Positions 1 to 64,000 of a stretch of DNA of 64,000 bases are shown piece after piece. Source of the stretch: Kosakonia quasisacchari. GTDB taxonomy: Bacteria > Pseudomonadota > Gammaproteobacteria > Enterobacterales > Enterobacteriaceae. The translations under genes and the position numbers were made by a program. The stretch lies in NCBI RefSeq assembly GCF_004331415.1, contig NZ_SJOP01000001.1:310001-374000 (forward strand). Reading direction: 5' to 3'. The notes below the pieces were generated by a model. The model did not search any database. It saw nothing but the letters and a program-made list of their open reading frames with translations, and was not told where the DNA came from. Each line of letters opens with the position of its first letter. Position 1 is the first letter of the stretch.

Positions 1-1194
1 GACGGAACCTTTGCGGATCATCCGGTCCTGCACGTTAATTCCGCTCATGCGGGTTTGCGCGGTAAACGGCACAAAGGTCGCTTGCAGGCTCTGCACGTCG
101 CGCTCGCGCAGGTTAAAGCGCTGTTTTGCCAGGATAACAATGCTTCGCCCTTCTGGCGTTTCGTCGGCCAGGGATGAAAGCTGCGCGGCATCGGCCAGCG
201 TTTTTTCATCCACGCCCTGGGCAGGCAGAAAGTCGGATGCCTGGCGGTTACCTAGCGTGATGGTGCCGGTTTTATCCAGCAATAACACGTCGACATCGCC
301 CGCCGCTTCCACCGCGCGCCCGCTGGTGGCAATGACGTTCGCGCCCAGCATGCGGCTCATCCCCGCGACACCAATCGCGGACAGCAACCCGCCGATAGTC
401 GTCGGGATCAGACACACCAGCAGGGCAACCAGCACGGTGACACTCACTGGCGTGCCGCCATACACGGAGAAGGGCCACAGCGTTGCCGTTGCCAGCAGGA
501 ACACAATCGTCAGCGCCACCAGCAAGATGGTCAGCGCGATTTCGTTCGGCGTTTTACGCCGCTGCGCGCCTTCCACCATCGCGATCATGCGATCGAGGAA
601 GGTTTCGCCGGGGTTAACGCTGCACTGGATCACCAGCCAGTCAGAGAGAATGCGCGTACCACCTGTTACCGAGGCAAAATCGCCGCCGGATTCACGAATA
701 ACCGGTGCGGATTCCCCGGTAATCGCGCTCTCATCTACTGAGGCTCCGCCTTCGATCACTTCGCCATCGCAGGGAATAATATCGCCTGCTTCGACCAGTA
801 CGATATCGCCTTTGCGCAGATCTTCCGCGGGGATATGGTCGATTTGTGCATCGTGCTGCGGCGCGCGCAGTTTGCGGGCGAAAGCGGTCTTTTTCACCCC
901 TTTCAGGCTGTTGGCCTGCGCTTTACTGCGGCCTTCCGCCAGCGCTTCCGCGAAGTTGGCGAACAGAACCGTCACCCACAGCCACACGCTGACCGCGCCG
1001 GTGAACCATGCGCTGCCGTCGAGATGACCAGTCGCCATCGCCACTGCCAGCAGGGTAGTTAACACACTGCCAATCCAGACAATGAACATCACCGGGTTAT
1101 GCCACTGCACATGCGGGCTTAACTTGGTCACGGAATCCATCAGCGCCTGGCGAACAAGGTTCGGTTCGAAAAGCGCCAGTTGTTTACGACTCAT
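1..1194 (-). CDS. kdpB: K+-transporting P-type ATPase catalytic subunit KdpB, 3' part cut by window edge
   Basis: KdpB is the ATP-hydrolysing subunit of the inner-membrane KdpFABC high-affinity potassium pump. The minus strand reads open from an ATG at 1194 to base 1, giving 398 codons of a protein that is about 682 residues in E. coli. The actuator-domain motif TGES is visible, and the phosphorylation motif DKTGT places the acceptor aspartate at codon 307, the same number as in E. coli KdpB. The gene follows kdpA by 20 bases in the same operon. The C-terminal nucleotide-binding part and kdpC lie outside the window. No frameshift is seen. The identification is very secure. Confidence 0.97.
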
Positions 1195-1214
1195 ATAACG
1201 CGTCTCCGCCAGTC

Positions 1215-2891
1215 TTAAAATTGCAGGTATTCCGCCACCGGGCCAAGCGCCAGGGCAGGGATAAAGGTTAATGCGCCGACCAGTAACACGGTGCCGATCA
1301 GCAGACCGATAAACAGCGCGCCGTGTGTCGGCAGGGTGCCAGAACTGGTTGGTTGAATTTTCTTCGCCACCAGCGAACCGGCAATTGCCATGACCGGCAC
1401 AATCACACCGAAGCGGCCAAGGAACATGCAAAATGCCAGCAAACAGTTCCAGAACGGAGTGTTGGCGCTTAAACCCGCAAAGGCGCTGCCGTTGTTATTA
1501 GCGGCAGATGAGACGGCGTACAGCACTTCGCTAAAGCCGTGAATGCCGGGGTTGAACATGCCGCTGCGTCCTGCGTCGGTCATCATGGCCAGAGCGGTAC
1601 CAATGAGCACCAGTGCCGGGGTAACAAGGATTGCCAGCGCGGTCATTTTCATTTCGCGAACGTCAATTTTCTTACCGAGGAACTCAGGCGTGCGACCAAT
1701 CATCAGCCCGGCAATAAACACCGCCAGCAACACAAACAGCAGCATGCCGTACAGACCAGAACCCACGCCGCCGAACACCACTTCGCCAATCTGCATCAGC
1801 CACATCGGGATCATGCCGCCCAGCGCGGTAAACGAGTCGTGCATGGCGTTGACCGCGCCGCAAGAGGCCGCAGTGGTGACCACGGCGTACAAGCTGCTTG
1901 CCAGAATGCCAAAGCGGCTCTCTTTCCCTTCCATATTGATGGCGCTGTCGCCACCGAGCGTCAGGAAGTGCGGGTTACCCTGTAATTCCGCCCACATCAC
2001 AATCCCGGCGCAGATGACGAAAATAATCGACATTGCCCACAGCAACATGTGTCCCTGACGGCGATCGCCAACCGCATCGCCAAAAGCGAAGCACAGCGCT
2101 GCCGGGATCAGGAAGATCGCCAACATCTGCACAAAGTTGGTTAAGGCGGTGGGGTTTTCAAACGGATGCGAGGAGTTGGCATTAAAGAAGCCGCCGCCGT
2201 TAGTACCGAGCATTTTTATCGCTTCTTGCGACGCAACAGGTCCCATCGGTATCAGATGTTGCACACCTTCCAGTGAGGTGTAGGCCTGATAAGTGGAGAA
2301 ATTTTGCAGCGCCCCTTGCTGAATAAAAAACAGCGCCAGCAGCAGAGAGATGGGCAACAACAGCCACAGGGTAATGCGCGTGATATCGACCCAGGCGTTA
2401 CCGAGCGTCTCCATGCTGCGCCGCGAAAAAGCGCGGATCAGCGCAAAGACCACAGCAATCCCGGTCGCGGCAGATAAAAAGTTTTGTACCGTCAGTCCTG
2501 CCATCTGGCTGAAATAGCTCAGGGTGCTCTCCCCGGAATACGACTGCCAGTTCGTGTTAGAGATAAAACTAACGGCGGTGTTCAGCGCCAGGTGCCAGGA
2601 GAGCCCTGGTAGGTTTTGCGGGTTGAGCGGCAGAATGCCTTGTAGCATCAGCATCGCAAACAGCAGTACGAGACCGAAGATGTTCAGCCATAAAATCGCC
2701 AGTAAATAGTGCCGCCAGTTCATTTCACGGGTATCGATACCGAGCCCGCGCCAGAGGAGGTTTTCCACACCGCGCACGCCGGGAAGCGGCTGACCGGCGA
2801 TCATTTTCGCCAGCAGCGAACCCAGCGGGCGCGCGAGGAGAAACAATACCAGCAGAAAGCTGGCAACCAGAAGAAACGCCTGAGCGGCCAT
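1215..2891 (-). CDS. kdpA: K+-transporting ATPase potassium-binding subunit KdpA
   Basis: KdpA is the ion-channel-like subunit of the Kdp pump that binds and passes K+ across the inner membrane. From the ATG at 2891 the protein has 558 residues, one more than E. coli KdpA. Four selectivity-filter-like loops are recognisable: NTNWQSYSG near residue 112, [16 protein letters not shown] and NNNGSAFAG, separated by hydrophobic segments as expected for a four-repeat channel fold. The ATG overlaps the stop of kdpF in a TGATG arrangement, which suggests translational coupling. The reading frame stays open upstream to 2987, but that extension overlaps kdpF and is not hydrophobic at its start, so I reject it. 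Confidence 0.97.
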
Positions 2892-2980
2892 CAGAAAGCC
2901 TCCGCGTTGATCAGGGCATAAACCAAATAGCCCAATAACAGGAAAACCAGCACGATGCCGATGACTACGCCTGCACTCAC
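2891..2980 (-). CDS. kdpF: KdpF, 29-residue small subunit of the Kdp ATPase
   Basis: KdpF is a one-helix peptide that stabilises the KdpABC complex in the inner membrane. The gene begins with GTG at 2980 after a strong GGAGGTGA ribosome-binding sequence and codes for 29 residues starting [20 protein letters not shown], which is a single membrane span. Its TGA shares one base with the kdpA start codon. Length and position match E. coli KdpF. It is too short for ordinary ORF thresholds. Confidence 0.93.
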
Positions 2981-3063
2981 AATTCACCTCCGGGGTGATT
3001 TAACGATGTGCAGAAAAAGTAGAATTTTTGGCGCAAAGATTTCGCAAAAATCGGCGGGAGAGA

Positions 3064-3082
3064 TGTAAAAAAAATATAAAAA
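3064..3082 (-). promoter_or_regulatory. Candidate KdpE-binding site upstream of kdpFABC
   Basis: On the minus strand the sequence reads TTTTTATATTTTTTTTACA, followed by a stretch closely resembling the E. coli kdp promoter (GATTTTTGCGAAATCTTTG). The T-rich block matches the E. coli KdpE box in content and in position about 85 bases before kdpF. KdpE is the response regulator of the KdpD/KdpE potassium-limitation system. The rest of the 2981-3392 gap holds the divergent kdp and ybfA promoter regions and no gene that I can support. Confidence 0.7.
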
Positions 3083-3392
3083 TCGGGCGGACTGAACAGG
3101 CGGTGTAGTGCGGATAGATGCAATGCCATCGACCTGGCGGCAATGAACAACGAATAATCCACAATTTAACTGATGGTTAGTATTAATTTAACCGTTTTGT
3201 AACTTATTTACCGGCTCGATGTAAATAAAGCTTATATTGACAAAAAATAGTGGTCGGATGAGTAGTAAAATTACAAACAAAACGGTACTATTTTAACCAG
3301 ATTTCAGCGCCGCCCTGGTTTTACGTTAGTGACTTCCGTGGTGGCGACTTATTTTCCGGTGTTACTTACCGGCCTGACAAAGGGGAGAGAAT

Positions 3393-3599
3393 ATGGACAC
3401 ATACAAAGCGTTTCCGGCTCATATTGTGTTGATGCGACGTGTTTTCGCCGTTCTGGCGGGCGTGCTGGCCTTGCCGGTAATGTTGTTCTGGAAAGACCGC
3501 GCACGTTTTTATAGCTATCTGCATCGCGTCTGGGCAAAAACCAGCGAAAAACCGGTGTGGATGGATCAAGCAGAGAAAGTGAGCTGCGACTTTTATTAA
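3393..3599 (+). CDS. ybfA: YbfA family protein (DUF2517)
   Basis: This 68-residue protein has the same length as E. coli YbfA and shares most of its sequence, including the block [20 protein letters not shown] and the end [12 protein letters not shown]. It has one hydrophobic segment at about residues 14-32, so it is probably an inner-membrane protein with a soluble C-terminal tail. Function is unknown. It is divergent from kdpFABC as in E. coli, which suggests a shared control region, and it is followed directly by a good terminator. A GGGGAGAG ribosome-binding sequence precedes the ATG. Confidence 0.9.
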
Positions 3600-3624
3600 T
3601 CGACGACACACAGCAAATCTCATG

Positions 3625-3652
3625 GCCACCGCAGTTGCGGTGGCTTTTTTTT
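3625..3652 (+). terminator. Rho-independent terminator after ybfA
   Basis: GCCACCGCA, a two-base loop and TGCGGTGGC form a perfect nine-pair stem followed by eight T residues. Confidence 0.9.
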
Positions 3653-4094
3653 ATCTGCGGCCTTTGACGACACTTACTGCGGATAGAAAACGGATCCGTG
3701 ATGTGCGAGAAAATTCCTGCTGACATCAACGCCGGTTTCTCAGGGAAACCCGTCTGCTTTGTCGGCGGTCATGTATGGTTTGCCTTCGTTACCGAAGCGC
3801 TTTCTCCCCGCGCGACATTTGCGCCGACCTGCCCGGACATATCCCCGCAGTGCCACCACATCAATCTGCTGATGCCTGTGCAGGGCAGCTTTTGTTAACC
3901 GTGTAACGCCCGCCAGCAGCATGCACTTTCCATGCTGATTGATCGTGACCGCCAGAGAGCCCAGCCACTGCTTGCACCGGTGACATAACTCAAACACTAT
4001 ATGGCGTAATTTCCCGAGGCGTCCCTGGCCAGGCAACGCAATTTTGCTCCACGGCCAGAGGCGCGGCGCTTACGTTACGGATAATAGGAGCAGT
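3653..4094 (+). other. Gene-free stretch between ybfA and phrB
   Basis: About 440 bases hold no ORF that I recognise. Short open frames exist on both strands (for example 3698-3898 plus and 3740-4036 minus), but their translations look like none of the families I know and have no clear start signals. In E. coli the gene directly before phrB is ybgA, which overlaps it; no ybgA-like protein is visible here. The last 50 bases presumably hold the phrB promoter and its GGAG ribosome-binding site. Confidence 0.5.
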
Positions 4095-5507
4095 ATGACC
4101 ACCCATCTGGTCTGGTTTCGCGCGGATCTGCGCGTGCATGACAATCTTGCGCTTGCCGCTGCCTGTAGCAGTGATAACGCGCGCGTAAAAGCGCTCTTTA
4201 TCGCTACGCCTGTACAGTGGCAGCAACATCACATGGCACCTCGACAGGCCGCGTTCATCAATGCTCATCTCAACGCCCTTCAGCAGGCGCTGGCGGAAAA
4301 GGGCATTCCGTTGATTTATCGGGAAGCGGCAGATTTTACCGACAGCGTGCAAACGGTGGTGGATGTCTGCGAGCGCGAGCAAATCAACCATCTCTTTTAC
4401 AACTATCAATACGAATTTAACGAACGACAGCGCGACGTCGCAGTCGAAAAAGCGCTGCCGAATGTCGCCTGCCAGGGATTTGACGACAGCGTGATGCTGG
4501 CGCCAGGCAGCGTATTGACCGGCAATCATGAGATGTACAAAGTCTTTACGCCCTTTAAAAACGCCTTTCTGCGTCGGCTGAAAGAGGAGCTGCCCCAGTG
4601 TGTTGCCGCGCCACGCCCGCGTGAAGGCGTCGATGTTGCACCAGAACCGATTACACTTGATTACCCACAGCAGGATTTTGATGAAAACCTGTTCCCGACC
4701 GATGAGAAAAGCGCTATCGCACGGCTTCGTCATTTTTGCCAGCAGCAGGCGGCGGCGTATGATCAGCAGCGCGATTTCCCGGCAATCGAGGGCACCAGCC
4801 GCTTGTCGGCGTCTCTGGCGATTGGCGCGCTGTCACCGCGTCAGTGTCTGCATCGTCTGCTGGCGGAACACCCGCAGGCGCTCAACGGCGGGCCGGGCTC
4901 GGTGTGGCTGAATGAGCTGATTTGGCGCGAATTTTATCGCCATCTGATGACCTATCATCCGGCGCTCTGTAAGCATCGTCCTTTTATTGCCTGGACCGAT
5001 AACGTGCAGTGGCAGGAAAACGCAGGGTACCTGCAAGCCTGGCAACGCGGCAACACGGGTTACCCGATTGTCGATGCGGCGATGCGCCAGTTGAACGCCA
5101 CCGGCTGGATGCACAACCGCTTACGGATGATAACCGCGAGCTTCCTGGTCAAGGACTTACTTATCGACTGGCGTCACGGGGAGCGCTATTTTATGTCGCA
5201 GTTGATCGATGGCGATCTCGCCGCGAACAATGGCGGCTGGCAGTGGGCGGCCTCGACGGGCACCGATGCGGCTCCCTATTTTCGTATTTTTAACCCGACC
5301 ACGCAGGGCGAACGCTTTGATGCTGACGGCGCGTTTATTCGCCACTGGCTGCCGGCGCTGAACAATGTGCCGGAAAAATCTGTGCATCAACCCTGGGACT
5401 GGGCGGATAAACACGGGGTAAAACTCGATTATCCCCGCCCGATTGTTGACCATAAACAGGCGCGTACCGCCACGCTGGCGGCCTATGAAGCTGCCCGTAA
5501 AGCGTAA
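4095..5507 (+). CDS. phrB: Deoxyribodipyrimidine photolyase
   Basis: Class I CPD photolyase uses FADH- and a methenyltetrahydrofolate antenna to split cyclobutane pyrimidine dimers with light energy. The start at 4095 after TAGGAG gives 470 residues, against 472 in E. coli. The N-terminal antenna domain begins TTHLVWFRADLRVHDNLAL. The C-terminal FAD domain has the family motifs NELIWREFYRHL, then GWMHNRLRMI and DLAANNGGWQWAASTGTDA, including tryptophans of the electron-transfer chain. An in-frame codon at 4044 would add 17 unconserved residues and is rejected. The next gene, ybgI, starts 10 bases after the stop. Confidence 0.96.
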   Translation: MTTHLVWFRADLRVHDNLALAAACSSDNARVKALFIATPVQWQQHHMAPRQAAFINAHLNALQQALAEKGIPLIYREAADFTDSVQTVVDVCEREQINHLFYNYQYEFNERQRDVAVEKALPNVACQGFDDSVMLAPGSVLTGNHEMYKVFTPFKNAFLRRLKEELPQCVAAPRPREGVDVAPEPITLDYPQQDFDENLFPTDEKSAIARLRHFCQQQAAAYDQQRDFPAIEGTSRLSASLAIGALSPRQCLHRLLAEHPQALNGGPGSVWLNELIWREFYRHLMTYHPALCKHRPFIAWTDNVQWQENAGYLQAWQRGNTGYPIVDAAMRQLNATGWMHNRLRMITASFLVKDLLIDWRHGERYFMSQLIDGDLAANNGGWQWAASTGTDAAPYFRIFNPTTQGERFDADGAFIRHWLPALNNVPEKSVHQPWDWADKHGVKLDYPRPIVDHKQARTATLAAYEAARKA

Positions 5508-5517
5508 AGGAGTGATG

Positions 5518-6261
5518 ATGAAAAATACCGAGCTGGAAAAACTGATTAACAACAAACTTAACAGTGCGGCGTTCAGTGATTACGGCCCGAACGGGCTACA
5601 GGTTGAAGGGCGGGAAACGGTACAGAAAATTATCACCGGCGTGACGGCAAGCCAGGCGCTGCTGGACGAAGCAGTGCGTCAGCAAGCAGACGCGGTAATT
5701 GTGCACCACGGTTATTTCTGGAAAAACGAAGCGCCAATTATCCGCGGTATGAAGCGCAACCGCCTAAAAACGTTACTGGCGAACGACATCAATTTGTATG
5801 GCTGGCACCTGCCGCTCGACGCGCACCCACAGCTTGGCAATAACGCCCAACTGGCGGCTTTGCTCGGTATTACCGTGATGGGCGAAATCGAAGAGTTGCT
5901 GCCATGGGGCGAATTGTCGATGCCGGTACCGGGGCTGGAACTGGCCTCATGGATTGAAGCGCGCCTTGGTCGCAAGCCGCTGTGGTGCGGTGATACCGGG
6001 CCGGAAAAAATCACCCGTATTGCCTGGTGCACCGGCGGTGGGCAGGGCTTTATTGATCAAGCTGCCCGCTTCGGCGTTGACGCGTTTATCACAGGTGAAG
6101 TTTCCGAACAGACCATCCACTCCGCGCGTGAACAGGGGCTGCATTTCTACTCTGCGGGTCACCACGCCACTGAGCGTGGCGGTATTCGCGCGCTCAGCGA
6201 CTGGCTGAATGAAAATACCGATCTTGAGGTCACGTTTATCGATATTCCGAATCCGGCGTAA
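5518..6261 (+). CDS. ybgI: Nif3-like dinuclear metal protein YbgI (DUF34)
   Basis: YbgI belongs to the NIF3/DUF34 family of toroidal hexamers with a two-metal site. Its biochemical role is unsettled, despite a database label of GTP cyclohydrolase type 2-like. The 247-residue length equals E. coli YbgI. Likely metal ligands lie in [10 protein letters not shown] near residue 63, DAHPQLGNN near 100 and GHHATERGG near 215. Two adjacent ATGs occur at 5515 and 5518; I chose 5518, which matches the E. coli N-terminus MKNTELE. It leads directly into the pxp genes, 11 bases ahead of pxpB, so it is probably co-transcribed with them. Confidence 0.94.
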
Positions 6262-6272
6262 GGAGAGTGCAA

Positions 6273-6929
6273 GTGCAGCGAGCACGGTGTTATTTGTTAG
6301 GTGAAAGCGCGGTGGTGCTGGAACTGGAGCCGCCGGTGCAACTGGCGACGCAAAAGCGTATATGGGGGCTGACGCAACGGCTGGCGGATGTGCCAGACGT
6401 GGTGGAAGCCATTCCTGGCATGAATAACATTACGGTGGTGCTGCGCGATCCTCACTCGCTGGCGCTCGACGCGATTGAGCGTTTACAGCGCTGGTGGGAA
6501 GAGAGCGAGGCGCTGGAACCGGTGTCGCGCTCCATCGAGATTCCGGTGTTGTACGGCAAAGCCGTGGGCCCGGATCTGGGATTGGTGGCGGAGCACTGCC
6601 GGATGACGGAAAAGCAGATCGTTGAGCTGCATAGTTCCATCGATTACGTGGTGTGGTTTCTTGGCTTCCAACCCGGCTTCCCTTATCTGGGCGGAATGCC
6701 GGAAGCGCTCGCTACACCGCGCCGTGCTGAACCACGTGTGCGTGTTCCTGCCGGTTCTGTCGCCATTGGCGGTGCGCAAACTGGCATTTATCCGCTGGAA
6801 ACGCCCGGTGGCTGGAACCTGATTGGCCGTACCGATCTGGCGTTATTCAACCCGCGCTCGCCGGAACCGGTGTTATTACGTCCGGGCGACACGCTGCGGT
6901 TTGTGCCGCGCAAGGAGGGCGTATGCTGA
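6273..6929 (+). CDS. pxpB: 5-oxoprolinase subunit PxpB
   Basis: PxpB (YbgJ, KipI-like) is one of three subunits of the prokaryotic ATP-dependent 5-oxoprolinase, which converts pyroglutamate to glutamate. The 218-residue length equals the E. coli protein, and the family motif [12 protein letters not shown] is present at about residue 130 with [10 protein letters not shown] further on. There are GTG codons at 6267 and 6273. The AGGAG at 6260-6265 sits at the right distance only for 6273, which also matches the E. coli start MQRARCYL. The 3' end overlaps pxpC by seven bases. Confidence 0.94.
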
Positions 6930-7855
6930 AAATTATTCACGCGGGAATGTATACCACTTTGCAGGGCGGCAAACGCATCGGGTTGCGCCAGTCCGGCGTC
7001 AGCTACTGCGGCGCGCTGGATGAACCCGCGTTGCAGATTGCTAATGCGCTGGTGGGGAACGCGCCTGGGGCGGCGGCGCTGGAAATCACGTTTGGTCAGT
7101 GCGAAGTGGTGTTTGGTCGCGATGCCTGGTTTGCGCTTACTGGCGCAGGTTGTGAAGCGAAGCTTGACGGCAAAGCGGTGTGGACGGGCTGGCGGTTTGC
7201 GGCAAAAGCCGGGCAGCGGTTGGTGCTGAAAAGGCCGCTGCACGGTGTGCGCAGCTATCTTGCGGTCGCTGGTAGCTTTGCCGTGCCAGCGGTAATGGGC
7301 TCGGTCAGCACCGATCTCAAAACCACTATCGGCGGGCTGGAAGGGCGATTATTGCGCGATGGCGATGTGTTGCCACTGGGCGAACCTGTCCGCCATTTTC
7401 AGACGCAACAAGGGGTAAAACAGTTGCTGTGGGGCAACCGCATTCGCGCCTTGCCGGGGCCGGAATATCACGAATTCGATAGCGCCTCGCAGGAGGCGTT
7501 CTGGCGTTTGCCGTGGCAGATAAGCCCGCAGAGTAACCGCATGGGTTACCGTTTACAGGGCCAGCCGCTGGTGCGTACCACTTCGCGTGAACTGCTGTCT
7601 CACGGCTTGTTGCCGGGCGTCGTACAAGTTCCCTCCAATGGGCAACCGATTGTGCTGATGAATGATGCCCAGACCACCGGCGGCTACCCGCGGATAGCCT
7701 GCATTATCGAGGCAGATATGTACCATCTGGCGCAAATCCCGCTGGGGCAACCGATACACTTTGTTAAGTGCTCGCTGGATGAGGCGCTGAAGGCGCGACG
7801 TGAGCAGCGTATCTACCTCGATCAACTGGCATGGCGTTTGCACAATGAAGATTGA
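6923..7855 (+). CDS. pxpC: 5-oxoprolinase subunit PxpC
   Basis: PxpC (YbgK, KipA/biotin-dependent-carboxyltransferase-like fold) is the second subunit of 5-oxoprolinase. The 310-residue protein opens [16 protein letters not shown] and carries family motifs [14 protein letters not shown] and [13 protein letters not shown]. Its start overlaps pxpB by seven bases and its end overlaps pxpA by eleven, so the three subunits are translationally coupled as a pxpBCA unit. Confidence 0.95.
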
Positions 7856-8582
7856 TTTAAATGCCGATCTCGGCGAAGGCTGCGGCAACGATGCTGCGTT
7901 ACTCCAGCTTGTTTCTTCCGCCAATATCGCCTGCGGGTTTCACGCAGGCGATGCGCAAACCATGCTGACTTGTGTGCGCGAAGCGCTACGCAATGGCGTG
8001 GCAGTGGGGGCACATCCTTCTTTCCCGGATCGGGAAAACTTTGGCCGCACGGCGATGCATCTGCCGCCCGATATCGTCTATGCCCAAACGCTGTATCAAA
8101 TTGGCGCCCTGGCGGCGCTGGTGTGTGCAGAAGGCGGCAAACTGCACCACGTTAAACCGCACGGTATGCTTTATAACCAGGCGGCGGATGACGTGGCGCT
8201 GGCGGACGCCATTGCCGGAGCGGTTTACGACGTTGATCCTGAATTGATACTGGTTGGCCTGGCGGGCAGCGAGTTAATTCGTGCTGGAGAGCGTTATGGT
8301 TTGCGCACGCGTCAGGAGGTATTTGCCGATCGCGGTTACCTCCGCGATGGTCGGCTGGTGCCACGTAGTGCGCCAGGCGCACTGATTGACGATGATAATC
8401 TGGCGCTGGCGCAAACGCTGGATATGGTGCTTGAAGGGCGGGTGAGAAGTATCACGGGTGAGTTTGTCGATGTGCAGGCGCAAACGGTCTGCCTGCATGG
8501 CGATGGCGAACATGCGCTGCTGTTTGCCCGCCGCTTACTCAGTGCCTTTGCCCAACGTGGCGTGATGATTACCGCCGACTAA
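7845..8582 (+). CDS. pxpA: 5-oxoprolinase subunit PxpA (LamB/YcsF family)
   Basis: PxpA (YbgL) is the LamB/YcsF-family subunit of 5-oxoprolinase. The start at 7845 gives 245 residues beginning [14 protein letters not shown], the diagnostic N-terminal signature of the family, followed by [13 protein letters not shown] and [10 protein letters not shown]. The longer frame from 7800 lies within pxpC and is unconserved. With pxpB and pxpC it forms the complete enzyme for recycling spontaneously formed 5-oxoproline. Confidence 0.95.
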
Positions 8583-8596
8583 CACAAGGAGTTTTT

Positions 8597-9388
8597 ATGC
8601 CAGAAGGACCGGAGATCCGCCGGGCAGCAGATACGCTTGAAGCCGCGATTAAAGGTAAGCCATTAACGGATGTCTGGTTTGGCATGCCGCCCCTAAGCGG
8701 TTTTGCCGCAGATCTTGTGGGGCAGCGCGTTGAGAACATTGAAACGCGGGGAAAAGCGCTCCTGACCCATTTTTCCGGCGGGCTGACACTTTACAGCCAC
8801 AACCAGCTTTACGGTGTCTGGCGGGTGGTTGATGCGGGCGAGATCCCACAAACCAATCGTGTGCTGCGCGTGCGGCTGCAAGCGATGGATAAAGCGATTT
8901 TGTTGTACAGCGCTTCGGATATCGCGCTGCTCACGCCTGAGCAACTGGCGCAACATCCGTTTTTGCAGCGTGTTGGACCGGATGTACTGGATATGACGCT
9001 GACGGCGGCGCAGGTGAAAGCGCGGTTATTATCCCCCCGTTTTCGCCGTCGCCAGTTTTCGGGGTTATTGCTCGATCAGGCCTTTCTCGCCGGGCTCGGT
9101 AACTACCTGCGTGTCGAGATCCTCTGGCAAAGCGCGTTGGCGCCACAGCATAACGCCTCGGGGCTTAGCGAAGCACAACTGGATGTATTGTCGCAGGCGC
9201 TGCTTGATATTCCCCGTTTGTCATATCAGACACGCGGTGTGGTGGATGAGAAGAAACACCACGGTGCGCTGTTTCGCTTTAAGGTGTTTCATCGGGCAGG
9301 GGAACCTTGCGAGCGCTGCGGTGGAATAATTGAGAAAACGACGATGTCGTCCCGTCCGTTTTACTGGTGCCCGGCTTGCCAGCGTTAA
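8597..9388 (+). CDS. nei: Endonuclease VIII, DNA glycosylase/AP lyase
   Basis: Nei removes oxidised pyrimidines by base-excision repair. The 263-residue protein begins MPEGPEIRR, so the processed N-terminal proline nucleophile and the catalytic glutamate are both in place. The H2TH region contains [13 protein letters not shown]. The C-terminal zinc finger is intact, with paired cysteines CERC and CPAC about 17 residues apart. It follows pxpA by 14 bases with an AAGGAG ribosome-binding sequence and is probably the last gene of the ybgI-pxp-nei unit. Confidence 0.96.
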
Positions 9389-9391
9389 AAT

Positions 9392-9420
9392 AAAAAACGC
9401 GCCAGAAGGCGCGTTTTTTT
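9392..9420 (+). terminator. Bidirectional terminator between nei and gltA
   Basis: AAACGCGCC, loop AGAA and GGCGCGTTT form a hairpin with A residues before it and T residues after it, so it can end transcription from both convergent genes. Confidence 0.9.
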
Positions 9421-9434
9421 ATGCGGGTTGGCTA

Positions 9435-10721
9435 TCAATCTTTTTTCAGATCGGAGCTGAACTCGCGTTTTTCGTAACCGGTGTACAACTGGCGCGGACG
9501 GGCAATTTTGATGCCGTCGTCGTGCATTTCGTTCCAGTGCGCAATCCAGCCCACGGTACGCGCCATCGCGAAGATAACGGTAAACATGGACGACGGAATG
9601 CCCATCGCTTTCAGGATGATACCGGAGTAGAAATCGACGTTCGGGTAGAGCTTACGTTCGATAAAGTACGGGTCGTGGAGCGCAATGTGCTCAAGCTCCA
9701 TCGCCACTTCCAGCAGGTCATCTTTGGTGCCCAGTTCACGCAGCACTTCGTGGCAGGTTTCACGCATCACGGTTGCGCGAGGGTCATAGTTCTTGTAGAC
9801 ACGGTGACCGAAGCCCATCAGACGGAACGAATCGTTTTTGTCTTTGGCGCGGCGCATGAATTCCGGAATGTGTTTCACGGTGCTGATCTCTTCCAGCATC
9901 TTCAGCGCAGCTTCGTTAGCGCCGCCGTGTGCCGGTCCCCACAGTGAAGCGATACCTGCGGCGATACAGGCGAACGGGTTCGCGCCAGAAGAGCCTGCAG
10001 TACGCACGGTAGAGGTTGAGGCGTTTTGTTCATGGTCAGCGTGCAGGATCAGAATGCGATCCATCGCGCGTTCCAGCACCGGGTTTACTTCATACGGTTC
10101 ACACGGCGTGGAGAACATCATATGCAGGAAGTTACCGGCGTAGGAGAGGTCGTTGCGCGGGTAGACGAACGGCTGACCAATAGAATATTTGTAACACATC
10201 GCCGCCACGGTCGGCATTTTCGACAGCAGGCGGAACGCGGCAATCTCACGGTGACGCGGATTGTTAACGTCCAGTGAATCATGGTAGAACGCCGCCAGCG
10301 CGCCGGTCACGCCGCACAGCACCGCCATTGGGTGCGAGTCGCGACGGAAACCGTGGAACAGACGGGTGATCTGCTCATGGATCATGGTGTGGCGTGTGAC
10401 AGTCAGTTTGAACTCGTCAAACTGCGCCTGCGTCGGCTTTTCGCCGTACAGCAGAATGTAGCAGACTTCCAGAAAGTTGGATTCAGTCGCCAGTTGGTCG
10501 ATAGGGAAACCACGGTGCAGCAGAATACCTTCGTCACCGTCGATAAAGGTGATTTTCGATTCGCATGATGCGGTAGAGGTAAAACCTGGGTCAAAAGTGA
10601 ATACCCCTTTTGAACCGAGACTACGGATATCAATAACATCCTGACCGAGCGTGCCTTTTAGCACATCCAGTTCAATAGCAGCGTCACCATTGTAGGTGAT
10701 GGTTGCTTTCTTATCAGCCAT
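9435..10721 (-). CDS. gltA: Type II citrate synthase
   Basis: Citrate synthase condenses acetyl-CoA and oxaloacetate, the entry step of the TCA cycle. The protein has 428 residues, one more than in E. coli, and is of the NADH-sensitive hexameric type. The catalytic histidines and aspartate are in [27 protein letters not shown] and [11 protein letters not shown]. An AAGGAG ribosome-binding sequence precedes the ATG. It is divergent from the sdh-suc operon, so the first steps of the cycle are clustered here. Confidence 0.98.
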
Positions 10722-10940
10722 TTACGGTCTCCTTAGCGCCTTATTGCTTAAGACCGCCAGTCACCGGATTTGCATTCAACTGTCCGTCAACGTTACCAGT
10801 TTGTTATTTAGCTCGCAGCTCTGTTGAGAGGAGGTACCAGGGTACAGAGCGATGGGCGCGTGCAAGTACACATTGAAAACACAGTGAAAAAACAGCAAAT
10901 CAGCGTCTTAGCAGTCCGAATTTATCAAACCTGTATATCA

Positions 10941-10969
10941 CTAATAACTGTCCTGATTACATCGGTCAA
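10941..10969 (-). promoter_or_regulatory. Candidate gltA promoter P1
   Basis: On the minus strand TTGACC is followed after 17 bases by TATTAG, in a context (ATTGACC...GGACAGTTATTAGTG) that matches the E. coli gltA P1 region as I recall it. The 10722-11372 gap otherwise holds divergent control sequences and no supported gene. Confidence 0.6.
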
Positions 10970-11117
10970 TACCATCACACTGTTACATAACTTATTCTCA
11001 GGTGAAAGCAAGACCCCATAACTTTTGCGAATTATAAGCCCTTTCTGGCGTTGTTTGTAACAAGAATGTTTAACTTTTGTCAAATCAGATGATTAAAATT
11101 TAAAAGAATGTTGTTAT

Positions 11118-11133
11118 CGTGATGGGGGTCACT
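11118..11133 (+). promoter_or_regulatory. CRP-like site upstream of sdhC
   Basis: CGTGA, six bases and TCACT match the CRP consensus TGTGA-N6-TCACA at four of five positions in each half. It lies about 60 bases before the sdhC -10 element, a usual activator position. This is inferred from the motif only. Confidence 0.5.
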
Positions 11134-11170
11134 GTTCTGCATAAAACCCGACAAACTATATGTAGGTTAA

Positions 11171-11199
11171 TTGTAATGATTTTGTGAACGACCTATACT
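11171..11199 (+). promoter_or_regulatory. sdhC promoter
   Basis: TTGTAA and TATACT are spaced by 17 bases. The following leader (CTGCCGCCAGGTCTCCGGAA...) closely resembles the E. coli sdhC leader, leaving a 5' UTR of about 165 bases, a known target region for small RNAs in E. coli. Confidence 0.75.
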
Positions 11200-11372
11200 G
11201 CCGCCAGGTCTCCGGAATACCCTGCAATCCCGAGCCACCCAGCGTTGTAACCTGTCGTTTAGCATCTGGAAGCTAATTTTTTGCATGACGAGCAGTTATA
11301 GAAAAGGACGCTGTCTGACCCGCACGCAGACCGGAGGAAGGAAACTATAAGAATAGCATGTGGGCGTTATTC

Positions 11373-11762
11373 ATGATAAAAAATGTGAAAAAACAAAGAC
11401 CTGTCAATCTGGATCTGACAACAATTCGGTTTCCTGTTACGGCTATAGCTTCCATTCTCCACCGCGCTTCCGGCGTCATTACTTTCGTGGCGGTTGGCAT
11501 TCTGCTGTGGTTATTGGGCCTGTCGCTGTCATCCGAAGAGGGCTTCCTGACCGCCTCTGCCATCATGAACAGCTTTTTCGTTAAATTCATTCTCTGGGGC
11601 ATCCTGACGGCGTTGGCTTATCACGCTGTGGGCGGCATTCGCCATATGTTAATGGATTTTGGCTGGCTGGAAGAAACCTTCGAAGCAGGAAAGCGTTCCG
11701 CTAATCTCTCTTTTGTAATTACTGTCGTGCTTTCAATTCTCGCAGGAGTCCTCGTATGGTAA
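11373..11762 (+). CDS. sdhC: Succinate dehydrogenase cytochrome b556 subunit SdhC
   Basis: SdhC is one of the two membrane anchors of complex II and helps bind haem b and ubiquinone. From the ATG at 11373 it has 129 residues, the E. coli length, starting [15 protein letters not shown]. Three hydrophobic segments are present. SILHRASGV near residue 27 holds the quinone-site serine/arginine, and [11 protein letters not shown] near 82-92 holds the haem-ligand histidine. An upstream in-frame ATG at 11358 would add five residues (MWALF) and is less likely. The last codons overlap sdhD. Confidence 0.95.
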
Positions 11763-12103
11763 GCAACGCCTCCGCATTAGGACGCAACGGCGTACATGAT
11801 TTTATTCTTGTCCGTGCTACTGCCATCGTCCTGACGTTATACATCCTCTATATGGTCGGTTTTTTTGCCACGCATGGCGACCTGACCTGGGTGGTATGGA
11901 CTGACTTTTTCTCCTCTGCTTTCACGAAAGTCTTCACGCTGCTGGCCCTGTTTTCGATTCTGATCCATGCCTGGATTGGCATGTGGCAGGTGTTGACCGA
12001 CTACGTTAAACCGCTGGCTGTGCGCCTGACTCTGCAATTGGCTATCGTCATTGCACTGGCGGTTTACGTAATTTATGGATTCGTTGTGGTGTGGGGTGTG
12101 TAA
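11756..12103 (+). CDS. sdhD: Succinate dehydrogenase membrane anchor SdhD
   Basis: SdhD is the second membrane anchor of complex II. It has 115 residues with three membrane spans. [16 protein letters not shown] near residue 71 contains the haem-ligand histidine and the aspartate-tyrosine pair at the quinone site. The start overlaps the sdhC end by seven bases and the stop shares one base with the sdhA ATG, so the four sdh genes are tightly coupled. Confidence 0.96.
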
Positions 12104-13869
12104 TGAAACTGCCAGTCAGAGAATTTGATGCTGTTGTTATTGGTGCCGGTGGCGCAGGTATGCGCGCGGCGCTGCAAATTTCCCAGAGCGGGCAAACCTG
12201 TGCGCTGCTCTCTAAAGTCTTTCCAACCCGTTCTCACACCGTATCTGCGCAGGGCGGCATTACCGTTGCGCTGGGTAATACCCATGAAGATAACTGGGAA
12301 TGGCACATGTATGACACGGTAAAAGGTTCCGATTACATCGGTGACCAGGATGCCATTGAATATATGTGTAAAACCGGCCCGGAAGCGATTCTTGAGCTGG
12401 AACATATGGGCCTGCCATTCTCCCGTCTGGATGATGGTCGTATCTATCAACGCCCGTTTGGTGGCCAGTCGAAAAACTTCGGCGGCGAGCAGGCGGCGCG
12501 CACGGCAGCCGCAGCGGACCGTACCGGTCATGCGCTGTTGCACACCCTTTATCAGCAAAACCTGAAAAACCACACGACGATTTTTTCCGAGTGGTATGCA
12601 CTGGATCTGGTGAAAAACCAGGATGGCGCAGTGGTGGGTTGTACCGCACTGTGTATTGAAACCGGTGAAGTGGTCTACTTCAAAGCGCGTGCAACCGTGC
12701 TGGCGACCGGCGGCGCAGGCCGTATTTACCAATCCACTACCAACGCGCATATCAATACCGGCGACGGCGTAGGCATGGCGCTGCGCGCAGGCGTGCCGGT
12801 GCAGGATATGGAAATGTGGCAGTTCCACCCGACCGGTATTGCGGGTGCGGGTGTGCTGGTAACTGAAGGTTGCCGTGGTGAAGGCGGTTATCTGCTGAAC
12901 AAACATGGCGAGCGCTTTATGGAGCGTTATGCGCCTAACGCCAAAGACCTGGCGGGTCGTGATGTGGTGGCGCGTTCCATCATGATCGAAATCCGTGAAG
13001 GTCGCGGCTGCGACGGCCCATGGGGTCCGCACGCTAAACTGAAACTCGATCATCTGGGCAAAGAGGTGCTGGAATCGCGCCTGCCGGGGATCCTCGAACT
13101 GTCGCGCACCTTCGCGCACGTCGATCCGGTTAAAGAGCCGATCCCGGTCATCCCGACTTGCCACTATATGATGGGCGGTATTCCGACCAAAGTAACTGGC
13201 CAGGCGCTGACGGTGAACGAGAAGGGCGAAGATGTCGTCATTCCGGGGCTGTTCGCGGTAGGTGAAATTGCCTGCGTATCGGTACACGGCGCTAACCGTC
13301 TGGGCGGCAACTCACTGCTGGATCTGGTGGTGTTTGGTCGTGCGGCAGGTCTGCATTTACAAGAATCAATCGCCGAGCAGGGCGCACTGCGCGATGCCAG
13401 CGAGTCTGATGTTGACGCGTCACTTGAGCGCCTCAACCGCTGGAACAACAATCGCAACGGCGAAGATCCGGTCACTATTCGCAAAGCGCTGCAAGAGTGT
13501 ATGCAGCATAACTTCTCGGTATTCCGTGAAGGCGATGCGATGGCGAAAGGGCTTGAGCAACTGAAAGTGATTCGCGAGCGTCTTAAAAATGCCCGTCTGG
13601 ACGATACGTCCACCGAGTTTAACACCCAGCGCGTTGAGTGCCTGGAGCTGGATAACCTGATGGAAACCGCGTATGCAACGGCGGTCTCCGCAAACTTCCG
13701 TACTGAGAGCCGTGGCGCGCATAGCCGCTTCGACTATCCGGATCGTGACGACGCAAACTGGCTGTGCCATTCCCTGTATCTGCCAGAAACGGAGTCCATG
13801 ACGCGTCGTAGCGTCAATATGGAACCGAAACTGCGTCCGGCATTCCCGCCGAAGATTCGTACTTATTAA
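12103..13869 (+). CDS. sdhA: Succinate dehydrogenase flavoprotein subunit SdhA
   Basis: SdhA carries covalently bound FAD and oxidises succinate to fumarate at the cytoplasmic face of complex II. The protein has 588 residues, identical in length to E. coli SdhA. Seen are the dinucleotide-binding motif [14 protein letters not shown], the FAD-attachment histidine in [12 protein letters not shown] at about residue 45, and the active-site stretches HPTGIAGAG and [14 protein letters not shown]. The start at 12103 matches the E. coli N-terminus MKLPVREFD. No anomalies are seen. Confidence 0.98.
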
Positions 13870-13884
13870 TGCGGAGACAGGATT

Positions 13885-14601
13885 ATGAAACTCGAATTTT
13901 CGATTTATCGCTATAACCCGGATGTTGATGACGCGCCGCGCATGCAGGATTACACGCTTGAAGGGGAAGAAGGGCGTGACATGATGCTGCTGGATGCGTT
14001 AATGCAACTGAAAGAAAAGGATCCTACGCTGTCGTTCCGCCGCTCCTGCCGTGAAGGGGTATGCGGTTCTGATGGTTTGAACATGAACGGCAAGAACGGC
14101 CTGGCGTGTATTACTCCGATTTCTGCACTGGGTAATGGCAAACAGAAGATTGTGATTCGTCCTCTGCCTGGCCTGCCGGTGATCCGCGATTTGGTGGTGG
14201 ACATGGGACAATTCTATGCCCAATATGAGAAGATTAAGCCTTACTTATTGAATAATGGGCAAAATCCTCCAGCAAGAGAACATTTGCAGGCACCCGAGCA
14301 GCGTGAAAAACTCGACGGTTTGTATGAATGTATTCTCTGCGCCTGCTGCTCGACATCTTGCCCGTCGTTCTGGTGGAACCCGGACAAATTTATCGGCCCG
14401 GCTGGCCTGCTTGCGGCGTACCGTTTCCTGATCGACAGCCGCGATACGGAAACCGATAACCGCCTGGAAGGTTTAAGCGATGCTTTCAGCGTATTCCGCT
14501 GCCACAGCATTATGAACTGCGTCAGTGTATGCCCGAAAGGGCTGAACCCGACGCGCGCCATCGGTCATATTAAGTCGATGTTGTTGCAACGAAGCGCATA
14601 A
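13885..14601 (+). CDS. sdhB: Succinate dehydrogenase iron-sulfur subunit SdhB
   Basis: SdhB passes electrons from FAD to quinone through three iron-sulfur clusters. The 238-residue protein has the [2Fe-2S] ligands in SCREGVCGSDGLNMNG and a further cysteine near residue 75, and the [4Fe-4S]/[3Fe-4S] ligands in CILCACCSTSCP and CHSIMNCVSVCPKGLNP. Length equals E. coli SdhB. It is followed by a 376-base repeat-rich gap before sucA. Confidence 0.98.
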   Translation: MKLEFSIYRYNPDVDDAPRMQDYTLEGEEGRDMMLLDALMQLKEKDPTLSFRRSCREGVCGSDGLNMNGKNGLACITPISALGNGKQKIVIRPLPGLPVIRDLVVDMGQFYAQYEKIKPYLLNNGQNPPAREHLQAPEQREKLDGLYECILCACCSTSCPSFWWNPDKFIGPAGLLAAYRFLIDSRDTETDNRLEGLSDAFSVFRCHSIMNCVSVCPKGLNPTRAIGHIKSMLLQRSA

Positions 14602-14609
14602 ATGCCAGT

Positions 14610-14640
14610 GCCGGATGGCGCTGACGCGTATCCGGCCTAC
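14610..14640. repeat. REP-like palindrome after sdhB
   Basis: GCCGGAT ... ATCCGGC with a central GCGCTGACGCGT matches the enterobacterial REP pattern. A second REP-like palindrome, CCCGG...GCCGGG, lies at 14663-14687 in the same gap. Confidence 0.75.
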
Positions 14641-14699
14641 ATTAATAGTGATGTTTTTTTTGCCCGGTAGCGTTAGCGCCGCCGGGTAACAAGGAAGCA

Positions 14700-14871
14700 G
14701 GAAACCTTTAAAAACCGCCACAGTAGACATAATCGAGATGTCTGGTGCGAGACAAGGCGGCAACTGAGCGCATCCCGGGGAGCATAGTTAACTATGTGAC
14801 TCAGGTAAGCAAAGGCAGCCAACGCAGTCGCAGCCCGGACAGCGAAGATTAGGCAGTTTTTAAAGGTTCCT
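14700..14871. repeat. ERIC-like palindromic element in the sdhB-sucA gap
   Basis: Near-identical inverted ends (GGAAACCTTTAAAAACCGCC at 14700-14719 and GGCAGTTTTTAAAGGTTCC at 14852-14870) enclose a core with a perfect 14-base palindrome CATAGTTAACTATG at 14783-14796. The core context (CATCCCGGGGAGCATAG...CTATGTGACTCAGGTAAGC) resembles the ERIC consensus, which carries CCCCAGGAGCTTACAT and AAGTAAGTGACTGGGG. It is transcribed within the sdh-suc operon and so could fold in the mRNA. ERIC-like is my reading; the ends differ from the classic 127-base element. Confidence 0.65.
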
Positions 14872-14977
14872 TCGCGGGCCACCAAGAGCCCGCAAGTGAA
14901 CCCTGGGACGTGCGCTAACGGGTGTACGTCGTAGTTATCCACGGCGAAGTAAGCATAACAATGCTTAAGGGATCACG

Positions 14978-17785
14978 ATGCAGAACGGCGCAATGAAAGC
15001 CTGGCTGGACTCTTCTTACCTCTCTGGGTCTAACCAGAGTTGGATAGAACAGCTCTATGAAGACTTCTTAACCGATCCTGACTCGGTAGATGCAAACTGG
15101 CGTTCTATGTTCCAGCAGTTACCGGGCACCGGAGTCAAACCGGATCAGTTCCACTCCAAAACACGTGATTATTTCCGTCAGCTGGCGAAAGATGCTTCAC
15201 GTTACTCTTCCTCTATTTCCGACCCCGACACCAATGTGAAGCAGGTTAAAGTCCTGCAACTTATCAACGCATACCGTTTTCGTGGCCACCAACATGCGAA
15301 CCTCGATCCACTGGGATTGTGGCAACAAGAAAGGGTTGCCGATCTCGATCCGGCTTATCACGATCTGACGGAAGCGGATTTCCAGAACAGCTATAACGTG
15401 GGTTCTTTTGCGATTGGCAAAGACACCATGCCGCTGGGCGAATTGATTAACGCACTGAAAGAGACCTATTGCGGTTCGATCGGTGCGGAATATATGCATA
15501 TCACCAGCACTGAAGAGAAACGCTGGATCCAGCAACGTATTGAGTCCGCAACCGGCAAATCCAGCTTTAGCAGCGAAGAGAAAAAACGCTTCCTGGCTGA
15601 ACTGACGGCTGCTGAAGGTCTTGAACGTTATCTGGGTGCGAAATTCCCCGGTGCGAAACGCTTCTCGCTGGAAGGCGGCGATGCGCTGGTGCCGATGCTC
15701 AAAGAGATGATCCGTCATGCTGGCAAGAGCGGCACTCGTGAAGTGGTGCTGGGTATGGCGCACCGCGGACGTCTGAACGTGCTGGTTAACGTGCTGGGTA
15801 AACAGCCGCAGGATCTGTTCGACGAGTTCGCCGGTAAACATAAAGAACATCTGGGCACCGGTGACGTGAAATACCATATGGGCTTCTCATCCGACGTTGA
15901 AACGGAAGGCGGCCTGGTACACCTGGCGCTGGCGTTCAACCCGTCACACCTTGAGATTGTGAGCCCGGTGGTTATCGGTTCCGTTCGTGCGCGTCTTGAC
16001 CGCCTTGACGAACCGAGCAGCAATAAAGTGCTGCCAATTACCATTCACGGCGACGCGGCTGTTGCTGGCCAGGGCGTGGTGCAGGAAACCCTGAACATGT
16101 CCAAAGCACGCGGCTACGAAGTCGGTGGCACGGTGCGTATTGTCATTAACAACCAGGTGGGCTTTACCACGTCGAACCCGCTGGATGCGCGCTCTACGCC
16201 ATACTGTACCGATATCGGTAAAATGGTGCAGGCACCGATTTTCCACGTGAATGCGGACGATCCGGAAGCGGTGGCGTTCGTCACTCGCCTGGCGCTCGAC
16301 TTCCGTAATAACTTCAAACGCGATGTCTTTATCGACCTGGTGTGCTATCGCCGTCACGGCCACAACGAAGCCGACGAGCCGAGCGCAACCCAGCCGCTGA
16401 TGTACCAGAAAATCAAAAAACACCCGACGCCGCGCAAAATCTACGCCGATCGTCTGGAGCAGGACAAAACCATTACGCTGGAAGATGCTACCGAAATGGT
16501 CAACCTGTACCGCGATGCGCTGGATGCGGGGGAATGTGTGGTTGCCGAATGGCGTCCAATGAATATGCACTCCTTTACCTGGTCGCCGTACCTCAACCAC
16601 GAGTGGGATGAGAGCTACCCGAACAAGGTGGAGATGAAGCGTTTGCAGGAGCTGGCAAAACGCATCAGTACGGTGCCGGAAGCCATCGAAATGCAGTCCC
16701 GCGTGGCGAAAATTTACGGCGACCGCCAGTTGATGGCGAACGGCGAGAAGTTGTTCGACTGGGGCGGCGCAGAAACACTGGCATATGCCACGCTGGTTGA
16801 TGAAGGGATCCCGGTGCGTTTGTCCGGTGAAGACTCCGGTCGCGGCACCTTCTTCCATCGCCACGCGGTGATCCACAACCAGGCGAACGGTTCCACTTAT
16901 ACGCCACTGAGCCATGTGCATAATTCACAGGGGCCGTTCCGCGTGTGGGATTCGGTGCTCTCTGAAGAAGCGGTACTGGCATTTGAATATGGTTACGCTA
17001 CCGCAGAACCGCGCACCCTGACCATCTGGGAAGCGCAGTTCGGTGATTTCGCCAACGGCGCACAAGTGGTTATCGACCAGTTCATCAGCTCCGGTGAGCA
17101 GAAATGGGGCCGTATGTGTGGCCTGGTGATGCTGCTGCCGCACGGCTATGAAGGGCAAGGCCCGGAACACTCTTCAGCACGTCTGGAGCGTTATCTGCAA
17201 CTGTGCGCAGAACAAAATATGCAGGTGTGCGTACCGTCCACTCCAGCGCAGGTTTACCACATGCTGCGTCGCCAGGCGCTGCGCGGTATGCGTCGCCCGC
17301 TGATAGTGATGTCGCCGAAGTCGCTGCTGCGTCATCCGCAGGCGGTTTCTACGCTGGATGAGCTGGCGAACGGCACCTTTATGCCGGCGATTGGTGAAGT
17401 GGATGATCTTGATCCGCAAGGCGTTAAGCGTGTGATCCTTTGCTCTGGTAAGGTCTATTATGATCTGCTGGAACAGCGTCGTAAAAACGACCAGAAGGAT
17501 GTCGCGATTGTGCGTATCGAGCAGCTTTACCCGTTCCCGCACCAGTCGGTGCAGGAAGCGCTGAAACCTTACACTCACGTACATGATTTTGTCTGGTGCC
17601 AGGAAGAACCGCTTAACCAGGGCGCCTGGTACTGCAGCCAGCATCACTTCCGTGATGTGATTCCGTTTGGGGCCGCTCTGCGTTATGCAGGTCGCCCGGC
17701 CTCCGCCTCTCCGGCGGTGGGATACCTGTCCGTTCACCAGAAACAGCAACAAGATCTGGTAAATGACGCGCTGAACGTCGATTAA
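14978..17785 (+). CDS. sucA: 2-oxoglutarate dehydrogenase E1 component
   Basis: SucA is the thiamine-diphosphate-dependent E1 subunit of the 2-oxoglutarate dehydrogenase complex and decarboxylates 2-oxoglutarate in the TCA cycle. The 935-residue protein (933 in E. coli) begins MQNGAMKAWLDSSYLSG. It contains the conserved blocks GMAHRGRLNVL, IHGDAAVAGQGVVQETLNM, the cofactor region YRRHGHNEADEPS, and SGEDSGRGTFFHRHA of the C-terminal half. It lies in the sdhCDAB-sucABCD operon, 14 bases before sucB. No disruption is seen. Confidence 0.98.
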   Translation: MQNGAMKAWLDSSYLSGSNQSWIEQLYEDFLTDPDSVDANWRSMFQQLPGTGVKPDQFHSKTRDYFRQLAKDASRYSSSISDPDTNVKQVKVLQLINAYRFRGHQHANLDPLGLWQQERVADLDPAYHDLTEADFQNSYNVGSFAIGKDTMPLGELINALKETYCGSIGAEYMHITSTEEKRWIQQRIESATGKSSFSSEEKKRFLAELTAAEGLERYLGAKFPGAKRFSLEGGDALVPMLKEMIRHAGKSGTREVVLGMAHRGRLNVLVNVLGKQPQDLFDEFAGKHKEHLGTGDVKYHMGFSSDVETEGGLVHLALAFNPSHLEIVSPVVIGSVRARLDRLDEPSSNKVLPITIHGDAAVAGQGVVQETLNMSKARGYEVGGTVRIVINNQVGFTTSNPLDARSTPYCTDIGKMVQAPIFHVNADDPEAVAFVTRLALDFRNNFKRDVFIDLVCYRRHGHNEADEPSATQPLMYQKIKKHPTPRKIYADRLEQDKTITLEDATEMVNLYRDALDAGECVVAEWRPMNMHSFTWSPYLNHEWDESYPNKVEMKRLQELAKRISTVPEAIEMQSRVAKIYGDRQLMANGEKLFDWGGAETLAYATLVDEGIPVRLSGEDSGRGTFFHRHAVIHNQANGSTYTPLSHVHNSQGPFRVWDSVLSEEAVLAFEYGYATAEPRTLTIWEAQFGDFANGAQVVIDQFISSGEQKWGRMCGLVMLLPHGYEGQGPEHSSARLERYLQLCAEQNMQVCVPSTPAQVYHMLRRQALRGMRRPLIVMSPKSLLRHPQAVSTLDELANGTFMPAIGEVDDLDPQGVKRVILCSGKVYYDLLEQRRKNDQKDVAIVRIEQLYPFPHQSVQEALKPYTHVHDFVWCQEEPLNQGAWYCSQHHFRDVIPFGAALRYAGRPASASPAVGYLSVHQKQQQDLVNDALNVD

Positions 17786-17799
17786 TTAAAGGATAAATA

Positions 17800-19020
17800 A
17801 TGAGTAGCGTAGATATTCTTGTTCCCGATCTGCCCGAGTCCGTTGCTGACGCGACCGTTGCGACCTGGCACAAAAAACCAGGCGATAGCGTACGACGCGA
17901 CGAAGTGTTGGTCGAAATCGAAACTGACAAAGTGGTACTGGAAGTACCGGCGTCGGCAGACGGTATTCTGGACGCGGTGCTGGAAGATGAAGGCACTACC
18001 GTGACTTCCCGTCAGATCCTGGGTCGCCTGAAAGAAGGCAACAGCTCCGGTAAAGAGAGCAGCGCCAAATCTGAAGAGAAAGAGTCCACACCAGCGCAGC
18101 GCCAGCAGGCCTCGCTGGAAGAGCAAAACAATGACGCACTGAGCCCGGCGATCCGTCGCCTGCTGGCTGAGCACAACCTCGAAGCCAGCGCTATCAAAGG
18201 CACGGGCGTGGGTGGCCGTATTACGCGCGAAGATGTTGAGAAACATCTGGCGAAAGCGCCAGCGAAAGAAGAAAAACCGGCTACCGCTTCGGTGAGCAGC
18301 CCGGTGGCGCCGGTGGCTGGGCGTACAGAAAAACGTGTGCCGATGACTCGTCTGCGCAAACGCGTTGCTGAACGTCTGCTGGAAGCGAAAAATTCCACCG
18401 CCATGCTGACGACGTTCAACGAAGTCAACATGAAGCCGATTATGGATCTGCGTAAGCAGTACGGTGACGCGTTTGAAAAACGTCACGGTATCCGCCTTGG
18501 CTTTATGTCTTTCTACGTGAAAGCGGTGGTTGAAGCGCTGAAACGCTACCCGGAAGTGAACGCGTCCATCGATGGCGATGACGTGGTTTACCACAACTAT
18601 TTCGATGTCAGCATGGCGGTGTCCACACCGCGTGGTCTGGTAACACCGGTGCTGCGTGATGTCGATACGCTTGGAATGGCCGACATCGAGAAAAAAATCA
18701 AAGAGTTAGCCGTGAAAGGCCGTGACGGTAAGCTGACTGTTGAGGATCTGACAGGCGGTAACTTCACCATCACCAACGGCGGTGTGTTCGGTTCGCTGAT
18801 GTCGACGCCGATCATCAACCCGCCGCAGAGCGCGATCCTTGGCATGCACGCCATTAAAGATCGCCCGATGGCGGTTGATGGCAAGGTCGAGATCCTGCCG
18901 ATGATGTACCTGGCGCTCTCTTACGATCACCGTCTGATTGACGGTCGCGAATCTGTTGGTTTCCTGGTGGCCATTAAAGAGCTGCTGGAAGACCCGACTC
19001 GCTTGCTGCTGGACGTCTAG
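17800..19020 (+). CDS. sucB: Dihydrolipoyl succinyltransferase E2 (SucB)
   Basis: SucB is the E2 core of the 2-oxoglutarate dehydrogenase complex. The 406-residue protein has one lipoyl domain at about residues 1-80 with the modified lysine in [13 protein letters not shown] polar linker follows, then an E1/E3-binding domain around 110-150 ([20 protein letters not shown]), and a C-terminal catalytic domain ending with the [16 protein letters not shown] motif that holds the active-site histidine. The E3 subunit (lpd) is not encoded here, as in E. coli. Confidence 0.98.
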
Positions 19021-19028
19021 TGTCCTTA

Positions 19029-19052
19029 GCCCGGCGACGTCCGTTGCCGGGC
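19029..19052. repeat. REP-like hairpin between sucB and sucC
   Basis: GCCCGGC...GCCGGGC forms a stable hairpin in the 103-base sucB-sucC gap. A REP half-like segment GTAGGCCGTCATCCGGCGTGAC follows at about 19076-19097. Such hairpins can shield upstream mRNA from 3' decay; that role here is inferred. Confidence 0.65.
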
Positions 19053-19123
19053 CACTATAACGAACACCTGCTTTGTAGGCCGTCATCCGGCGTGACAAAT
19101 TAAATGAAGGATGGATAGAACAC

Positions 19124-20290
19124 ATGAACTTACACGAGTATCAGGCGAAACAACTGTTTGCCCGGTCAGGTCTGCCGACTCCGGTTGGTTACGCCTGTAC
19201 TACCCCGCGTGAAGCAGAAGAAGCGGCATCCAAGATCGGCGCAGGCCCGTGGGTCGTAAAATGCCAGGTCCATGCAGGCGGCCGTGGTAAAGCGGGCGGC
19301 GTAAAAGTCGTCAACAGCAAAGAAGATATTCGCGCCTTCGCGGAAAACTGGCTGGGCAAACGCCTGGTGACTTACCAAACAGACGCGAACGGCCAGCCGG
19401 TAAACCAGATTCTGGTTGAAGCGGCAACCGATATCGACAAAGAGCTGTATCTGGGCGCGGTGGTTGATCGTAGTTCTCGCCGTGTCGTGTTCATGGCCTC
19501 CACCGAAGGTGGCGTGGAAATTGAGAAAGTGGCGGAAGAGACCCCGCACCTGATCCACAAAACCGCTATCGACCCGCTGACCGGCCCAATGCCGTATCAG
19601 GGGCGCGATCTGGCGTTCAAACTGGGTCTGGAAGGCAAACAGGTTCAGCAGTTCACCAAGATTTTCATGGGACTGGCGACCATTTTCCTTGAACGTGACC
19701 TGGCGCTGATTGAAATCAACCCGCTGGTTATCACCAGGCAGGGCGACCTGATCTGCCTCGATGGCAAACTGGGCGCTGACGGCAACGCACTGTTCCGCCA
19801 GCCGGAACTGCGCGAAATGCGTGACCAATCGCAGGAAGATCCGCGCGAAGCGCAGGCGGCACACTGGGAGCTGAACTACGTTGCGCTGGACGGCAACATC
19901 GGTTGTATGGTCAACGGTGCAGGTCTGGCGATGGGCACCATGGACATCGTGAAACTGCACGGCGGTGAGCCGGCGAACTTCCTTGATGTGGGCGGCGGTG
20001 CGACCAAAGAGCGCGTGACCGAAGCGTTCAAAATTATCCTTTCCGATGAGAACGTGAAAGCGGTGCTGGTTAACATCTTCGGCGGTATCGTTCGTTGCGA
20101 CCTGATTGCTGACGGTATCATCGGCGCGGTAGAAGAAGTGGGTGTTAACGTACCGGTGGTTGTACGCCTGGAAGGTAACAATGCTGAACTGGGCGCGAAA
20201 CGCCTGGCGGACAGCGGCCTGAATATTATTGCAGCGAAAAGTCTGACGGATGCAGCACAGCAGGTTGTTGCCGCAGTGGAGGGGAAATAA
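19124..20290 (+). CDS. sucC: Succinyl-CoA synthetase subunit beta
   Basis: SucC pairs with SucD to convert succinyl-CoA to succinate with formation of ATP. The 388-residue protein begins [18 protein letters not shown] and has the ATP-grasp fold with [17 protein letters not shown] near residue 46 and the C-terminal [15 protein letters not shown] loop. The stop shares one base with the sucD start codon. Confidence 0.98.
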
Positions 20291-21159
20291 TGTCTGTTTT
20301 GATTGATAAGAACACCAAAGTTATCTGCCAGGGTTTCACCGGAAGCCAGGGAACTTTCCACTCCGAGCAGGCGATTGCCTATGGTACGCAAATGGTTGGC
20401 GGCGTTACGCCGGGCAAAGGCGGCACCACGCACCTCGGTCTGCCGGTGTTTAACACCGTGCGCGAAGCGGTTGAAGCAACTGGCGCGACGGCTACCGTTA
20501 TTTATGTTCCGGCACCGTTCTGTAAAGACTCGATCCTCGAAGCCATCGACGCGGGCATTAAACTGATTATCACCATTACTGAAGGTATTCCGACGCTGGA
20601 TATGCTGACGGTGAAAGTGAAGCTGGACGAAGCAGGCGTACGCATGATTGGCCCGAACTGCCCGGGTGTTATCACCCCAGGCGAGTGCAAAATCGGTATC
20701 ATGCCTGGCCACATTCATCAGCCTGGTAAAGTCGGTATTGTTTCCCGTTCCGGTACGTTGACCTATGAAGCGGTTAAACAGACCACCGATTACGGTTTCG
20801 GTCAGTCTACCTGCGTAGGCATCGGCGGTGACCCGATCCCGGGTTCAAACTTTATCGATATCCTGAAACTGTTCCAGGAAGATCCGCAGACTGAAGCGAT
20901 TGTGATGATCGGTGAGATCGGCGGCAGCGCGGAAGAAGAAGCGGCAGCGTATATCAAAGAAAACGTGACCAAACCGGTGGTGGGTTATATCGCGGGTGTG
21001 ACTGCGCCGAAAGGCAAACGTATGGGTCATGCGGGCGCCATCATTGCCGGTGGTAAAGGCACTGCGGATGAGAAATTCGCCGCACTGGAAGCGGCAGGCG
21101 TGAAAACCGTGCGCAGCCTGGCCGATATTGGCGAAGCGCTGAAATCTGTTATCAAATAA
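20290..21159 (+). CDS. sucD: Succinyl-CoA synthetase subunit alpha
   Basis: SucD carries the phosphohistidine that relays phosphate between succinyl-CoA and the nucleotide. The 289-residue protein has the CoA-binding N-terminal Rossmann domain ([17 protein letters not shown]) and the active histidine in [19 protein letters not shown] near residue 246. It is the last gene of the operon and is followed by a structured 3' UTR. Confidence 0.98.
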
Positions 21160-21234
21160 AACCTCATTGCTCCTCCATGTAGGGGAGCAAGTATCCTTTC
21201 GACATGGTTGGCCGCTCCCGTAGCGGCCTTTTTT
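21160..21234 (+). ncRNA. sdhX: Candidate SdhX-type small RNA from the sucD 3' UTR
   Basis: In E. coli and Salmonella the Hfq-bound small RNA SdhX (RybD) is processed from the 3' UTR of the sdh-suc operon. The segment directly after the sucD stop here has the expected build: a stem TTGCTCC...GGAGCAA at about 21167-21190, an unpaired stretch CAAGTATCCTTTCGACATGG, and a terminal terminator hairpin with a T tail. The call rests on position and architecture; I could not align it to the known RNA. Confidence 0.5.
21210..21234 (+). terminator. Rho-independent terminator of the sdh-suc operon
   Basis: GGCCGCT, loop CCCGT and AGCGGCC form a seven-pair stem followed by six T residues. Confidence 0.92.
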
Positions 21235-21238
21235 ATGG

Positions 21239-21670
21239 CTACAGTTTTCGTACCTGCGTGTTTGCGGCGGTAAGGAGATGCCCGTCTGCCGCTTGCGGTT
21301 GCATCGGGGGAATGGCTTCTCCGCTTTGGCTATCGATCAATACTGAATGCGGCTCGTTTGGCGCGAAAAGATGCTGTTCGCCCCACTGGCGTAACGCCAC
21401 GACCACCGGAAACAACGACTCGCCTCTTTTTGTCAGCACATACTCCTGATATGCAGAGCCATCTGATACGGGTTGCGTGGTGAAAATACCCGCATCAACC
21501 AGTTTTCGTAGCCTGTCGGTAAGAATGTTGCGCGCCACGCCAAGACCTCGCTGAAAGTCGCCAAAACGCCGCGCGCCATCGAAAGCATCACGTACGATGA
21601 GCAATGCCCAGCGATCGCCAATCAAATCGACAGAACGCGCGACCGGGCAAGGTTGAGAATTCAGTGCCAT
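21239..21670 (-). CDS. HxlR-family winged-helix transcriptional regulator
   Basis: The 143-residue protein begins MALNSQPCPVARSVDLIGDRW, a typical HxlR opening with a cysteine near the N-terminus (residue 8) that in some family members senses redox or electrophiles. The winged-helix region runs to about residue 100 (GVARNILTDRLRKLVDAGIF, then YVLTKRGESLFPVV). The last 40 residues are a tail without a known motif. It is divergent from the broken MFS gene with 89 bases between them, so it probably controlled that efflux gene and itself. The ligand is unknown. Confidence 0.85.
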   Translation of the reverse strand: MALNSQPCPVARSVDLIGDRWALLIVRDAFDGARRFGDFQRGLGVARNILTDRLRKLVDAGIFTTQPVSDGSAYQEYVLTKRGESLFPVVVALRQWGEQHLFAPNEPHSVLIDSQSGEAIPPMQPQAADGHLLTAANTQVRKL

Positions 21671-21759
21671 AGCGAGTTTCCTGTTTGTTATTTTGGTTGC
21701 ATTTTAAAACTAGATTGCCTACGCTTCAACCAGTTTCACTTTGCAACCAGGTTGAGGCT

Positions 21760-22660
21760 ATGAATAAAAATACGCAGGCAACGCCACGTGGCTTAATCGC
21801 TCTGTTTGCGATAGCCAGCGGTTTATGTGTAGCGAATGTCTATTACGCGCAGCCATTGCTGGATGCACTGGCGCAAAGCTTTGGGATCAGCCAGGCGGCT
21901 GTCGGCGGTGTAGTGACGGCAACACAAGTGGGATCGGCGCTGGCATTACTGCTGTTAGTGCCACTGGGCGATCTTGTTGAGCGACGCCGGTTATTGTTGG
22001 TGCAGTTGCTGGCGCTGGTTACCCGTCATTCGCAGCACGATGATTTCTGTCGGCTGGTTGCGTTTGATGGCCTCGATGCTGGGGCTGCTACGTACGGATC
22101 GCGTCCTGCAAATCCGTGGTGTGTTGGCGTTGTTGATGTTTGCCGCCTTTAATATTTTCTGGAGCGCAATGGTGCTGCCGTTAAGTGCGGCACCGTTTGG
22201 TTTCTCCCATACGGTAATTGGCTTGTTTGCCCTGGCGGGCGTTGCGGGCGCGCTGGCGGCAGCAAAAGCCGGGCGTGAAGTAGATCGCGGTAATGCGCAG
22301 CGCACAAGTATGCTGGCGCTCCTCTTGCTACTTCTGGCGTGGTGGCCGCTGTCACGGCTGGAATACTCTTTACCGTTGCTGATCGTGGGCATTGTTTTGC
22401 TCGATCTCGGCGGGCAGGCCTTACATGTCACAAATCAAAGCCTGATTTTGCGTACCGACGCATCTCAGCACGGCAGACTGGTGGCGTTATATATGCTGTT
22501 TTACGCCATCGGCAGCGGGTTGGGCGCGATGGCAACGACGGCGGTGTATGCTGTTTTCGGCTGGCAGGGTGTTTGTTTGCTTGGCGCAGCAGTAACTTTG
22601 CTGGCGCTTATCGTCTGGGTCGCAACCCGGCGCTGGATGCTTGTTAATAATAACCTGTAA
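21760..22660 (+). pseudogene. MFS transporter broken by an internal deletion and frameshift
   Basis: The frame from the ATG at 21760 gives an MFS N-terminus (GLCVANVYYAQPLLDALAQSF, then VGSALALLLLVPLGDLVERR) through about the third membrane helix, to roughly 22020. After that the frame turns into nonsense ending at 22152. A second frame continues the same protein from about 22025 (WLPVIRSTM, then LLRTDRVLQIRGVLALLMF) through helices 7-12 to a stop at 22660. A complete member would have about 390 residues. The missing part corresponds to helices 3/4 to 6, perhaps 110 residues, so the cause is an out-of-frame deletion rather than a point frameshift. The second part has no good start site. The substrate is unknown. 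Confidence 0.82.
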
Positions 22661-22965
22661 AATAAAAGGGTATTCGTGTGCCAGGAAATAGCAAGAATAA
22701 TCACTGAGCGGTGTTAAGTCTGATAATCGTGTAAGTGAAATAATTGTAAAATAAACAAGATAACCACCCGTTTTAATTCTACGACGCCCTTCAGATGCCA
22801 CGGTTGTCTCATTTTTTACATGAATGATAAACGTTAAATAAAGTCGCCATTATTTATCTTTAACCGCCGATTGATAACCATGGATGGCGTTAAAATGAAC
22901 ATGTCGTTAACAATGTTTTTACTGCGGTTATACATCGGATACAAAATTAACAATACCGAATAAAA

Positions 22966-22979
22966 TTGATTTAAATCAA
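22966..22979 (+). promoter_or_regulatory. FNR box upstream of cydA
   Basis: TTGATTTAAATCAA is a perfect match to the FNR consensus TTGAT-N4-ATCAA. A half-matching copy, TTGATCACTGTCGA, lies at 23064-23077. FNR and ArcA control cydAB in E. coli, where this upstream region is also several hundred bases long. The 22661-23311 gap otherwise holds no supported gene except the tiny leader ORF noted separately. Confidence 0.75.
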
Positions 22980-23135
22980 TATTTAAAAGCTTGGAAAAGA
23001 AGCTGAAAATCGTTAAATTGTCGCCGATCAAATTGGTGCAAAAGTAGTAAATTCGCTATAAATTGATCACTGTCGAAAAACGTAAAACTAACTCAATAAA
23101 AACCTTTTTATTGTAAGGGTTTTACGGAGTAATAT

Positions 23136-23177
23136 ATGCGTGAGATCAATTCGAGTTTTTTATTAACCTGGTTGTAA
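23136..23177 (+). CDS. Candidate 13-codon leader ORF upstream of cydA
   Basis: An ATG at 23136 follows ACGGAG by six bases and opens a frame MREINSSFLLTWL with stop at 23177. It lies inside the likely cydA 5' UTR, 134 bases before the cydA start. The ribosome-binding site is good, but so short an ORF can arise by chance, and I do not know whether it is translated or conserved. Confidence 0.3.
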   Translation: MREINSSFLLTWL

Positions 23178-23311
23178 CTTTTTTCATTCATTGCCACGCT
23201 TTATGTGATGTGAATAAAACAGTGCAGCAATTTTGTATTGGGGCATGCGTGTGAACCTTCGCTAACGGGGGTTTACTCTCGGAGTCTTCATGCGATGAGC
23301 AAGGAGTCATA

Positions 23312-24880
23312 ATGTTAGATATAGTCGAACTGTCGCGCTTACAGTTTGCCTTGACCGCGATGTACCACTTTCTGTTTGTGCCACTGACGCTTGGTATGGC
23401 GTTTCTGCTGGCAATTATGGAAACGGTCTACGTCCTCTCCGGCAAACAGATTTATAAAGATATGACCAAGTTCTGGGGCAAGTTGTTTGGTATCAACTTC
23501 GCACTGGGCGTGGCTACCGGTCTGACCATGGAGTTCCAGTTCGGGACTAACTGGTCTTACTATTCCCATTATGTTGGGGATATCTTCGGTGCGCCGCTGG
23601 CCATTGAAGGTTTGATGGCCTTCTTCCTCGAGTCAACGTTTGTAGGTCTGTTTTTCTTCGGTTGGGATCGTCTGGGCAAAGTACAGCACATGGCAGTGAC
23701 CTGGCTGGTGGCTCTTGGCTCTAACTTGTCCGCACTGTGGATTCTGGTTGCAAACGGCTGGATGCAAAACCCGATTGCTTCTGATTTCAACTTTGAAACC
23801 ATGCGCATGGAGATGGTGAGCTTCGCTGAACTGGTACTTAACCCGGTTGCACAGGTGAAATTCGTTCACACTGTGGCCTCGGGTTACACCTGTGGCGCGA
23901 TCTTCATTCTTGGTATCAGTTCCTACTACCTGCTGCGCGGGCGCGACATTGCTTTCGCTAAACGCTCTTTTGCTATCGCTGCTAGCTTCGGTATGGCTGC
24001 GGTGCTGTCTGTTATCGTGCTGGGTGATGAATCCGGCTACGAAATGGGCGACGTGCAAAAAACCAAACTGGCTGCGATTGAAGCCGAATGGGAAACTCAG
24101 CCTGCACCAGCGGCGTTTACCCTGTTTGGCGTGCCGGACCAGGATAAGCAAGAAAACAAATTTGCTATCCAGATCCCATACGCGCTGGGCATCATCGCGA
24201 CCCGTTCTGTTGATACCCCGGTTATTGGTCTCAAAGATCTGATGGTGCAGCATGAAGAGCGCATCCGTAACGGTATGAAAGCGTATCAGTTGCTGGAGCA
24301 ACTGCGCGCAGGTTCTACCGATCAGGCCATTCGTGACCAGTTCAATAACATCAAGAAAGATCTTGGTTATGGCCTGCTGCTGAAACGCTATACGCCGAAT
24401 GTGGCTGACGCGACAGAAGCGCAGATCAAGCAAGCGACTAAAGACTCTATCCCACGCGTTGCACCGCTGTACTTCGCGTTCCGTTTGATGGTGGCCGCTG
24501 GCGTACTGATGCTGCTGATTATCGGTGCTTCTTTCTGGACCGTGATTCGTAACCGCATCGGTGAGAAAAAATGGCTGCTGCGCGCTGCGCTGTATGGTAT
24601 CCCGCTGCCGTGGATTGCTATTGAAGCGGGTTGGTTTGTTGCAGAGTACGGCCGTCAGCCGTGGGCGATTGGTGAAGTGCTGCCGACCGCGGTTGCGAAC
24701 TCATCGCTGACCGTTGGCGATCTGCTGTTCTCCATGATTCTGATTTGCGGCCTTTATACGCTGTTTATGGTGGCGGAAGTGTTCCTGATGTTCAAATTTG
24801 CTCGCCTTGGGCCGAGCAGTCTGAAAACAGGTCGCTATCACTACGAGCAGTCCACCGTGGCTTCTCAGCCGGCACGCTAA
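23312..24880 (+). CDS. cydA: Cytochrome bd-I ubiquinol oxidase subunit I
   Basis: CydA holds the three haems of cytochrome bd-I and the quinol-oxidation site. This terminal oxidase has high oxygen affinity and works under microaerobic conditions. The 522-residue protein matches E. coli in length. Histidine 19 (the haem b595 ligand) is in [14 protein letters not shown], the haem b558 histidine is in [13 protein letters not shown] near 186, and the Q-loop and the motif [13 protein letters not shown] are present. An AAGGAG precedes the ATG. The leader up to 23250 resembles that of E. coli. It is the first gene of cydABX-ybgE. Confidence 0.98.
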
Positions 24881-24895
24881 GACAGGAGTCGTCAA

Positions 24896-26035
24896 ATGAT
24901 TGATTATGAAATATTACGTTTTATCTGGTGGCTGCTGGTTGGCATTCTGCTGATTGGTTTTGCGGTCACCGATGGCTTCGACATGGGCGTGGGTATGCTG
25001 ACCCGTGTGCTTGGTCGTAGCGACACCGAACGCCGCGTGATGATCAACTCCATCGCGCCGCACTGGGACGGTAACCAGGTTTGGCTGATCACCGCCGGTG
25101 GCGCGTTGTTTGCTGCCTGGCCGATGGTTTACGCTGCCGCTTTCTCCGGTTTTTATGTGGCGATGATCCTGGTGCTGGCTTCACTGTTCTTCCGTCCGGT
25201 TGGTTTTGACTACCGCTCGAAGATTGAAGATATGCGCTGGCGTGGCATGTGGGACTGGGGCATCTTCATCGGCAGCTTTGTACCGCCGTTGGTGATCGGT
25301 GTGGCATTCGGTAACCTGCTGCAAGGCGTGCCGTTCCACCTCGATAACGATATGCGCCTGTTCTACACCGGTAACTTCTTCCAGTTGCTGAACCCGTTTG
25401 GTCTGTTGGCAGGCGTGGTGAGCGTGGCGATGATCCTGACCCAGGGCGCGACTTATCTGCAAATGCGTACCGTCGGCGAACTGCATCTGCGTGCTCGTGC
25501 AACGGTACAGATTGCTGCGCTGGTTACACTGGTTTGCTTTGCATTGGCCGGTGTATGGGTGGTTTACGGTATCGATGGTTACGTGGTGACTTCCGTGATG
25601 AATCATCACGCAGCGTCTAACCCGTTAACCAAAGAAGTGGCGGTACAGGCTGGAGCCTGGCTGACCAATTTCAACAACATGCCTGTGCTGTGGCTTGTGC
25701 CGGCGCTGGGTGTGGTGTTGCCACTGCTGACCGTGCTGACGGCGCGTCTCGATAAAGCCGCCTGGGCGTTCGTGTTCTCTTCACTGACGCTGGCATGCAT
25801 CATCCTGACTGCTGGTATCGCCATGTTCCCGTTCATCATGCCGTCAAGCACCATGCTGAAAGCAAGCCTGACCATGTGGGATGCGACATCGACTCAGTTG
25901 ACGTTGAACCTGATGACTTATGTGGCGTTGGTCTTTGTGCCGATCATTCTGCTGTACACCACCTGGTGTTACTGGAAAATGTTTGGTCGCATCACCAAAG
26001 AGCACATTGAAAGCAACACCCACTCTATGTACTAA
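24896..26035 (+). CDS. cydB: Cytochrome bd-I ubiquinol oxidase subunit II
   Basis: CydB is the membrane partner of CydA. The 379-residue protein begins MIDYEILRFIWWLLVGILLI, has about eight to nine hydrophobic segments, and carries the family stretches GFDMGVGMLTR and SIAPHWDGNQVWLITAGGALF. It starts 15 bases after cydA and is followed 14 bases later by cydX. Confidence 0.98.
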   Translation: MIDYEILRFIWWLLVGILLIGFAVTDGFDMGVGMLTRVLGRSDTERRVMINSIAPHWDGNQVWLITAGGALFAAWPMVYAAAFSGFYVAMILVLASLFFRPVGFDYRSKIEDMRWRGMWDWGIFIGSFVPPLVIGVAFGNLLQGVPFHLDNDMRLFYTGNFFQLLNPFGLLAGVVSVAMILTQGATYLQMRTVGELHLRARATVQIAALVTLVCFALAGVWVVYGIDGYVVTSVMNHHAASNPLTKEVAVQAGAWLTNFNNMPVLWLVPALGVVLPLLTVLTARLDKAAWAFVFSSLTLACIILTAGIAMFPFIMPSSTMLKASLTMWDATSTQLTLNLMTYVALVFVPIILLYTTWCYWKMFGRITKEHIESNTHSMY

Positions 26036-26049
26036 GTAAGGAGCAAAAT

Positions 26050-26163
26050 ATGTGGTATTTCGCATGGATTTTAGGAACGCTTCTTGCCTGTGCTTTTGGA
26101 GTGATTACCGCGCTGGCGCTGGAACATGTTGAAGCGACCAAAGCCGGGAAAGAAGAACACTGA
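26050..26163 (+). CDS. cydX: CydX, small subunit of cytochrome bd-I
   Basis: CydX is a one-helix peptide needed for full activity and haem stability of cytochrome bd-I. The 37-residue product begins MWYFAWILGTLLACAFGVIT, nearly identical to E. coli, with a charged C-terminal tail EATKAGKEEH that is more variable. An AAGGAG lies ahead of the ATG. The TGA overlaps the ybgE start as TGATG. Confidence 0.95.
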   Translation: MWYFAWILGTLLACAFGVITALALEHVEATKAGKEEH

Positions 26164-26456
26164 TGGAAAAAATTATCGCAAACCTGTATGCGGTAATGGA
26201 TAAGGGCCCGTTAAGGGCCCTTTCCTTAATAATGGCATTACTGCTGGCGGGCTGTATCTTCTGGGATCCCTCCCGTTTCGCGGCCAAAACCAGCGAGCTG
26301 GAGATTTGGCACGGGCTGTTATTAATGTGGGCGGTATGCGCCGGTGTTGTTCATGGTGTCGGTTTTCGCCCGCGCGCGCTTCACTGGCAGGGTTTTTTCT
26401 GCCCGCCAGTCGCTTTTCTGGCCCTGCTTGCGGGACTTGTTTTTTTCTTCGTTTGA
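26163..26456 (+). CDS. ybgE: Cyd operon protein YbgE
   Basis: YbgE is a 97-residue inner-membrane protein of unknown role, conserved behind cydX in enterobacteria. Three hydrophobic stretches are visible: around residues 18-33, 48-65 and 78-97. The length equals E. coli YbgE. The start codon shares its first base with the cydX stop. It is the last gene before a hairpin terminator. Confidence 0.9.
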   Translation: MEKIIANLYAVMDKGPLRALSLIMALLLAGCIFWDPSRFAAKTSELEIWHGLLLMWAVCAGVVHGVGFRPRALHWQGFFCPPVAFLALLAGLVFFFV

Positions 26457-26478
26457 ATAAGAAATATCCGTTATCCTC

Positions 26479-26506
26479 ATGGGCTTGCAAAAGCCCATAA
26501 ATTTTT
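26479..26506 (+). terminator. Terminator after cydABX-ybgE
   Basis: ATGGGCTT, loop GCAA and AAGCCCAT form a stem followed by AAATTTTT. Confidence 0.8.
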
Positions 26507-26604
26507 ACTCTCTGTTTACCTCAACCCATTCCAAAGCCTCTTGCCCGCGCGTATAGTAGCGAAGTTTAAAAGCTCTAACTTTTTTTGCATTACCGGGATG
26601 TAAA

Positions 26605-27698
<1,094 letters not shown>

Positions 27699-27701
27699 GC
27701 C

Positions 27702-28130
27702 ATGGCCAGATCGCGTGGACGAGGCCGTCGTGACCTCAAGTCTGAAATCAACATAGTACCGTTACTGGACGTGTTGTTGGTGCTGCTGCTGATCTTTATG
27801 GCGACGGCACCGATCATTACGCAAAGCGTTGAGGTTGATCTGCCGGATGCGACACAGTCGCAAACCGTCAGCACCAATGACGACCCTCCGGTCATTATTG
27901 AGGTTTCCGGTGTCGGACAGTACAGCGTGGTGGTGGAAAAAGATCGTATGGATCAACTGCCGCCGGAGCAGGTGATTGCGGAGGCGCAGCGTCGCCTGCA
28001 GTCCAATCCGAAAACCGTGTTCTTAATCGGCGGGGCGAAAGATGTGCCGTACGATGAAATCATTAAAGCGCTGAACCTGTTACATAGCGCGGGTGTTAAA
28101 TCAGTCGGCTTGATGACGCAGCCTATCTGA
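27702..28130 (+). CDS. tolR: Tol-Pal system protein TolR
   Basis: TolR is the ExbD-like partner of TolQ. The 142-residue protein has one membrane helix with the proton-pathway aspartate in IVPLLDVLLVLLLIFM near residue 23, and a periplasmic domain that can bind peptidoglycan. It begins three bases after tolQ with an AAGGAG. Confidence 0.97.
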   Translation: MARSRGRGRRDLKSEINIVPLLDVLLVLLLIFMATAPIITQSVEVDLPDATQSQTVSTNDDPPVIIEVSGVGQYSVVVEKDRMDQLPPEQVIAEAQRRLQSNPKTVFLIGGAKDVPYDEIIKALNLLHSAGVKSVGLMTQPI

Positions 28131-28169
28131 TCACCGGCTTAACAGGCGGACAGTTTTTGGGAACCGAGA

Positions 28170-29432
28170 GTGTCAAAGGCAACCGTACAAAACGACAAGC
28201 TTAAGCGAGCAATAATCATTTCAGCTGTGCTGCACGTAATCCTTGTGGCGCTGCTGATTTGGAGCTCGTTTGATGAGCATATTGATGCTTCTTCAGGCGG
28301 CGGCGGTGGCTCTGCGATTGATGCGGTGATGGTCGATCCGGGCGCTGTGGTGGAAAATTACAATCGCCAACAGCAGCAGCAAGCCAGTGCGCAGCGCGCT
28401 AAAGAGCAGCGTGAAAAACAGGCGCAACAGCAAGCGGAAGAACTGCGTGAAAAACAGGCCGCCGAGCAGGAGCATTTAAAACAGCTGGAGCAGGAACGTT
28501 TGCAGGCGCAAGAAGCGGCACGCGAACAGGCTGAACAGCAGAAAAAAGCGGAAGAGGCGGCAAAACAGGCTCAACAGCAGCAGAAACAAGCTGAAGAGGC
28601 TGCCGCGAAAGCCGCCGCTGACGCAAAAGCAAAAGCTGACGCGCAGGCAAAAGCAGCGGAAGAAGCGGCGAAGAAAGCGGCTGCCGACGCACAGAAAAAA
28701 GCGGAAGCCGAAGCCGCGAAAGCGGCCGCTGACGCACAGAAAAAAGCCGAAGCGGAAGCCGCGAAAGCGGCTGCTGATGCGAAGAAAAAAGCCGAAGCGG
28801 AAGTCGCGAAGAAAGCGCAGGCTGAAGCGGCTAAACAAGCCGCCGCCGAGAAAGCAGCGGCTGAAAAAGCCGCTGCAGCAGAGAAGGCCGCCGCTGAAAA
28901 AGCTGCCGCTGAGAAAGCAGCAGCGGAAAAAGCCGCCGCTGAGAAGAAAGCCGTGGCGGCAAAAGCGGCAGCCGACAAAAAAGCGGCTGCAGAGAAGGCC
29001 GCAGCAGCCAAGAAAGCGGCAGCACAGAAAGCGGATGCCGCTGGCGTTGACGATCTGTTTGGCGATTTAAGCTCCGGTAAGAATGCACCGAAAACGGGTG
29101 GTGGAGCGAAAGGGAATAATGCAGCGCCCGCCGGTTCTGGTAACACTAAGAACAATGGCGCGTCAGGTGCAGACATTAATAACTATGCAGGGCAGATTAA
29201 ATCGGCTATCGAAAGCCGCTTCTATGACGCCTCCTCCTATGCGGGGAAAACCTGTACGTTACGTGTCAAACTGGCGCCAGACGGTATGCTGTTAGATATT
29301 CAGTCGGAAGGTGGCGATCCGGCGCTTTGCCAGGCTGCACTTGCTGCAGCGCGACAGGCAAAAATGCCGAAACCGCCAAGCCAGGCTGTATACGAAGTGT
29401 TCAAAAATGCGCCGCTGGACTTTAAACCTTAA
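28170..29432 (+). CDS. tolA: Tol-Pal system protein TolA
   Basis: TolA spans from the inner membrane to the outer membrane and links TolQR to TolB and Pal. It is also an import route for colicins and filamentous phage. Start is GTG; the product has 420 residues (421 in E. coli). Domain I is a single membrane helix with the S-x3-H motif (ISAVLH). Domain II is a long Ala/Lys/Glu helix at about residues 65-290, and domain III is the globular end with the cysteine pair in KTCTLRVKL and DPALCQAA. Domain II contains a 45-base tandem repeat. Confidence 0.97.
   Translation: MSKATVQNDKLKRAIIISAVLHVILVALLIWSSFDEHIDASSGGGGGSAIDAVMVDPGAVVENYNRQQQQQASAQRAKEQREKQAQQQAEELREKQAAEQEHLKQLEQERLQAQEAAREQAEQQKKAEEAAKQAQQQQKQAEEAAAKAAADAKAKADAQAKAAEEAAKKAAADAQKKAEAEAAKAAADAQKKAEAEAAKAAADAKKKAEAEVAKKAQAEAAKQAAAEKAAAEKAAAAEKAAAEKAAAEKAAAEKAAAEKKAVAAKAAADKKAAAEKAAAAKKAAAQKADAAGVDDLFGDLSSGKNAPKTGGGAKGNNAAPAGSGNTKNNGASGADINNYAGQIKSAIESRFYDASSYAGKTCTLRVKLAPDGMLLDIQSEGGDPALCQAALAAARQAKMPKPPSQAVYEVFKNAPLDFKP
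28686..28820 (+). repeat. Three 45-bp tandem repeats inside tolA
   Basis: Three successive in-frame 15-codon units start at 28686, 28731 and 28776 and encode variants of DAQKKAEAEAAKAAA. Downstream, shorter Lys-Ala-Ala-Ala-Glu repeats continue to about 29000. Such repeats allow length change of the TolA helix by slippage or recombination. Confidence 0.85.
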
Positions 29433-29564
29433 GGTACACTTTCCCTCGCAATCTGCGGGGGAGATCGTGCAGAAGGTGTCCTGACGTGGGTAGTTTTGTC
29501 TTATTGAGTTTGTTAAAATTCTGCTAAATTATCGCGGGTTTTCCGCCCGGATAAGGGAGATATG

Positions 29565-30857
29565 ATGAAGCAGGCATTACGTGTTGCATTTGGTTTTCTG
29601 ATGCTGTGGGCAGTTGTGCTGCACGCAGAAGTACGTATCGAGATCACCCAGGGGGTGGACTCGGCACGCCCGATCGGCGTCGTGCCTTTCCAGTGGGCTG
29701 GCCCTGGCGCTGCGCCTGAGGATGCAGGCGGTATCGTTGCTGCGGATCTGCGCAACAGCGGCAAATTCAATCCACTCGATCGTTCACGTCTGCCGCAGCA
29801 GCCTGGCAGTGCTCAGGAAGTACAGCCAGCCGCATGGTCAGCGCTGGGCATTGATGCGGTGGTGGTCGGCCAGGTGACCCCGAATCCTGACGGCAGCTAC
29901 AATGTTGCTTACCAACTGGTGGATACCGGTGGCGCACCGGGAACCGTACTGGCACAAAACTCCTTTAAAGTGAACAAACAATGGCTGCGTTACGCCGCTC
30001 ACGCTGCCAGTGACGAAGTATTCCAGAAACTGACCGGCATTAAAGGTGCGTTCCGTACTCGTATCGCTTACGTTGTGCAGACGGCGAACAGCCAGTTCCC
30101 GTATGAACTGCGCGTTTCCGACTATGATGGTTACAATCAGTTCCTGGTGCATAAATCTCCGCAGCCGTTGATGTCTCCGGCATGGTCACCAGATGGCTCC
30201 AAACTGGCATACGTGACGTTTGAAAGTGGTCGTTCTGCACTGGTTATCCAGACACTGGCTAACGGCAGTGTTCGTCAGGTTGCTTCGTTCCCGCGTCACA
30301 ACGGTGCGCCGGCGTTCTCTCCGGACGGTTCTAAACTGGCATTCGCACTGTCGAAAACCGGTAGCCTGAACATTTACGTCATGGATATCGGCTCTGGCCA
30401 GATCCGTCAGGTGACCGATGGTCGCAGCAACAACACGGAGCCGACCTGGTTCCCTGATAGCCAGACACTGGCTTTCACCTCTGACCAGGCTGGGCGTCCG
30501 CAGGTTTATAAAGTGGGTATTAATGGCGGCGCAGCACAGCGTATCTCCTGGCAGGGTTCGCAGAACCAGGACGCGGATATCAGCAGCGACGGCAAATTTA
30601 TGGTGATGGTTAGCTCTGACGGTGGTCAGCAGCACATCGCTAAACAAGATCTGGAAGCGGGTGGCGTACAGGTTCTGACGTCAACGTTCCTGGATGAAAC
30701 GCCAAGTCTGGCACCAAACGGCACAATGGTAATCTACAGCTCTTCTCAGGGGATGGGATCCGTGCTGAATCTGGTTTCTACAGATGGGCGTTTCAAAGCG
30801 CGTATTCCGGCGACTGATGGACAGGTTAAATTCCCTGCCTGGTCTCCGTATCTGTAA
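29565..30857 (+). CDS. tolB: Tol-Pal system beta-propeller protein TolB
   Basis: TolB is a periplasmic protein that switches between Pal and TolA through its N-terminal TolB box. The product has 430 residues: a signal peptide cleaved near residue 21 (LHAEVRIEI), an N-terminal alpha/beta domain, and a six-bladed propeller with repeated motifs such as [16 protein letters not shown] and [15 protein letters not shown]. Two ATGs are adjacent (29562 and 29565); I chose the second to match the E. coli N-terminus [11 protein letters not shown]. Confidence 0.96.
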
Positions 30858-30863
30858 TAATAA

Positions 30864-31403
<540 letters not shown>

Positions 31404-31412
31404 GAGAATTGC

Positions 31413-32219
31413 ATGAGCAGTAACTTCAGACATCATCTGTTGAGTCTGTCGTTACTGGTTGGCATAGCGGCCCCCTGGGCCGCTAATGCTCAGGCGCCAA
31501 TCAGTAGTGTCGGCTCAGGCTCGGTCGAAGACCGCGTCACTCAACTCGAGCGTATTTCCAATGCTCACAGCCAGCTTTTAACTCAACTCCAGCAACAACT
31601 CTCCGATAATCAGGCCGATATTGATACGCTTCGTGGGCAAATCCAGGAAAATCAGTATCAATTGAACCAGGTGGTTGAACGCCAACAGCAAATTTTGCAG
31701 CAGATAGGCAATCTTAGCAGTGGCGGTGCGGCGGGACAGACGCAGCAGACGTCCGGCGATCAGAGCGGTGCGGCAACGCAGGCTCCGGCAGCGGATGCTG
31801 GTGCAAATACGGGGGCGACAACCAGTGGCGCGCCCGTACAAAGCGGTGATGCTAATACCGATTACAATGCGGCGGTTGCGCTGGTGCAGGATAAAGCCCA
31901 CCAGGAAGATGCTATCGCTGCATTCCAGAATTTCGTCAAAAAGTATCCTGATTCAACCTACATACCGAATGCCAACTACTGGCTCGGTCAGTTGAATTAC
32001 AACAAGGGTAAAAAAGACGATGCTGCTTATTACTTCGCTTCAGTGGTGAAAAATTTTCCGAAGTCGCCTAAAGCGCCAGACGCTATGTACAAGGTCGGTG
32101 TGATTATGCAAGACAAAGGGGATGCAGCAAAAGCGAAGGCGGTCTACCAGCAGGTGGTCAGTAAATACCCTGGCACCGAGGGTGCGAAACAAGCGCAAAA
32201 ACGTCTTGGTTCGATGTAA
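31413..32219 (+). CDS. cpoB: Cell division coordinator CpoB
   Basis: CpoB (YbgF) is a periplasmic protein that coordinates PBP1b peptidoglycan synthesis with Tol-driven outer-membrane constriction. The 268-residue precursor has a signal peptide ending near AANAQAP, an N-terminal coiled-coil trimerisation segment at about 36-105 rich in Gln and Leu, a low-complexity Gly/Ala/Thr linker somewhat longer than in E. coli (263 residues), and a C-terminal TPR domain (NYWLGQLNYNKGKKDDAAYYF). Confidence 0.95.
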   Translation: MSSNFRHHLLSLSLLVGIAAPWAANAQAPISSVGSGSVEDRVTQLERISNAHSQLLTQLQQQLSDNQADIDTLRGQIQENQYQLNQVVERQQQILQQIGNLSSGGAAGQTQQTSGDQSGAATQAPAADAGANTGATTSGAPVQSGDANTDYNAAVALVQDKAHQEDAIAAFQNFVKKYPDSTYIPNANYWLGQLNYNKGKKDDAAYYFASVVKNFPKSPKAPDAMYKVGVIMQDKGDAAKAKAVYQQVVSKYPGTEGAKQAQKRLGSM

Positions 32220-32228
32220 TGCATACCA

Positions 32229-32260
32229 CAAGACCAGAAATCGAGCTTTTTCTGGTCTTG
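32229..32260 (+). terminator. Hairpin after cpoB
   Basis: CAAGACCAGAAA and TTTCTGGTCTTG form a 12-pair stem nine bases past the cpoB stop. No clear T run follows, so it may act as a weak terminator or an mRNA 3' end stabiliser before the tRNA promoter. Confidence 0.55.
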
Positions 32261-32305
32261 TCGCATGAATCATAAGCAGTTAAGTGATATACATCGAAAT
32301 TGTTG

Positions 32306-32333
32306 TTGCGCTGAGTTCTTAAATCAGTAATAT
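32306..32333 (+). promoter_or_regulatory. Candidate promoter of the tRNA cluster
   Basis: TTGCGC and TAATAT are separated by 16 bases, followed by a GC-rich discriminator GCCGCCG of the kind seen in stringently controlled stable RNA promoters, about 50 bases before the first tRNA. Confidence 0.55.
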
Positions 32334-32383
32334 ATGCCGCCGTTGCCAAGGGATATCACACAGACCTGAAGCAATGCGAAAGT

Positions 32384-32459
32384 GGGTCGTTAGCTCAGTT
32401 GGTAGAGCAGTTGACTTTTAATCAATTGGTCGCAGGTTCGAATCCTGCACGACCCACCA
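32384..32459 (+). tRNA. lysT: tRNA-Lys (TTT)
   Basis: The 76-base gene GGGTCGTTAGCTCAGTTGG... folds as a cloverleaf with anticodon TTT at 32417-32419, a GGTTCGAAT T arm and an encoded CCA. It is the first tRNA of a cluster equivalent to the E. coli lysT-valT-lysW-valZ-lysYZQ array. Confidence 0.98.
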
Positions 32460-32582
32460 CTTTAACATCCTGGCGAAGATGTTAAGCGTGAAGGATAGCG
32501 TTGCGTAGCAACGGCCCTTGGGCCGGGCAAAAGCCTAAGCATCCTCACGAATACCGCTTAAAGTAGTATCCAGCGTAGTATC

Positions 32583-32658
32583 GGGTGATTAGCTCAGCTG
32601 GGAGAGCACCTCCCTTACAAGGAGGGGGTCGGCGGTTCGATCCCGTCATCACCCACCA
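32583..32658 (+). tRNA. valT: tRNA-Val (TAC)
   Basis: The 76-base gene GGGTGATTAGCTCAGCTGG... has anticodon TAC at 32616-32618 and an encoded CCA. It lies three bases before the second tRNA-Lys. Only one Val gene is present here; E. coli has two in this cluster. Confidence 0.98.
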
Positions 32659-32661
32659 CTC

Positions 32662-32737
32662 GGGTCGTTAGCTCAGTTGGTAGAGCAGTTGACTTTTAAT
32701 CAATTGGTCGCAGGTTCGAATCCTGCACGACCCACCA
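32662..32737 (+). tRNA. lysW: tRNA-Lys (TTT), second copy
   Basis: Identical in sequence to the first tRNA-Lys gene, including the encoded CCA, and only three bases after tRNA-Val. Confidence 0.97.
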
Positions 32738-32874
32738 ATTTAACATCCCTGTAATGATGTTAAACGTGAAGGATAACGTTGCGTCAGTAGCGTCCGGCTA
32801 AAACCGAACTATCCTGCACGATCAACCACTTAATGTGGTCATACTAAAATTATCTTCGAAGTCGCTACCCGTAT

Positions 32875-32950
32875 GGGTCGTTAGCTCAGTTGGTAGAGCA
32901 GTTGACTTTTAATCAATTGGTCGCAGGTTCGAATCCTGCACGACCCACCA
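32875..32950 (+). tRNA. lysY: tRNA-Lys (TTT), third copy
   Basis: Identical 76-base tRNA-Lys gene. The spacer before it (32738-32874) contains a degenerate tRNA 3' end, TCCTGCACGATCAACCA, at 32812-32828. The gene symbol is by order only. Confidence 0.97.
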
Positions 32951-32998
32951 CTTTAACATCACGTTGGTGCTGGTTAACTTCGAAGAACAATCCCGAAA

Positions 32999-33074
32999 GG
33001 GTCGTTAGCTCAGTTGGTAGAGCAGTTGACTTTTAATCAATTGGTCGCAGGTTCGAATCCTGCACGACCCACCA
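32999..33074 (+). tRNA. lysZ: tRNA-Lys (TTT), fourth copy
   Basis: Identical 76-base tRNA-Lys gene and the last intact tRNA of the cluster, followed four bases later by a terminator. The gene symbol is by order only. Confidence 0.97.
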
Positions 33075-33078
33075 ATGT

Positions 33079-33105
33079 AAAAAAGCGCCCTAAAGGCGCT
33101 TTTTT
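33079..33105 (+). terminator. Terminator after the tRNA cluster
   Basis: AAAAAAGCGCC and GGCGCTTTTTT form a hairpin ending in T residues, directly after the last tRNA-Lys. Confidence 0.9.
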
Positions 33106-33537
33106 GCTATCTGCTCAACTTAAAGATTCGACAAAATTGTCGGGAACAATTTTGAACAACGCGCAGCGTTGGCCCGTAGGGCGAGTCTCAGGATGAGACG
33201 AGTAACTCTGCAGCAGGTTCGAGTCGAACGTAGTGAGACAACGGAGCCGCTTGCGGTGACAACCCGAAGGGCGAGCGAAGCGAGTCATCCTGCACGACCC
33301 ACCAATGTAAAAATGGCGCTGGCGGCGCTTTTTTGCTATCTGCTCAAATTGAAGATTCGACAAAATTGTCGGGAATAATTTTGAACAACGCGCAGCGTTG
33401 GCCCGCAGGGCGAGTCTCAGGATGAGACGAGTAACTCTGCAGCAGATTCGAGTCGAACGCAGTGAGACAACGGAGCCGCTTGCGACGACGACCCTAAGTG
33501 CGAGCGAAGCGAGTCATCCTGCACGACCCATCCATGT
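33080..33537 (+). repeat. Two 229-bp tandem repeats ending in tRNA-Lys 3' fragments
   Basis: The segments 33080-33308 and 33309-33537 are direct repeats with a constant offset of 229 bases (for example CTATCTGCTCAA at 33107 and 33336). Each ends with a piece of the tRNA-Lys 3' end: TCCTGCACGACCCACCA at 33288-33304 and a one-mutation version at 33517-33533. The first copy also repeats the terminator-like GGCGCTTTTTT. No complete tRNA is present and the short ORFs here look non-coding. They probably arose by unequal exchange between tRNA units. Confidence 0.85.
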
Positions 33538-33617
33538 AAAACGGCGCTGGCGGCCCTTTTCTGCTTTCCACACTCTCGCAAAATTTCCCACGACATTTTT
33601 TGCTCAATCAGCTATCT

Positions 33618-33635
33618 TGTTTAGTATATAAAACA
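33618..33635 (+). promoter_or_regulatory. NadR operator in the nadA promoter
   Basis: TGTTTA-GTATAT-AAAACA matches the NadR box TGTTTA-N6-TAAACA at 11 of 12 fixed positions. It covers a -10-like TAGTATAT. NadR represses NAD synthesis genes when NAD is plentiful. Confidence 0.85.
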
Positions 33636-33646
33636 CCGGAGCGCTA

Positions 33647-33703
33647 ATGACGTCACGCATTTGCGTTGTTCTGGTAATTAAGTTAAGCAAGCAAAACGAG
33701 TAA
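33647..33703 (+). CDS. Candidate 18-codon leader ORF before nadA
   Basis: An ATG at 33647 follows GGAG by five bases and encodes [18 protein letters not shown], ending with TAA at 33703, two bases before the nadA start region. It would be the first translated segment of the nadA mRNA. Whether it is a real leader peptide or chance is open; only the ribosome-binding site and tight spacing support it. Confidence 0.35.
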
Positions 33704-33708
33704 GCATG

Positions 33709-34752
33709 ATGAGCGTAATGTTTGATCCTGAAACCGCAATCTATCCGTTTCCGCCAAAACCCACACCGCTAAACCTGCACGAGAAGCAGTTTTACCGCGA
33801 GAAAATCAAGCGCTTGCTCAAAGAGCGAGATGCGGTGATGGTTGCGCACTACTATACCGACCCGGAAATTCAGCAACTGGCGGAAGAGACGGGCGGTTGT
33901 ATCTCTGATTCGCTGGAGATGGCGCGTTTCGGTGCCAGACATTCCGCCTCAACGCTGCTGGTAGCAGGCGTACGTTTTATGGGGGAAACCGCCAAAATCC
34001 TCAGCCCGGAAAAAACCATCCTGATGCCGACATTGCATGCGGAATGCTCGCTTGATCTTGGCTGCCCAATCGAGGAGTTCAGCGTTTTTTGCGATGCACA
34101 CCCGGATCGTACCGTGGTGGTTTACGCCAACACCTCTGCGGCTGTGAAAGCGCGTGCCGATTGGGTTGTGACCTCAAGTATTGCGGTGGAGTTGATCGAG
34201 CATCTCGACAGCCTTGGCGAGAAAATTATCTGGGCTCCGGATCGTCATCTTGGCAACTATGTACAAAAACAGACCGGCGCGGATGTGCTGTGCTGGCAGG
34301 GCGCGTGCATCGTACATGACGAATTTAAAACGCAAGCGCTAACGCGCATGAAAGCGCTTTATCCTGATGCTGCCATCCTCGTGCATCCAGAATCACCGCA
34401 GTCAGTCGTGAACCTGGCAGATGCTGTCGGCTCAACCAGCCAGCTTATTGCCGCGGCAAAAACGCTGCCAAATAAGGAACTTATCGTCGCGACCGATCGC
34501 GGTATCTTTTATAAAATGCAGCAAGCCGTGCCGGAAAAAGAGTTGCTGGAAGCGCCTACGGCAGGAGAGGGGGCAACTTGTCGCAGTTGCGCGCATTGTC
34601 CGTGGATGGCGATGAACGGTCTAAAAGCGATCGCTGAAAGCCTGGAAAACGGTGGTGCGGAGCATGAAATCCACGTTGATGCCGCGCTACGTGAAGGCGC
34701 GCTGTTGCCGCTTAACCGCATGCTGGATTTTGCGGCTACACTACGTTCTTAG
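33709..34752 (+). CDS. nadA: Quinolinate synthase NadA
   Basis: NadA condenses iminoaspartate and dihydroxyacetone phosphate to quinolinate in NAD biosynthesis, using an oxygen-sensitive [4Fe-4S] cluster. The 347-residue length equals E. coli. Cluster cysteines are in [11 protein letters not shown] near 113, [13 protein letters not shown] near 200 and [13 protein letters not shown] near 297. ATGs occur at 33706 and 33709; the second matches MSVMFDP of E. coli. It is followed by pnuC after 38 bases, which pairs de novo synthesis with precursor uptake. Confidence 0.96.
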
Positions 34753-34790
34753 TGAATAATCAATGCGTAGTAATACGCTGTGGGGAAAGA

Positions 34791-35510
34791 ATGGATTTTT
34801 TTAGTACACAGAATATCCTGGTGCATATTCCGATTGGCACTGGCGGGTACGATCTGTCATGGATTGAAGCCACAGGCACACTGGCAGGCTTATTGTGCAT
34901 CTGGCTTGCCAGCCTTGAGAAGATCAGCAATTACGCGTTTGGTCTGATCAACGTCACGCTGTTTGCGATTATTTTCTTCCAGATCCAACTGTATGCCAGC
35001 TTACTGCTGCAGCTGTTTTTCTTTGCCGCCAACATTTATGGCTGGTATGCCTGGTCGCGGCAAACCTCGCAGAATGAAGCCGAATTGCAAATCCGCTGGC
35101 TGCCGTTACCCAAAGCGATGAGCTGGCTGGCGGTATGTGTTGTAGCGATAGGCTTGATGACCTTCTTTATCGATCCGGTCTTTGCTTTCCTGACGAAAAT
35201 CGCCGTTGCCGTCATGCAAGTGTTGGGGCTGAAGGTGATCATGCCGCAATTGCAGCCCGATGCGTTCCCGTTCTGGGACTCCAGCATGATGGTGCTCTCC
35301 ATCGTGGCGATGATCCTGATGACGCGCAAATACGTTGAGAACTGGCTGCTGTGGGTGGTGATTAACGTGATAAGCGTAGTGATCTTCGCGCTGCAGGGCG
35401 TCTGGGCGATGTCACTGGAATATCTGATCCTGACCTTTATCGCCCTTAACGGCAGCAGGATGTGGATTAATAGCGCGCGTGAGCGGGGTTCTCACGCGCT
35501 TTCGCATTAA
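34791..35510 (+). CDS. pnuC: Nicotinamide riboside transporter PnuC
   Basis: PnuC is an inner-membrane carrier that takes up nicotinamide riboside, a NAD precursor. The 239-residue protein has about seven hydrophobic segments and the conserved blocks [20 protein letters not shown] and [13 protein letters not shown]. The start at 34791 matches the E. coli [16 protein letters not shown]. An in-frame codon at 34752 adds an unconserved leader and overlaps nadA. The 3' end overlaps convergent zitB by four bases. Confidence 0.95.
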
Positions 35511-36439
35511 TGTGAGTGTGAATGGTGGTGGTCAGGCTGCGTCTCGCCCAGATGGCAATCTGGCCCACTACAGGGCTGGTACTCCATCTGTACCGTCGCA
35601 TGCTCTATCTCATAATGATGCGCCAGAAAGTGGTGGATCTCACCCAGCAACTTGTCATGATCGCGCGGTGGGATCACCTGTACATGCAGCGTCATGAGCA
35701 GTTTTTCGCCGACCAGCCAGACATGTACGTGATGAACATCGCGTACCTCCGGGATTGCGCGTCTCAGATGTCGCTGCAACGCGCCAATATCCATCGAGCC
35801 CGGCGCACCTTCCAGCAGTTCGTTAACGCTCTCTTTCATTAGCCGCCATGCACTGCGTAACACCAGCGCAGAAACCAGCACCGAGAGTATCGGGTCAATC
35901 GGTGTCCAGCCAGTGAACAAAATCACCAGCGCTGCAGCGATGGCACCAACAGAACCCAGTAAGTCACCCAGCACATGCAGCGCGGCGGCGCGGACATTGA
36001 GGTTCTTCTCTTCGCTCCCCCGGTGCAGTAACCAGAACGCCAGCACATTGGCCACAAGTCCCGCAATCGCGATAACCATCATGGTCAAACCTGCAACGGG
36101 TTGCGGATGGGTGAAACGCTGAATCGCTTCCCAGACAATCCACACGGTAATCAGCACCAGCGCCAGTGCATTTATGAACGCTGCCAGCGTGGTCAGACGC
36201 AACCAGCCAAACGTGCGATGCGCACTGGGTGGCTGGCGCGCAAAATAGACCGCTAATAACGCAAAAAGCAGCGCAGCGGCGTCGGTCAGCATATGGCCGG
36301 CATCGGCAAGCAACGCCAGAGAGCCGGACACCAGGCCGCCAACCACTTCGATAACCATAAAAACAGCGGTAACGACAAAGGCCAGCAACAGGCGACGGGC
36401 GTTGGCATCAGCGGGAGTATGCGAGTGTGAATGCGCCAT
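35507..36439 (-). CDS. zitB: Zinc transporter ZitB (cation diffusion facilitator)
   Basis: ZitB exports Zn2+ from the cytoplasm in exchange for protons. The 310-residue protein has six membrane helices and the CDF transport-site motif [16 protein letters not shown] in helix 2, with the partner [13 protein letters not shown] in helix 5. The soluble C-terminal domain contains HHVHVWLVG. His-rich ends (MAHSHSHT and DHHHSHSH) fit metal binding. It is convergent with pnuC. Confidence 0.95.
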
Positions 36440-36513
36440 GGGCAGGTCGTTCCTTGTAATTATTTTAACGCCTTACATCATTACAGATTTTTCAGTTTGC
36501 GGGGGAGATCGGA

Positions 36514-36544
36514 GAGAAAAAAGTAAGGAGAGCCGAAGCTCTCC
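36514..36544 (-). terminator. Terminator after ybgS
   Basis: On the minus strand GGAGAGC, a four-base loop and GCTCTCC form a stem followed by TTACTTTTTT. Confidence 0.8.
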
Positions 36545-36566
36545 CTGGTCGTTTATGCACCGGATT

Positions 36567-36944
36567 TTACTGTGTTGTGCCATCGGTTTTCTTATCGACG
36601 CTATGGTTGTTACCGCTTTCGGTTTCAACCTTTTTATTCACATCCGGGCAGCGACCGTCTTTACACATGGTGTTTTTATGCACCTCATCTTTGCTCATAT
36701 GCTGCTTTGCGCTGTGATGGGTGGTCGAATTGGTATTCATGCTACCGTTGTTAATCTGGCTGTTATCCACGTTGTTTGGCGCAACATTCTGTTTTGCGTC
36801 CGGTGCCGGTTGACCCGCAGCCGCTGCGGCATTGGCATCGCCGTTACTGTCGTTGGAAGATGCTGTATCGGCAGCGTAAGCTGCGCCACCTGCGAACGTC
36901 AGCGTCGTCGTTAGTAAAAGTGTCGCTAATTTATTCATTTTCAT
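36567..36944 (-). CDS. ybgS: YbgS-like secreted protein of unknown function
   Basis: The product is about 125 residues with a signal peptide [20 protein letters not shown] ending near AYA-AD. The mature part is a polar, Asn/Asp/Lys-rich periplasmic or homeostatic-type protein. It shares with E. coli YbgS the blocks [13 protein letters not shown] and [18 protein letters not shown] and the end KTDGTTQ, while the middle is more variable. Function is not established. An ATG three bases upstream (36947) is also possible. It is divergent from aroG. Confidence 0.85.
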
Positions 36945-37174
36945 CATGATGCTCCTGTTGCGGTCGTTTTTACCGCCCTTGAGGCCAGTAAAAGCAGCGC
37001 GAACGAATTATCACGCTCAGTGGTTTAAGATGCCATTCTTGTGCGATATGGCAGCATGGAATAGCGATAAAACGAAAAATAAAAGTGTTAACAGTTAAAA
37101 AGTGTAGTGCTGATATCTCCACTCGCTACTTTTTAACGCAATTTGCCCGTATTCCAGGAATTATCCGGCTGAAG

Positions 37175-37192
37175 TGTAAAATCGCGTTTACA
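37175..37192 (+). promoter_or_regulatory. TyrR box upstream of aroG
   Basis: TGTAAA-ATCGCG-TTTACA is a perfect match to the strong TyrR box TGTAAA-N6-TTTACA, 71 bases before the aroG start, as in E. coli aroG. TyrR represses aroG with phenylalanine or tryptophan. The 36948-37262 gap otherwise holds the two divergent promoters and no gene. Confidence 0.9.
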
Positions 37193-37262
37193 CTTCGCGG
37201 CTGACGAGATAGATTGGAAAGATTGCATTCATCAAAAAAAGTATGGCCAGACTGGAACGAAC

Positions 37263-38315
37263 ATGAATTATCAGAACGACGACTTACGCATTAAAGAGAT
37301 CAATGAGTTATTACCTCCTGTAGCACTCCTTGAAAAATTCCCCGCCACTGAAACCGCCGCCAACACGGTCTCACATGCCCGCAAAGCGATTCACAAGATC
37401 CTGCGCGGTAATGACGATCGTCTGCTGGTGGTTATCGGACCGTGTTCCATTCATGATCCTGCGGCGGCGAAAGAGTACGCTTCGCGTCTGCTGGCATTGC
37501 GGGAAGAACTCAAAGGCGATCTGGAAATCGTTATGCGCGTTTACTTTGAAAAACCGCGTACCACGGTGGGCTGGAAAGGGCTGATTAACGATCCGCACAT
37601 GGATAATAGCTTCCAGATTAACGACGGTTTGCGTATTGCGCGTAAGCTGCTGCTGGAAATCAACGACAGCGGTTTACCGGCGGCGGGGGAATTCCTCGAT
37701 ATGATCACCCCGCAATACATGGCCGATCTGATGAGCTGGGGGGCGATTGGCGCGCGAACGACGGAATCTCAGGTGCACCGTGAGCTGGCTTCCGGTCTCT
37801 CGTGCCCGGTGGGGTTCAAAAACGGCACCGATGGCACGATTAAAGTCGCCATTGACGCGATTAACGCCGCAGGCGCGCCGCACTGCTTCTTATCCGTCAC
37901 CAAATGGGGCCACTCCGCCATTGTGAACACCGCCGGTAACGGTGACTGCCACATTATCCTGCGCGGTGGTAAAGAGCCGAACTACAGCGCAAAACATGTT
38001 GCGGAAGTAAAAGTTGGCCTGCAGAAAGCTGGTCTGGAGCCGCAGGTAATGATCGACTTCAGCCATGCCAACTCCAGTAAACAGTTCAAGAAACAGATGG
38101 AAGTGGGCGCGGATGTTTGCCAGCAGATCGCCGGGGGTGAAAAAGCCATTATCGGTGTGATGATTGAAAGTCATCTGGTGGAAGGCAACCAGAGCCTGGA
38201 GAGCGGTGAACCGCTGGTATACGGTAAAAGTGTTACCGACGCCTGCATCGGTTGGGAAGACACTGAAACTCTTTTGCGCCAACTTGCGGCGGCGGTAAAA
38301 ATGCGACGCAGTTAA
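37263..38315 (+). CDS. aroG: Phe-sensitive DAHP synthase AroG
   Basis: AroG condenses phosphoenolpyruvate and erythrose-4-phosphate to DAHP, the first step of aromatic amino acid synthesis, and is feedback-inhibited by phenylalanine. The 350-residue protein matches the length of E. coli AroG. Seen are the metal and substrate stretches VVIGPCSIHDP near residue 56, FEKPRTTVGWKGL, GARTTESQVHRELASGLS and IDFSHANSSKQ. It is more similar to AroG than to AroF or AroH. Confidence 0.97.
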   Translation: MNYQNDDLRIKEINELLPPVALLEKFPATETAANTVSHARKAIHKILRGNDDRLLVVIGPCSIHDPAAAKEYASRLLALREELKGDLEIVMRVYFEKPRTTVGWKGLINDPHMDNSFQINDGLRIARKLLLEINDSGLPAAGEFLDMITPQYMADLMSWGAIGARTTESQVHRELASGLSCPVGFKNGTDGTIKVAIDAINAAGAPHCFLSVTKWGHSAIVNTAGNGDCHIILRGGKEPNYSAKHVAEVKVGLQKAGLEPQVMIDFSHANSSKQFKKQMEVGADVCQQIAGGEKAIIGVMIESHLVEGNQSLESGEPLVYGKSVTDACIGWEDTETLLRQLAAAVKMRRS

Positions 38316-38326
38316 CGGTTGCACAA

Positions 38327-38360
38327 CAAAAAAAGCGTGGAGGGCTCCACGCTTTTTTTA
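38327..38360 (+). terminator. Bidirectional terminator between aroG and gpmA
   Basis: AAAAAAGCGTGGA, loop GGGC and TCCACGCTTTTTT form a long stem with A residues on one side and T residues on the other, serving both convergent genes. Confidence 0.92.
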
Positions 38361-38371
38361 TGGGCGAAAAC

Positions 38372-39124
38372 TTACTTCGCTTTGCCCTGGTTCGCTACCG
38401 CAGCAGCTTTCGCGGCGATCTCATCCGCATTACCCAGGTAGTAGTGTTTCAGCGGTTTGAAGTTTTCGTCGAACTCATAGACCAGCGGCACGCCAGTTGG
38501 GATATTCAGTTCGAGGATCTCTTCTTCACTCATGTTATCGAGGTATTTCACCAGCGCGCGCAGGGAGTTACCGTGAGCGGCGATGATCACGCGCTCACCG
38601 CTTTTCAGGCGCGGCAGAATGGTGTCGTTCCAGTAAGGAATGACGCGATCGATGGTCAGCGCCAGGCTTTCGGTCTGCGGCAGCTCGGCATCGGTCAGTT
38701 TTGCGTAGCGCGGATCGTGGCCCGGGAAACGTTCGTCATCTTTGGTCAGCGCTGGCGGAGTCACAGCAAAGCCGCGACGCCACTGTTTAACCTGATCGTC
38801 ACCGTATTTTTCAGCGGTTTCAGCTTTGTTCAGACCCTGCAGCGCACCGTAATGACGCTCGTTGAGCTTCCAGCTTTTCTCTACCGGTAACCATGCCTGA
38901 TCCAGCTCGTCCAGCACGTTCCACAGCGTATGGATGGCACGTTTCAGCACCGAGGTATAAGCAAAATCGAAGGTGTAGCCTTCCTCTTTCAGCAGTTTGC
39001 CTGCCGCTTTCGCTTCGCCAACGCCTTTTTCAGACAGATCAACATCGTACCAACCGGTGAAGCGGTTTTCGTTGTTCCACTGGCTTTCGCCATGACGAAC
39101 CAGAACCAGCTTAGTAACAGCCAT
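38372..39124 (-). CDS. gpmA: 2,3-bisphosphoglycerate-dependent phosphoglycerate mutase
   Basis: GpmA interconverts 3- and 2-phosphoglycerate in glycolysis. From the ATG at 39124 it has 250 residues, the E. coli length. The phosphohistidine is in [10 protein letters not shown] near residue 11, with [13 protein letters not shown] after it and the second histidine in [14 protein letters not shown] near 184. The open frame reaches 39160, but the extra residues overlap the Fur-like site and are not conserved. Confidence 0.97.
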
Positions 39125-39152
39125 ACACTTACTCCTGTGAGCCTGATTGAAT

Positions 39153-39171
39153 GATAACAATTCTCATTATA
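39153..39171 (-). promoter_or_regulatory. Fur-box-like sequence upstream of gpmA
   Basis: GATAACAATTCTCATTATA matches the 19-base Fur consensus GATAATGATAATCATTATC at 14 positions by my count. E. coli gpmA is a reported Fur target, which supports the reading. Confidence 0.6.
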
Positions 39172-39300
39172 TTGCCGTGAGCGTGCTCCCGGCAACGGTT
39201 ACCCATAACCATAGCGAAAATAGCCGCCGAGTGTAAGGTGCTTGTGAATCGGGGGTTATGGTTTTGTCGACAAGTGGCGCTTATTTCAGCAAAGCGGGTA

Positions 39301-39324
39301 GAAAAAGCCCTCCAAACGGAGGGC
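39301..39324 (-). terminator. Terminator of the gal operon
   Basis: On the minus strand GCCCTCC, loop GTTT and GGAGGGC are followed by CTTTTTC, directly after galM. Confidence 0.85.
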
Positions 39325-39331
39325 GGGGGGA

Positions 39332-40372
39332 TTACTGCGCAATAAAGTGGTATTCCGTCAGGCTGACATAAACATCGCCGGGAAGTAAGAAGCAGTCCGG
39401 CTGCGGGAAATCCGGGCGGTTCGGGCTGTCAGGCAAAAATTCGCTCTCCAGTGCCAGGCCTTGCCACGCATTATAGGTTTTGCCACCGCGCGCTGGCGTT
39501 CCTTCCAGATAATTACCGGAATAGAACTGGAGCGCAGGCGCGCTGGTATATACCGTCATTTGCAGCTGTTTATCCGCTGACCACAGATGCGCGGCGGGCT
39601 GGCTGACATCGCCTTTTGCCTGCAATAAAAACGCGTGGTCGTAACCTTTCACAACGCGTTGATCGTCCTCGGCCAGAAAATCCTGCGCCACGGTTTTCGG
39701 TGTGCGGAAATCAAAGCTGGTCCGCTCAACGTTTTTTAACCCGTCAGTCGGAATGCCCATCTCATCAACAGGCAAGTAGGCATCCGCCAGCAGTTGCAAC
39801 GTGTGGTTGCGAACATCTGACTGATCGCCATCAAGGTTGAAATAAGCGTGGTTAGTCAGATTGACCGGGCACGGTTTATCGGTGGTTGCACGGTATTCAA
39901 TGGCGAGCCGGTTATCGTCACCGAGGCGGAAATGCGCCCGTGCATGAACGTTACCCGGGAATCCCTGATCGCCATCCGGCGAATTTAGAACAAAGACCAC
40001 TTCGTCATCATTCTGCCGCTCTATCAACCAACGCCGTTTATCGAACCCTTCCGGGCCGCCATGCAGCTGATTTTCACCCTGGCTTGGCGTCAACGTATAG
40101 GTGTGACCATCCAGCGTGAAGCGACTTTTGGCGATACGGTTGGCGTAACGACCTACCGACGCGCCCAGATACGCCGATTGTTGTAAATAGTGTTCAGGTG
40201 TGGCGCAGCCCAGCAGCGCTTCACGCACGGAACCATCTTTTAACGGTACGCGCGCGGATAACAGCGTCGCGCCCCAGTCCATCAATGTCACCACCATCCC
40301 GGCGCTATTGCGCAGGGTGATCAGGCGAAAGGGCAGCCCGTCCGGGGCTGCTGCAGAAGCTTCGTTTAGCAC
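39332..40372 (-). CDS. galM: Galactose mutarotase GalM
   Basis: GalM interconverts the anomers of galactose so that GalK can act on alpha-D-galactose. The start is a GTG at 40372, giving 346 residues as in E. coli and beginning [12 protein letters not shown]. Active-site stretches include [15 protein letters not shown] near residue 100 and [12 protein letters not shown] near 175. The start overlaps the galK end by seven bases. A longer ATG frame to 40399 lies within galK and is rejected. Confidence 0.94.
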
Positions 40373-41514
40373 TGTCCTGCTCCCTGTGAAGGTTTGCAAA
40401 CATAGAAGGTTTCTTTGATACCGGTTTTAGCTTCGTACTGGCTTTCTACTGCCTGTTTCACCGCCGGTACCAGTGCTTCCGGTACCAGTGCGACAACACA
40501 GCCGCCGAAGCCGCCGCCCGTCATACGTACGCCGCCCTGGTCACCGATGGTCGCTTTGACAATCTCAACCAGCGTATCGATCTGCGGGACGGTAATTTCA
40601 AAATCATCACGCATAGAAGCATGAGACTCGGCCATCAGCACGCCCATGCGTTGCAGATCGCCTTTCTCCAGCGCTGTCGCGGCTTCTACAGTACGGGTGT
40701 TTTCGGTCAGCACGTGGCGCACGCGTTTAGCGACCAGCGGATCCAGCTCATGTGCCACTGCATTGAACTGGTCGATGCTAACGTCGCGCAGCGCTTTTTG
40801 CTGGAAGAAGCGCGCACCGGTTTCACACTGCTCGCGGCGCGTGTTGTACTCACTGCCAACCAGTGTGCGTCTAAAGTTACTGTTGATGATGACAATCGCT
40901 ACGCCTTCTGGCATCGACACCGCTTTGGTGCCCAGCGAGCGGCAATCGATCAGCAGGGCGCTGCCTTTTTTGCCCAGCGCCGAGATAAGCTGATCCATGA
41001 TGCCGCAGTTACAGCCGACAAACTGGTTTTCCGCTTCCTGACCATTAAGCGCAATTTGCGCGCCGTCCAACGGCAGATGATAAAGCTGCTGGAACACGGT
41101 ACCGACTGCCACTTCCAACGAGGCCGATGAACTTAAACCCGCGCCCTGCGGTACGTTGCCGCTGATGACCAGATCCGCGCCGCCAAAACTGGCATCGCTT
41201 TTTTGCAGGTGTTTCACCACGCCGCGCACGTAGTTTGACCACTGCTGGCTGTCGTGAGTCACAATCGGCGCATCCAGCGAGAACTCATCGCTCTGGTTGT
41301 CATAATCGGCAGCGATGACCCGAACGATGCGGTCAGTACGCGGTGCGCAGCTAATGACCGTCTGGTAATCAATGGCGCAAGGCAGGACAAAGCCGTCGTT
41401 ATAGTCGGTGTGTTCGCCAATCAGGTTCACACGACCCGGAGCCTGAATGGTATGGGTGGCAGGGTAGCCGAATTTTTCAGCAAACAGGGATTGTGTGTTC
41501 TCTTTCAGACTCAT
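40366..41514 (-). CDS. galK: Galactokinase GalK
   Basis: GalK phosphorylates galactose to galactose-1-phosphate in the Leloir pathway. The 382-residue protein equals E. coli in length and has the GHMP-kinase motifs [16 protein letters not shown] near residue 26, [18 protein letters not shown] near 120 and [14 protein letters not shown] near 335. It starts two bases after the galT stop. Confidence 0.97.
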
Positions 41515-41516
41515 TG

Positions 41517-42563
41517 TTATTCTCCGGATTCGCGAAAATGGATATCACTGACTGCGCGTAGGCGTTCGGCGGCTTGCTCTGCCGTCAGGTCACGCTGGGT
41601 TTCGGCAAGCATTTCATAGCCGACCATAAATTTACGCACCGTGGCGGAACGCAGCAGCGGCGGGTAGAAATGCGCGTGCAGTTGCCAGTGGTCATTCTCT
41701 TCACCGTTAAACGGTGCGCCGTGCCAGCCCATTGAGTAGGGAAACGAGCACTGGAACAGGTTGTCATAACGGCTGGTTAGTTTTTTCAATGCCAGTGCTA
41801 AATCGTGGCGCTGTTCATCGCTTAAATCAGTGATGCGTTGCACATGCGCTTTCGGCAGCAGTAAGGTTTCAAACGGCCATGCCGCCCAGTAGGGAACCAC
41901 CGCCAGCCAGTGGTCGGTTTCCACCACGGTACGGCTGCCATCGTTCAGCTCGCGCTTTGCATAGTCCAGCAACATCGGGGACTGATACTGCGCGAAATAG
42001 TCGCGTTGCAGACGGTCTTCACGATCGACTTCATTAGGCAGGAAACTGTTGGCCCAAACTTGTCCATGTGGGTGCGGGTTGGAACACCCCATGGCCGCAC
42101 CTTTGTTTTCAAATACCTGTACCCACGGGTACTGCTGACCCAGCTCGGCGGTTTGCTGTTGCCAGGTTTTTACAACTGATTCCAGCGCATTGACGCTTAG
42201 TTCCGGCAGCGTTTTGCTGTGATCCGGGGAGAAACAGATCACCCGGCTGGTGCCGCGCGCACTCTGGCTGCGCATCAGCGGATCGTCGCTAACCGGCGCA
42301 TCCGGCGTGTCGGTCATCAACGCGGCAAAATCGTTGGTGAACACATATGTGCTGGTGTAATCCGGGTTTTTATCTCCGGTTACGCGGGTATTGCCTGGGC
42401 AGAGGAAACAGTCCGGATCGTGTGCCGGCAGGGTTTGTTTCGCAGGCGTTTCTTGCGCCCCTTGCCAGGGGCGTTTTGCGCGGTGCGGAGAAACCAGGAT
42501 CCACTGGCCGGTCAGCGGGTTGTAACGGCGATGCGGGTGATCGACCGGATTAAATTGCGTCAT
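41517..42563 (-). CDS. galT: Galactose-1-phosphate uridylyltransferase GalT
   Basis: GalT exchanges UMP between UDP-glucose and galactose-1-phosphate. From the ATG at 42563 it has 348 residues, as in E. coli. The nucleophilic histidine is in [14 protein letters not shown] near residue 166, and the zinc-binding cysteine pair is in DCFLCPG near 52. The upstream open frame to 42638 overlaps galE and is not used. Confidence 0.97.
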
Positions 42564-42573
42564 TACCATTCCT

Positions 42574-43590
42574 TTAATCGGGATAGCCCTGCGGGTGGCG
42601 TGACTGCCAGCGCCAGGTATCTTCTGCCATTTCGTCAAGTGTACGGGTTACGCGCCAGTTCAGCTCTTTATCGGCTTTGCTGGAATCGGCCCAGTAGGCC
42701 GGGAGATCGCCTTCGCGGCGCGGTGCGTAGTGCCAGGCCACCGGTTTGCCGCAAGCTTTACTGAAGGCGTTTACCACATCCAGCACGCTGCTGCCGACGC
42801 CCGCGCCGAGATTGTAAATATGCACGCCCGGTTTACCGGCCAGTTGTTGCATGGCGGCTACATGGCCGTCTGCCAGATCCATCACGTGGATGTAATCACG
42901 CACGCCGGTGCCATCTGGCGTTGGGTAATCGCTACCGAAAATAGCCAGTGAATCGCGGCGACCCACTGCAACCTGGGCGATATACGGCATCAGGTTGTTC
43001 GGGATGCCCTGCGGATCTTCACCCATATCGCCTGACGGATGTGCGCCAACCGGGTTGAAGTAACGCAGCAGCGCAATGCTCCACTCCGGCTGCGCTTTTT
43101 GCAGGTCGGTGAGGATCTGTTCCACCATCAGTTTGCTTTTGCCGTACGGGCTTTGCGGCGTGCCAGTCGGGAAGCTTTCCACATAAGGAATTTTTGGCTG
43201 ATCGCCGTAAACAGTGGCGGAGGAGCTGAAAATGAAGTTTTTAACATTCGCTCCGCGCATGGCGTTAATCAGGCGCAGTGTGCCGTTCACATTGTTGTCG
43301 TAATACTCCAGCGGTTTCGCCACGGATTCGCCGACGGCTTTCAGCCCGGCGAAGTGAATCACCGCTTCAATGGCGTGATCGTGCAGGATCTCTGCGAGCA
43401 GCGCTTCATCGCGAATGTCGCCTTCGACAAACAGTGCAGCTTTTCCGCCAAAGCGCTCGATCTCATTGAGCACGCTGCGCTTACTGTTACAGAGATTGTC
43501 GAGGATGATAACGTCGTGGCCGTTTTGCAGCAGTTGGACGCAGGTATGACTTCCAATGTAACCGCTACCACCTGTAACCAGAACTCGCAT
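42574..43590 (-). CDS. galE: UDP-glucose 4-epimerase GalE
   Basis: GalE interconverts UDP-galactose and UDP-glucose, feeding both galactose breakdown and envelope polysaccharide synthesis. The 338-residue protein has the NAD-binding motif [14 protein letters not shown] at the N-terminus and the catalytic Y-x3-K in [11 protein letters not shown] near residue 149. It is the first gene of galETKM. The start is at 43590 after GGAGG; the operator OI lies within its first codons. Confidence 0.97.
43556..43571 (-). promoter_or_regulatory. Internal gal operator OI within galE
   Basis: On the minus strand GTGGTAGCGGTTACAT matches the E. coli internal gal operator and sits at codons 7-12 of galE. With the external operator it would allow GalR/GalS repression by DNA looping. 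Confidence 0.8.
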
Positions 43591-43627
43591 AATTCCCTCC
43601 ATAAAGCATTTGATATGAACAAACCTT

Positions 43628-43684
43628 AGCATAACAGAGAGGTGAAAACTGTGACATGGGATAAATTAGTGGAATCGTTTACAC
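43628..43684 (-). promoter_or_regulatory. gal promoter region with external operator and CRP site
   Basis: On the minus strand the order is GTGTAAACGATTCCAC (external GalR/GalS operator, 43669-43684, identical to the E. coli OE as I recall it), a CRP half-site ATGTCACA within 43650-43665, and the -10 element TATGCT at 43628-43633. This is the layout of the E. coli gal P1/P2 promoters. Confidence 0.85.
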
Positions 43685-43720
43685 TCAATTTTCTGCTAGC
43701 CGGTTTGTGGGGTAAACGCC

Positions 43721-43745
43721 AGAAAAACCCCGCAATAGCGGGGTT
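43721..43745 (-). terminator. Terminator after the site-2 protease gene
   Basis: On the minus strand AACCCCGC, loop TATT and GCGGGGTT are followed by TTTCT. It separates the upstream two-gene unit from the gal promoter. Confidence 0.8.
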
Positions 43746-43806
43746 CGTCCGACGCAAGTAAAAAGTCTTAAAATGGTGTCACTGCGGTGCAGCAACGCAG
43801 GCGGCG

Positions 43807-44502
43807 TCAGCGAAAGCCGGATAACGCCTCGTGGAGGTTATAAGTCATCAGGGAGAGCCAGGCAATCAGCCCAAAGTACAAAAGCGTATATTCCAGACGT
43901 TTGCCAGGGGTCAGTGTGTCGGTATTCGGTTGATCATGGCGCCGCGCCCAGATTTGCGATGCCGCAAGAAAGCACACCAGCAGTAACAGCGGGCTCGGGT
44001 GAAGGTAAAAGAAACCTAACAGTACAGGAATGCCCAGATACCAGATCTTGCGCGAGATGGCGACCGTAATGCGCCCGCCATCCAGCGGCGGCACGGGGAT
44101 CAAGTTAAACAGATTGAGGACAAAACCTGAATAGGCCACCGCCATCAGCAGTGAACTGTGGAAATACTCTGCCAGATAGTAGCACCCCAGAGCGGCCAGT
44201 GAGCCGAGCAGCGGGCCGGCAATGCCGACCCAGGCTTCGGTTTCCGCATCTGGTAGCTCATCTTTCAGCGAGATCCAGGCACCCACGAAGGGGATAAACA
44301 TCGGTAATCCCGTTGCTAACCCGCGTTGACGCGCCGCCAGATAGTGCCCCAGCTCATGGCAAAACAGCAGCACCACAAACCCTGTCGCATAAGGCCAGCC
44401 GAAGGCAAGCGCATAGGTTGCAATCGACAGCAGCATGGTGGCCCCGGAAAGGAAAAACTTCCCGAGGCTTGCTCCTTTAAGCAGCATTAAGAGCATGCTC
44501 AT
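43807..44502 (-). CDS. Site-2-protease-like M50 membrane metalloprotease
   Basis: The 231-residue protein is strongly hydrophobic with about six membrane segments. It carries the zinc-protease motif HELGH in LLFCHELGHYLAARQRG near residue 48 and the second M50 motif NLIPVPPLDGGR near 135, whose aspartate is the third zinc ligand. There are no PDZ or CBS domains. Such enzymes cut membrane-embedded helices of partner proteins. It starts three bases after the DUF2167 gene, so the two are coupled, and that protein is the most obvious partner. E. coli K-12 lacks this pair between gal and mod. Confidence 0.85.
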   Translation of the reverse strand: MSMLLMLLKGASLGKFFLSGATMLLSIATYALAFGWPYATGFVVLLFCHELGHYLAARQRGLATGLPMFIPFVGAWISLKDELPDAETEAWVGIAGPLLGSLAALGCYYLAEYFHSSLLMAVAYSGFVLNLFNLIPVPPLDGGRITVAISRKIWYLGIPVLLGFFYLHPSPLLLLVCFLAASQIWARRHDQPNTDTLTPGKRLEYTLLYFGLIAWLSLMTYNLHEALSGFR

Positions 44503-44505
44503 GGT

Positions 44506-45429
44506 TTACTCGGCTTTTTTGCGAAACAGCATTTTTTTCAGACCCATACCGAATGCTGCTACGGCTATCAGACCCAGTTTCCAGAATTTCAGCAACGTCA
44601 CACCGATAAGTGCCAGCAAGCCCAATTTTTTCGCCGCCAGGCCGCCAATCAGCGCTGCCAGGCCATATTCGGCAATCTTGTCGGTAGAGGCATTAAAGTC
44701 GCTGTATTTTTTGCCGTCGTTAAAGCTCACGGCATCGAGTAACGTTTTGGCGAGCGGTTTTTCCTGCTCAACGGTGCCGCGATCGGTCACCAGGTTTAAT
44801 GACAGATAACCTTCGCGACCCAGCAGGTAAGTGTTGTAGTTAACCCCCTGATCTTTTTCCGGCACGTTGCTGCCAATATCGCGGATAGCCGCAGACCAAA
44901 TCAAGCGGTGCGAGGCCGCCTCGTAGGTGGGTTTTTCTACCCAACCCAATACTTCAATTGGCGGGATACCTTTTTCGCTACGCTCTTTATTGCCCGCTTT
45001 AGTCCCTTCCTGCAAATTACTCAGCAGTTCGTCGGCATCCCAGTCTTTGGCATCGTCATCTTTGATATAACCGGCATCGGCATATTCAATAGAAACAAAG
45101 CCAGAAATATCATTGCTAAATACCAGACCATAAAATGAGTTGTTATCAACATGGTTACCCAGCGCGCGCATAAATACCGCTGCCTGTTGTGGCGGAATAT
45201 AGGCGAAGCCTTCCGGTAGGTTCAGGATCGCCTGATTACCAAGATCAATTTTATGCGGGCCGTGAATGCTGGCTCGCTGCATATTTTCAACGGCTTGTTT
45301 TAATTGTGTTTCCTGCCCGGAAGCGGGTGTTTGCGCACTCTCATCGGCGAAAGCGACACTGCACAAACCCAGTAACAGCGCCGCAGCCAGAGAAACGGCG
45401 CGAGTCATGCGGAATAATTGATTCATCAT
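44506..45429 (-). CDS. DUF2167 membrane-anchored secreted protein
   Basis: I recognise this as a DUF2167-family protein of unknown function. From the ATG at 45429 it has 307 residues: a signal peptide (AVSLAAALLLGLCSVAFA-DES), a large soluble periplasmic region to about residue 245, and a C-terminal hydrophobic stretch (YGLAALIGGLAAKKLGLLAL, then LIAVAAFGMGL) with a basic end KKMLFRKKAE. The open frame extends to 45480, but those residues precede the signal peptide. A second ATG is at 45426. It is followed directly by the M50 protease gene. The terminal helix would be a plausible protease target, which is inference. Confidence 0.8.
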   Translation of the reverse strand: MMNQLFRMTRAVSLAAALLLGLCSVAFADESAQTPASGQETQLKQAVENMQRASIHGPHKIDLGNQAILNLPEGFAYIPPQQAAVFMRALGNHVDNNSFYGLVFSNDISGFVSIEYADAGYIKDDDAKDWDADELLSNLQEGTKAGNKERSEKGIPPIEVLGWVEKPTYEAASHRLIWSAAIRDIGSNVPEKDQGVNYNTYLLGREGYLSLNLVTDRGTVEQEKPLAKTLLDAVSFNDGKKYSDFNASTDKIAEYGLAALIGGLAAKKLGLLALIGVTLLKFWKLGLIAVAAFGMGLKKMLFRKKAE

Positions 45430-45601
45430 AGTCCCGTAATTTTTTACCCGGCGTCCATCGACGGGCTTTTTTCTTGCCATAACAAAAACTGGCCGCCGAC
45501 AATTTTATGTTGCCAACTGACCAGTCAGAGATCGTTATTATGTTGCTTATTTAAAACGGGGCTATTACATCATATCCGGCTAAATTGAATCATCCCCCTA
45601 A

Positions 45602-47071
45602 TTATTGTGGTGCAAGTTCATAGCGATAGCCGTCGCCTTCTGGCACAAATTCCAGGCGATGAGTAATACAAGCGGGCGCGTCTCCAGCATGGTGCGAAAC
45701 AAATAAAAGTTGGGTTTCGCCTTCACTAATTAATACATCGACAAAGCGGCGAATAAGCTGGCGGTTTAAAGGATCAAGACCTTGTAACGGTTCATCAAGA
45801 ATGAGCAGCGTCGGATGCTTGACCAGCGCACGCACAATCAGCGCCAGCCGCTGCTGACCCCAGGATAGGCTGCTAAACGGCGCGTCGGCGGTGCGTGCAT
45901 CGAAACCTAAAATCTCCAGCCAGCGCTGTGCCAGTTTGTGTTGTTTGTCCGACACCGCCTGGTAAATGCCAATTGAGTCGAAATAACCAGAGAGGATGAC
46001 GTTACGTACGTTGGTGCTGACGCGGTAATCCAGATGCAGGCTGCTGCTGACATAGCCAATATGCTTTTTGATATCCCAGATGGTTTCACCGCTGCCGCGA
46101 CGACGACCAAACAGCGTTAAATCGTTGCTGTAGCCTTGCGGATGATCGCCGGTTATCAGGTTCAGCAGGGTGGATTTGCCCGCACCGTTCGGGCCGACGA
46201 TTTGCCAGTGCTCGCCAGGGTTTACCGTCCATGAAAGGTGGTCGATTATTGGCCGGTCGTTATAGGAGACAACGCCATCGTTCAGCACGATAAGCGGCGC
46301 ATCTGCGCTCAATGTTTCGCGCGCAGGGGGCGCGTCGGGTTCTGGTAATGCGATACCGGATAATTTTTCGCTGTGGGCCAGTTGGGCGATCAGCGCCTGT
46401 TGCAGCAGCGCGGATTTTTCTCCGGTTTCCGTGAGCACGCAATCCACCAGAACCCCGGCGTGCTGCACGAAATCCGGGATCTCATCAAAGCGGTTTAGCA
46501 CCAGCACTAATGTATAGCCATCGGCATTGAGGTGTGCGAGCAGCTCCGCCAGTTGCTGGCGTGAGTGAACGTCAAGCCCGTCGAAAGGTTCATCAAGGAT
46601 CAGTAAATCCGGTTCGGCCATCAGGGCCTGGCACAGCAGCGTTTTACGGGTTTCGCCGGTCGAGAGGTATTTAAAGCGCCTCTCCAGCAGATGCGAGATG
46701 CCAAACTGCGCCGCCAGTTGCGCGCAGCGCTGCGCGTCTTGCACCTCATCCTGAATAATCTCGGCGGTGGTACGCCCGGTATCCTCTTCATCGGGGCTGA
46801 GCATATCGGTGTTATTGCGTTGCCACTCGTCGATGACCAGCTTTTGCAACTGTTCGAAAGAGAGGCGGGTGAGGCGGGTAAACTGGCACTGGCGTTCACC
46901 TTTCAGTAAGGTCAACTCCCCCGCCAGTGCGCGAGCCAGTGCCGACTTGCCGCTGCCATTCGCGCCGACAAAAGCCCAACTTTCGCCAGCGCGTAGCGCC
47001 AAGTGTTCAATGTGCAACGTGCGGGTGTCGCTAAGACGAAACGTACCTTGCGAAATTTGCAATGATAACAT
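45602..47071 (-). CDS. modF: ModF, tandem ABC ATPase linked to molybdate genes
   Basis: ModF is a soluble protein with two ABC-type ATPase domains and unclear function, lying behind modE. The start at 47071 gives 489 residues (490 in E. coli). Domain 1 has Walker A GANGSGKSAL near residue 36, signature YLSTGETRK and Walker B LLILDEPFDGLD. Domain 2 has GPNGAGKSTLL near 270, signature SLSWGQQRL and LLILDEPLQGLD. No membrane segments are present. Confidence 0.95.
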   Translation of the reverse strand: MLSLQISQGTFRLSDTRTLHIEHLALRAGESWAFVGANGSGKSALARALAGELTLLKGERQCQFTRLTRLSFEQLQKLVIDEWQRNNTDMLSPDEEDTGRTTAEIIQDEVQDAQRCAQLAAQFGISHLLERRFKYLSTGETRKTLLCQALMAEPDLLILDEPFDGLDVHSRQQLAELLAHLNADGYTLVLVLNRFDEIPDFVQHAGVLVDCVLTETGEKSALLQQALIAQLAHSEKLSGIALPEPDAPPARETLSADAPLIVLNDGVVSYNDRPIIDHLSWTVNPGEHWQIVGPNGAGKSTLLNLITGDHPQGYSNDLTLFGRRRGSGETIWDIKKHIGYVSSSLHLDYRVSTNVRNVILSGYFDSIGIYQAVSDKQHKLAQRWLEILGFDARTADAPFSSLSWGQQRLALIVRALVKHPTLLILDEPLQGLDPLNRQLIRRFVDVLISEGETQLLFVSHHAGDAPACITHRLEFVPEGDGYRYELAPQ

Positions 47072-47138
47072 TATGTATCCCATTTTTTGCAGCGTAGAAA
47101 CTCAGGGATACGTGCAATGCGCTAGCTTGTCAATGCCA

Positions 47139-47927
47139 TCAGCATAACGTGGCGATAATCACGCGATCGGCATTAAAATATGCGGTCACTTCGCTCTGTT
47201 CCTGCAAATTATCCATCTTCTGGGTTGGCACGGTGGCGCATAGGAGTTGGCCGTCCGGCAGCGTCATCAGCACTTCGCTTTGCTGCTCGCCGCGCTCGAT
47301 ATGGCTGATGCGCCCGGTAAGCTGGTTATCCGCCTGCGCAGCATTTTTGGCATCCTGCGTGATATTCACCCATGGCGCTTTCAGCAGCACCAGCACCTCT
47401 TTACCTTCATCAAGGCCCAGGCGTTCGCCGCTTTGCGCGGTAATAGCGACTTTGAGGCGTGTTTCACCGTCCGCCAGCAGCACGTCGACATGTTGCTGCA
47501 CGTGGTTGTGGTCGCGCGCTGTGATGGTGCCAAACCACTGATTGCGCGCGCTGGTCTGCAACGAGAAACGCGAAATCGCCGCCAGCAGGCTGTTTAACGG
47601 CAGGGCGTCATCGTCACTTAGCACGTCAAAGGCTTTTTGCTGGATTTGTGCCAGCAGATCGTAAAGCTGAATCAGGCGTTGCCCATAGCGCGTCACCACC
47701 GCACCGCCGCCGCCTTTACCGCCTGTTGCGCGGTCAACCAGCGTTTGTTCGCTGAGTTGGTTCATCTCATTAATGGCATCCCAGGCGCTTTTATAACTGA
47801 TGCCTGCGATCTTCGCGCCCTGGCTGATAGAGCCGGTTTCAACAATCTGCTTGAGCAGGGCGATCCGGCGCGGATCGGCAAAAAGGCGCTGCTGGAGTTT
47901 GAGTGTGAGGAGAATTTCAGCCTGCAT
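47139..47927 (-). CDS. modE: Molybdate-responsive regulator ModE
   Basis: ModE is a dimeric regulator that binds molybdate, represses modABC and activates molybdoenzyme genes. The 262-residue length equals E. coli. The N-terminal winged helix includes GSISQGAKIAGISYKSAWDA and the wing RATGGKGGGGAVVTRYG. Two Mop (TOBE) molybdate-binding domains follow from about residue 125 (SARNQWFGTITARDH). It is divergent from acrZ and 68 bases before modF. Confidence 0.96.
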   Translation of the reverse strand: MQAEILLTLKLQQRLFADPRRIALLKQIVETGSISQGAKIAGISYKSAWDAINEMNQLSEQTLVDRATGGKGGGGAVVTRYGQRLIQLYDLLAQIQQKAFDVLSDDDALPLNSLLAAISRFSLQTSARNQWFGTITARDHNHVQQHVDVLLADGETRLKVAITAQSGERLGLDEGKEVLVLLKAPWVNITQDAKNAAQADNQLTGRISHIERGEQQSEVLMTLPDGQLLCATVPTQKMDNLQEQSEVTAYFNADRVIIATLC

Positions 47928-48091
47928 TACGCAATGTCCTGGCAAAAGAACTATTGTGAATGAAAACCGTCACTAAGCCTAGCCTGATGCCGGTGAATGC
48001 GCGTAAAGCTGCGAGGCGAATCGCACAAAAGGCGAGTGTTTTTCACCTGAATCAGGCTAGAATGCCCCGTTCACATTTTCTGGAGACGACT

Positions 48092-48241
48092 ATGTTTGAG
48101 TTGTTGAAAAGCCTGGTGTTTGCCGTCGTCATGGTGCCTGTCGTGATGGCGATTATCCTGGGGCTGATTTATGGCCTGGGTGAAGTGTTTAACGTGTTTT
48201 CCGGCGTCGGTCGCCGCGACCAAAGCCGTCAGCAACGCTGA
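48092..48241 (+). CDS. acrZ: AcrZ, small AcrB-associated membrane protein
   Basis: AcrZ is a bent one-helix protein that binds AcrB and tunes the substrate range of the AcrAB-TolC efflux pump. The 49-residue product begins [20 protein letters not shown] and differs from E. coli only at a few positions and in the polar tail. TGGAGA precedes the ATG. A GCACAAAAGGCGAGT stretch at 48023-48037 resembles a MarA/SoxS/Rob box upstream; I give that low weight. Confidence 0.93.
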
Positions 48242-48252
48242 TCCTCTCTTGC

Positions 48253-48276
48253 AAACGCCCGCTTTCGCGGGCGTTT
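48253..48276 (+). terminator. Terminator after acrZ
   Basis: AAACGCCCGC and GCGGGCGTTT form a stem followed by a short T-rich stretch TTTATTT. Confidence 0.8.
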
Positions 48277-48377
48277 ATTTGTCAGATATTCAAGATCTCG
48301 CCACTTCCTGCCGATATATTTATATAGGTTGCTAATTCTTGATGGGTATTACCTAACTGCTGAGAATCTCTGGTAAT

Positions 48378-48405
48378 ATCGTTATGTTTTTTTATATATA
48401 ACGAT
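48378..48405 (+). promoter_or_regulatory. ModE operator in the modA promoter
   Basis: ATCGTTAT at 48378 and TATAACGAT at 48397 form an inverted repeat around an AT-rich centre, matching the ModE operator pattern, 18 bases before the modA start. Molybdate-bound ModE would block transcription here. Confidence 0.85.
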
Positions 48406-48422
48406 ACTCACAGGAGTTACAA

Positions 48423-49196
48423 ATGGCACGTACATGGTTACGCCTTTTTGCAGGGGCAACATTAACGCTTTCCGTTGCCGGGCATGCTCTGGCTGATGAA
48501 AGTAAAATTACCGTTTTTGCAGCAGCGTCACTGACCAACGCGATGCAGGATATCGCGGCGGCCTATAAAAAAGAGAAAAATGTCGAGGTGGTTTCCTCGT
48601 TTGCTTCTTCTTCTACACTGGCGCGCCAGATTGAAGCGGGGGCCCCGGCGGATCTGTTCATCTCTGCCGATCAGAAATGGATGGATTACGCGGTAGAGAA
48701 AAAATCTATCGATACCGCAACCCGCGCAACACTGCTCGGTAACAGCCTGGTGGTTGTGGCTCCCAAAAGCAGTGCGCAGGGCGATATCGTCATTAATGCT
48801 AAAACCGACTGGAACAGTCTGCTGAAAGGCGGACGTCTGGCCGTTGGCGACCCGGAACATGTTCCGGCGGGGATTTATGCCAAAGAAGCATTGACCAAAC
48901 TGGGCGCATGGGAAATCCTGTCGCCGAAGCTGGCTCCGGCGGAGGATGTGCGCGGTGCGCTGGCGTTAGTGGAACGCAGCGAAGCGCCGCTCGGCATTGT
49001 CTACGGCTCTGACGCGGTTGCCAGTAAAGGGGTGAAAGTGGTCGGGACCTTCCCGGAAGATTCACACCAAAAAGTTGAGTACCCGCTGGCTATTATCGAG
49101 GGCCATAAAAACGCGACGGTAACGGCGTTTTATGACTACCTGAAAGGCCCGCAGGCTTCTGAAATCTTTAAACGTTACGGATTTACAACGCACTAA
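48423..49196 (+). CDS. modA: Molybdate-binding periplasmic protein ModA
   Basis: ModA captures molybdate or tungstate in the periplasm for the ModBC transporter. The 257-residue precursor has a signal peptide ending ALA-DES near residue 24. The mature protein begins ITVFAAASLTNAM and includes VSSFASSSTLARQI and GDPEHVPAGIYA, which contribute oxyanion contacts. Its TAA shares one base with the modB ATG. Confidence 0.97.
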   Translation: MARTWLRLFAGATLTLSVAGHALADESKITVFAAASLTNAMQDIAAAYKKEKNVEVVSSFASSSTLARQIEAGAPADLFISADQKWMDYAVEKKSIDTATRATLLGNSLVVVAPKSSAQGDIVINAKTDWNSLLKGGRLAVGDPEHVPAGIYAKEALTKLGAWEILSPKLAPAEDVRGALALVERSEAPLGIVYGSDAVASKGVKVVGTFPEDSHQKVEYPLAIIEGHKNATVTAFYDYLKGPQASEIFKRYGFTTH

Positions 49197-49885
49197 TGAT
49201 ATTGACGGATCCCGAATGGCAGGCGGTATTGCTGAGCCTGAAAGTCTCATCCCTGGCAGTGGTCTTCAGTTTGCCATTTGGGATCTTCTTTGCCTGGCTG
49301 CTGGTGCGTTGCACATTTCCGGGCAAAGCGCTGCTCGACAGTTTGTTGCACCTGCCGCTGGTGCTGCCGCCGGTGGTGGTGGGGTATTTGTTGCTGGTGG
49401 CGATGGGGCGACGCGGTTTCATTGGTCAGTGGCTGTATGACTGGTTTGGCATCACCTTCGCCTTTAGCTGGCGCGGCGCAGTATTGGCAGCAGCGGTGAT
49501 GTCGTTCCCGCTGATGGTGCGCGCCATTCGTCTGGCGCTGGAAGGCGTTGACACCAAACTGGAGCAGGCGGCGCGCACGTTAGGTGCCGGGCGCTGGCGC
49601 GTTTTTCTCACCATCACGTTACCGCTTACCTTGCCGGGGATTATCGTCGGCACGGTGCTGGCCTTTGCCCGTTCACTGGGCGAATTCGGCGCGACGATCA
49701 CCTTCGTTTCCAACATTCCGGGCGAAACCCGCACCATTCCCTCTGCGATGTACACCTTGATTCAGACGCCCGGTGGCGAAGGCGCGGCGGCGCGGTTGTG
49801 TATTATCTCGATTGTGCTGGCGCTGGTTTCGCTGCTGGTTTCCGAATGGCTGGCCCGTATTAGCCGCGAAAGGACAGGGAGGTAA
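49196..49885 (+). CDS. modB: Molybdate ABC transporter permease ModB
   Basis: ModB is the inner-membrane channel subunit. The 229-residue protein has five to six membrane helices and the EAA-like coupling loop LEQAARTLGAGRWRVF with the following LPLTLPGIIVG. It is coupled to modA by a one-base overlap and is followed by modC after three bases. Confidence 0.97.
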   Translation: MILTDPEWQAVLLSLKVSSLAVVFSLPFGIFFAWLLVRCTFPGKALLDSLLHLPLVLPPVVVGYLLLVAMGRRGFIGQWLYDWFGITFAFSWRGAVLAAAVMSFPLMVRAIRLALEGVDTKLEQAARTLGAGRWRVFLTITLPLTLPGIIVGTVLAFARSLGEFGATITFVSNIPGETRTIPSAMYTLIQTPGGEGAAARLCIISIVLALVSLLVSEWLARISRERTGR

Positions 49886-49888
49886 GTT

Positions 49889-50947
49889 ATGCTGGAGCTT
49901 AATTTCACCCAGACGCTGGGTACGCATCGCTTACACATTGCTGAAACGCTGCCTGCCAGCGGCATCACCGCGATTTTTGGCGTTTCGGGGGCCGGTAAAA
50001 CCTCGTTAATTAATGCGATTGGCGGTCTGACACACCCGCAGCAGGGGCGGATTGCGCTGAATAATCGCGTGCTGTTTGATACCGAAAGCAAAATTTGCCT
50101 GCCGCCGGAGAAGCGGCGTGTCGGCTATGTTTTCCAGGATGCGCGGCTGTTTCCCCATTACAAAGTGCGCGGCAACCTGCGTTACGGCATGGCTAAATCA
50201 ATGGCTGGCCAGTTCGACAAGCTGGTGGCGTTGCTCGGTATCGAACCGTTGCTCGATCGCTTACCTGGTGGGCTTTCCGGCGGGGAAAAACAACGTGTGG
50301 CCATTGGCCGTGCGTTGTTAACCGCGCCAGAATTGATGTTGCTGGATGAACCGCTGGCGTCGCTGGATATTCCGCGTAAGCGCGAGCTGCTGCCGTACCT
50401 GCAACGGCTGGCGCAGGAGATCAATATCCCGATGCTGTACGTCAGCCACTCCCTGGATGAAATCCTGCATCTGGCGGATAAAGTAATGGTGCTGGAGGCG
50501 GGAGAAGTGAAGGCCTTCGGTAGCCTGGAAGATGTCTGGGGTAGCCGTGTGATGAATCCGTGGTTGCCCGCAGAGCAGCAAAGTAGCGTGTTGAAAGTGG
50601 TAGTGCTGGAGCACCATCCGCACTATGCGATGACGGCGCTGGCGCTGGGCGACCAGCATATCTGGGTCAACAAAGTCGATCTGCCGCTGCAAAGCGCGCT
50701 GCGGATCCGTATTCAGGCAACGGATGTTTCACTGGTGCTGCAGCCGCCAATGAATACCAGTATCCGTAATATTCTGCGTGCGAAAGTGGCACAGTGCTTT
50801 GATGTCGATGGTCAGGTGGAAGTACAACTGGAAGTGGGCAGCCGCACGTTATGGGCGCGTATCAGTCCGTGGGCCAGAGATGAGCTAGCCGTGAAACCTG
50901 GTCAATGGCTTTATGCGCAAATCAAGAGCGTATCGATAACTTCGTGA
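49889..50947 (+). CDS. modC: Molybdate ABC transporter ATPase ModC
   Basis: ModC hydrolyses ATP to drive molybdate uptake. The 352-residue protein has Walker [11 protein letters not shown] near residue 31, signature [15 protein letters not shown] near 128 and Walker [13 protein letters not shown] near 150. A C-terminal Mop/TOBE domain from about residue 290 may allow inhibition by molybdate. Length equals E. coli. Confidence 0.97.
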
Positions 50948-51006
50948 TTGTCCGGGATATAAATGCGCACAGCCATGCAAATTCATCTTCCTGCAGTCAA
51001 TCCCTA

Positions 51007-51025
51007 AGCCCCTGCATAAGGGGCT
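51007..51025. terminator. Hairpin between convergent modC and ybhA
   Basis: AGCCCCT and AGGGGCT pair around GCATA. The flanks lack a strong T run, so terminator function is tentative. Confidence 0.45.
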
Positions 51026-51059
51026 AAACCTGAACCATCGGGCAAATCTGAACGGGCGT

Positions 51060-51878
51060 TTATAGCAGCTCTTGGTAGATAAATTTCGCGATGCTGTCGA
51101 CGGTGTTATCGCCAATTACCACGTTGGCATGGGCTTTTACCGCGTCGTCGGCATTACCCATCGCCACGCCAATACCGGCGGCTTCCAGCATGCTGATATC
51201 GTTATAGTTATCCCCAAATGCCACCACGTCCTTCATCGATAACCCCTGTGACGCCACCCATTCGCTCAGACGTCTGCCTTTGCTGTTGCCCGCACGGGCG
51301 ATATCCACCTGGTCATGCCATGACCACTCGCACTCCAGCCCCAGCGTTTGTTCCACGTGGTGGGCAAAATTTTTCAGTTTCTGCGTGTCTTCATCGGTGA
51401 GCGCGAATTTCCAGATAGACTCAACTTCCTGCGCCGCTGTGCGCAGAGACGTCACTTGCTGGAAGACCGGGCGCTGCTCTGGCGGCAACTGTTGCGCCCA
51501 GGTGTTGGTGCGTTCAACATGACCGGTTGGTTTTTCATACAGCATGGCGTTGTCGACGTACATCAGGCCGTGAACTGCGTGCTCATCAAGCAGTGTGATT
51601 AACTGCTGGGCTTGTGAAACCGGCAATGGATCGGCGCTTAACACTTTTTTTGCATGATAATCATACAAATAAGTGCCATTACAGCAAATTGCAGGTGTAT
51701 CCAGCGCCAGTGCCTGATAAAAAGGATGGATGGCAACATGATGTCGACCGGTCACGATAATGAGTTGATGTCCGGCGGCTTTTGCGCGAGCCAGCGCTTC
51801 AAGGGATGAGGGCAGAAGCGTTTTTTTCGGGGTCAGTAGCGTACCGTCTAAATCCAGTGCAATCACGCGCGAAGTCAT
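51060..51878 (-). CDS. ybhA: Pyridoxal phosphatase YbhA (HAD family)
   Basis: YbhA is a Cof-type HAD phosphatase active on pyridoxal phosphate and some sugar phosphates in E. coli. The 272-residue protein has the nucleophile motif IALDLDGTLL near residue 9, the threonine motif IIVTGRHH near 43 and the metal motif VAFGDNYNDISMLEAAG near 220. Length equals E. coli. It is divergent from pgl. Confidence 0.94.
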   Translation of the reverse strand: MTSRVIALDLDGTLLTPKKTLLPSSLEALARAKAAGHQLIIVTGRHHVAIHPFYQALALDTPAICCNGTYLYDYHAKKVLSADPLPVSQAQQLITLLDEHAVHGLMYVDNAMLYEKPTGHVERTNTWAQQLPPEQRPVFQQVTSLRTAAQEVESIWKFALTDEDTQKLKNFAHHVEQTLGLECEWSWHDQVDIARAGNSKGRRLSEWVASQGLSMKDVVAFGDNYNDISMLEAAGIGVAMGNADDAVKAHANVVIGDNTVDSIAKFIYQELL

Positions 51879-52034
51879 ATCGTATTCCGTGGTCGATGTT
51901 GAAATTCAAATGTCCGGGGATGGTACACCGGGTCAACGGATGCGCAAAATCTCCGGGTAAAATTCAGCATCAACCAACAAAAGCAGCTATCCTGGTTACT
52001 TAATGCAAAAAAGAATTAGAGGAAAGGAGCGTTC

Positions 52035-53030
52035 ATGAAACAAACCGTTTATACCGCCAGCCCGGAAAGTCAGCAGATCCACGTCTGGCGCTTGAACTCT
52101 GAAGGTAGCCTGACGCTTGTCCAGGTGGTGGATGTTCCCGGCCAGGTACAGCCGATGGTCGTTAGCCCGGATAAACGTTACCTCTATGTCGGGGTTCGCC
52201 CTGAATTTCGCGTTCTCGCGTATCGTATCGCGCCGGATGATGGTGCCCTGACTTTCGCTGCGGAATCTCCGTTGCCGGGCAGCCCGACGCATATTTCGAC
52301 CGATCGCAGCGGGCGCTTCCTGTTCAGCGCATCCTACAACGCGGGCAGTGTGAGTGTCGTCCGTCTGGACGACGGTCTGCCGGTCGGGATTGTTGATGTG
52401 GTGGAAGGGCTGGAAGGGTGCCACTCGGCGAATATCTCCCCGGACAACCGCACCCTGTGGACACCGGCACTGAAACAGGATCGCATCTGCCTGTTTACGC
52501 TGGCCGATGACGGCAACCTGACGGCGCAGGATCCTGCTGAAGTTACAACTGTTGAGGGCGCTGGCCCGCGTCATATGGCGTTTCATCCGAACCAGCGTTT
52601 CGCCTACTGCGTCAATGAGCTCAACGGTTCAGTGGATGTCTGGCAGCTCAGCGACGCGCACGGCAACATCGAGTGTGTGCAGACGCTGGATATGATGCCT
52701 GCGGATTTCAGCGACACGCGCTGGGCGGCGGATATTCATATCACGCCGGATGGTCGTCACCTGTACACCTGCGATCGCACCGCCAGCCTTATCACCGTGT
52801 TCAGCGTTTCTGAAGATGGCAGCGTACTGTCTATCGAAGGCTTCCAGCCGACAGAAACGCAGCCGCGCGGCTTCAATATCGATAATCGCGGTCAATACCT
52901 GATTGCCGCCGGGCAGAAATCGCACCACATTGCGGTGTATGAGATTGGCGGCGAGCAAGGTCTGCTGACCGAAAAATCCCGCTATGCGGTAGGTCAGGGG
53001 CCAATGTGGGTAGTGGTTAACGCCTTCTGA
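52035..53030 (+). CDS. pgl: 6-phosphogluconolactonase Pgl
   Basis: Pgl hydrolyses 6-phosphogluconolactone in the pentose phosphate pathway. It is the beta-propeller type found in enterobacteria (YbhE). The 331-residue length equals E. coli, and repeated blade motifs such as [26 protein letters not shown] and [14 protein letters not shown] are visible. A GAGGAAAGGAG stretch lies ahead of the ATG. Confidence 0.96.
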
Positions 53031-53047
53031 TGCTGCATTTCGCGCAT

Positions 53048-53077
53048 AAAAAAACCTCGCCGCGGCGAGGTTTTTTA
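53048..53077 (+). terminator. Bidirectional terminator between pgl and ybhC
   Basis: AAAAAACCTCGC and GCGAGGTTTTTT form a long stem around the short centre CGCG, with A and T tracts on either side. Confidence 0.9.
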
Positions 53078-53091
53078 TTATCAAGAGCGGC

Positions 53092-54375
53092 TTATTTCTT
53101 CGGGATCGCCACAACCTGGCTGCCAACGCCGCGGTTGTTGAACTCCCACATGCGGTTGAACTGCGGGTTGTTCAGTTCGCGCTGCACGTTGCCTTTATCG
53201 TCAACGGCTCCGGTGTTACCGGCGTAAGCACGACCGGAAACGGCGGCATCGGCCCACGGTTTCGCCACGTTAAAGCCTTCGTTGATCACGCTATCGCGGA
53301 TCACTACCTGGCCGTTGGTGTTGCCATCAACGTCCAATGAACGGCCGAGCTGTGCCACACCGTTACCGGCGGCGTTAAAGCGGCTGTTCACGGCGAGGAA
53401 ACCGTAATAAAGGTTAGACAGGGTCGCCGGTGCGAACACGTAACCTTCCTGCTGGGTGCGCGAGTTCACTACGCGGAAATCAGTGTTATCAAACACCACC
53501 GCGCCGCGACCAGCCACGATATCAACATCGCCTTCAAGGTAGCTGTTAGTCACCAGCGTGCGGGTCTGACGATCGGTGCGCAGGGTGTTATCCACGCCGC
53601 TGTTGGTCACAAAGAAGGTGTTCTGGCGGCCCAGAATATTAACGTTGTTGATCTGCACTTTATCGCCATCGCTGCGCAGCGCCACTGCCTGGTGATTGCC
53701 CGCGTCAACGCTGTCGCCCAGCGTATTTTCGATGGTCAGGTTTTGCAGTTGCAGGCCATTGTTCTGTGACCAGAATACTGCCGAGCACATCACACCAACG
53801 GTGGCAGTACGTTTGCTCTGGCAGTTATCGAACATATACCACGCTGGTTTGCCCGGCATGTATTTGCCCGACGGATTGACCAGACGACGCCAGCTGTTCG
53901 GGTCCATTTCGGCGTCGATGGCCTGTTTGATTTTCACATCCAGCGCTTTCTCGCCGGTACCGTAAAGGGTCACACTGCCCGACGCAGCAGGCACGTACAC
54001 GGTACCTTCATATTCACCCGGCATCACCGCGATGTACTGACGATCGCTGGCGTGTTTATTGATCGCCGCGTCTACCGCTGCCTGAATGGTGGTGTGCGTC
54101 ACACCCGGCGTACCGGCCGGGCCGACCACGAAGTTCGCTTTTTCCGGCAGACGAATGGAGACCGGTTTCCATGCCGCGCTATCTGGCGTCATGGCGGTAA
54201 AATAGCGGTCCGCTACAAAGTTTTTCGCTTCACCTGCGCTGAGGATTGGGCGCGCGGCGGTGCCAGGCGCTTTCTGTTCAGACGGACGTTCCGCCGGCGG
54301 AGTTGAGCTACAGGCGGTCAGTGTCACGCCAAAAGCGAGCGCCAGCGCCAGACGGGAAACCGATGATGTGTTCAA
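53092..54375 (-). CDS. ybhC: Outer-membrane lipoprotein of the pectinesterase family, YbhC
   Basis: YbhC is an acyl-CoA-thioesterase/pectinesterase-fold lipoprotein. In E. coli it has little pectinesterase activity and its role is unclear. A TTG at 54375, seven bases after GGAG, gives 427 residues, the E. coli length, and starts MNTSSVSRLALALAFG. The ATG at 54396 would add seven unconserved residues ahead of the signal peptide. The lipobox is LTAC near residue 22. The beta-helix contains AVFWSQNNGLQLQNLTIENT and the catalytic-type motif YLEGDVDIVAGRGAVVFDN. Confidence 0.9.
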   Translation of the reverse strand: MNTSSVSRLALALAFGVTLTACSSTPPAERPSEQKAPGTAARPILSAGEAKNFVADRYFTAMTPDSAAWKPVSIRLPEKANFVVGPAGTPGVTHTTIQAAVDAAINKHASDRQYIAVMPGEYEGTVYVPAASGSVTLYGTGEKALDVKIKQAIDAEMDPNSWRRLVNPSGKYMPGKPAWYMFDNCQSKRTATVGVMCSAVFWSQNNGLQLQNLTIENTLGDSVDAGNHQAVALRSDGDKVQINNVNILGRQNTFFVTNSGVDNTLRTDRQTRTLVTNSYLEGDVDIVAGRGAVVFDNTDFRVVNSRTQQEGYVFAPATLSNLYYGFLAVNSRFNAAGNGVAQLGRSLDVDGNTNGQVVIRDSVINEGFNVAKPWADAAVSGRAYAGNTGAVDDKGNVQRELNNPQFNRMWEFNNRGVGSQVVAIPKK

Positions 54376-54488
54376 GGGGAGCTCCAGACTATGCAAAAGT
54401 TGAAAGAGGACTTCAAAGCCTGCTTTTTTATACTAAGTTGAGCGAAACGGGAAGCCGATTTGTACAATCGGCTGTAAATCCCATCTTT

Positions 54489-54965
54489 TTAGCTAAAAAG
54501 AGCGGTGATCGCGGCGCTGGATAGCGTATGGAAGTGGACATTAAAACCGACCATCGCGCCGCTGGCGTTTTCATCGACCTCAATTTGCTCCACATCCAGG
54601 GCATACACGGTAAAGATATAGCGGTGCGTTTCGCCTTTCGGCGGTGCTGCGCCGCCATAACCAGCTTTGCCGAAATCGGTGCGTGTCTGCACCGCGCCAT
54701 CCGGTAATGCCGCCAGGCCGGAACCTGCGCCTTGCGGCAGAACGCGCGTATCGGCGGGAAGGTTCGCCACCACCCAGTGCCACCAGCCGGAGCCGGTCGG
54801 CGCGTCCGGATCGTAGCAGGTTACGACAAAACTTTTGGTTCCGGCAGGAACCTCATCCCACGCCAGATGCGGGGAGATATTGTCGCCATCGTAGCCCATG
54901 CCGTTGAACACATGGCGATGGGGCAGTTTTTCGCCGTCGCGTAAATCATGGCTGACCAGCTTCAT
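54489..54965 (-). CDS. ybhB: PEBP-family protein YbhB
   Basis: YbhB is a Raf-kinase-inhibitor/phosphatidylethanolamine-binding-like cytoplasmic protein of unknown physiological role. From the ATG at 54965 it has 158 residues, as in E. coli. The ligand-pocket motifs CYDPDAPTGSGWWHWVVANL and GAAPPKGETHRYIFTVYAL are intact. It lies between ybhC and bioA on the same strand. Confidence 0.93.
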   Translation of the reverse strand: MKLVSHDLRDGEKLPHRHVFNGMGYDGDNISPHLAWDEVPAGTKSFVVTCYDPDAPTGSGWWHWVVANLPADTRVLPQGAGSGLAALPDGAVQTRTDFGKAGYGGAAPPKGETHRYIFTVYALDVEQIEVDENASGAMVGFNVHFHTLSSAAITALFS

Positions 54966-55025
54966 ATGCACTCCTGTTTCTGCTTTTTATGCGTGCGGGA
55001 AGTGTAGCCGATCCCCGGCAAAACC

Positions 55026-56312
55026 TCAGGCAAAAAGGTCATCGCGCAGCACGGCAGCATTGACGGCGCGGGTCAAACGGGAGAGCTGCTCCGGGGTGAT
55101 GATATACGGCGGCATCAGGTAGATCAGGCGACCAAATGGGCGAATCCACACGCCTTGTTCAACAAAGAAGCGTTGTAGCGCCGCCATATTGACTGGCGAG
55201 CGGGTTTCCACCACGCCGATGGCCCCCAGCACGCGCACGTCGGCAACATTGACCGCGTCGCGCGCGGGAGCCAGCTCCGCGTTTAACTGTGCTTCAATCG
55301 CCGCCACCTGTGTTTGCCACGCGCCGCTTTGCAAAATCTCAAGACTGGCGTTGGCGGCCGCGCAGGCCAGCGGATTGCCCATAAATGTTGGCCCGTGCAT
55401 AAAGCAGCCCGCTTCGCCATTGCTGATGGTTTCTGCCACGTTACGTGTGGTGAGCGTTGCCGAAAGCGTCATCGTGCCGCCGGTCAAGGCTTTGCCAAGG
55501 CACAGAATATCCGGGGCGATCCCGGCATGTTCACAGGCAAACAGCTTGCCGGTGCGGCCAAAACCGGTGGCGATTTCATCGGCAATCAGCAAGATGCCTT
55601 CCCGATCGCACATCTTACGGATGCGCTTCAGCCATTCCGGGTGGTAGATGCGCATGCCGCCCGCGCCCTGCACGACAGGCTCTAAAATCACTGCGGCAAT
55701 GTCATGGCGATGGGCCGCCATCAGCCGCGCGAAAGCCACCATGTCGTGCTCGTCCCACTCGCCGTCAAAGCGGTTTTGCGGCGCGGGTGCAAACAGGTTT
55801 TCCGGCAAATAGCCTTTCCACAGGCTGTGCATGGAGTTATCCGGATCGCAGACCGACATCGCGCCAAACGTGTCGCCGTGATAGCCGTTACGGAAGGTGA
55901 GAAAACGTTGCCGTGACTCGCCTTTCGCCTGCCAGTATTGCAGCGCCATTTTCATCGCCACTTCGACCGCAACTGACCCGGAGTCTGCCAGAAAGACGCA
56001 CTCCAGCGGTTCCGGCGTCATCGCGACCAGCTTGCGGCACAGGTCAATTGCCGGTTGGTGGGTGATGCCGCCAAACATCACATGAGACACCGCGTCGATT
56101 TGCGCTTTCATCGCTGCGTTAATGTCCGGGTGCCCGTAGCCGTGGATCGCAGCCCACCAGGAAGACATGCCGTCCACCAGGTGTTCGCCGCTGCTGAGTA
56201 TCAGTTCGCAACCCTGTGCGGACTGTACCGGGTAAACGGGCAGCGGGGAGGTCATCGAGGTGTAAGGGTGCCAGATATGTCGCGTGTCAAAGGCGAGATC
56301 GTCCAGGGTCAT
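55026..56312 (-). CDS. bioA: Adenosylmethionine-8-amino-7-oxononanoate aminotransferase BioA
   Basis: BioA uses S-adenosylmethionine as amino donor to make 7,8-diaminopelargonic acid in biotin synthesis. From the ATG at 56312 the protein has 428 residues (429 in E. coli). The PLP lysine is in [11 protein letters not shown] near residue 274, preceded by [15 protein letters not shown]. The upstream open frame crosses the bio operator and is not used. It is divergent from bioBFCD. Confidence 0.96.
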
Positions 56313-56319
56313 AATCGAC

Positions 56320-56353
56320 TTGTAAACCAAATTAAAAAGTTTTAGGTTTACGA
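56320..56353. promoter_or_regulatory. BirA operator between bioA and bioB
   Basis: TTGTAAACC at 56320 and GGTTTACGA at 56345, separated by 16 bases, form the bio operator. Eight of nine arm positions are symmetric and the arrangement equals E. coli bioO. BirA with biotinyl-5'-AMP would repress both divergent units. Confidence 0.92.
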
Positions 56354-56398
56354 GTCTACACCGAATAACGATTTTACAACACCTTTTGGAGACGCCCG

Positions 56399-57439
56399 AT
56401 GGCTCACCACGCACGCTGGACAATGTCGCAAGTGACTGCGCTATTTGAAAAACCTTTCCTTGAACTGCTGTTTGAAGCGCAGCAGGTACATCGCCAACAC
56501 TTCGATCCGCGCCAGGTTCAGGTCAGCACGTTGCTGTCGATTAAAACCGGTGCCTGCCCGGAAGATTGTAAATACTGCCCGCAGAGTGCGCGCTATAAAA
56601 CCGGGCTGGAGTCCGAACGGTTAATGGAAGTTGAACAAGTGCTGGAGTCTGCCCGCCAGGCGAAACGCGCGGGATCGACGCGTTTTTGCATGGGCGCGGC
56701 GTGGAAAAACCCGCACGATCGCGATATGCCCTACCTCGAAAAAATGGTCGAAGGGGTGAAAGCGATGGGGCTGGAAGCCTGCATGACGCTGGGCACACTC
56801 AACGAAAACCAGGCGCAGCGGCTGGCTTCCGCGGGGCTTGATTACTACAACCACAACCTCGATACCTCACCGGAATTTTACGGCAACATCATCACCACCC
56901 GCACCTATCAGGAGCGCCTCGACACGCTCGATAAAGTGCGCGACGCGGGGATTAAAGTCTGCTCCGGCGGGATTGTCGGTCTTGGCGAAACGGTCAACGA
57001 TCGCGCCGGTTTGTTATTGCAACTGGCGAACCTGCCGACACCGCCGGAAAGCGTGCCGATCAATATGCTGGTCAAAGTGAAAGGGACGCCGCTGGCGGAT
57101 AACGAGGATGTCGACGCCTTTGATTTTATCCGCACCATTGCTGTTGCGCGCATCATGATGCCGACCTCGCATGTGCGTCTTTCTGCCGGACGCGAGCAGA
57201 TGAATGAGCAAACTCAGGCGATGTGCTTTATGGCCGGGGCGAACTCCATATTCTACGGCTGCAAACTGCTTACCACGCCGAACCCGGAAGAGGATAAAGA
57301 TCTGCAACTGTTCCGTAAGCTTGGCCTGAACCCGCAGCAGACCGCGGTGCAAAACGGCGACAATGAACAGCAACAGCAGATAGAGCAACAACTGTTGCAC
57401 GCCGATACCGACCAGTATTACAACGCGGCAGCCGTATGA
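56399..57439 (+). CDS. bioB: Biotin synthase BioB
   Basis: BioB is a radical-SAM enzyme that inserts sulfur into dethiobiotin. The 346-residue protein equals E. coli in length. The [4Fe-4S] cysteines 53, 57 and 60 are in [13 protein letters not shown], and the sites [20 protein letters not shown] and [10 protein letters not shown] are present. The C-terminus is Gln-rich. GGAGA precedes the ATG. Its TGA overlaps the bioF ATG. Confidence 0.97.
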
Positions 57440-58590
57440 GCTGGCAGCAGCGCATAGACACCGCTCTGAGTGAGCGCCGCGCGGCGGATGCGCTGCGCAG
57501 AAGGCAAACCGTCACGCAGGGCGCGGGGCGCTGGCTTACGCTTGGCGAGCAGCGCTTTTGCAACTTCTCCAGTAATGATTACCTCGGTTTAAGCCAGCAT
57601 CCCACCGTGATCCGCGCCTGGCAACAGGGCGCGGAACGTTATGGCGTGGGCAGTGGCGGTTCCGGGCATGTGAGTGGTTACACCACCGCGCACCATGCGC
57701 TGGAGGAGGAACTGGCTGACTGGCTCGGTTACTCGCGTGCGTTGCTGTTTATCTCTGGTTTTGCCGCTAATCAGGCGGTCATTGCTGCGCTGACTGGTAA
57801 AGAAGACCGGATTGCCGCTGACAAATTTAGCCACGCATCGCTGCTGGAGGCCGCCAGCCACAGTCAGGCACAACTGCGACGTTTCTCGCATAACGATGCC
57901 GGGCAACTGACCACGCTGCTGGCAAAACCGCTTGCAGGGCAGCAACTGGTGGTTACCGAGGGCATTTTCAGTATGGATGGCGACAGCGCACCGCTGGCGG
58001 TCATTGCTGATGCCTCGCGGGAAGCACAGGCCTGGTTGATGGTGGATGATGCGCACGGCATTGGTGTGTCGGGTGAGCAAGGGCGCGGCAGTTGTCACTT
58101 ACACGGCATCAAGCCGGAGGTGCTGGTGGTGACCTTTGGTAAAGGTTTTGGCGTCAGCGGTGCGGCGGTGTTGTGCAGCGACACGGTAGCGGATTACCTG
58201 CTGCAATTTGCCCGCCATCTGATTTACAGCACCTCAATGCCCCCGGCGCAGGCCGTGGCGCTGGGGGCGGCATTGCAGGTTATTCGTAGCGACGACGGTA
58301 ATGCGCGGCGTGAAAAGCTGGCGGCGCTGATTGCCCATTTTCGCCACGGCGTGGCACATCAGGCCGTGACGATGACCGATTCCTCCAGCGCAATTCAACC
58401 GCTGATTGTCGGCGAGAATAGCCGCGCGCTGTGGCTGGCAGAACGCTTGCGCCAGCGCGGCTGTTGGGTGACTGCTATTCGCCCGCCCACCGTACCGCCG
58501 GGCACGGCACGTTTGCGCCTGACGCTGACCGCAGAGCACCAGTTCGACGATATCGACCGCTTGCTGGAGGCCTTGCATGACAGTGAATAA
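57436..58590 (+). CDS. bioF: 8-amino-7-oxononanoate synthase BioF
   Basis: BioF condenses pimeloyl-ACP with alanine. The 384-residue protein has the glycine-rich [20 protein letters not shown] near residue 75, the aspartate motif [11 protein letters not shown] and the PLP lysine in [15 protein letters not shown] near 236. It overlaps bioB by four bases and bioC by fourteen. Confidence 0.97.
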
Positions 58591-59326
58591 ACAGGCGGTC
58601 GCCGCTGCTTTTGGCCGTGCGGCGCAGAGTTACGCTCAGCACGACGAATTGCAGCGCCGAAGCGCCGATCTGCTGTTATCCAGGTTGGGCGCTGTCACGC
58701 CTGCTCAGGTGCTGGACGCCGGTTGTGGACCCGGCACGATGAGCCGCTACTGGCGCGGGCAGGGCAGTGAGGTAATGGCGTTGGATCTCTCAGTGAATAT
58801 GCTTGATGAAGCGCGCCGCCAGCACAGTGCCCAGCGCTATGTCCGTGGTGACATTGAAGCCATGCCGCTGGCGGATGCGCAATTTTCGCTGGTCTGGAGC
58901 AACCTGGCGGTGCAGTGGTGTGATGATTTGCGCCAGGCTATCGGGGAGATGTATCGCGTCACCCAGCCCGGCGGTTGTGTTGCTTTTACGACACTGGTCG
59001 CGGCCTCGCTGCCGGAGCTGAACGAAGCGTGGCGCGCGATTGATGACCATCCGCACGCCAACCGTTTCTTAACTTTGCCCACAATCGAGCAGGCGTTACG
59101 TGGCTGGCGTCTGCGCAGTGGCGTTGAAACGATAACCTTGCGCTTTGACGATGCCACCGCCGCACTGCGCTCGCTAAAAGGTATTGGCGCAACACATTTA
59201 CATGCGGGCAGGCAGCAGGGGCTGACTCGCGGCAAACTGCAACGCCTGCAGCTGGCCTGGCCGCAGCAGCAGGGCAAATACCCGCTGACATACCATCTTT
59301 TTTGGGGAGTTGTTGTCCGTGATTGA
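58577..59326 (+). CDS. bioC: Malonyl-ACP O-methyltransferase BioC
   Basis: BioC methylates the free carboxyl of malonyl-ACP, starting pimelate assembly by the fatty-acid enzymes. The 249-residue protein has the SAM-binding motif [15 protein letters not shown] near residue 46, the second motif ALDLSVNML and the conserved [11 protein letters not shown]. BioH, which removes the methyl group, is encoded elsewhere as in E. coli. Confidence 0.95.
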
Positions 59327-60041
59327 ACGTTATTTTGTGACCGGTACGGATACGGAAGTTGGGAAAACAGTCGCCAGTTGTGCGCTGTTGCAAGCGGCGA
59401 ACCTGCGCGGTTTACGCAGCGCGGGGTATAAACCGGTGGCTTCCGGGAGTGAGATGACCGCAGAGGGGCTGCGCAACAGCGATGCGCTGGCGCTGCAGCA
59501 CCACAGCAGCCTGCCGATGGCGTATAAAACCGTTAATCCGTATACCTTTGCAGAACCGACATCACCGCATATTGTCAGTGCCGATGTGGGTGAACCGATT
59601 GATGCGCAGGTGATGTCTGCCGGGCTGCGCGCGCTGGAAACGCAGGCGGAGTGGCTGCTGGTTGAAGGTGCGGGAGGCTGGTTTACACCGCTTTCCGAGA
59701 CGTTCACCTTCGCCGATTGGGTGGCGCAGGAACAGCTACCGGTGATTCTGGTGGTCGGGGTGAAACTCGGTTGTATTAACCATGCCATGCTAACCGCGCA
59801 AGCGGTGCGCCAGGCGGGGTTACGGCTGGCGGGGTGGATTGCCAACGATGTGGTGCAGCCGGGCAAGCGGCACCTGGAGTATCTGGCAACGCTTCGGCGC
59901 GTGATGCAGGCTCCGCTGATTGGCGAAATTCCCTGGTTTGCCCACGCACCGGAAAAAGAAAAAACGGGTCATTATCTTGATCTCAGCGTCCTGACTCCGA
60001 CGTCATCCATTTTGAAAGCAACGGATCATCAAGTTGTTTAA
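59319..60041 (+). CDS. bioD: Dethiobiotin synthetase BioD
   Basis: BioD closes the ureido ring of dethiobiotin using ATP and CO2. I chose GTG at 59319, eleven bases after GGGGAG and overlapping the bioC stop. The TTG at 59310 sits too close to the ribosome-binding site. The P-loop [16 protein letters not shown] opens the protein, and [13 protein letters not shown] and GWIANDV follow. With 240 residues it is about 15 longer than E. coli BioD (225). The extra C-terminus [15 protein letters not shown] overlaps the convergent ABC gene by 59 bases. Confidence 0.93.
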
Positions 60042-60705
60042 CATCGCCCTGCGCGACATTGCGCCCACGGTGCAGCAGGCAGAAACGGTCGGCGACCCGG
60101 CGAATAAATGACAAGTGCTGTTCAGCCAGCAGAATGGTCATGCCAAACTCTTGGTTGAGCCGCACGATCAAATTCCCCAGTTTGTGAATAAAGGCCTGAC
60201 CCAGACCGCGGGTCGGCTCATCCAGGATCAACAGCCGTGGGTGCGTAACCAGCGCTCGCGCCATCGCCAACTGTTGTTGATTATCCTCTGATAGCTCCGC
60301 GCCACGTACCTGGCGCAGCTCATACAGTTCCGGGAACAAATCGTAAATATCCCGGCGCACTGCGCTGCCCGGCTCACTTCCGGCGCGCATGGCGACATGC
60401 AGATTTTCCTCAATGGTGAGTTGCGAAAAAATCCGCCTGTCCTGCGGCACATAGCTGATGCCGATGGCGCTGCGGTGTTCGGCTTGCAAAGAGAGCAGGT
60501 CGCGCGGCGGAGCGCCCGCGTCCTGCCAAATCATGCTACCGCTTTCAATCGGCAAATAGCCGGTGATGCAATTCACCAGTGTCGTTTTGCCCATGCCTGG
60601 CAACCCAATAACTGATGTGCAGACCCCGGGGGATAAATCGAGGTCGACATTCCACAATGTATGCTGATTACCGTAATACTGATTTACTGCGCGTAAGCTC
60701 AACAT
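59983..60705 (-). CDS. Orphan LivF/UrtE-like ABC ATPase with altered signature motif
   Basis: The 240-residue protein resembles the ATPase subunits of branched-chain amino acid and urea transporters, especially in ISYVPQDRRIFSQLTIEENL and LLILDEPTRGLG. Walker A is GLPGMGKTT and intact. The ABC signature, normally LSGGQ, reads LSEDN (codons at 60280-60294), which should weaken ATP hydrolysis. No permease, binding protein or partner ATPase is nearby. The start at 60705 follows AAGGAG. E. coli K-12 has no gene here. It may be a decaying remnant of a transporter operon or a regulatory ATPase. Confidence 0.75.
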   Translation of the reverse strand: MLSLRAVNQYYGNQHTLWNVDLDLSPGVCTSVIGLPGMGKTTLVNCITGYLPIESGSMIWQDAGAPPRDLLSLQAEHRSAIGISYVPQDRRIFSQLTIEENLHVAMRAGSEPGSAVRRDIYDLFPELYELRQVRGAELSEDNQQQLAMARALVTHPRLLILDEPTRGLGQAFIHKLGNLIVRLNQEFGMTILLAEQHLSFIRRVADRFCLLHRGRNVAQGDVKQLDDPLLSKWMTSESGR

Positions 60706-61037
60706 TGTCCGCTCCTTGTTTCGGATCTGATGACCAAGATGATTTTGCAAAAGGCTTGCCAGAACATAAAAAAGGCTTTTTTTTCGGATGCCGCTGAGAA
60801 AAGTGGCTTTTAAAACGCGAGGAGGGAAGAAGCCAGGTAAAAATTCTGCACTTTGCCAGTGCTTGCAGTGTTGAGTTGTGGTGCAGTAATGGCCGGATCT
60901 GTGAGAACGATCTCATGCGGATCCTGCGTTTCGTTTGCTGATAATTATCAAAAAGAAATGATAAAAAATTTTTAGCGGCACCTGCCTGGGACAAAATGGG
61001 ATTTGGCGGGAAGGCGAGGTGTCCGGCCTGGCGGCAG

Positions 61038-61060
61038 TTATCCACTATTCCTGTGGATAA
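61038..61060. promoter_or_regulatory. Inverted pair of DnaA-box-like sequences upstream of uvrB
   Basis: TTATCCACT at 61038 and TGTGGATAA at 61052 are oppositely oriented DnaA boxes. The second is a perfect TTATCCACA on the minus strand and the first has one mismatch. A weaker TGGGGATAA occurs at 61261-61269. A DnaA box near the uvrB promoter has been described in E. coli. Confidence 0.65.
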
Positions 61061-61361
61061 CCTTGTGTATTAGAGTTAGAAAACATGCGGCAAGCGAGAA
61101 AGGACGCGGGTTGCGCCTGAATTGGTGTTAAACACGTCTTTTTGAAATTACATCTAATAATCAAAAGGTTATATAAAAGCAATGCCTGTAAGAAAAGTGT
61201 CACTCGCTGCCACAAAACTTTCAAAGGCTCGCTTGACAAATGTTAAAAGAGGAAAAATTTTGGGGATAACCTGAAAGGGTTGGTGTTTTATCTTGTCCGC
61301 GCTGAAATTTGAGGGGAGAAGCGACGCCTTAACGGGGAGTAGAACAGATTGCCTATTTCGC

Positions 61362-61381
61362 TACTGTTTTTTCATCCAGTG
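61362..61381 (+). promoter_or_regulatory. LexA (SOS) box of uvrB
   Basis: TACTGTTTTTTCATCCAGTG fits the LexA consensus CTG-N10-CAG with matching flanks and lies 77 bases before the uvrB start, as in E. coli. Confidence 0.9.
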
Positions 61382-61457
61382 TTATTTATTGGCAAAAGTG
61401 AACAGGGTGAGTAAAATGTGTTACCTGCCCGCTCATTCCTTCATCAGGTAGCCGTTC

Positions 61458-63479
61458 ATGAGTAAACCGTTCAAACTGAATTCCGCTTTTCGTCCTTCCG
61501 GCGATCAGCCTGAAGCTATCCGCCGCCTCAAGGAAGGTCTGGAAGACGGCCTTGCGCACCAGACGCTGCTCGGGGTGACGGGTTCAGGGAAGACATTCAC
61601 CGTTGCTAATGTGATTGCCGATCTCCAGCGCCCAACAATGGTGCTGGCGCCGAATAAAACGCTGGCCGCGCAGCTGTATGGTGAAATGAAAGAGTTCTTC
61701 CCGGATAACGCGGTGGAGTATTTCGTCTCTTACTACGATTACTACCAGCCGGAAGCGTATGTCCCAAGTTCCGACACCTTTATCGAAAAAGATGCCTCGG
61801 TGAATGAACATATTGAGCAGATGCGTCTGTCAGCAACGAAGGCGTTACTGGAGCGTCGCGATGTGATTGTGGTGGCATCCGTCTCTGCCATCTACGGTCT
61901 GGGCGATCCGGACCTCTACCTGAAAATGATGCTGCACCTGACTAAGGGCATGATCATCGATCAGCGCGCGATCCTGCGCCGCCTGACGGAGCTGCAATAT
62001 ACCCGCAACGATCAGGCGTTCCAGCGCGGTACTTTCCGTGTGCGTGGCGAAGTTATCGATGTGTTCCCGGCGGAATCTGACGATCTGGCGCTGCGTATCG
62101 AATTATTCGATGAAGAAGTTGAACGGCTGTCGCTATTCGATCCGCTGACCGGTCATATTGAATCGGGCATCCAGCGTTTCACCATCTACCCGAAAACGCA
62201 CTACGTGACGCCACGCGAGCGTATCGTGCAGGCGATGGAAGAGATCAAAGTTGAGCTGGCTGAACGCCGTAAGTCGCTACTGGCCAATAATAAACTGCTG
62301 GAAGAGCAGCGGCTCAGCCAGCGTACTCAGTTCGACCTGGAGATGATGAACGAGCTGGGCTACTGCTCGGGGATTGAAAACTACTCGCGCTATCTTTCCG
62401 GTCGTGGGCCGGGCGAGCCGCCGCCGACGCTGTTCGACTACTTGCCTGCTGATGGTCTGCTGGTGATCGACGAATCACACGTTACCATTCCGCAGATTGG
62501 CGGGATGTATCGCGGCGACCGCGCGCGTAAAGAGACGCTGGTGGAATATGGTTTCCGCCTGCCGTCGGCGCTGGATAACCGGCCGTTAAAATTTGAAGAG
62601 TTTGAAGCGCTGGCACCGCAGTCGATTTATGTTTCGGCGACGCCAGGTAATTACGAGCTGGAGAAATCAGGCAGCGAAGTGATTGATCAAGTGGTGCGCC
62701 CGACTGGCCTGCTCGATCCGGTGATTGAAGTGCGCCCGGTGGCGACTCAGGTGGACGATCTGCTTTCTGAAATTCGCCTGCGCGCCGCGATTAATGAACG
62801 TGTTTTGGTCACGACGCTGACCAAACGCATGGCGGAAGATCTTACGGAATATCTGGAAGAGCATGGCGAGCGGGTACGTTATCTGCACTCGGATATCGAC
62901 ACCGTTGAACGTATGGAGATTATCCGCGATTTGCGCCTTGGCGAGTTCGACGTGCTGGTCGGCATCAACTTGCTTCGTGAGGGGCTGGATATGCCGGAAG
63001 TGTCGCTGGTGGCGATTCTGGATGCCGACAAAGAGGGGTTCCTGCGTTCCGAGCGTTCGCTTATCCAGACCATTGGCCGCGCCGCACGTAACATTAACGG
63101 TAAAGCCATTCTTTATGGCGACAGGATCACGCCGTCAATGGCGAAAGCGATTGGCGAAACCGAGCGCCGTCGTGAGAAACAGCAGCAATATAACGAAGAG
63201 CACGGTATTACGCCGCAAGGTCTGAACAAGAAAGTGGTGGATATTCTTGCGCTTGGCGAAGGGCTGGCGAAGACGCGCGCGAAAGGGCGTGGCAAAGCGC
63301 GCACCCCTGCTCAGGTGGAAGCTGCTGAACTGGCGCTCACGCCGAAAGCGCTGCAGCAGAAAATCCACGAACTGGAAGGCCAGATGATGCAACATGCGCA
63401 GAACCTGGAGTTTGAAGAGGCGGCGAAAGTGCGCGACCAACTGCACCAGCTGCGCGAGCTATTTATTGCCGCATCGTAA
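61458..63479 (+). CDS. uvrB: Excinuclease ABC subunit B
   Basis: UvrB verifies DNA damage after loading by UvrA and recruits UvrC for incision. The 673-residue protein equals E. coli in length. It has Walker [14 protein letters not shown] near residue 38, the damage-probing beta-hairpin region [12 protein letters not shown] near 92, helicase motif [11 protein letters not shown], motif [16 protein letters not shown], and a C-terminal UVR coiled coil ([17 protein letters not shown]). SOS induction is indicated by the upstream LexA box. Confidence 0.98.
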
Positions 63480-63514
63480 TCTCTTCAGGTAATTTGATCG
63501 CACAAAATAACAAA

Positions 63515-63540
63515 AAAGAGAGCCGGTTAGGGCTCTCTTA
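63515..63540 (+). terminator. Hairpin after uvrB
   Basis: AAGAGAGCC, loop GGTTA and GGGCTCTCTT form a stem with an A tract upstream and only a short T stretch after. It could end transcription in both directions. Its right edge touches the PmrA-box-like repeat. Confidence 0.65.
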
Positions 63541-63553
63541 ATGTTGGCTTAAC
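63537..63553 (+). promoter_or_regulatory. PmrA-box-like direct repeat
   Basis: CTTAAT-GTTGG-CTTAAC matches the PmrA (BasR) box pattern of two YTTAAK-like half sites spaced by five bases, with one mismatch in the last base. It lies 45 bases before the 30-codon gene that follows. Confidence 0.65.
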
Positions 63554-63597
63554 CTACGCCTGACACACTGCCCACCGGTATTCTGGAGGGCAATCTG

Positions 63598-63690
63598 ATG
63601 CAGCAATTTAAGGTTCGTGAATTTTTTGCCGTCGCTTTCGCGCTGGCGTTAGTCATTGGGTTTGCCCATCTTTGGGTGCTGACTTATTGA
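63598..63690 (+). CDS. pmrR: PmrR-like 30-residue membrane peptide
   Basis: The ATG follows GGAGGG by seven bases and encodes MQQFKVREFFAVAFALALVI followed by GFAHLWVLTY. It has a short basic start, one membrane helix and the ending W-x2-TY, very like Salmonella and E. coli PmrR (which ends in IWFATY). PmrR is a PmrA-induced peptide that inhibits LpxT, the lipid A phosphotransferase, favouring aminoarabinose or phosphoethanolamine modification. Support comes from the upstream PmrA-like box and from the convergent basS one base downstream. The sequence identity is limited, so the name is a strong inference. Confidence 0.72.
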   Translation: MQQFKVREFFAVAFALALVIGFAHLWVLTY

Positions 63691-63691
63691 T

Positions 63692-64000
63692 TTATACCTG
63701 GCGAGCAGCCGGGAGAAATTTAACCCACGCCCGCACGCCAGACTGTGTCAGCCGATTGTGTAAAAAGAACTGCGCATCATGCAGTTGCGCGATACGCGAC
63801 ACAATGCTTAATCCCAGACCTGCGCCGCCATAGCGGCTGTCCATGCGTACGAAGGCTTTACTGAGCTCTCCGCTGCGGCTTTCATCAATGCCTGGTCCTT
63901 CATCTTCTACCGCAAGTACCGGTGTGGCAGCGTTTTCGATACGCACCGTAATCGCCGATCCTGCCGGGCTATAGCGGTGCGCATTTTCCACCAGATTTCT
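63692..64000 (-). CDS. basS: Sensor histidine kinase BasS (PmrB), 3' part
   Basis: Only the last 102 codons are in the window. They hold the N box ([14 protein letters not shown]), the G1 box ([12 protein letters not shown]), the F-type stretch [13 protein letters not shown] and the G2 box [12 protein letters not shown] of the HATPase_c domain, and they resemble E. coli BasS closely up to the variable tail LPAARQV. BasS senses Fe3+, Al3+ and acid and activates BasR to modify lipid A. It is convergent with the pmrR-like gene. In E. coli K-12 this locus lies near 93 minutes, not beside uvrB. Confidence 0.9.

Follow-up and report, generated by a model that had tools for sequence, protein, structure and literature searches.

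We found an unannotated gene for a membrane peptide of 30 amino acids at the end of a 64-kb stretch of Kosakonia quasisacchari DNA (the window), next to basS (also known as pmrB), and we argue that it is the pmrR of Kosakonia. Our whole explanation is that BasR drives this gene, that the peptide inhibits LpxT, and that the 1-position of lipid A is thereby left free for EptA. We consider this explanation to be very probable. The gene, its PmrA box, the register of its promoter, its conservation, its homology, and the presence of basS, basR, eptA (with a box of its own), and lpxT in the same genome are established by the results below.

The open reading frame is on the plus strand, with an ATG at 63598 and a stop codon that ends at 63690, and it encodes MQQFKVREFFAVAFALALVIGFAHLWVLTY. 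The basS stop codon starts at 63692 on the minus strand; the two genes are convergent, with a single base between them. The peptide has one hydrophobic segment (residues 10-28, with a mean Kyte-Doolittle value of 2.38), and its location in the membrane is a prediction. The Shine-Dalgarno sequence GGAGGG (63585..63590) and a PmrA (BasR) box, CTTAAT-GTTGG-CTTAAC (63537..63553), can both be read from the sequence of the plus strand. The core of the box, with GTT and with 1 mismatch allowed, occurs 1 time in the window (0.02 occurrences are expected), and CTTAATN5CTTAAC occurs twice genome-wide, once on each strand. A -10-like hexamer, CACACT (63564..63569, plus strand), lies 10 nt past the box. 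We did not find a sigma-70 consensus promoter at 63300-63900, and the PmrA box would serve in place of the -35 element. Elsewhere in this genome, a PmrA-box-like sequence (TTTAAGGTTCACTTAAG, at L195:1908-1924 on the minus strand) lies upstream of a gene for undecaprenyl-diphosphate phosphatase (NF008813, 339.8 bits). Loose PmrA-box-like matches number 89 genome-wide, as compared to 79 in a reversed control.

On the upstream side, the co-directional neighbor is uvrB (61458..63479, plus strand), from which read-through RNA could arise; on its strand, we found nothing like a terminator at 63300-63900. The intergenic region does contain a hairpin (63516..63539, minus strand) with a strong T-tract in the direction of basS. 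This hairpin, whose base reaches into the PmrA box, resembles a terminator for basS, not for uvrB. If it is the terminator of basS, then basS RNA would cross all of pmrR in the antisense direction. On the downstream side, only the 3' end of basS (63692..64000, minus strand) is in the window. This neighbor matches the PmrB equivalog of NCBIfam with 552 bits, as against a cut-off of 314. Extending the contig past the edge of the window, which the preliminary description had proposed as a check, reveals basR (PmrA, 386 bits; cut-off 330) and eptA (EptA, 971 bits; cut-off 660), both in the same direction as basS, and eptA has its own PmrA box, CTTAAGGTTGTCTTAAA. Among the best 80 of 256 matches (from which records of the same genome may be excluded), the closest relatives of BasS are from Kosakonia, with K. 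pseudosacchari first at 97%. The coordinates agree with the preliminary description, which had reported a 30-codon frame with a ribosome-binding site, one helix, and CTTAAT-N5-CTTAAC in front, ending 1 base from a convergent basS/pmrB.

The frame at 63598-63690 is a real gene. It is kept in all 15 genomes of the genus Kosakonia, and none of these have an internal stop in it, while stops interrupt each of the five alternative frames in 12 to 15 of them. Across the same genomes, pN/pS is 0.25 when summed over pairs (pS is 0.44 and pN is 0.11), and the variable columns are split 12/10/23 over the three codon positions. The open frame in 15/15 genomes and the pN/pS of 0.25 lead us to reject a chance frame. 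We also rejected a second copy of pmrR in this genome, as profile A1 gives one match at E <= 0.01 and A8 gives none. Two of the findings that the preliminary description had named as speaking against its reading were a lack of conservation among relatives and a true pmrR elsewhere; instead, the gene is conserved across the genus, and these profiles found no other copy.

Synteny with the pmrR of E. coli, a profile-profile match, the register of the box and the -10 element, conservation, and the failure to find another copy all support the identification of this gene as a diverged ortholog of PmrR, as the preliminary description had suggested. In E. coli MG1655, pmrR (b4703) is annotated at the same place and in the same orientation beside basS, but it adjoins proP. 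When we compared 27 peptides from loci of the uvrB type to a disjoint set of 14 peptides from proP loci (E. coli, Salmonella, Citrobacter, etc.), the probability was 96.4 (E = 1.3e-9, over 28 columns), and five other basS-linked peptides, from loci in Dryocola, Erwinia, and Pantoea, matched the 27-peptide profile with a probability of 95.9; these values should be read with the caveat that 30-residue peptides with a single helix easily look alike. The register is the same as in E. coli, and in 63 of the 67 leaders that we aligned, a -10-like hexamer lies 10 nt past the box (T34 is present in 67, A32 in 66, and A30 in 64). The PmrR of E. coli and Salmonella (family NF033224) also shares with our peptide its size, its one helix, an ending of the form F-x3-W-x3-Y, and a genome that contains both lpxT and eptA. 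On the other hand, the direct identity to E. coli PmrR is just 31%, and in E. coli, pmrR overlaps basS by 25-26 bases (given as 25 in PMC8004244).

The gene is also missed by the NCBIfam model for PmrR. NF033224, whose cut-off is 30 bits, gives 74 bits for E. coli PmrR and matches all 14 of the proP-locus rows, whereas it does not match the peptide from the window. Against the 27 rows of the uvrB-locus type, eight match at E <= 1, and the best of these (3.7e-4) has 20.3 bits. When ten uvrB-locus-type peptides were scanned singly, five matched, at 16.2 to 20.3 bits, all below the cut-off; those of K. pneumoniae and K. oxytoca did not match. So none of the peptides of this type that we scored reach the cut-off, including those of these two species. 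There is also no Pfam family for the peptide from the window. We treat the miss as a limit of a model that fits the E. coli clade and not as the lack of a trait that defines PmrR. The preliminary description said that the gene would be easily missed, and for naming based on NCBIfam, this is the case.

What would this peptide do? Induction of pmrR, binding to LpxT, and feedback on BasS would carry over by analogy from Salmonella and E. coli. As reported in PMC8129183, removing only the PmrA box from the pmrR promoter made E. coli WD101 susceptible to polymyxin, and also deleting lpxT restored resistance. In populations of E. coli B that were selected with iron, pmrR is reported to be up together with eptA and the arn genes (PMC13405929). 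By analogy, once BasS/BasR (PmrB/PmrA) is active, BasR would bind the box at 63537-63553 and transcription would begin from the CACACT element. The 30-residue peptide would enter the inner membrane and inhibit LpxT, and the 1-position of lipid A would stay free for EptA, which is encoded in the same islet (eptA-basR-basS-pmrR). PmrR shifts lipid A between phosphorylation by LpxT and decoration by EptA or ArnT, and this sets how the cell behaves towards polymyxin and bile salts.

The genome from which the window comes encodes LpxT (72% identical to that of E. coli). More broadly, we searched 49 genomes (50 loci were given; L121 was left out), and 48 of them have a strong match to lpxT. The exception is a metagenome-assembled genome (L143), which may be incomplete. 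We therefore reject the idea that pmrR and lpxT are lost together. These counts also bear on whether BasR controls a membrane peptide with a target other than LpxT, such as BasS itself, EptA, or another enzyme. We think that this is improbable, given that lpxT is present in 40/40 genomes with a basS-linked pmrR and that the PmrR of E. coli and Salmonella is reported to work via LpxT (PMC8129183, PMC4651636, PMC4244539). What speaks for another target is that lpxT is kept in 8/9 genomes without a basS-linked pmrR and that only M1, F22, and W26 are invariant in the 27-row profile of the uvrB-locus type. The first of these counts, which shows that lpxT is not invariably accompanied by pmrR, also weighs against our own explanation.

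The same DNA is filed in Rfam as an enterobacterial small RNA, STnc630 (RF02052), whose single model of 166 positions covers the box, the leader hairpin, and the pmrR reading frame. Of six loci, three score above the gathering score of 55 bits (E. coli at 181.8, S. arizonae at 175.0, and C. sedlakii at 127.4) and three score below it (K. pneumoniae, K. pseudosacchari, and Erwinia); the window has 45.2 bits, which is also below. In ribosome profiling of EHEC, the coverage of STnc630 was 2.45, as compared to a limit for translation of 0.355, and its Shine-Dalgarno sequence was given as aacggagga (PMC5331693). This is the Shine-Dalgarno sequence of E. coli pmrR, although the name pmrR does not appear in the main text of that article. 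So we take the STnc630 "sRNA" to be the promoter and the mRNA of pmrR, which is translated. If so, then the profiling result belongs to a known peptide, and the E. coli copy doubles as an Rfam sRNA. That the conserved element is instead a non-coding RNA with an incidental reading frame seems very improbable to us, even though one Rfam model spans all three parts with the scores just given, because that model begins upstream of the box and hence is partly promoter, because the coverage in EHEC exceeds the limit for translation and comes with the Shine-Dalgarno sequence of E. coli pmrR, and because of the pN/pS and the third-position bias within the genus.

Published data from E. coli BL21 may also bear on pmrR. 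PMC8004244 describes plasmids with pmrB and varying amounts of downstream DNA: 86 bp gave no colistin resistance, 103 bp gave a MIC of 4, and 126 bp gave a MIC of 16. The authors credit the pmrB mRNA, which was about 315-fold lower with 86 bp than with 126 bp. Yet it was their construct with only the open reading frame that showed the highest level of pmrB mRNA, and this construct was susceptible; they saw a misfit between the plasmid result and the known feedback by PmrR. In MG1655, the pmrR box is at +126 to +110 from the basS stop, which, given the 10-nt spacing, puts the -10 element at around +99 to +94. If their numbering takes the base that follows the stop codon as +1 and if BL21 is the same as MG1655 at this locus, then the construct that ends at +86 lacks the promoter, the one at +103 has the -10 element without the box, and the one at +126 ends exactly at the box. 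The data fit a need for pmrR to be expressed from the plasmid; a remaining difficulty is that, on this reading, the host's own pmrR would not suffice.

To see how widespread this arrangement is, consider the best 80 of 256 basS loci, a sample that leans to close relatives. A reading frame that scores more than 8 bits against the profile adjoins the basS stop in 71 of these 80, and every one of the 71 comes with a PmrA box matching at 13-15 of 15 positions. The profile scores are weak for four of the 71 (L163 at 10.0 bits, L177 at 15.7, L194 at 15.8, and L164 at 17.1). The other nine of the best 80 have neither the frame nor the box: they are from two Superficieibacter, a Pluralibacter metagenome-assembled genome, Pseudescherichia vulneris, Escherichia sp. 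ESNIH1, three Atlantibacter, and one genome labelled Citrobacter freundii. Among 60 further basS loci, which overlap in organism with the 80, ten have the frame, and the box reaches 13 of 15 or more in nine of them and 11 in one; in the 50 without the frame, the best box score is at most 11. The eptA boxes match at 13-15 of 15 positions in all 78 loci that have eptA on that strand, including the nine without pmrR. From these counts, it appears that the box and the pmrR frame are gained or lost jointly and that eptA keeps its box regardless. Across the 66 locus rows of alignment A3, the neighbor of pmrR is uvrB in 44, proP in 16, and neither in 6. At one locus (L283; G087 C15:82822-82954), there is a second pmrR-like copy with a box, at a distance of about 6.4 kb from the other copy; uvrB and a weak match to basS are close by. 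The second copy has lost the conserved W, and it may reflect a tandem duplication of the islet.

The leader of pmrR contains an inverted repeat, TGCCCaCCGG-TATT-CTGGaGGGCA (63569..63592, plus strand), that couples the end of the -10 element with the Shine-Dalgarno sequence. We aligned the leader from the window with 66 of 68 distinct leaders, for 67 rows in all (L123 was left out as a near-copy of L122, and L194 because its start was misplaced). The nine stem pairs are standard in 90.9% of cells, as compared to 45-55% if they are slid by 1-3 columns. The covariation score of the stem is 0.357, as compared to 0.165 (sd 0.012) in shuffles, and 70 cells are changed on both sides, as compared to 29 in shuffles. 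The number of pairs with a change on both sides and the number of further pair types were not beyond shuffles, as 101 and 57 of 500 shuffles, respectively, reached the value. The pair 35-56 is seen as C-G, A-U, G-C, G-U, and U-G.

Relative to single-letter shuffles, which were the controls for stems and z-scores alike, the longest stem onto the ribosome site averages 7.8 for pmrR versus 4.3 (significant in 35/67), 5.1 versus 4.2 for eptA (10/67), and 4.2 versus 4.3 for 49 E. coli genes (0/49). Folding of the leader is beyond shuffles (z < -2) in 64/67 cases for pmrR, in 25/55 for a family of crcB-linked relatives that we describe below, and in 9/29 for eptA. (There were 75 distinct eptA leaders; 67 entered the stem analysis, with eight excluded because their start had been called too early, and the z-scores were computed on 29.) Some eptA leaders in Kluyvera and Klebsiella (L153, L158, and L127) have, between their -10 region and their start codon, an inverted repeat, CATAGCG..CGCTATG; it is weaker and less general than that of pmrR.

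Why would a promoter lie inside such a hairpin? From the position of the -10 element, transcription would start at about 63576, or about 7 nt past the end of that element at 63569. This point comes after the outer 5' arm but falls within the inner 5' arm. Both arms would then be complete only in RNA that enters from upstream, so the repeat could shut the read-through RNA and yet leave the PmrA-driven RNA open. Judging from this anatomy, the hairpin may keep the ribosome site closed in RNA that enters from uvrB. In 44 loci, the box begins a median of 72.5 nt past the uvrB stop. In four species of Kosakonia, the box itself contains the stop codon of uvrB, which leaves no space for a terminator between them. 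Across the 67 leaders, the predicted mean openness of the Shine-Dalgarno sequence is 0.06 in the long RNA, 0.18 if the region of the 5' arm is shuffled, and 0.35 in the short RNA. The long RNA has the lower value in 61/67 leaders, but the openness goes from below 0.3 (long) to above 0.5 (short) in only 11/67, and for the leader in the window, the predictions are alike (0.25 for the long RNA and 0.26 for the short).

Alternatively, the inverted repeat might be selected on the antisense strand, as a structure at the 3' end of the basS mRNA. The RNA of basS probably does cross the repeat: a simple scan of the basS strand detected nothing like a terminator ahead of the pmrR start in 71/71 loci (and no site at all in 58 of the 71). 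Also, of the two hairpins in the window, the antisense one is stabler (-16.3 versus -14.5). Still, this idea seems unlikely, as the sense hairpin is stabler in 21 of 24 genus-like groups (which we assembled manually on the basis of record titles and similarity, for both this count and the next). Wobble states in the core fit a G.U pair in the sense RNA 28 times and in the antisense RNA 11 times, in counts that are biased by the fixed letters of the Shine-Dalgarno sequence. Another idea is that the PmrA-driven mRNA starts further upstream and contains the whole hairpin, as a switch that some signal opens. We found no mapped start site for pmrR in the articles that we read, which leaves room for such a start, but the -10-like hexamer is at the same distance from the box in nearly all of the rows (63/67). 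From this distance, the start would come after the outer 5' arm, and we doubt that the switch exists.

There may be relatives of pmrR in a different home. A model of the box plus the hairpin (R1) has matches in 84/392 genomes of the family. Some of these are away from basS and lead into a one-helix peptide of 30-31 amino acids that ends like FIKVYLFA. A profile of eight such peptides matches in 61/392 genomes; one match (G138) is the basS-linked pmrR itself, and the other 60 are all behind crcB, on the crcB strand, and unannotated. These 60 loci have a box-like site, which matches at 13 or more of 15 positions in 53 of them and at 12 in 7. The one-helix peptides linked to crcB (L286-L315 and L316-L345) are about 28-33 amino acids long. 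The first eight had a best E of 0.016 against NCBIfam and Pfam, and in an Rfam search of seven crcB loci, only the nearby cspA and fluoride elements matched. We also searched the literature for crcB with a PmrA box, or with pmrR, and found nothing.

The peptides behind crcB appear from profile comparisons (97.0 and 96.8) to be related to PmrR. With a broader profile, built from 27 peptides linked to crcB, we obtained matches in 14 of 50 genomes (49 via their basS loci, plus our own). Ten of the matches are basS-linked pmrR, including that of E. coli, and each is the sole match at E <= 0.01 in its genome. The other four are behind crcB, in three Atlantibacter and the genome labelled C. freundii, all of which lack a basS-linked pmrR. 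All 15 of the crcB-type genomes whose basS flanks are among the 60 further loci above are without a basS-linked pmrR. Of the crcB-type genomes that we searched for lpxT, the three Atlantibacter carry it. Five of the nine pmrR-less genomes have neither a basS-linked pmrR nor a crcB-linked peptide. The crcB-linked relatives are candidates for PmrR in lineages that seemed to be without it.

If the hairpin covers the ribosome site in RNA from uvrB, proP, or crcB, then inhibition of LpxT would be strictly bound to BasR, as we propose. Our broader suggestion is that a pmrR with its promoter in a hairpin ties the inhibition of LpxT to BasR and that, with several homes across the family (it would travel with the eptA-basRS islets, or sit behind crcB if basS has no pmrR linked to it), this brake on LpxT is far wider than annotated. 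We offer this tentatively, as having somewhat less than an even chance of being correct. The identity of STnc630, the repeat in the leader, and the relatives behind crcB are additions to the preliminary description.

How do these findings compare to known systems? A 2024 study described pmrAB at three loci, as islets that were acquired separately (PMC11004495). The eptA-basRS islet is common to that description and ours, and the content of its locus 2 (pmrCAB) fits the uvrB place, so we infer that the two are the same; neither pmrR nor uvrB occurs by name in the main text of that article. As for the hairpin, the fold is known, because the Rfam structure of STnc630 already includes it. Our literature searches did not find it described as a hairpin that spans both a promoter and the Shine-Dalgarno sequence. 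The closest parallels are from phage T4, where the promoters of gene e and the I-TevI gene are reported to form the 5' strand of a hairpin; in RNA that is read through from upstream, this hairpin hides the ribosome site (PMC3014915, PMC2988022). With a start that we place from the -10 element, the promoter of pmrR would likewise be part of the 5' side of a stem that covers the ribosome site. But the T4 promoters are phage late promoters, while that of pmrR is a chromosomal promoter for BasR, and the function of its hairpin is our proposal. If the proposal is true, then the pmrR leader would be a case of T4-style insulation in a bacterial chromosome.
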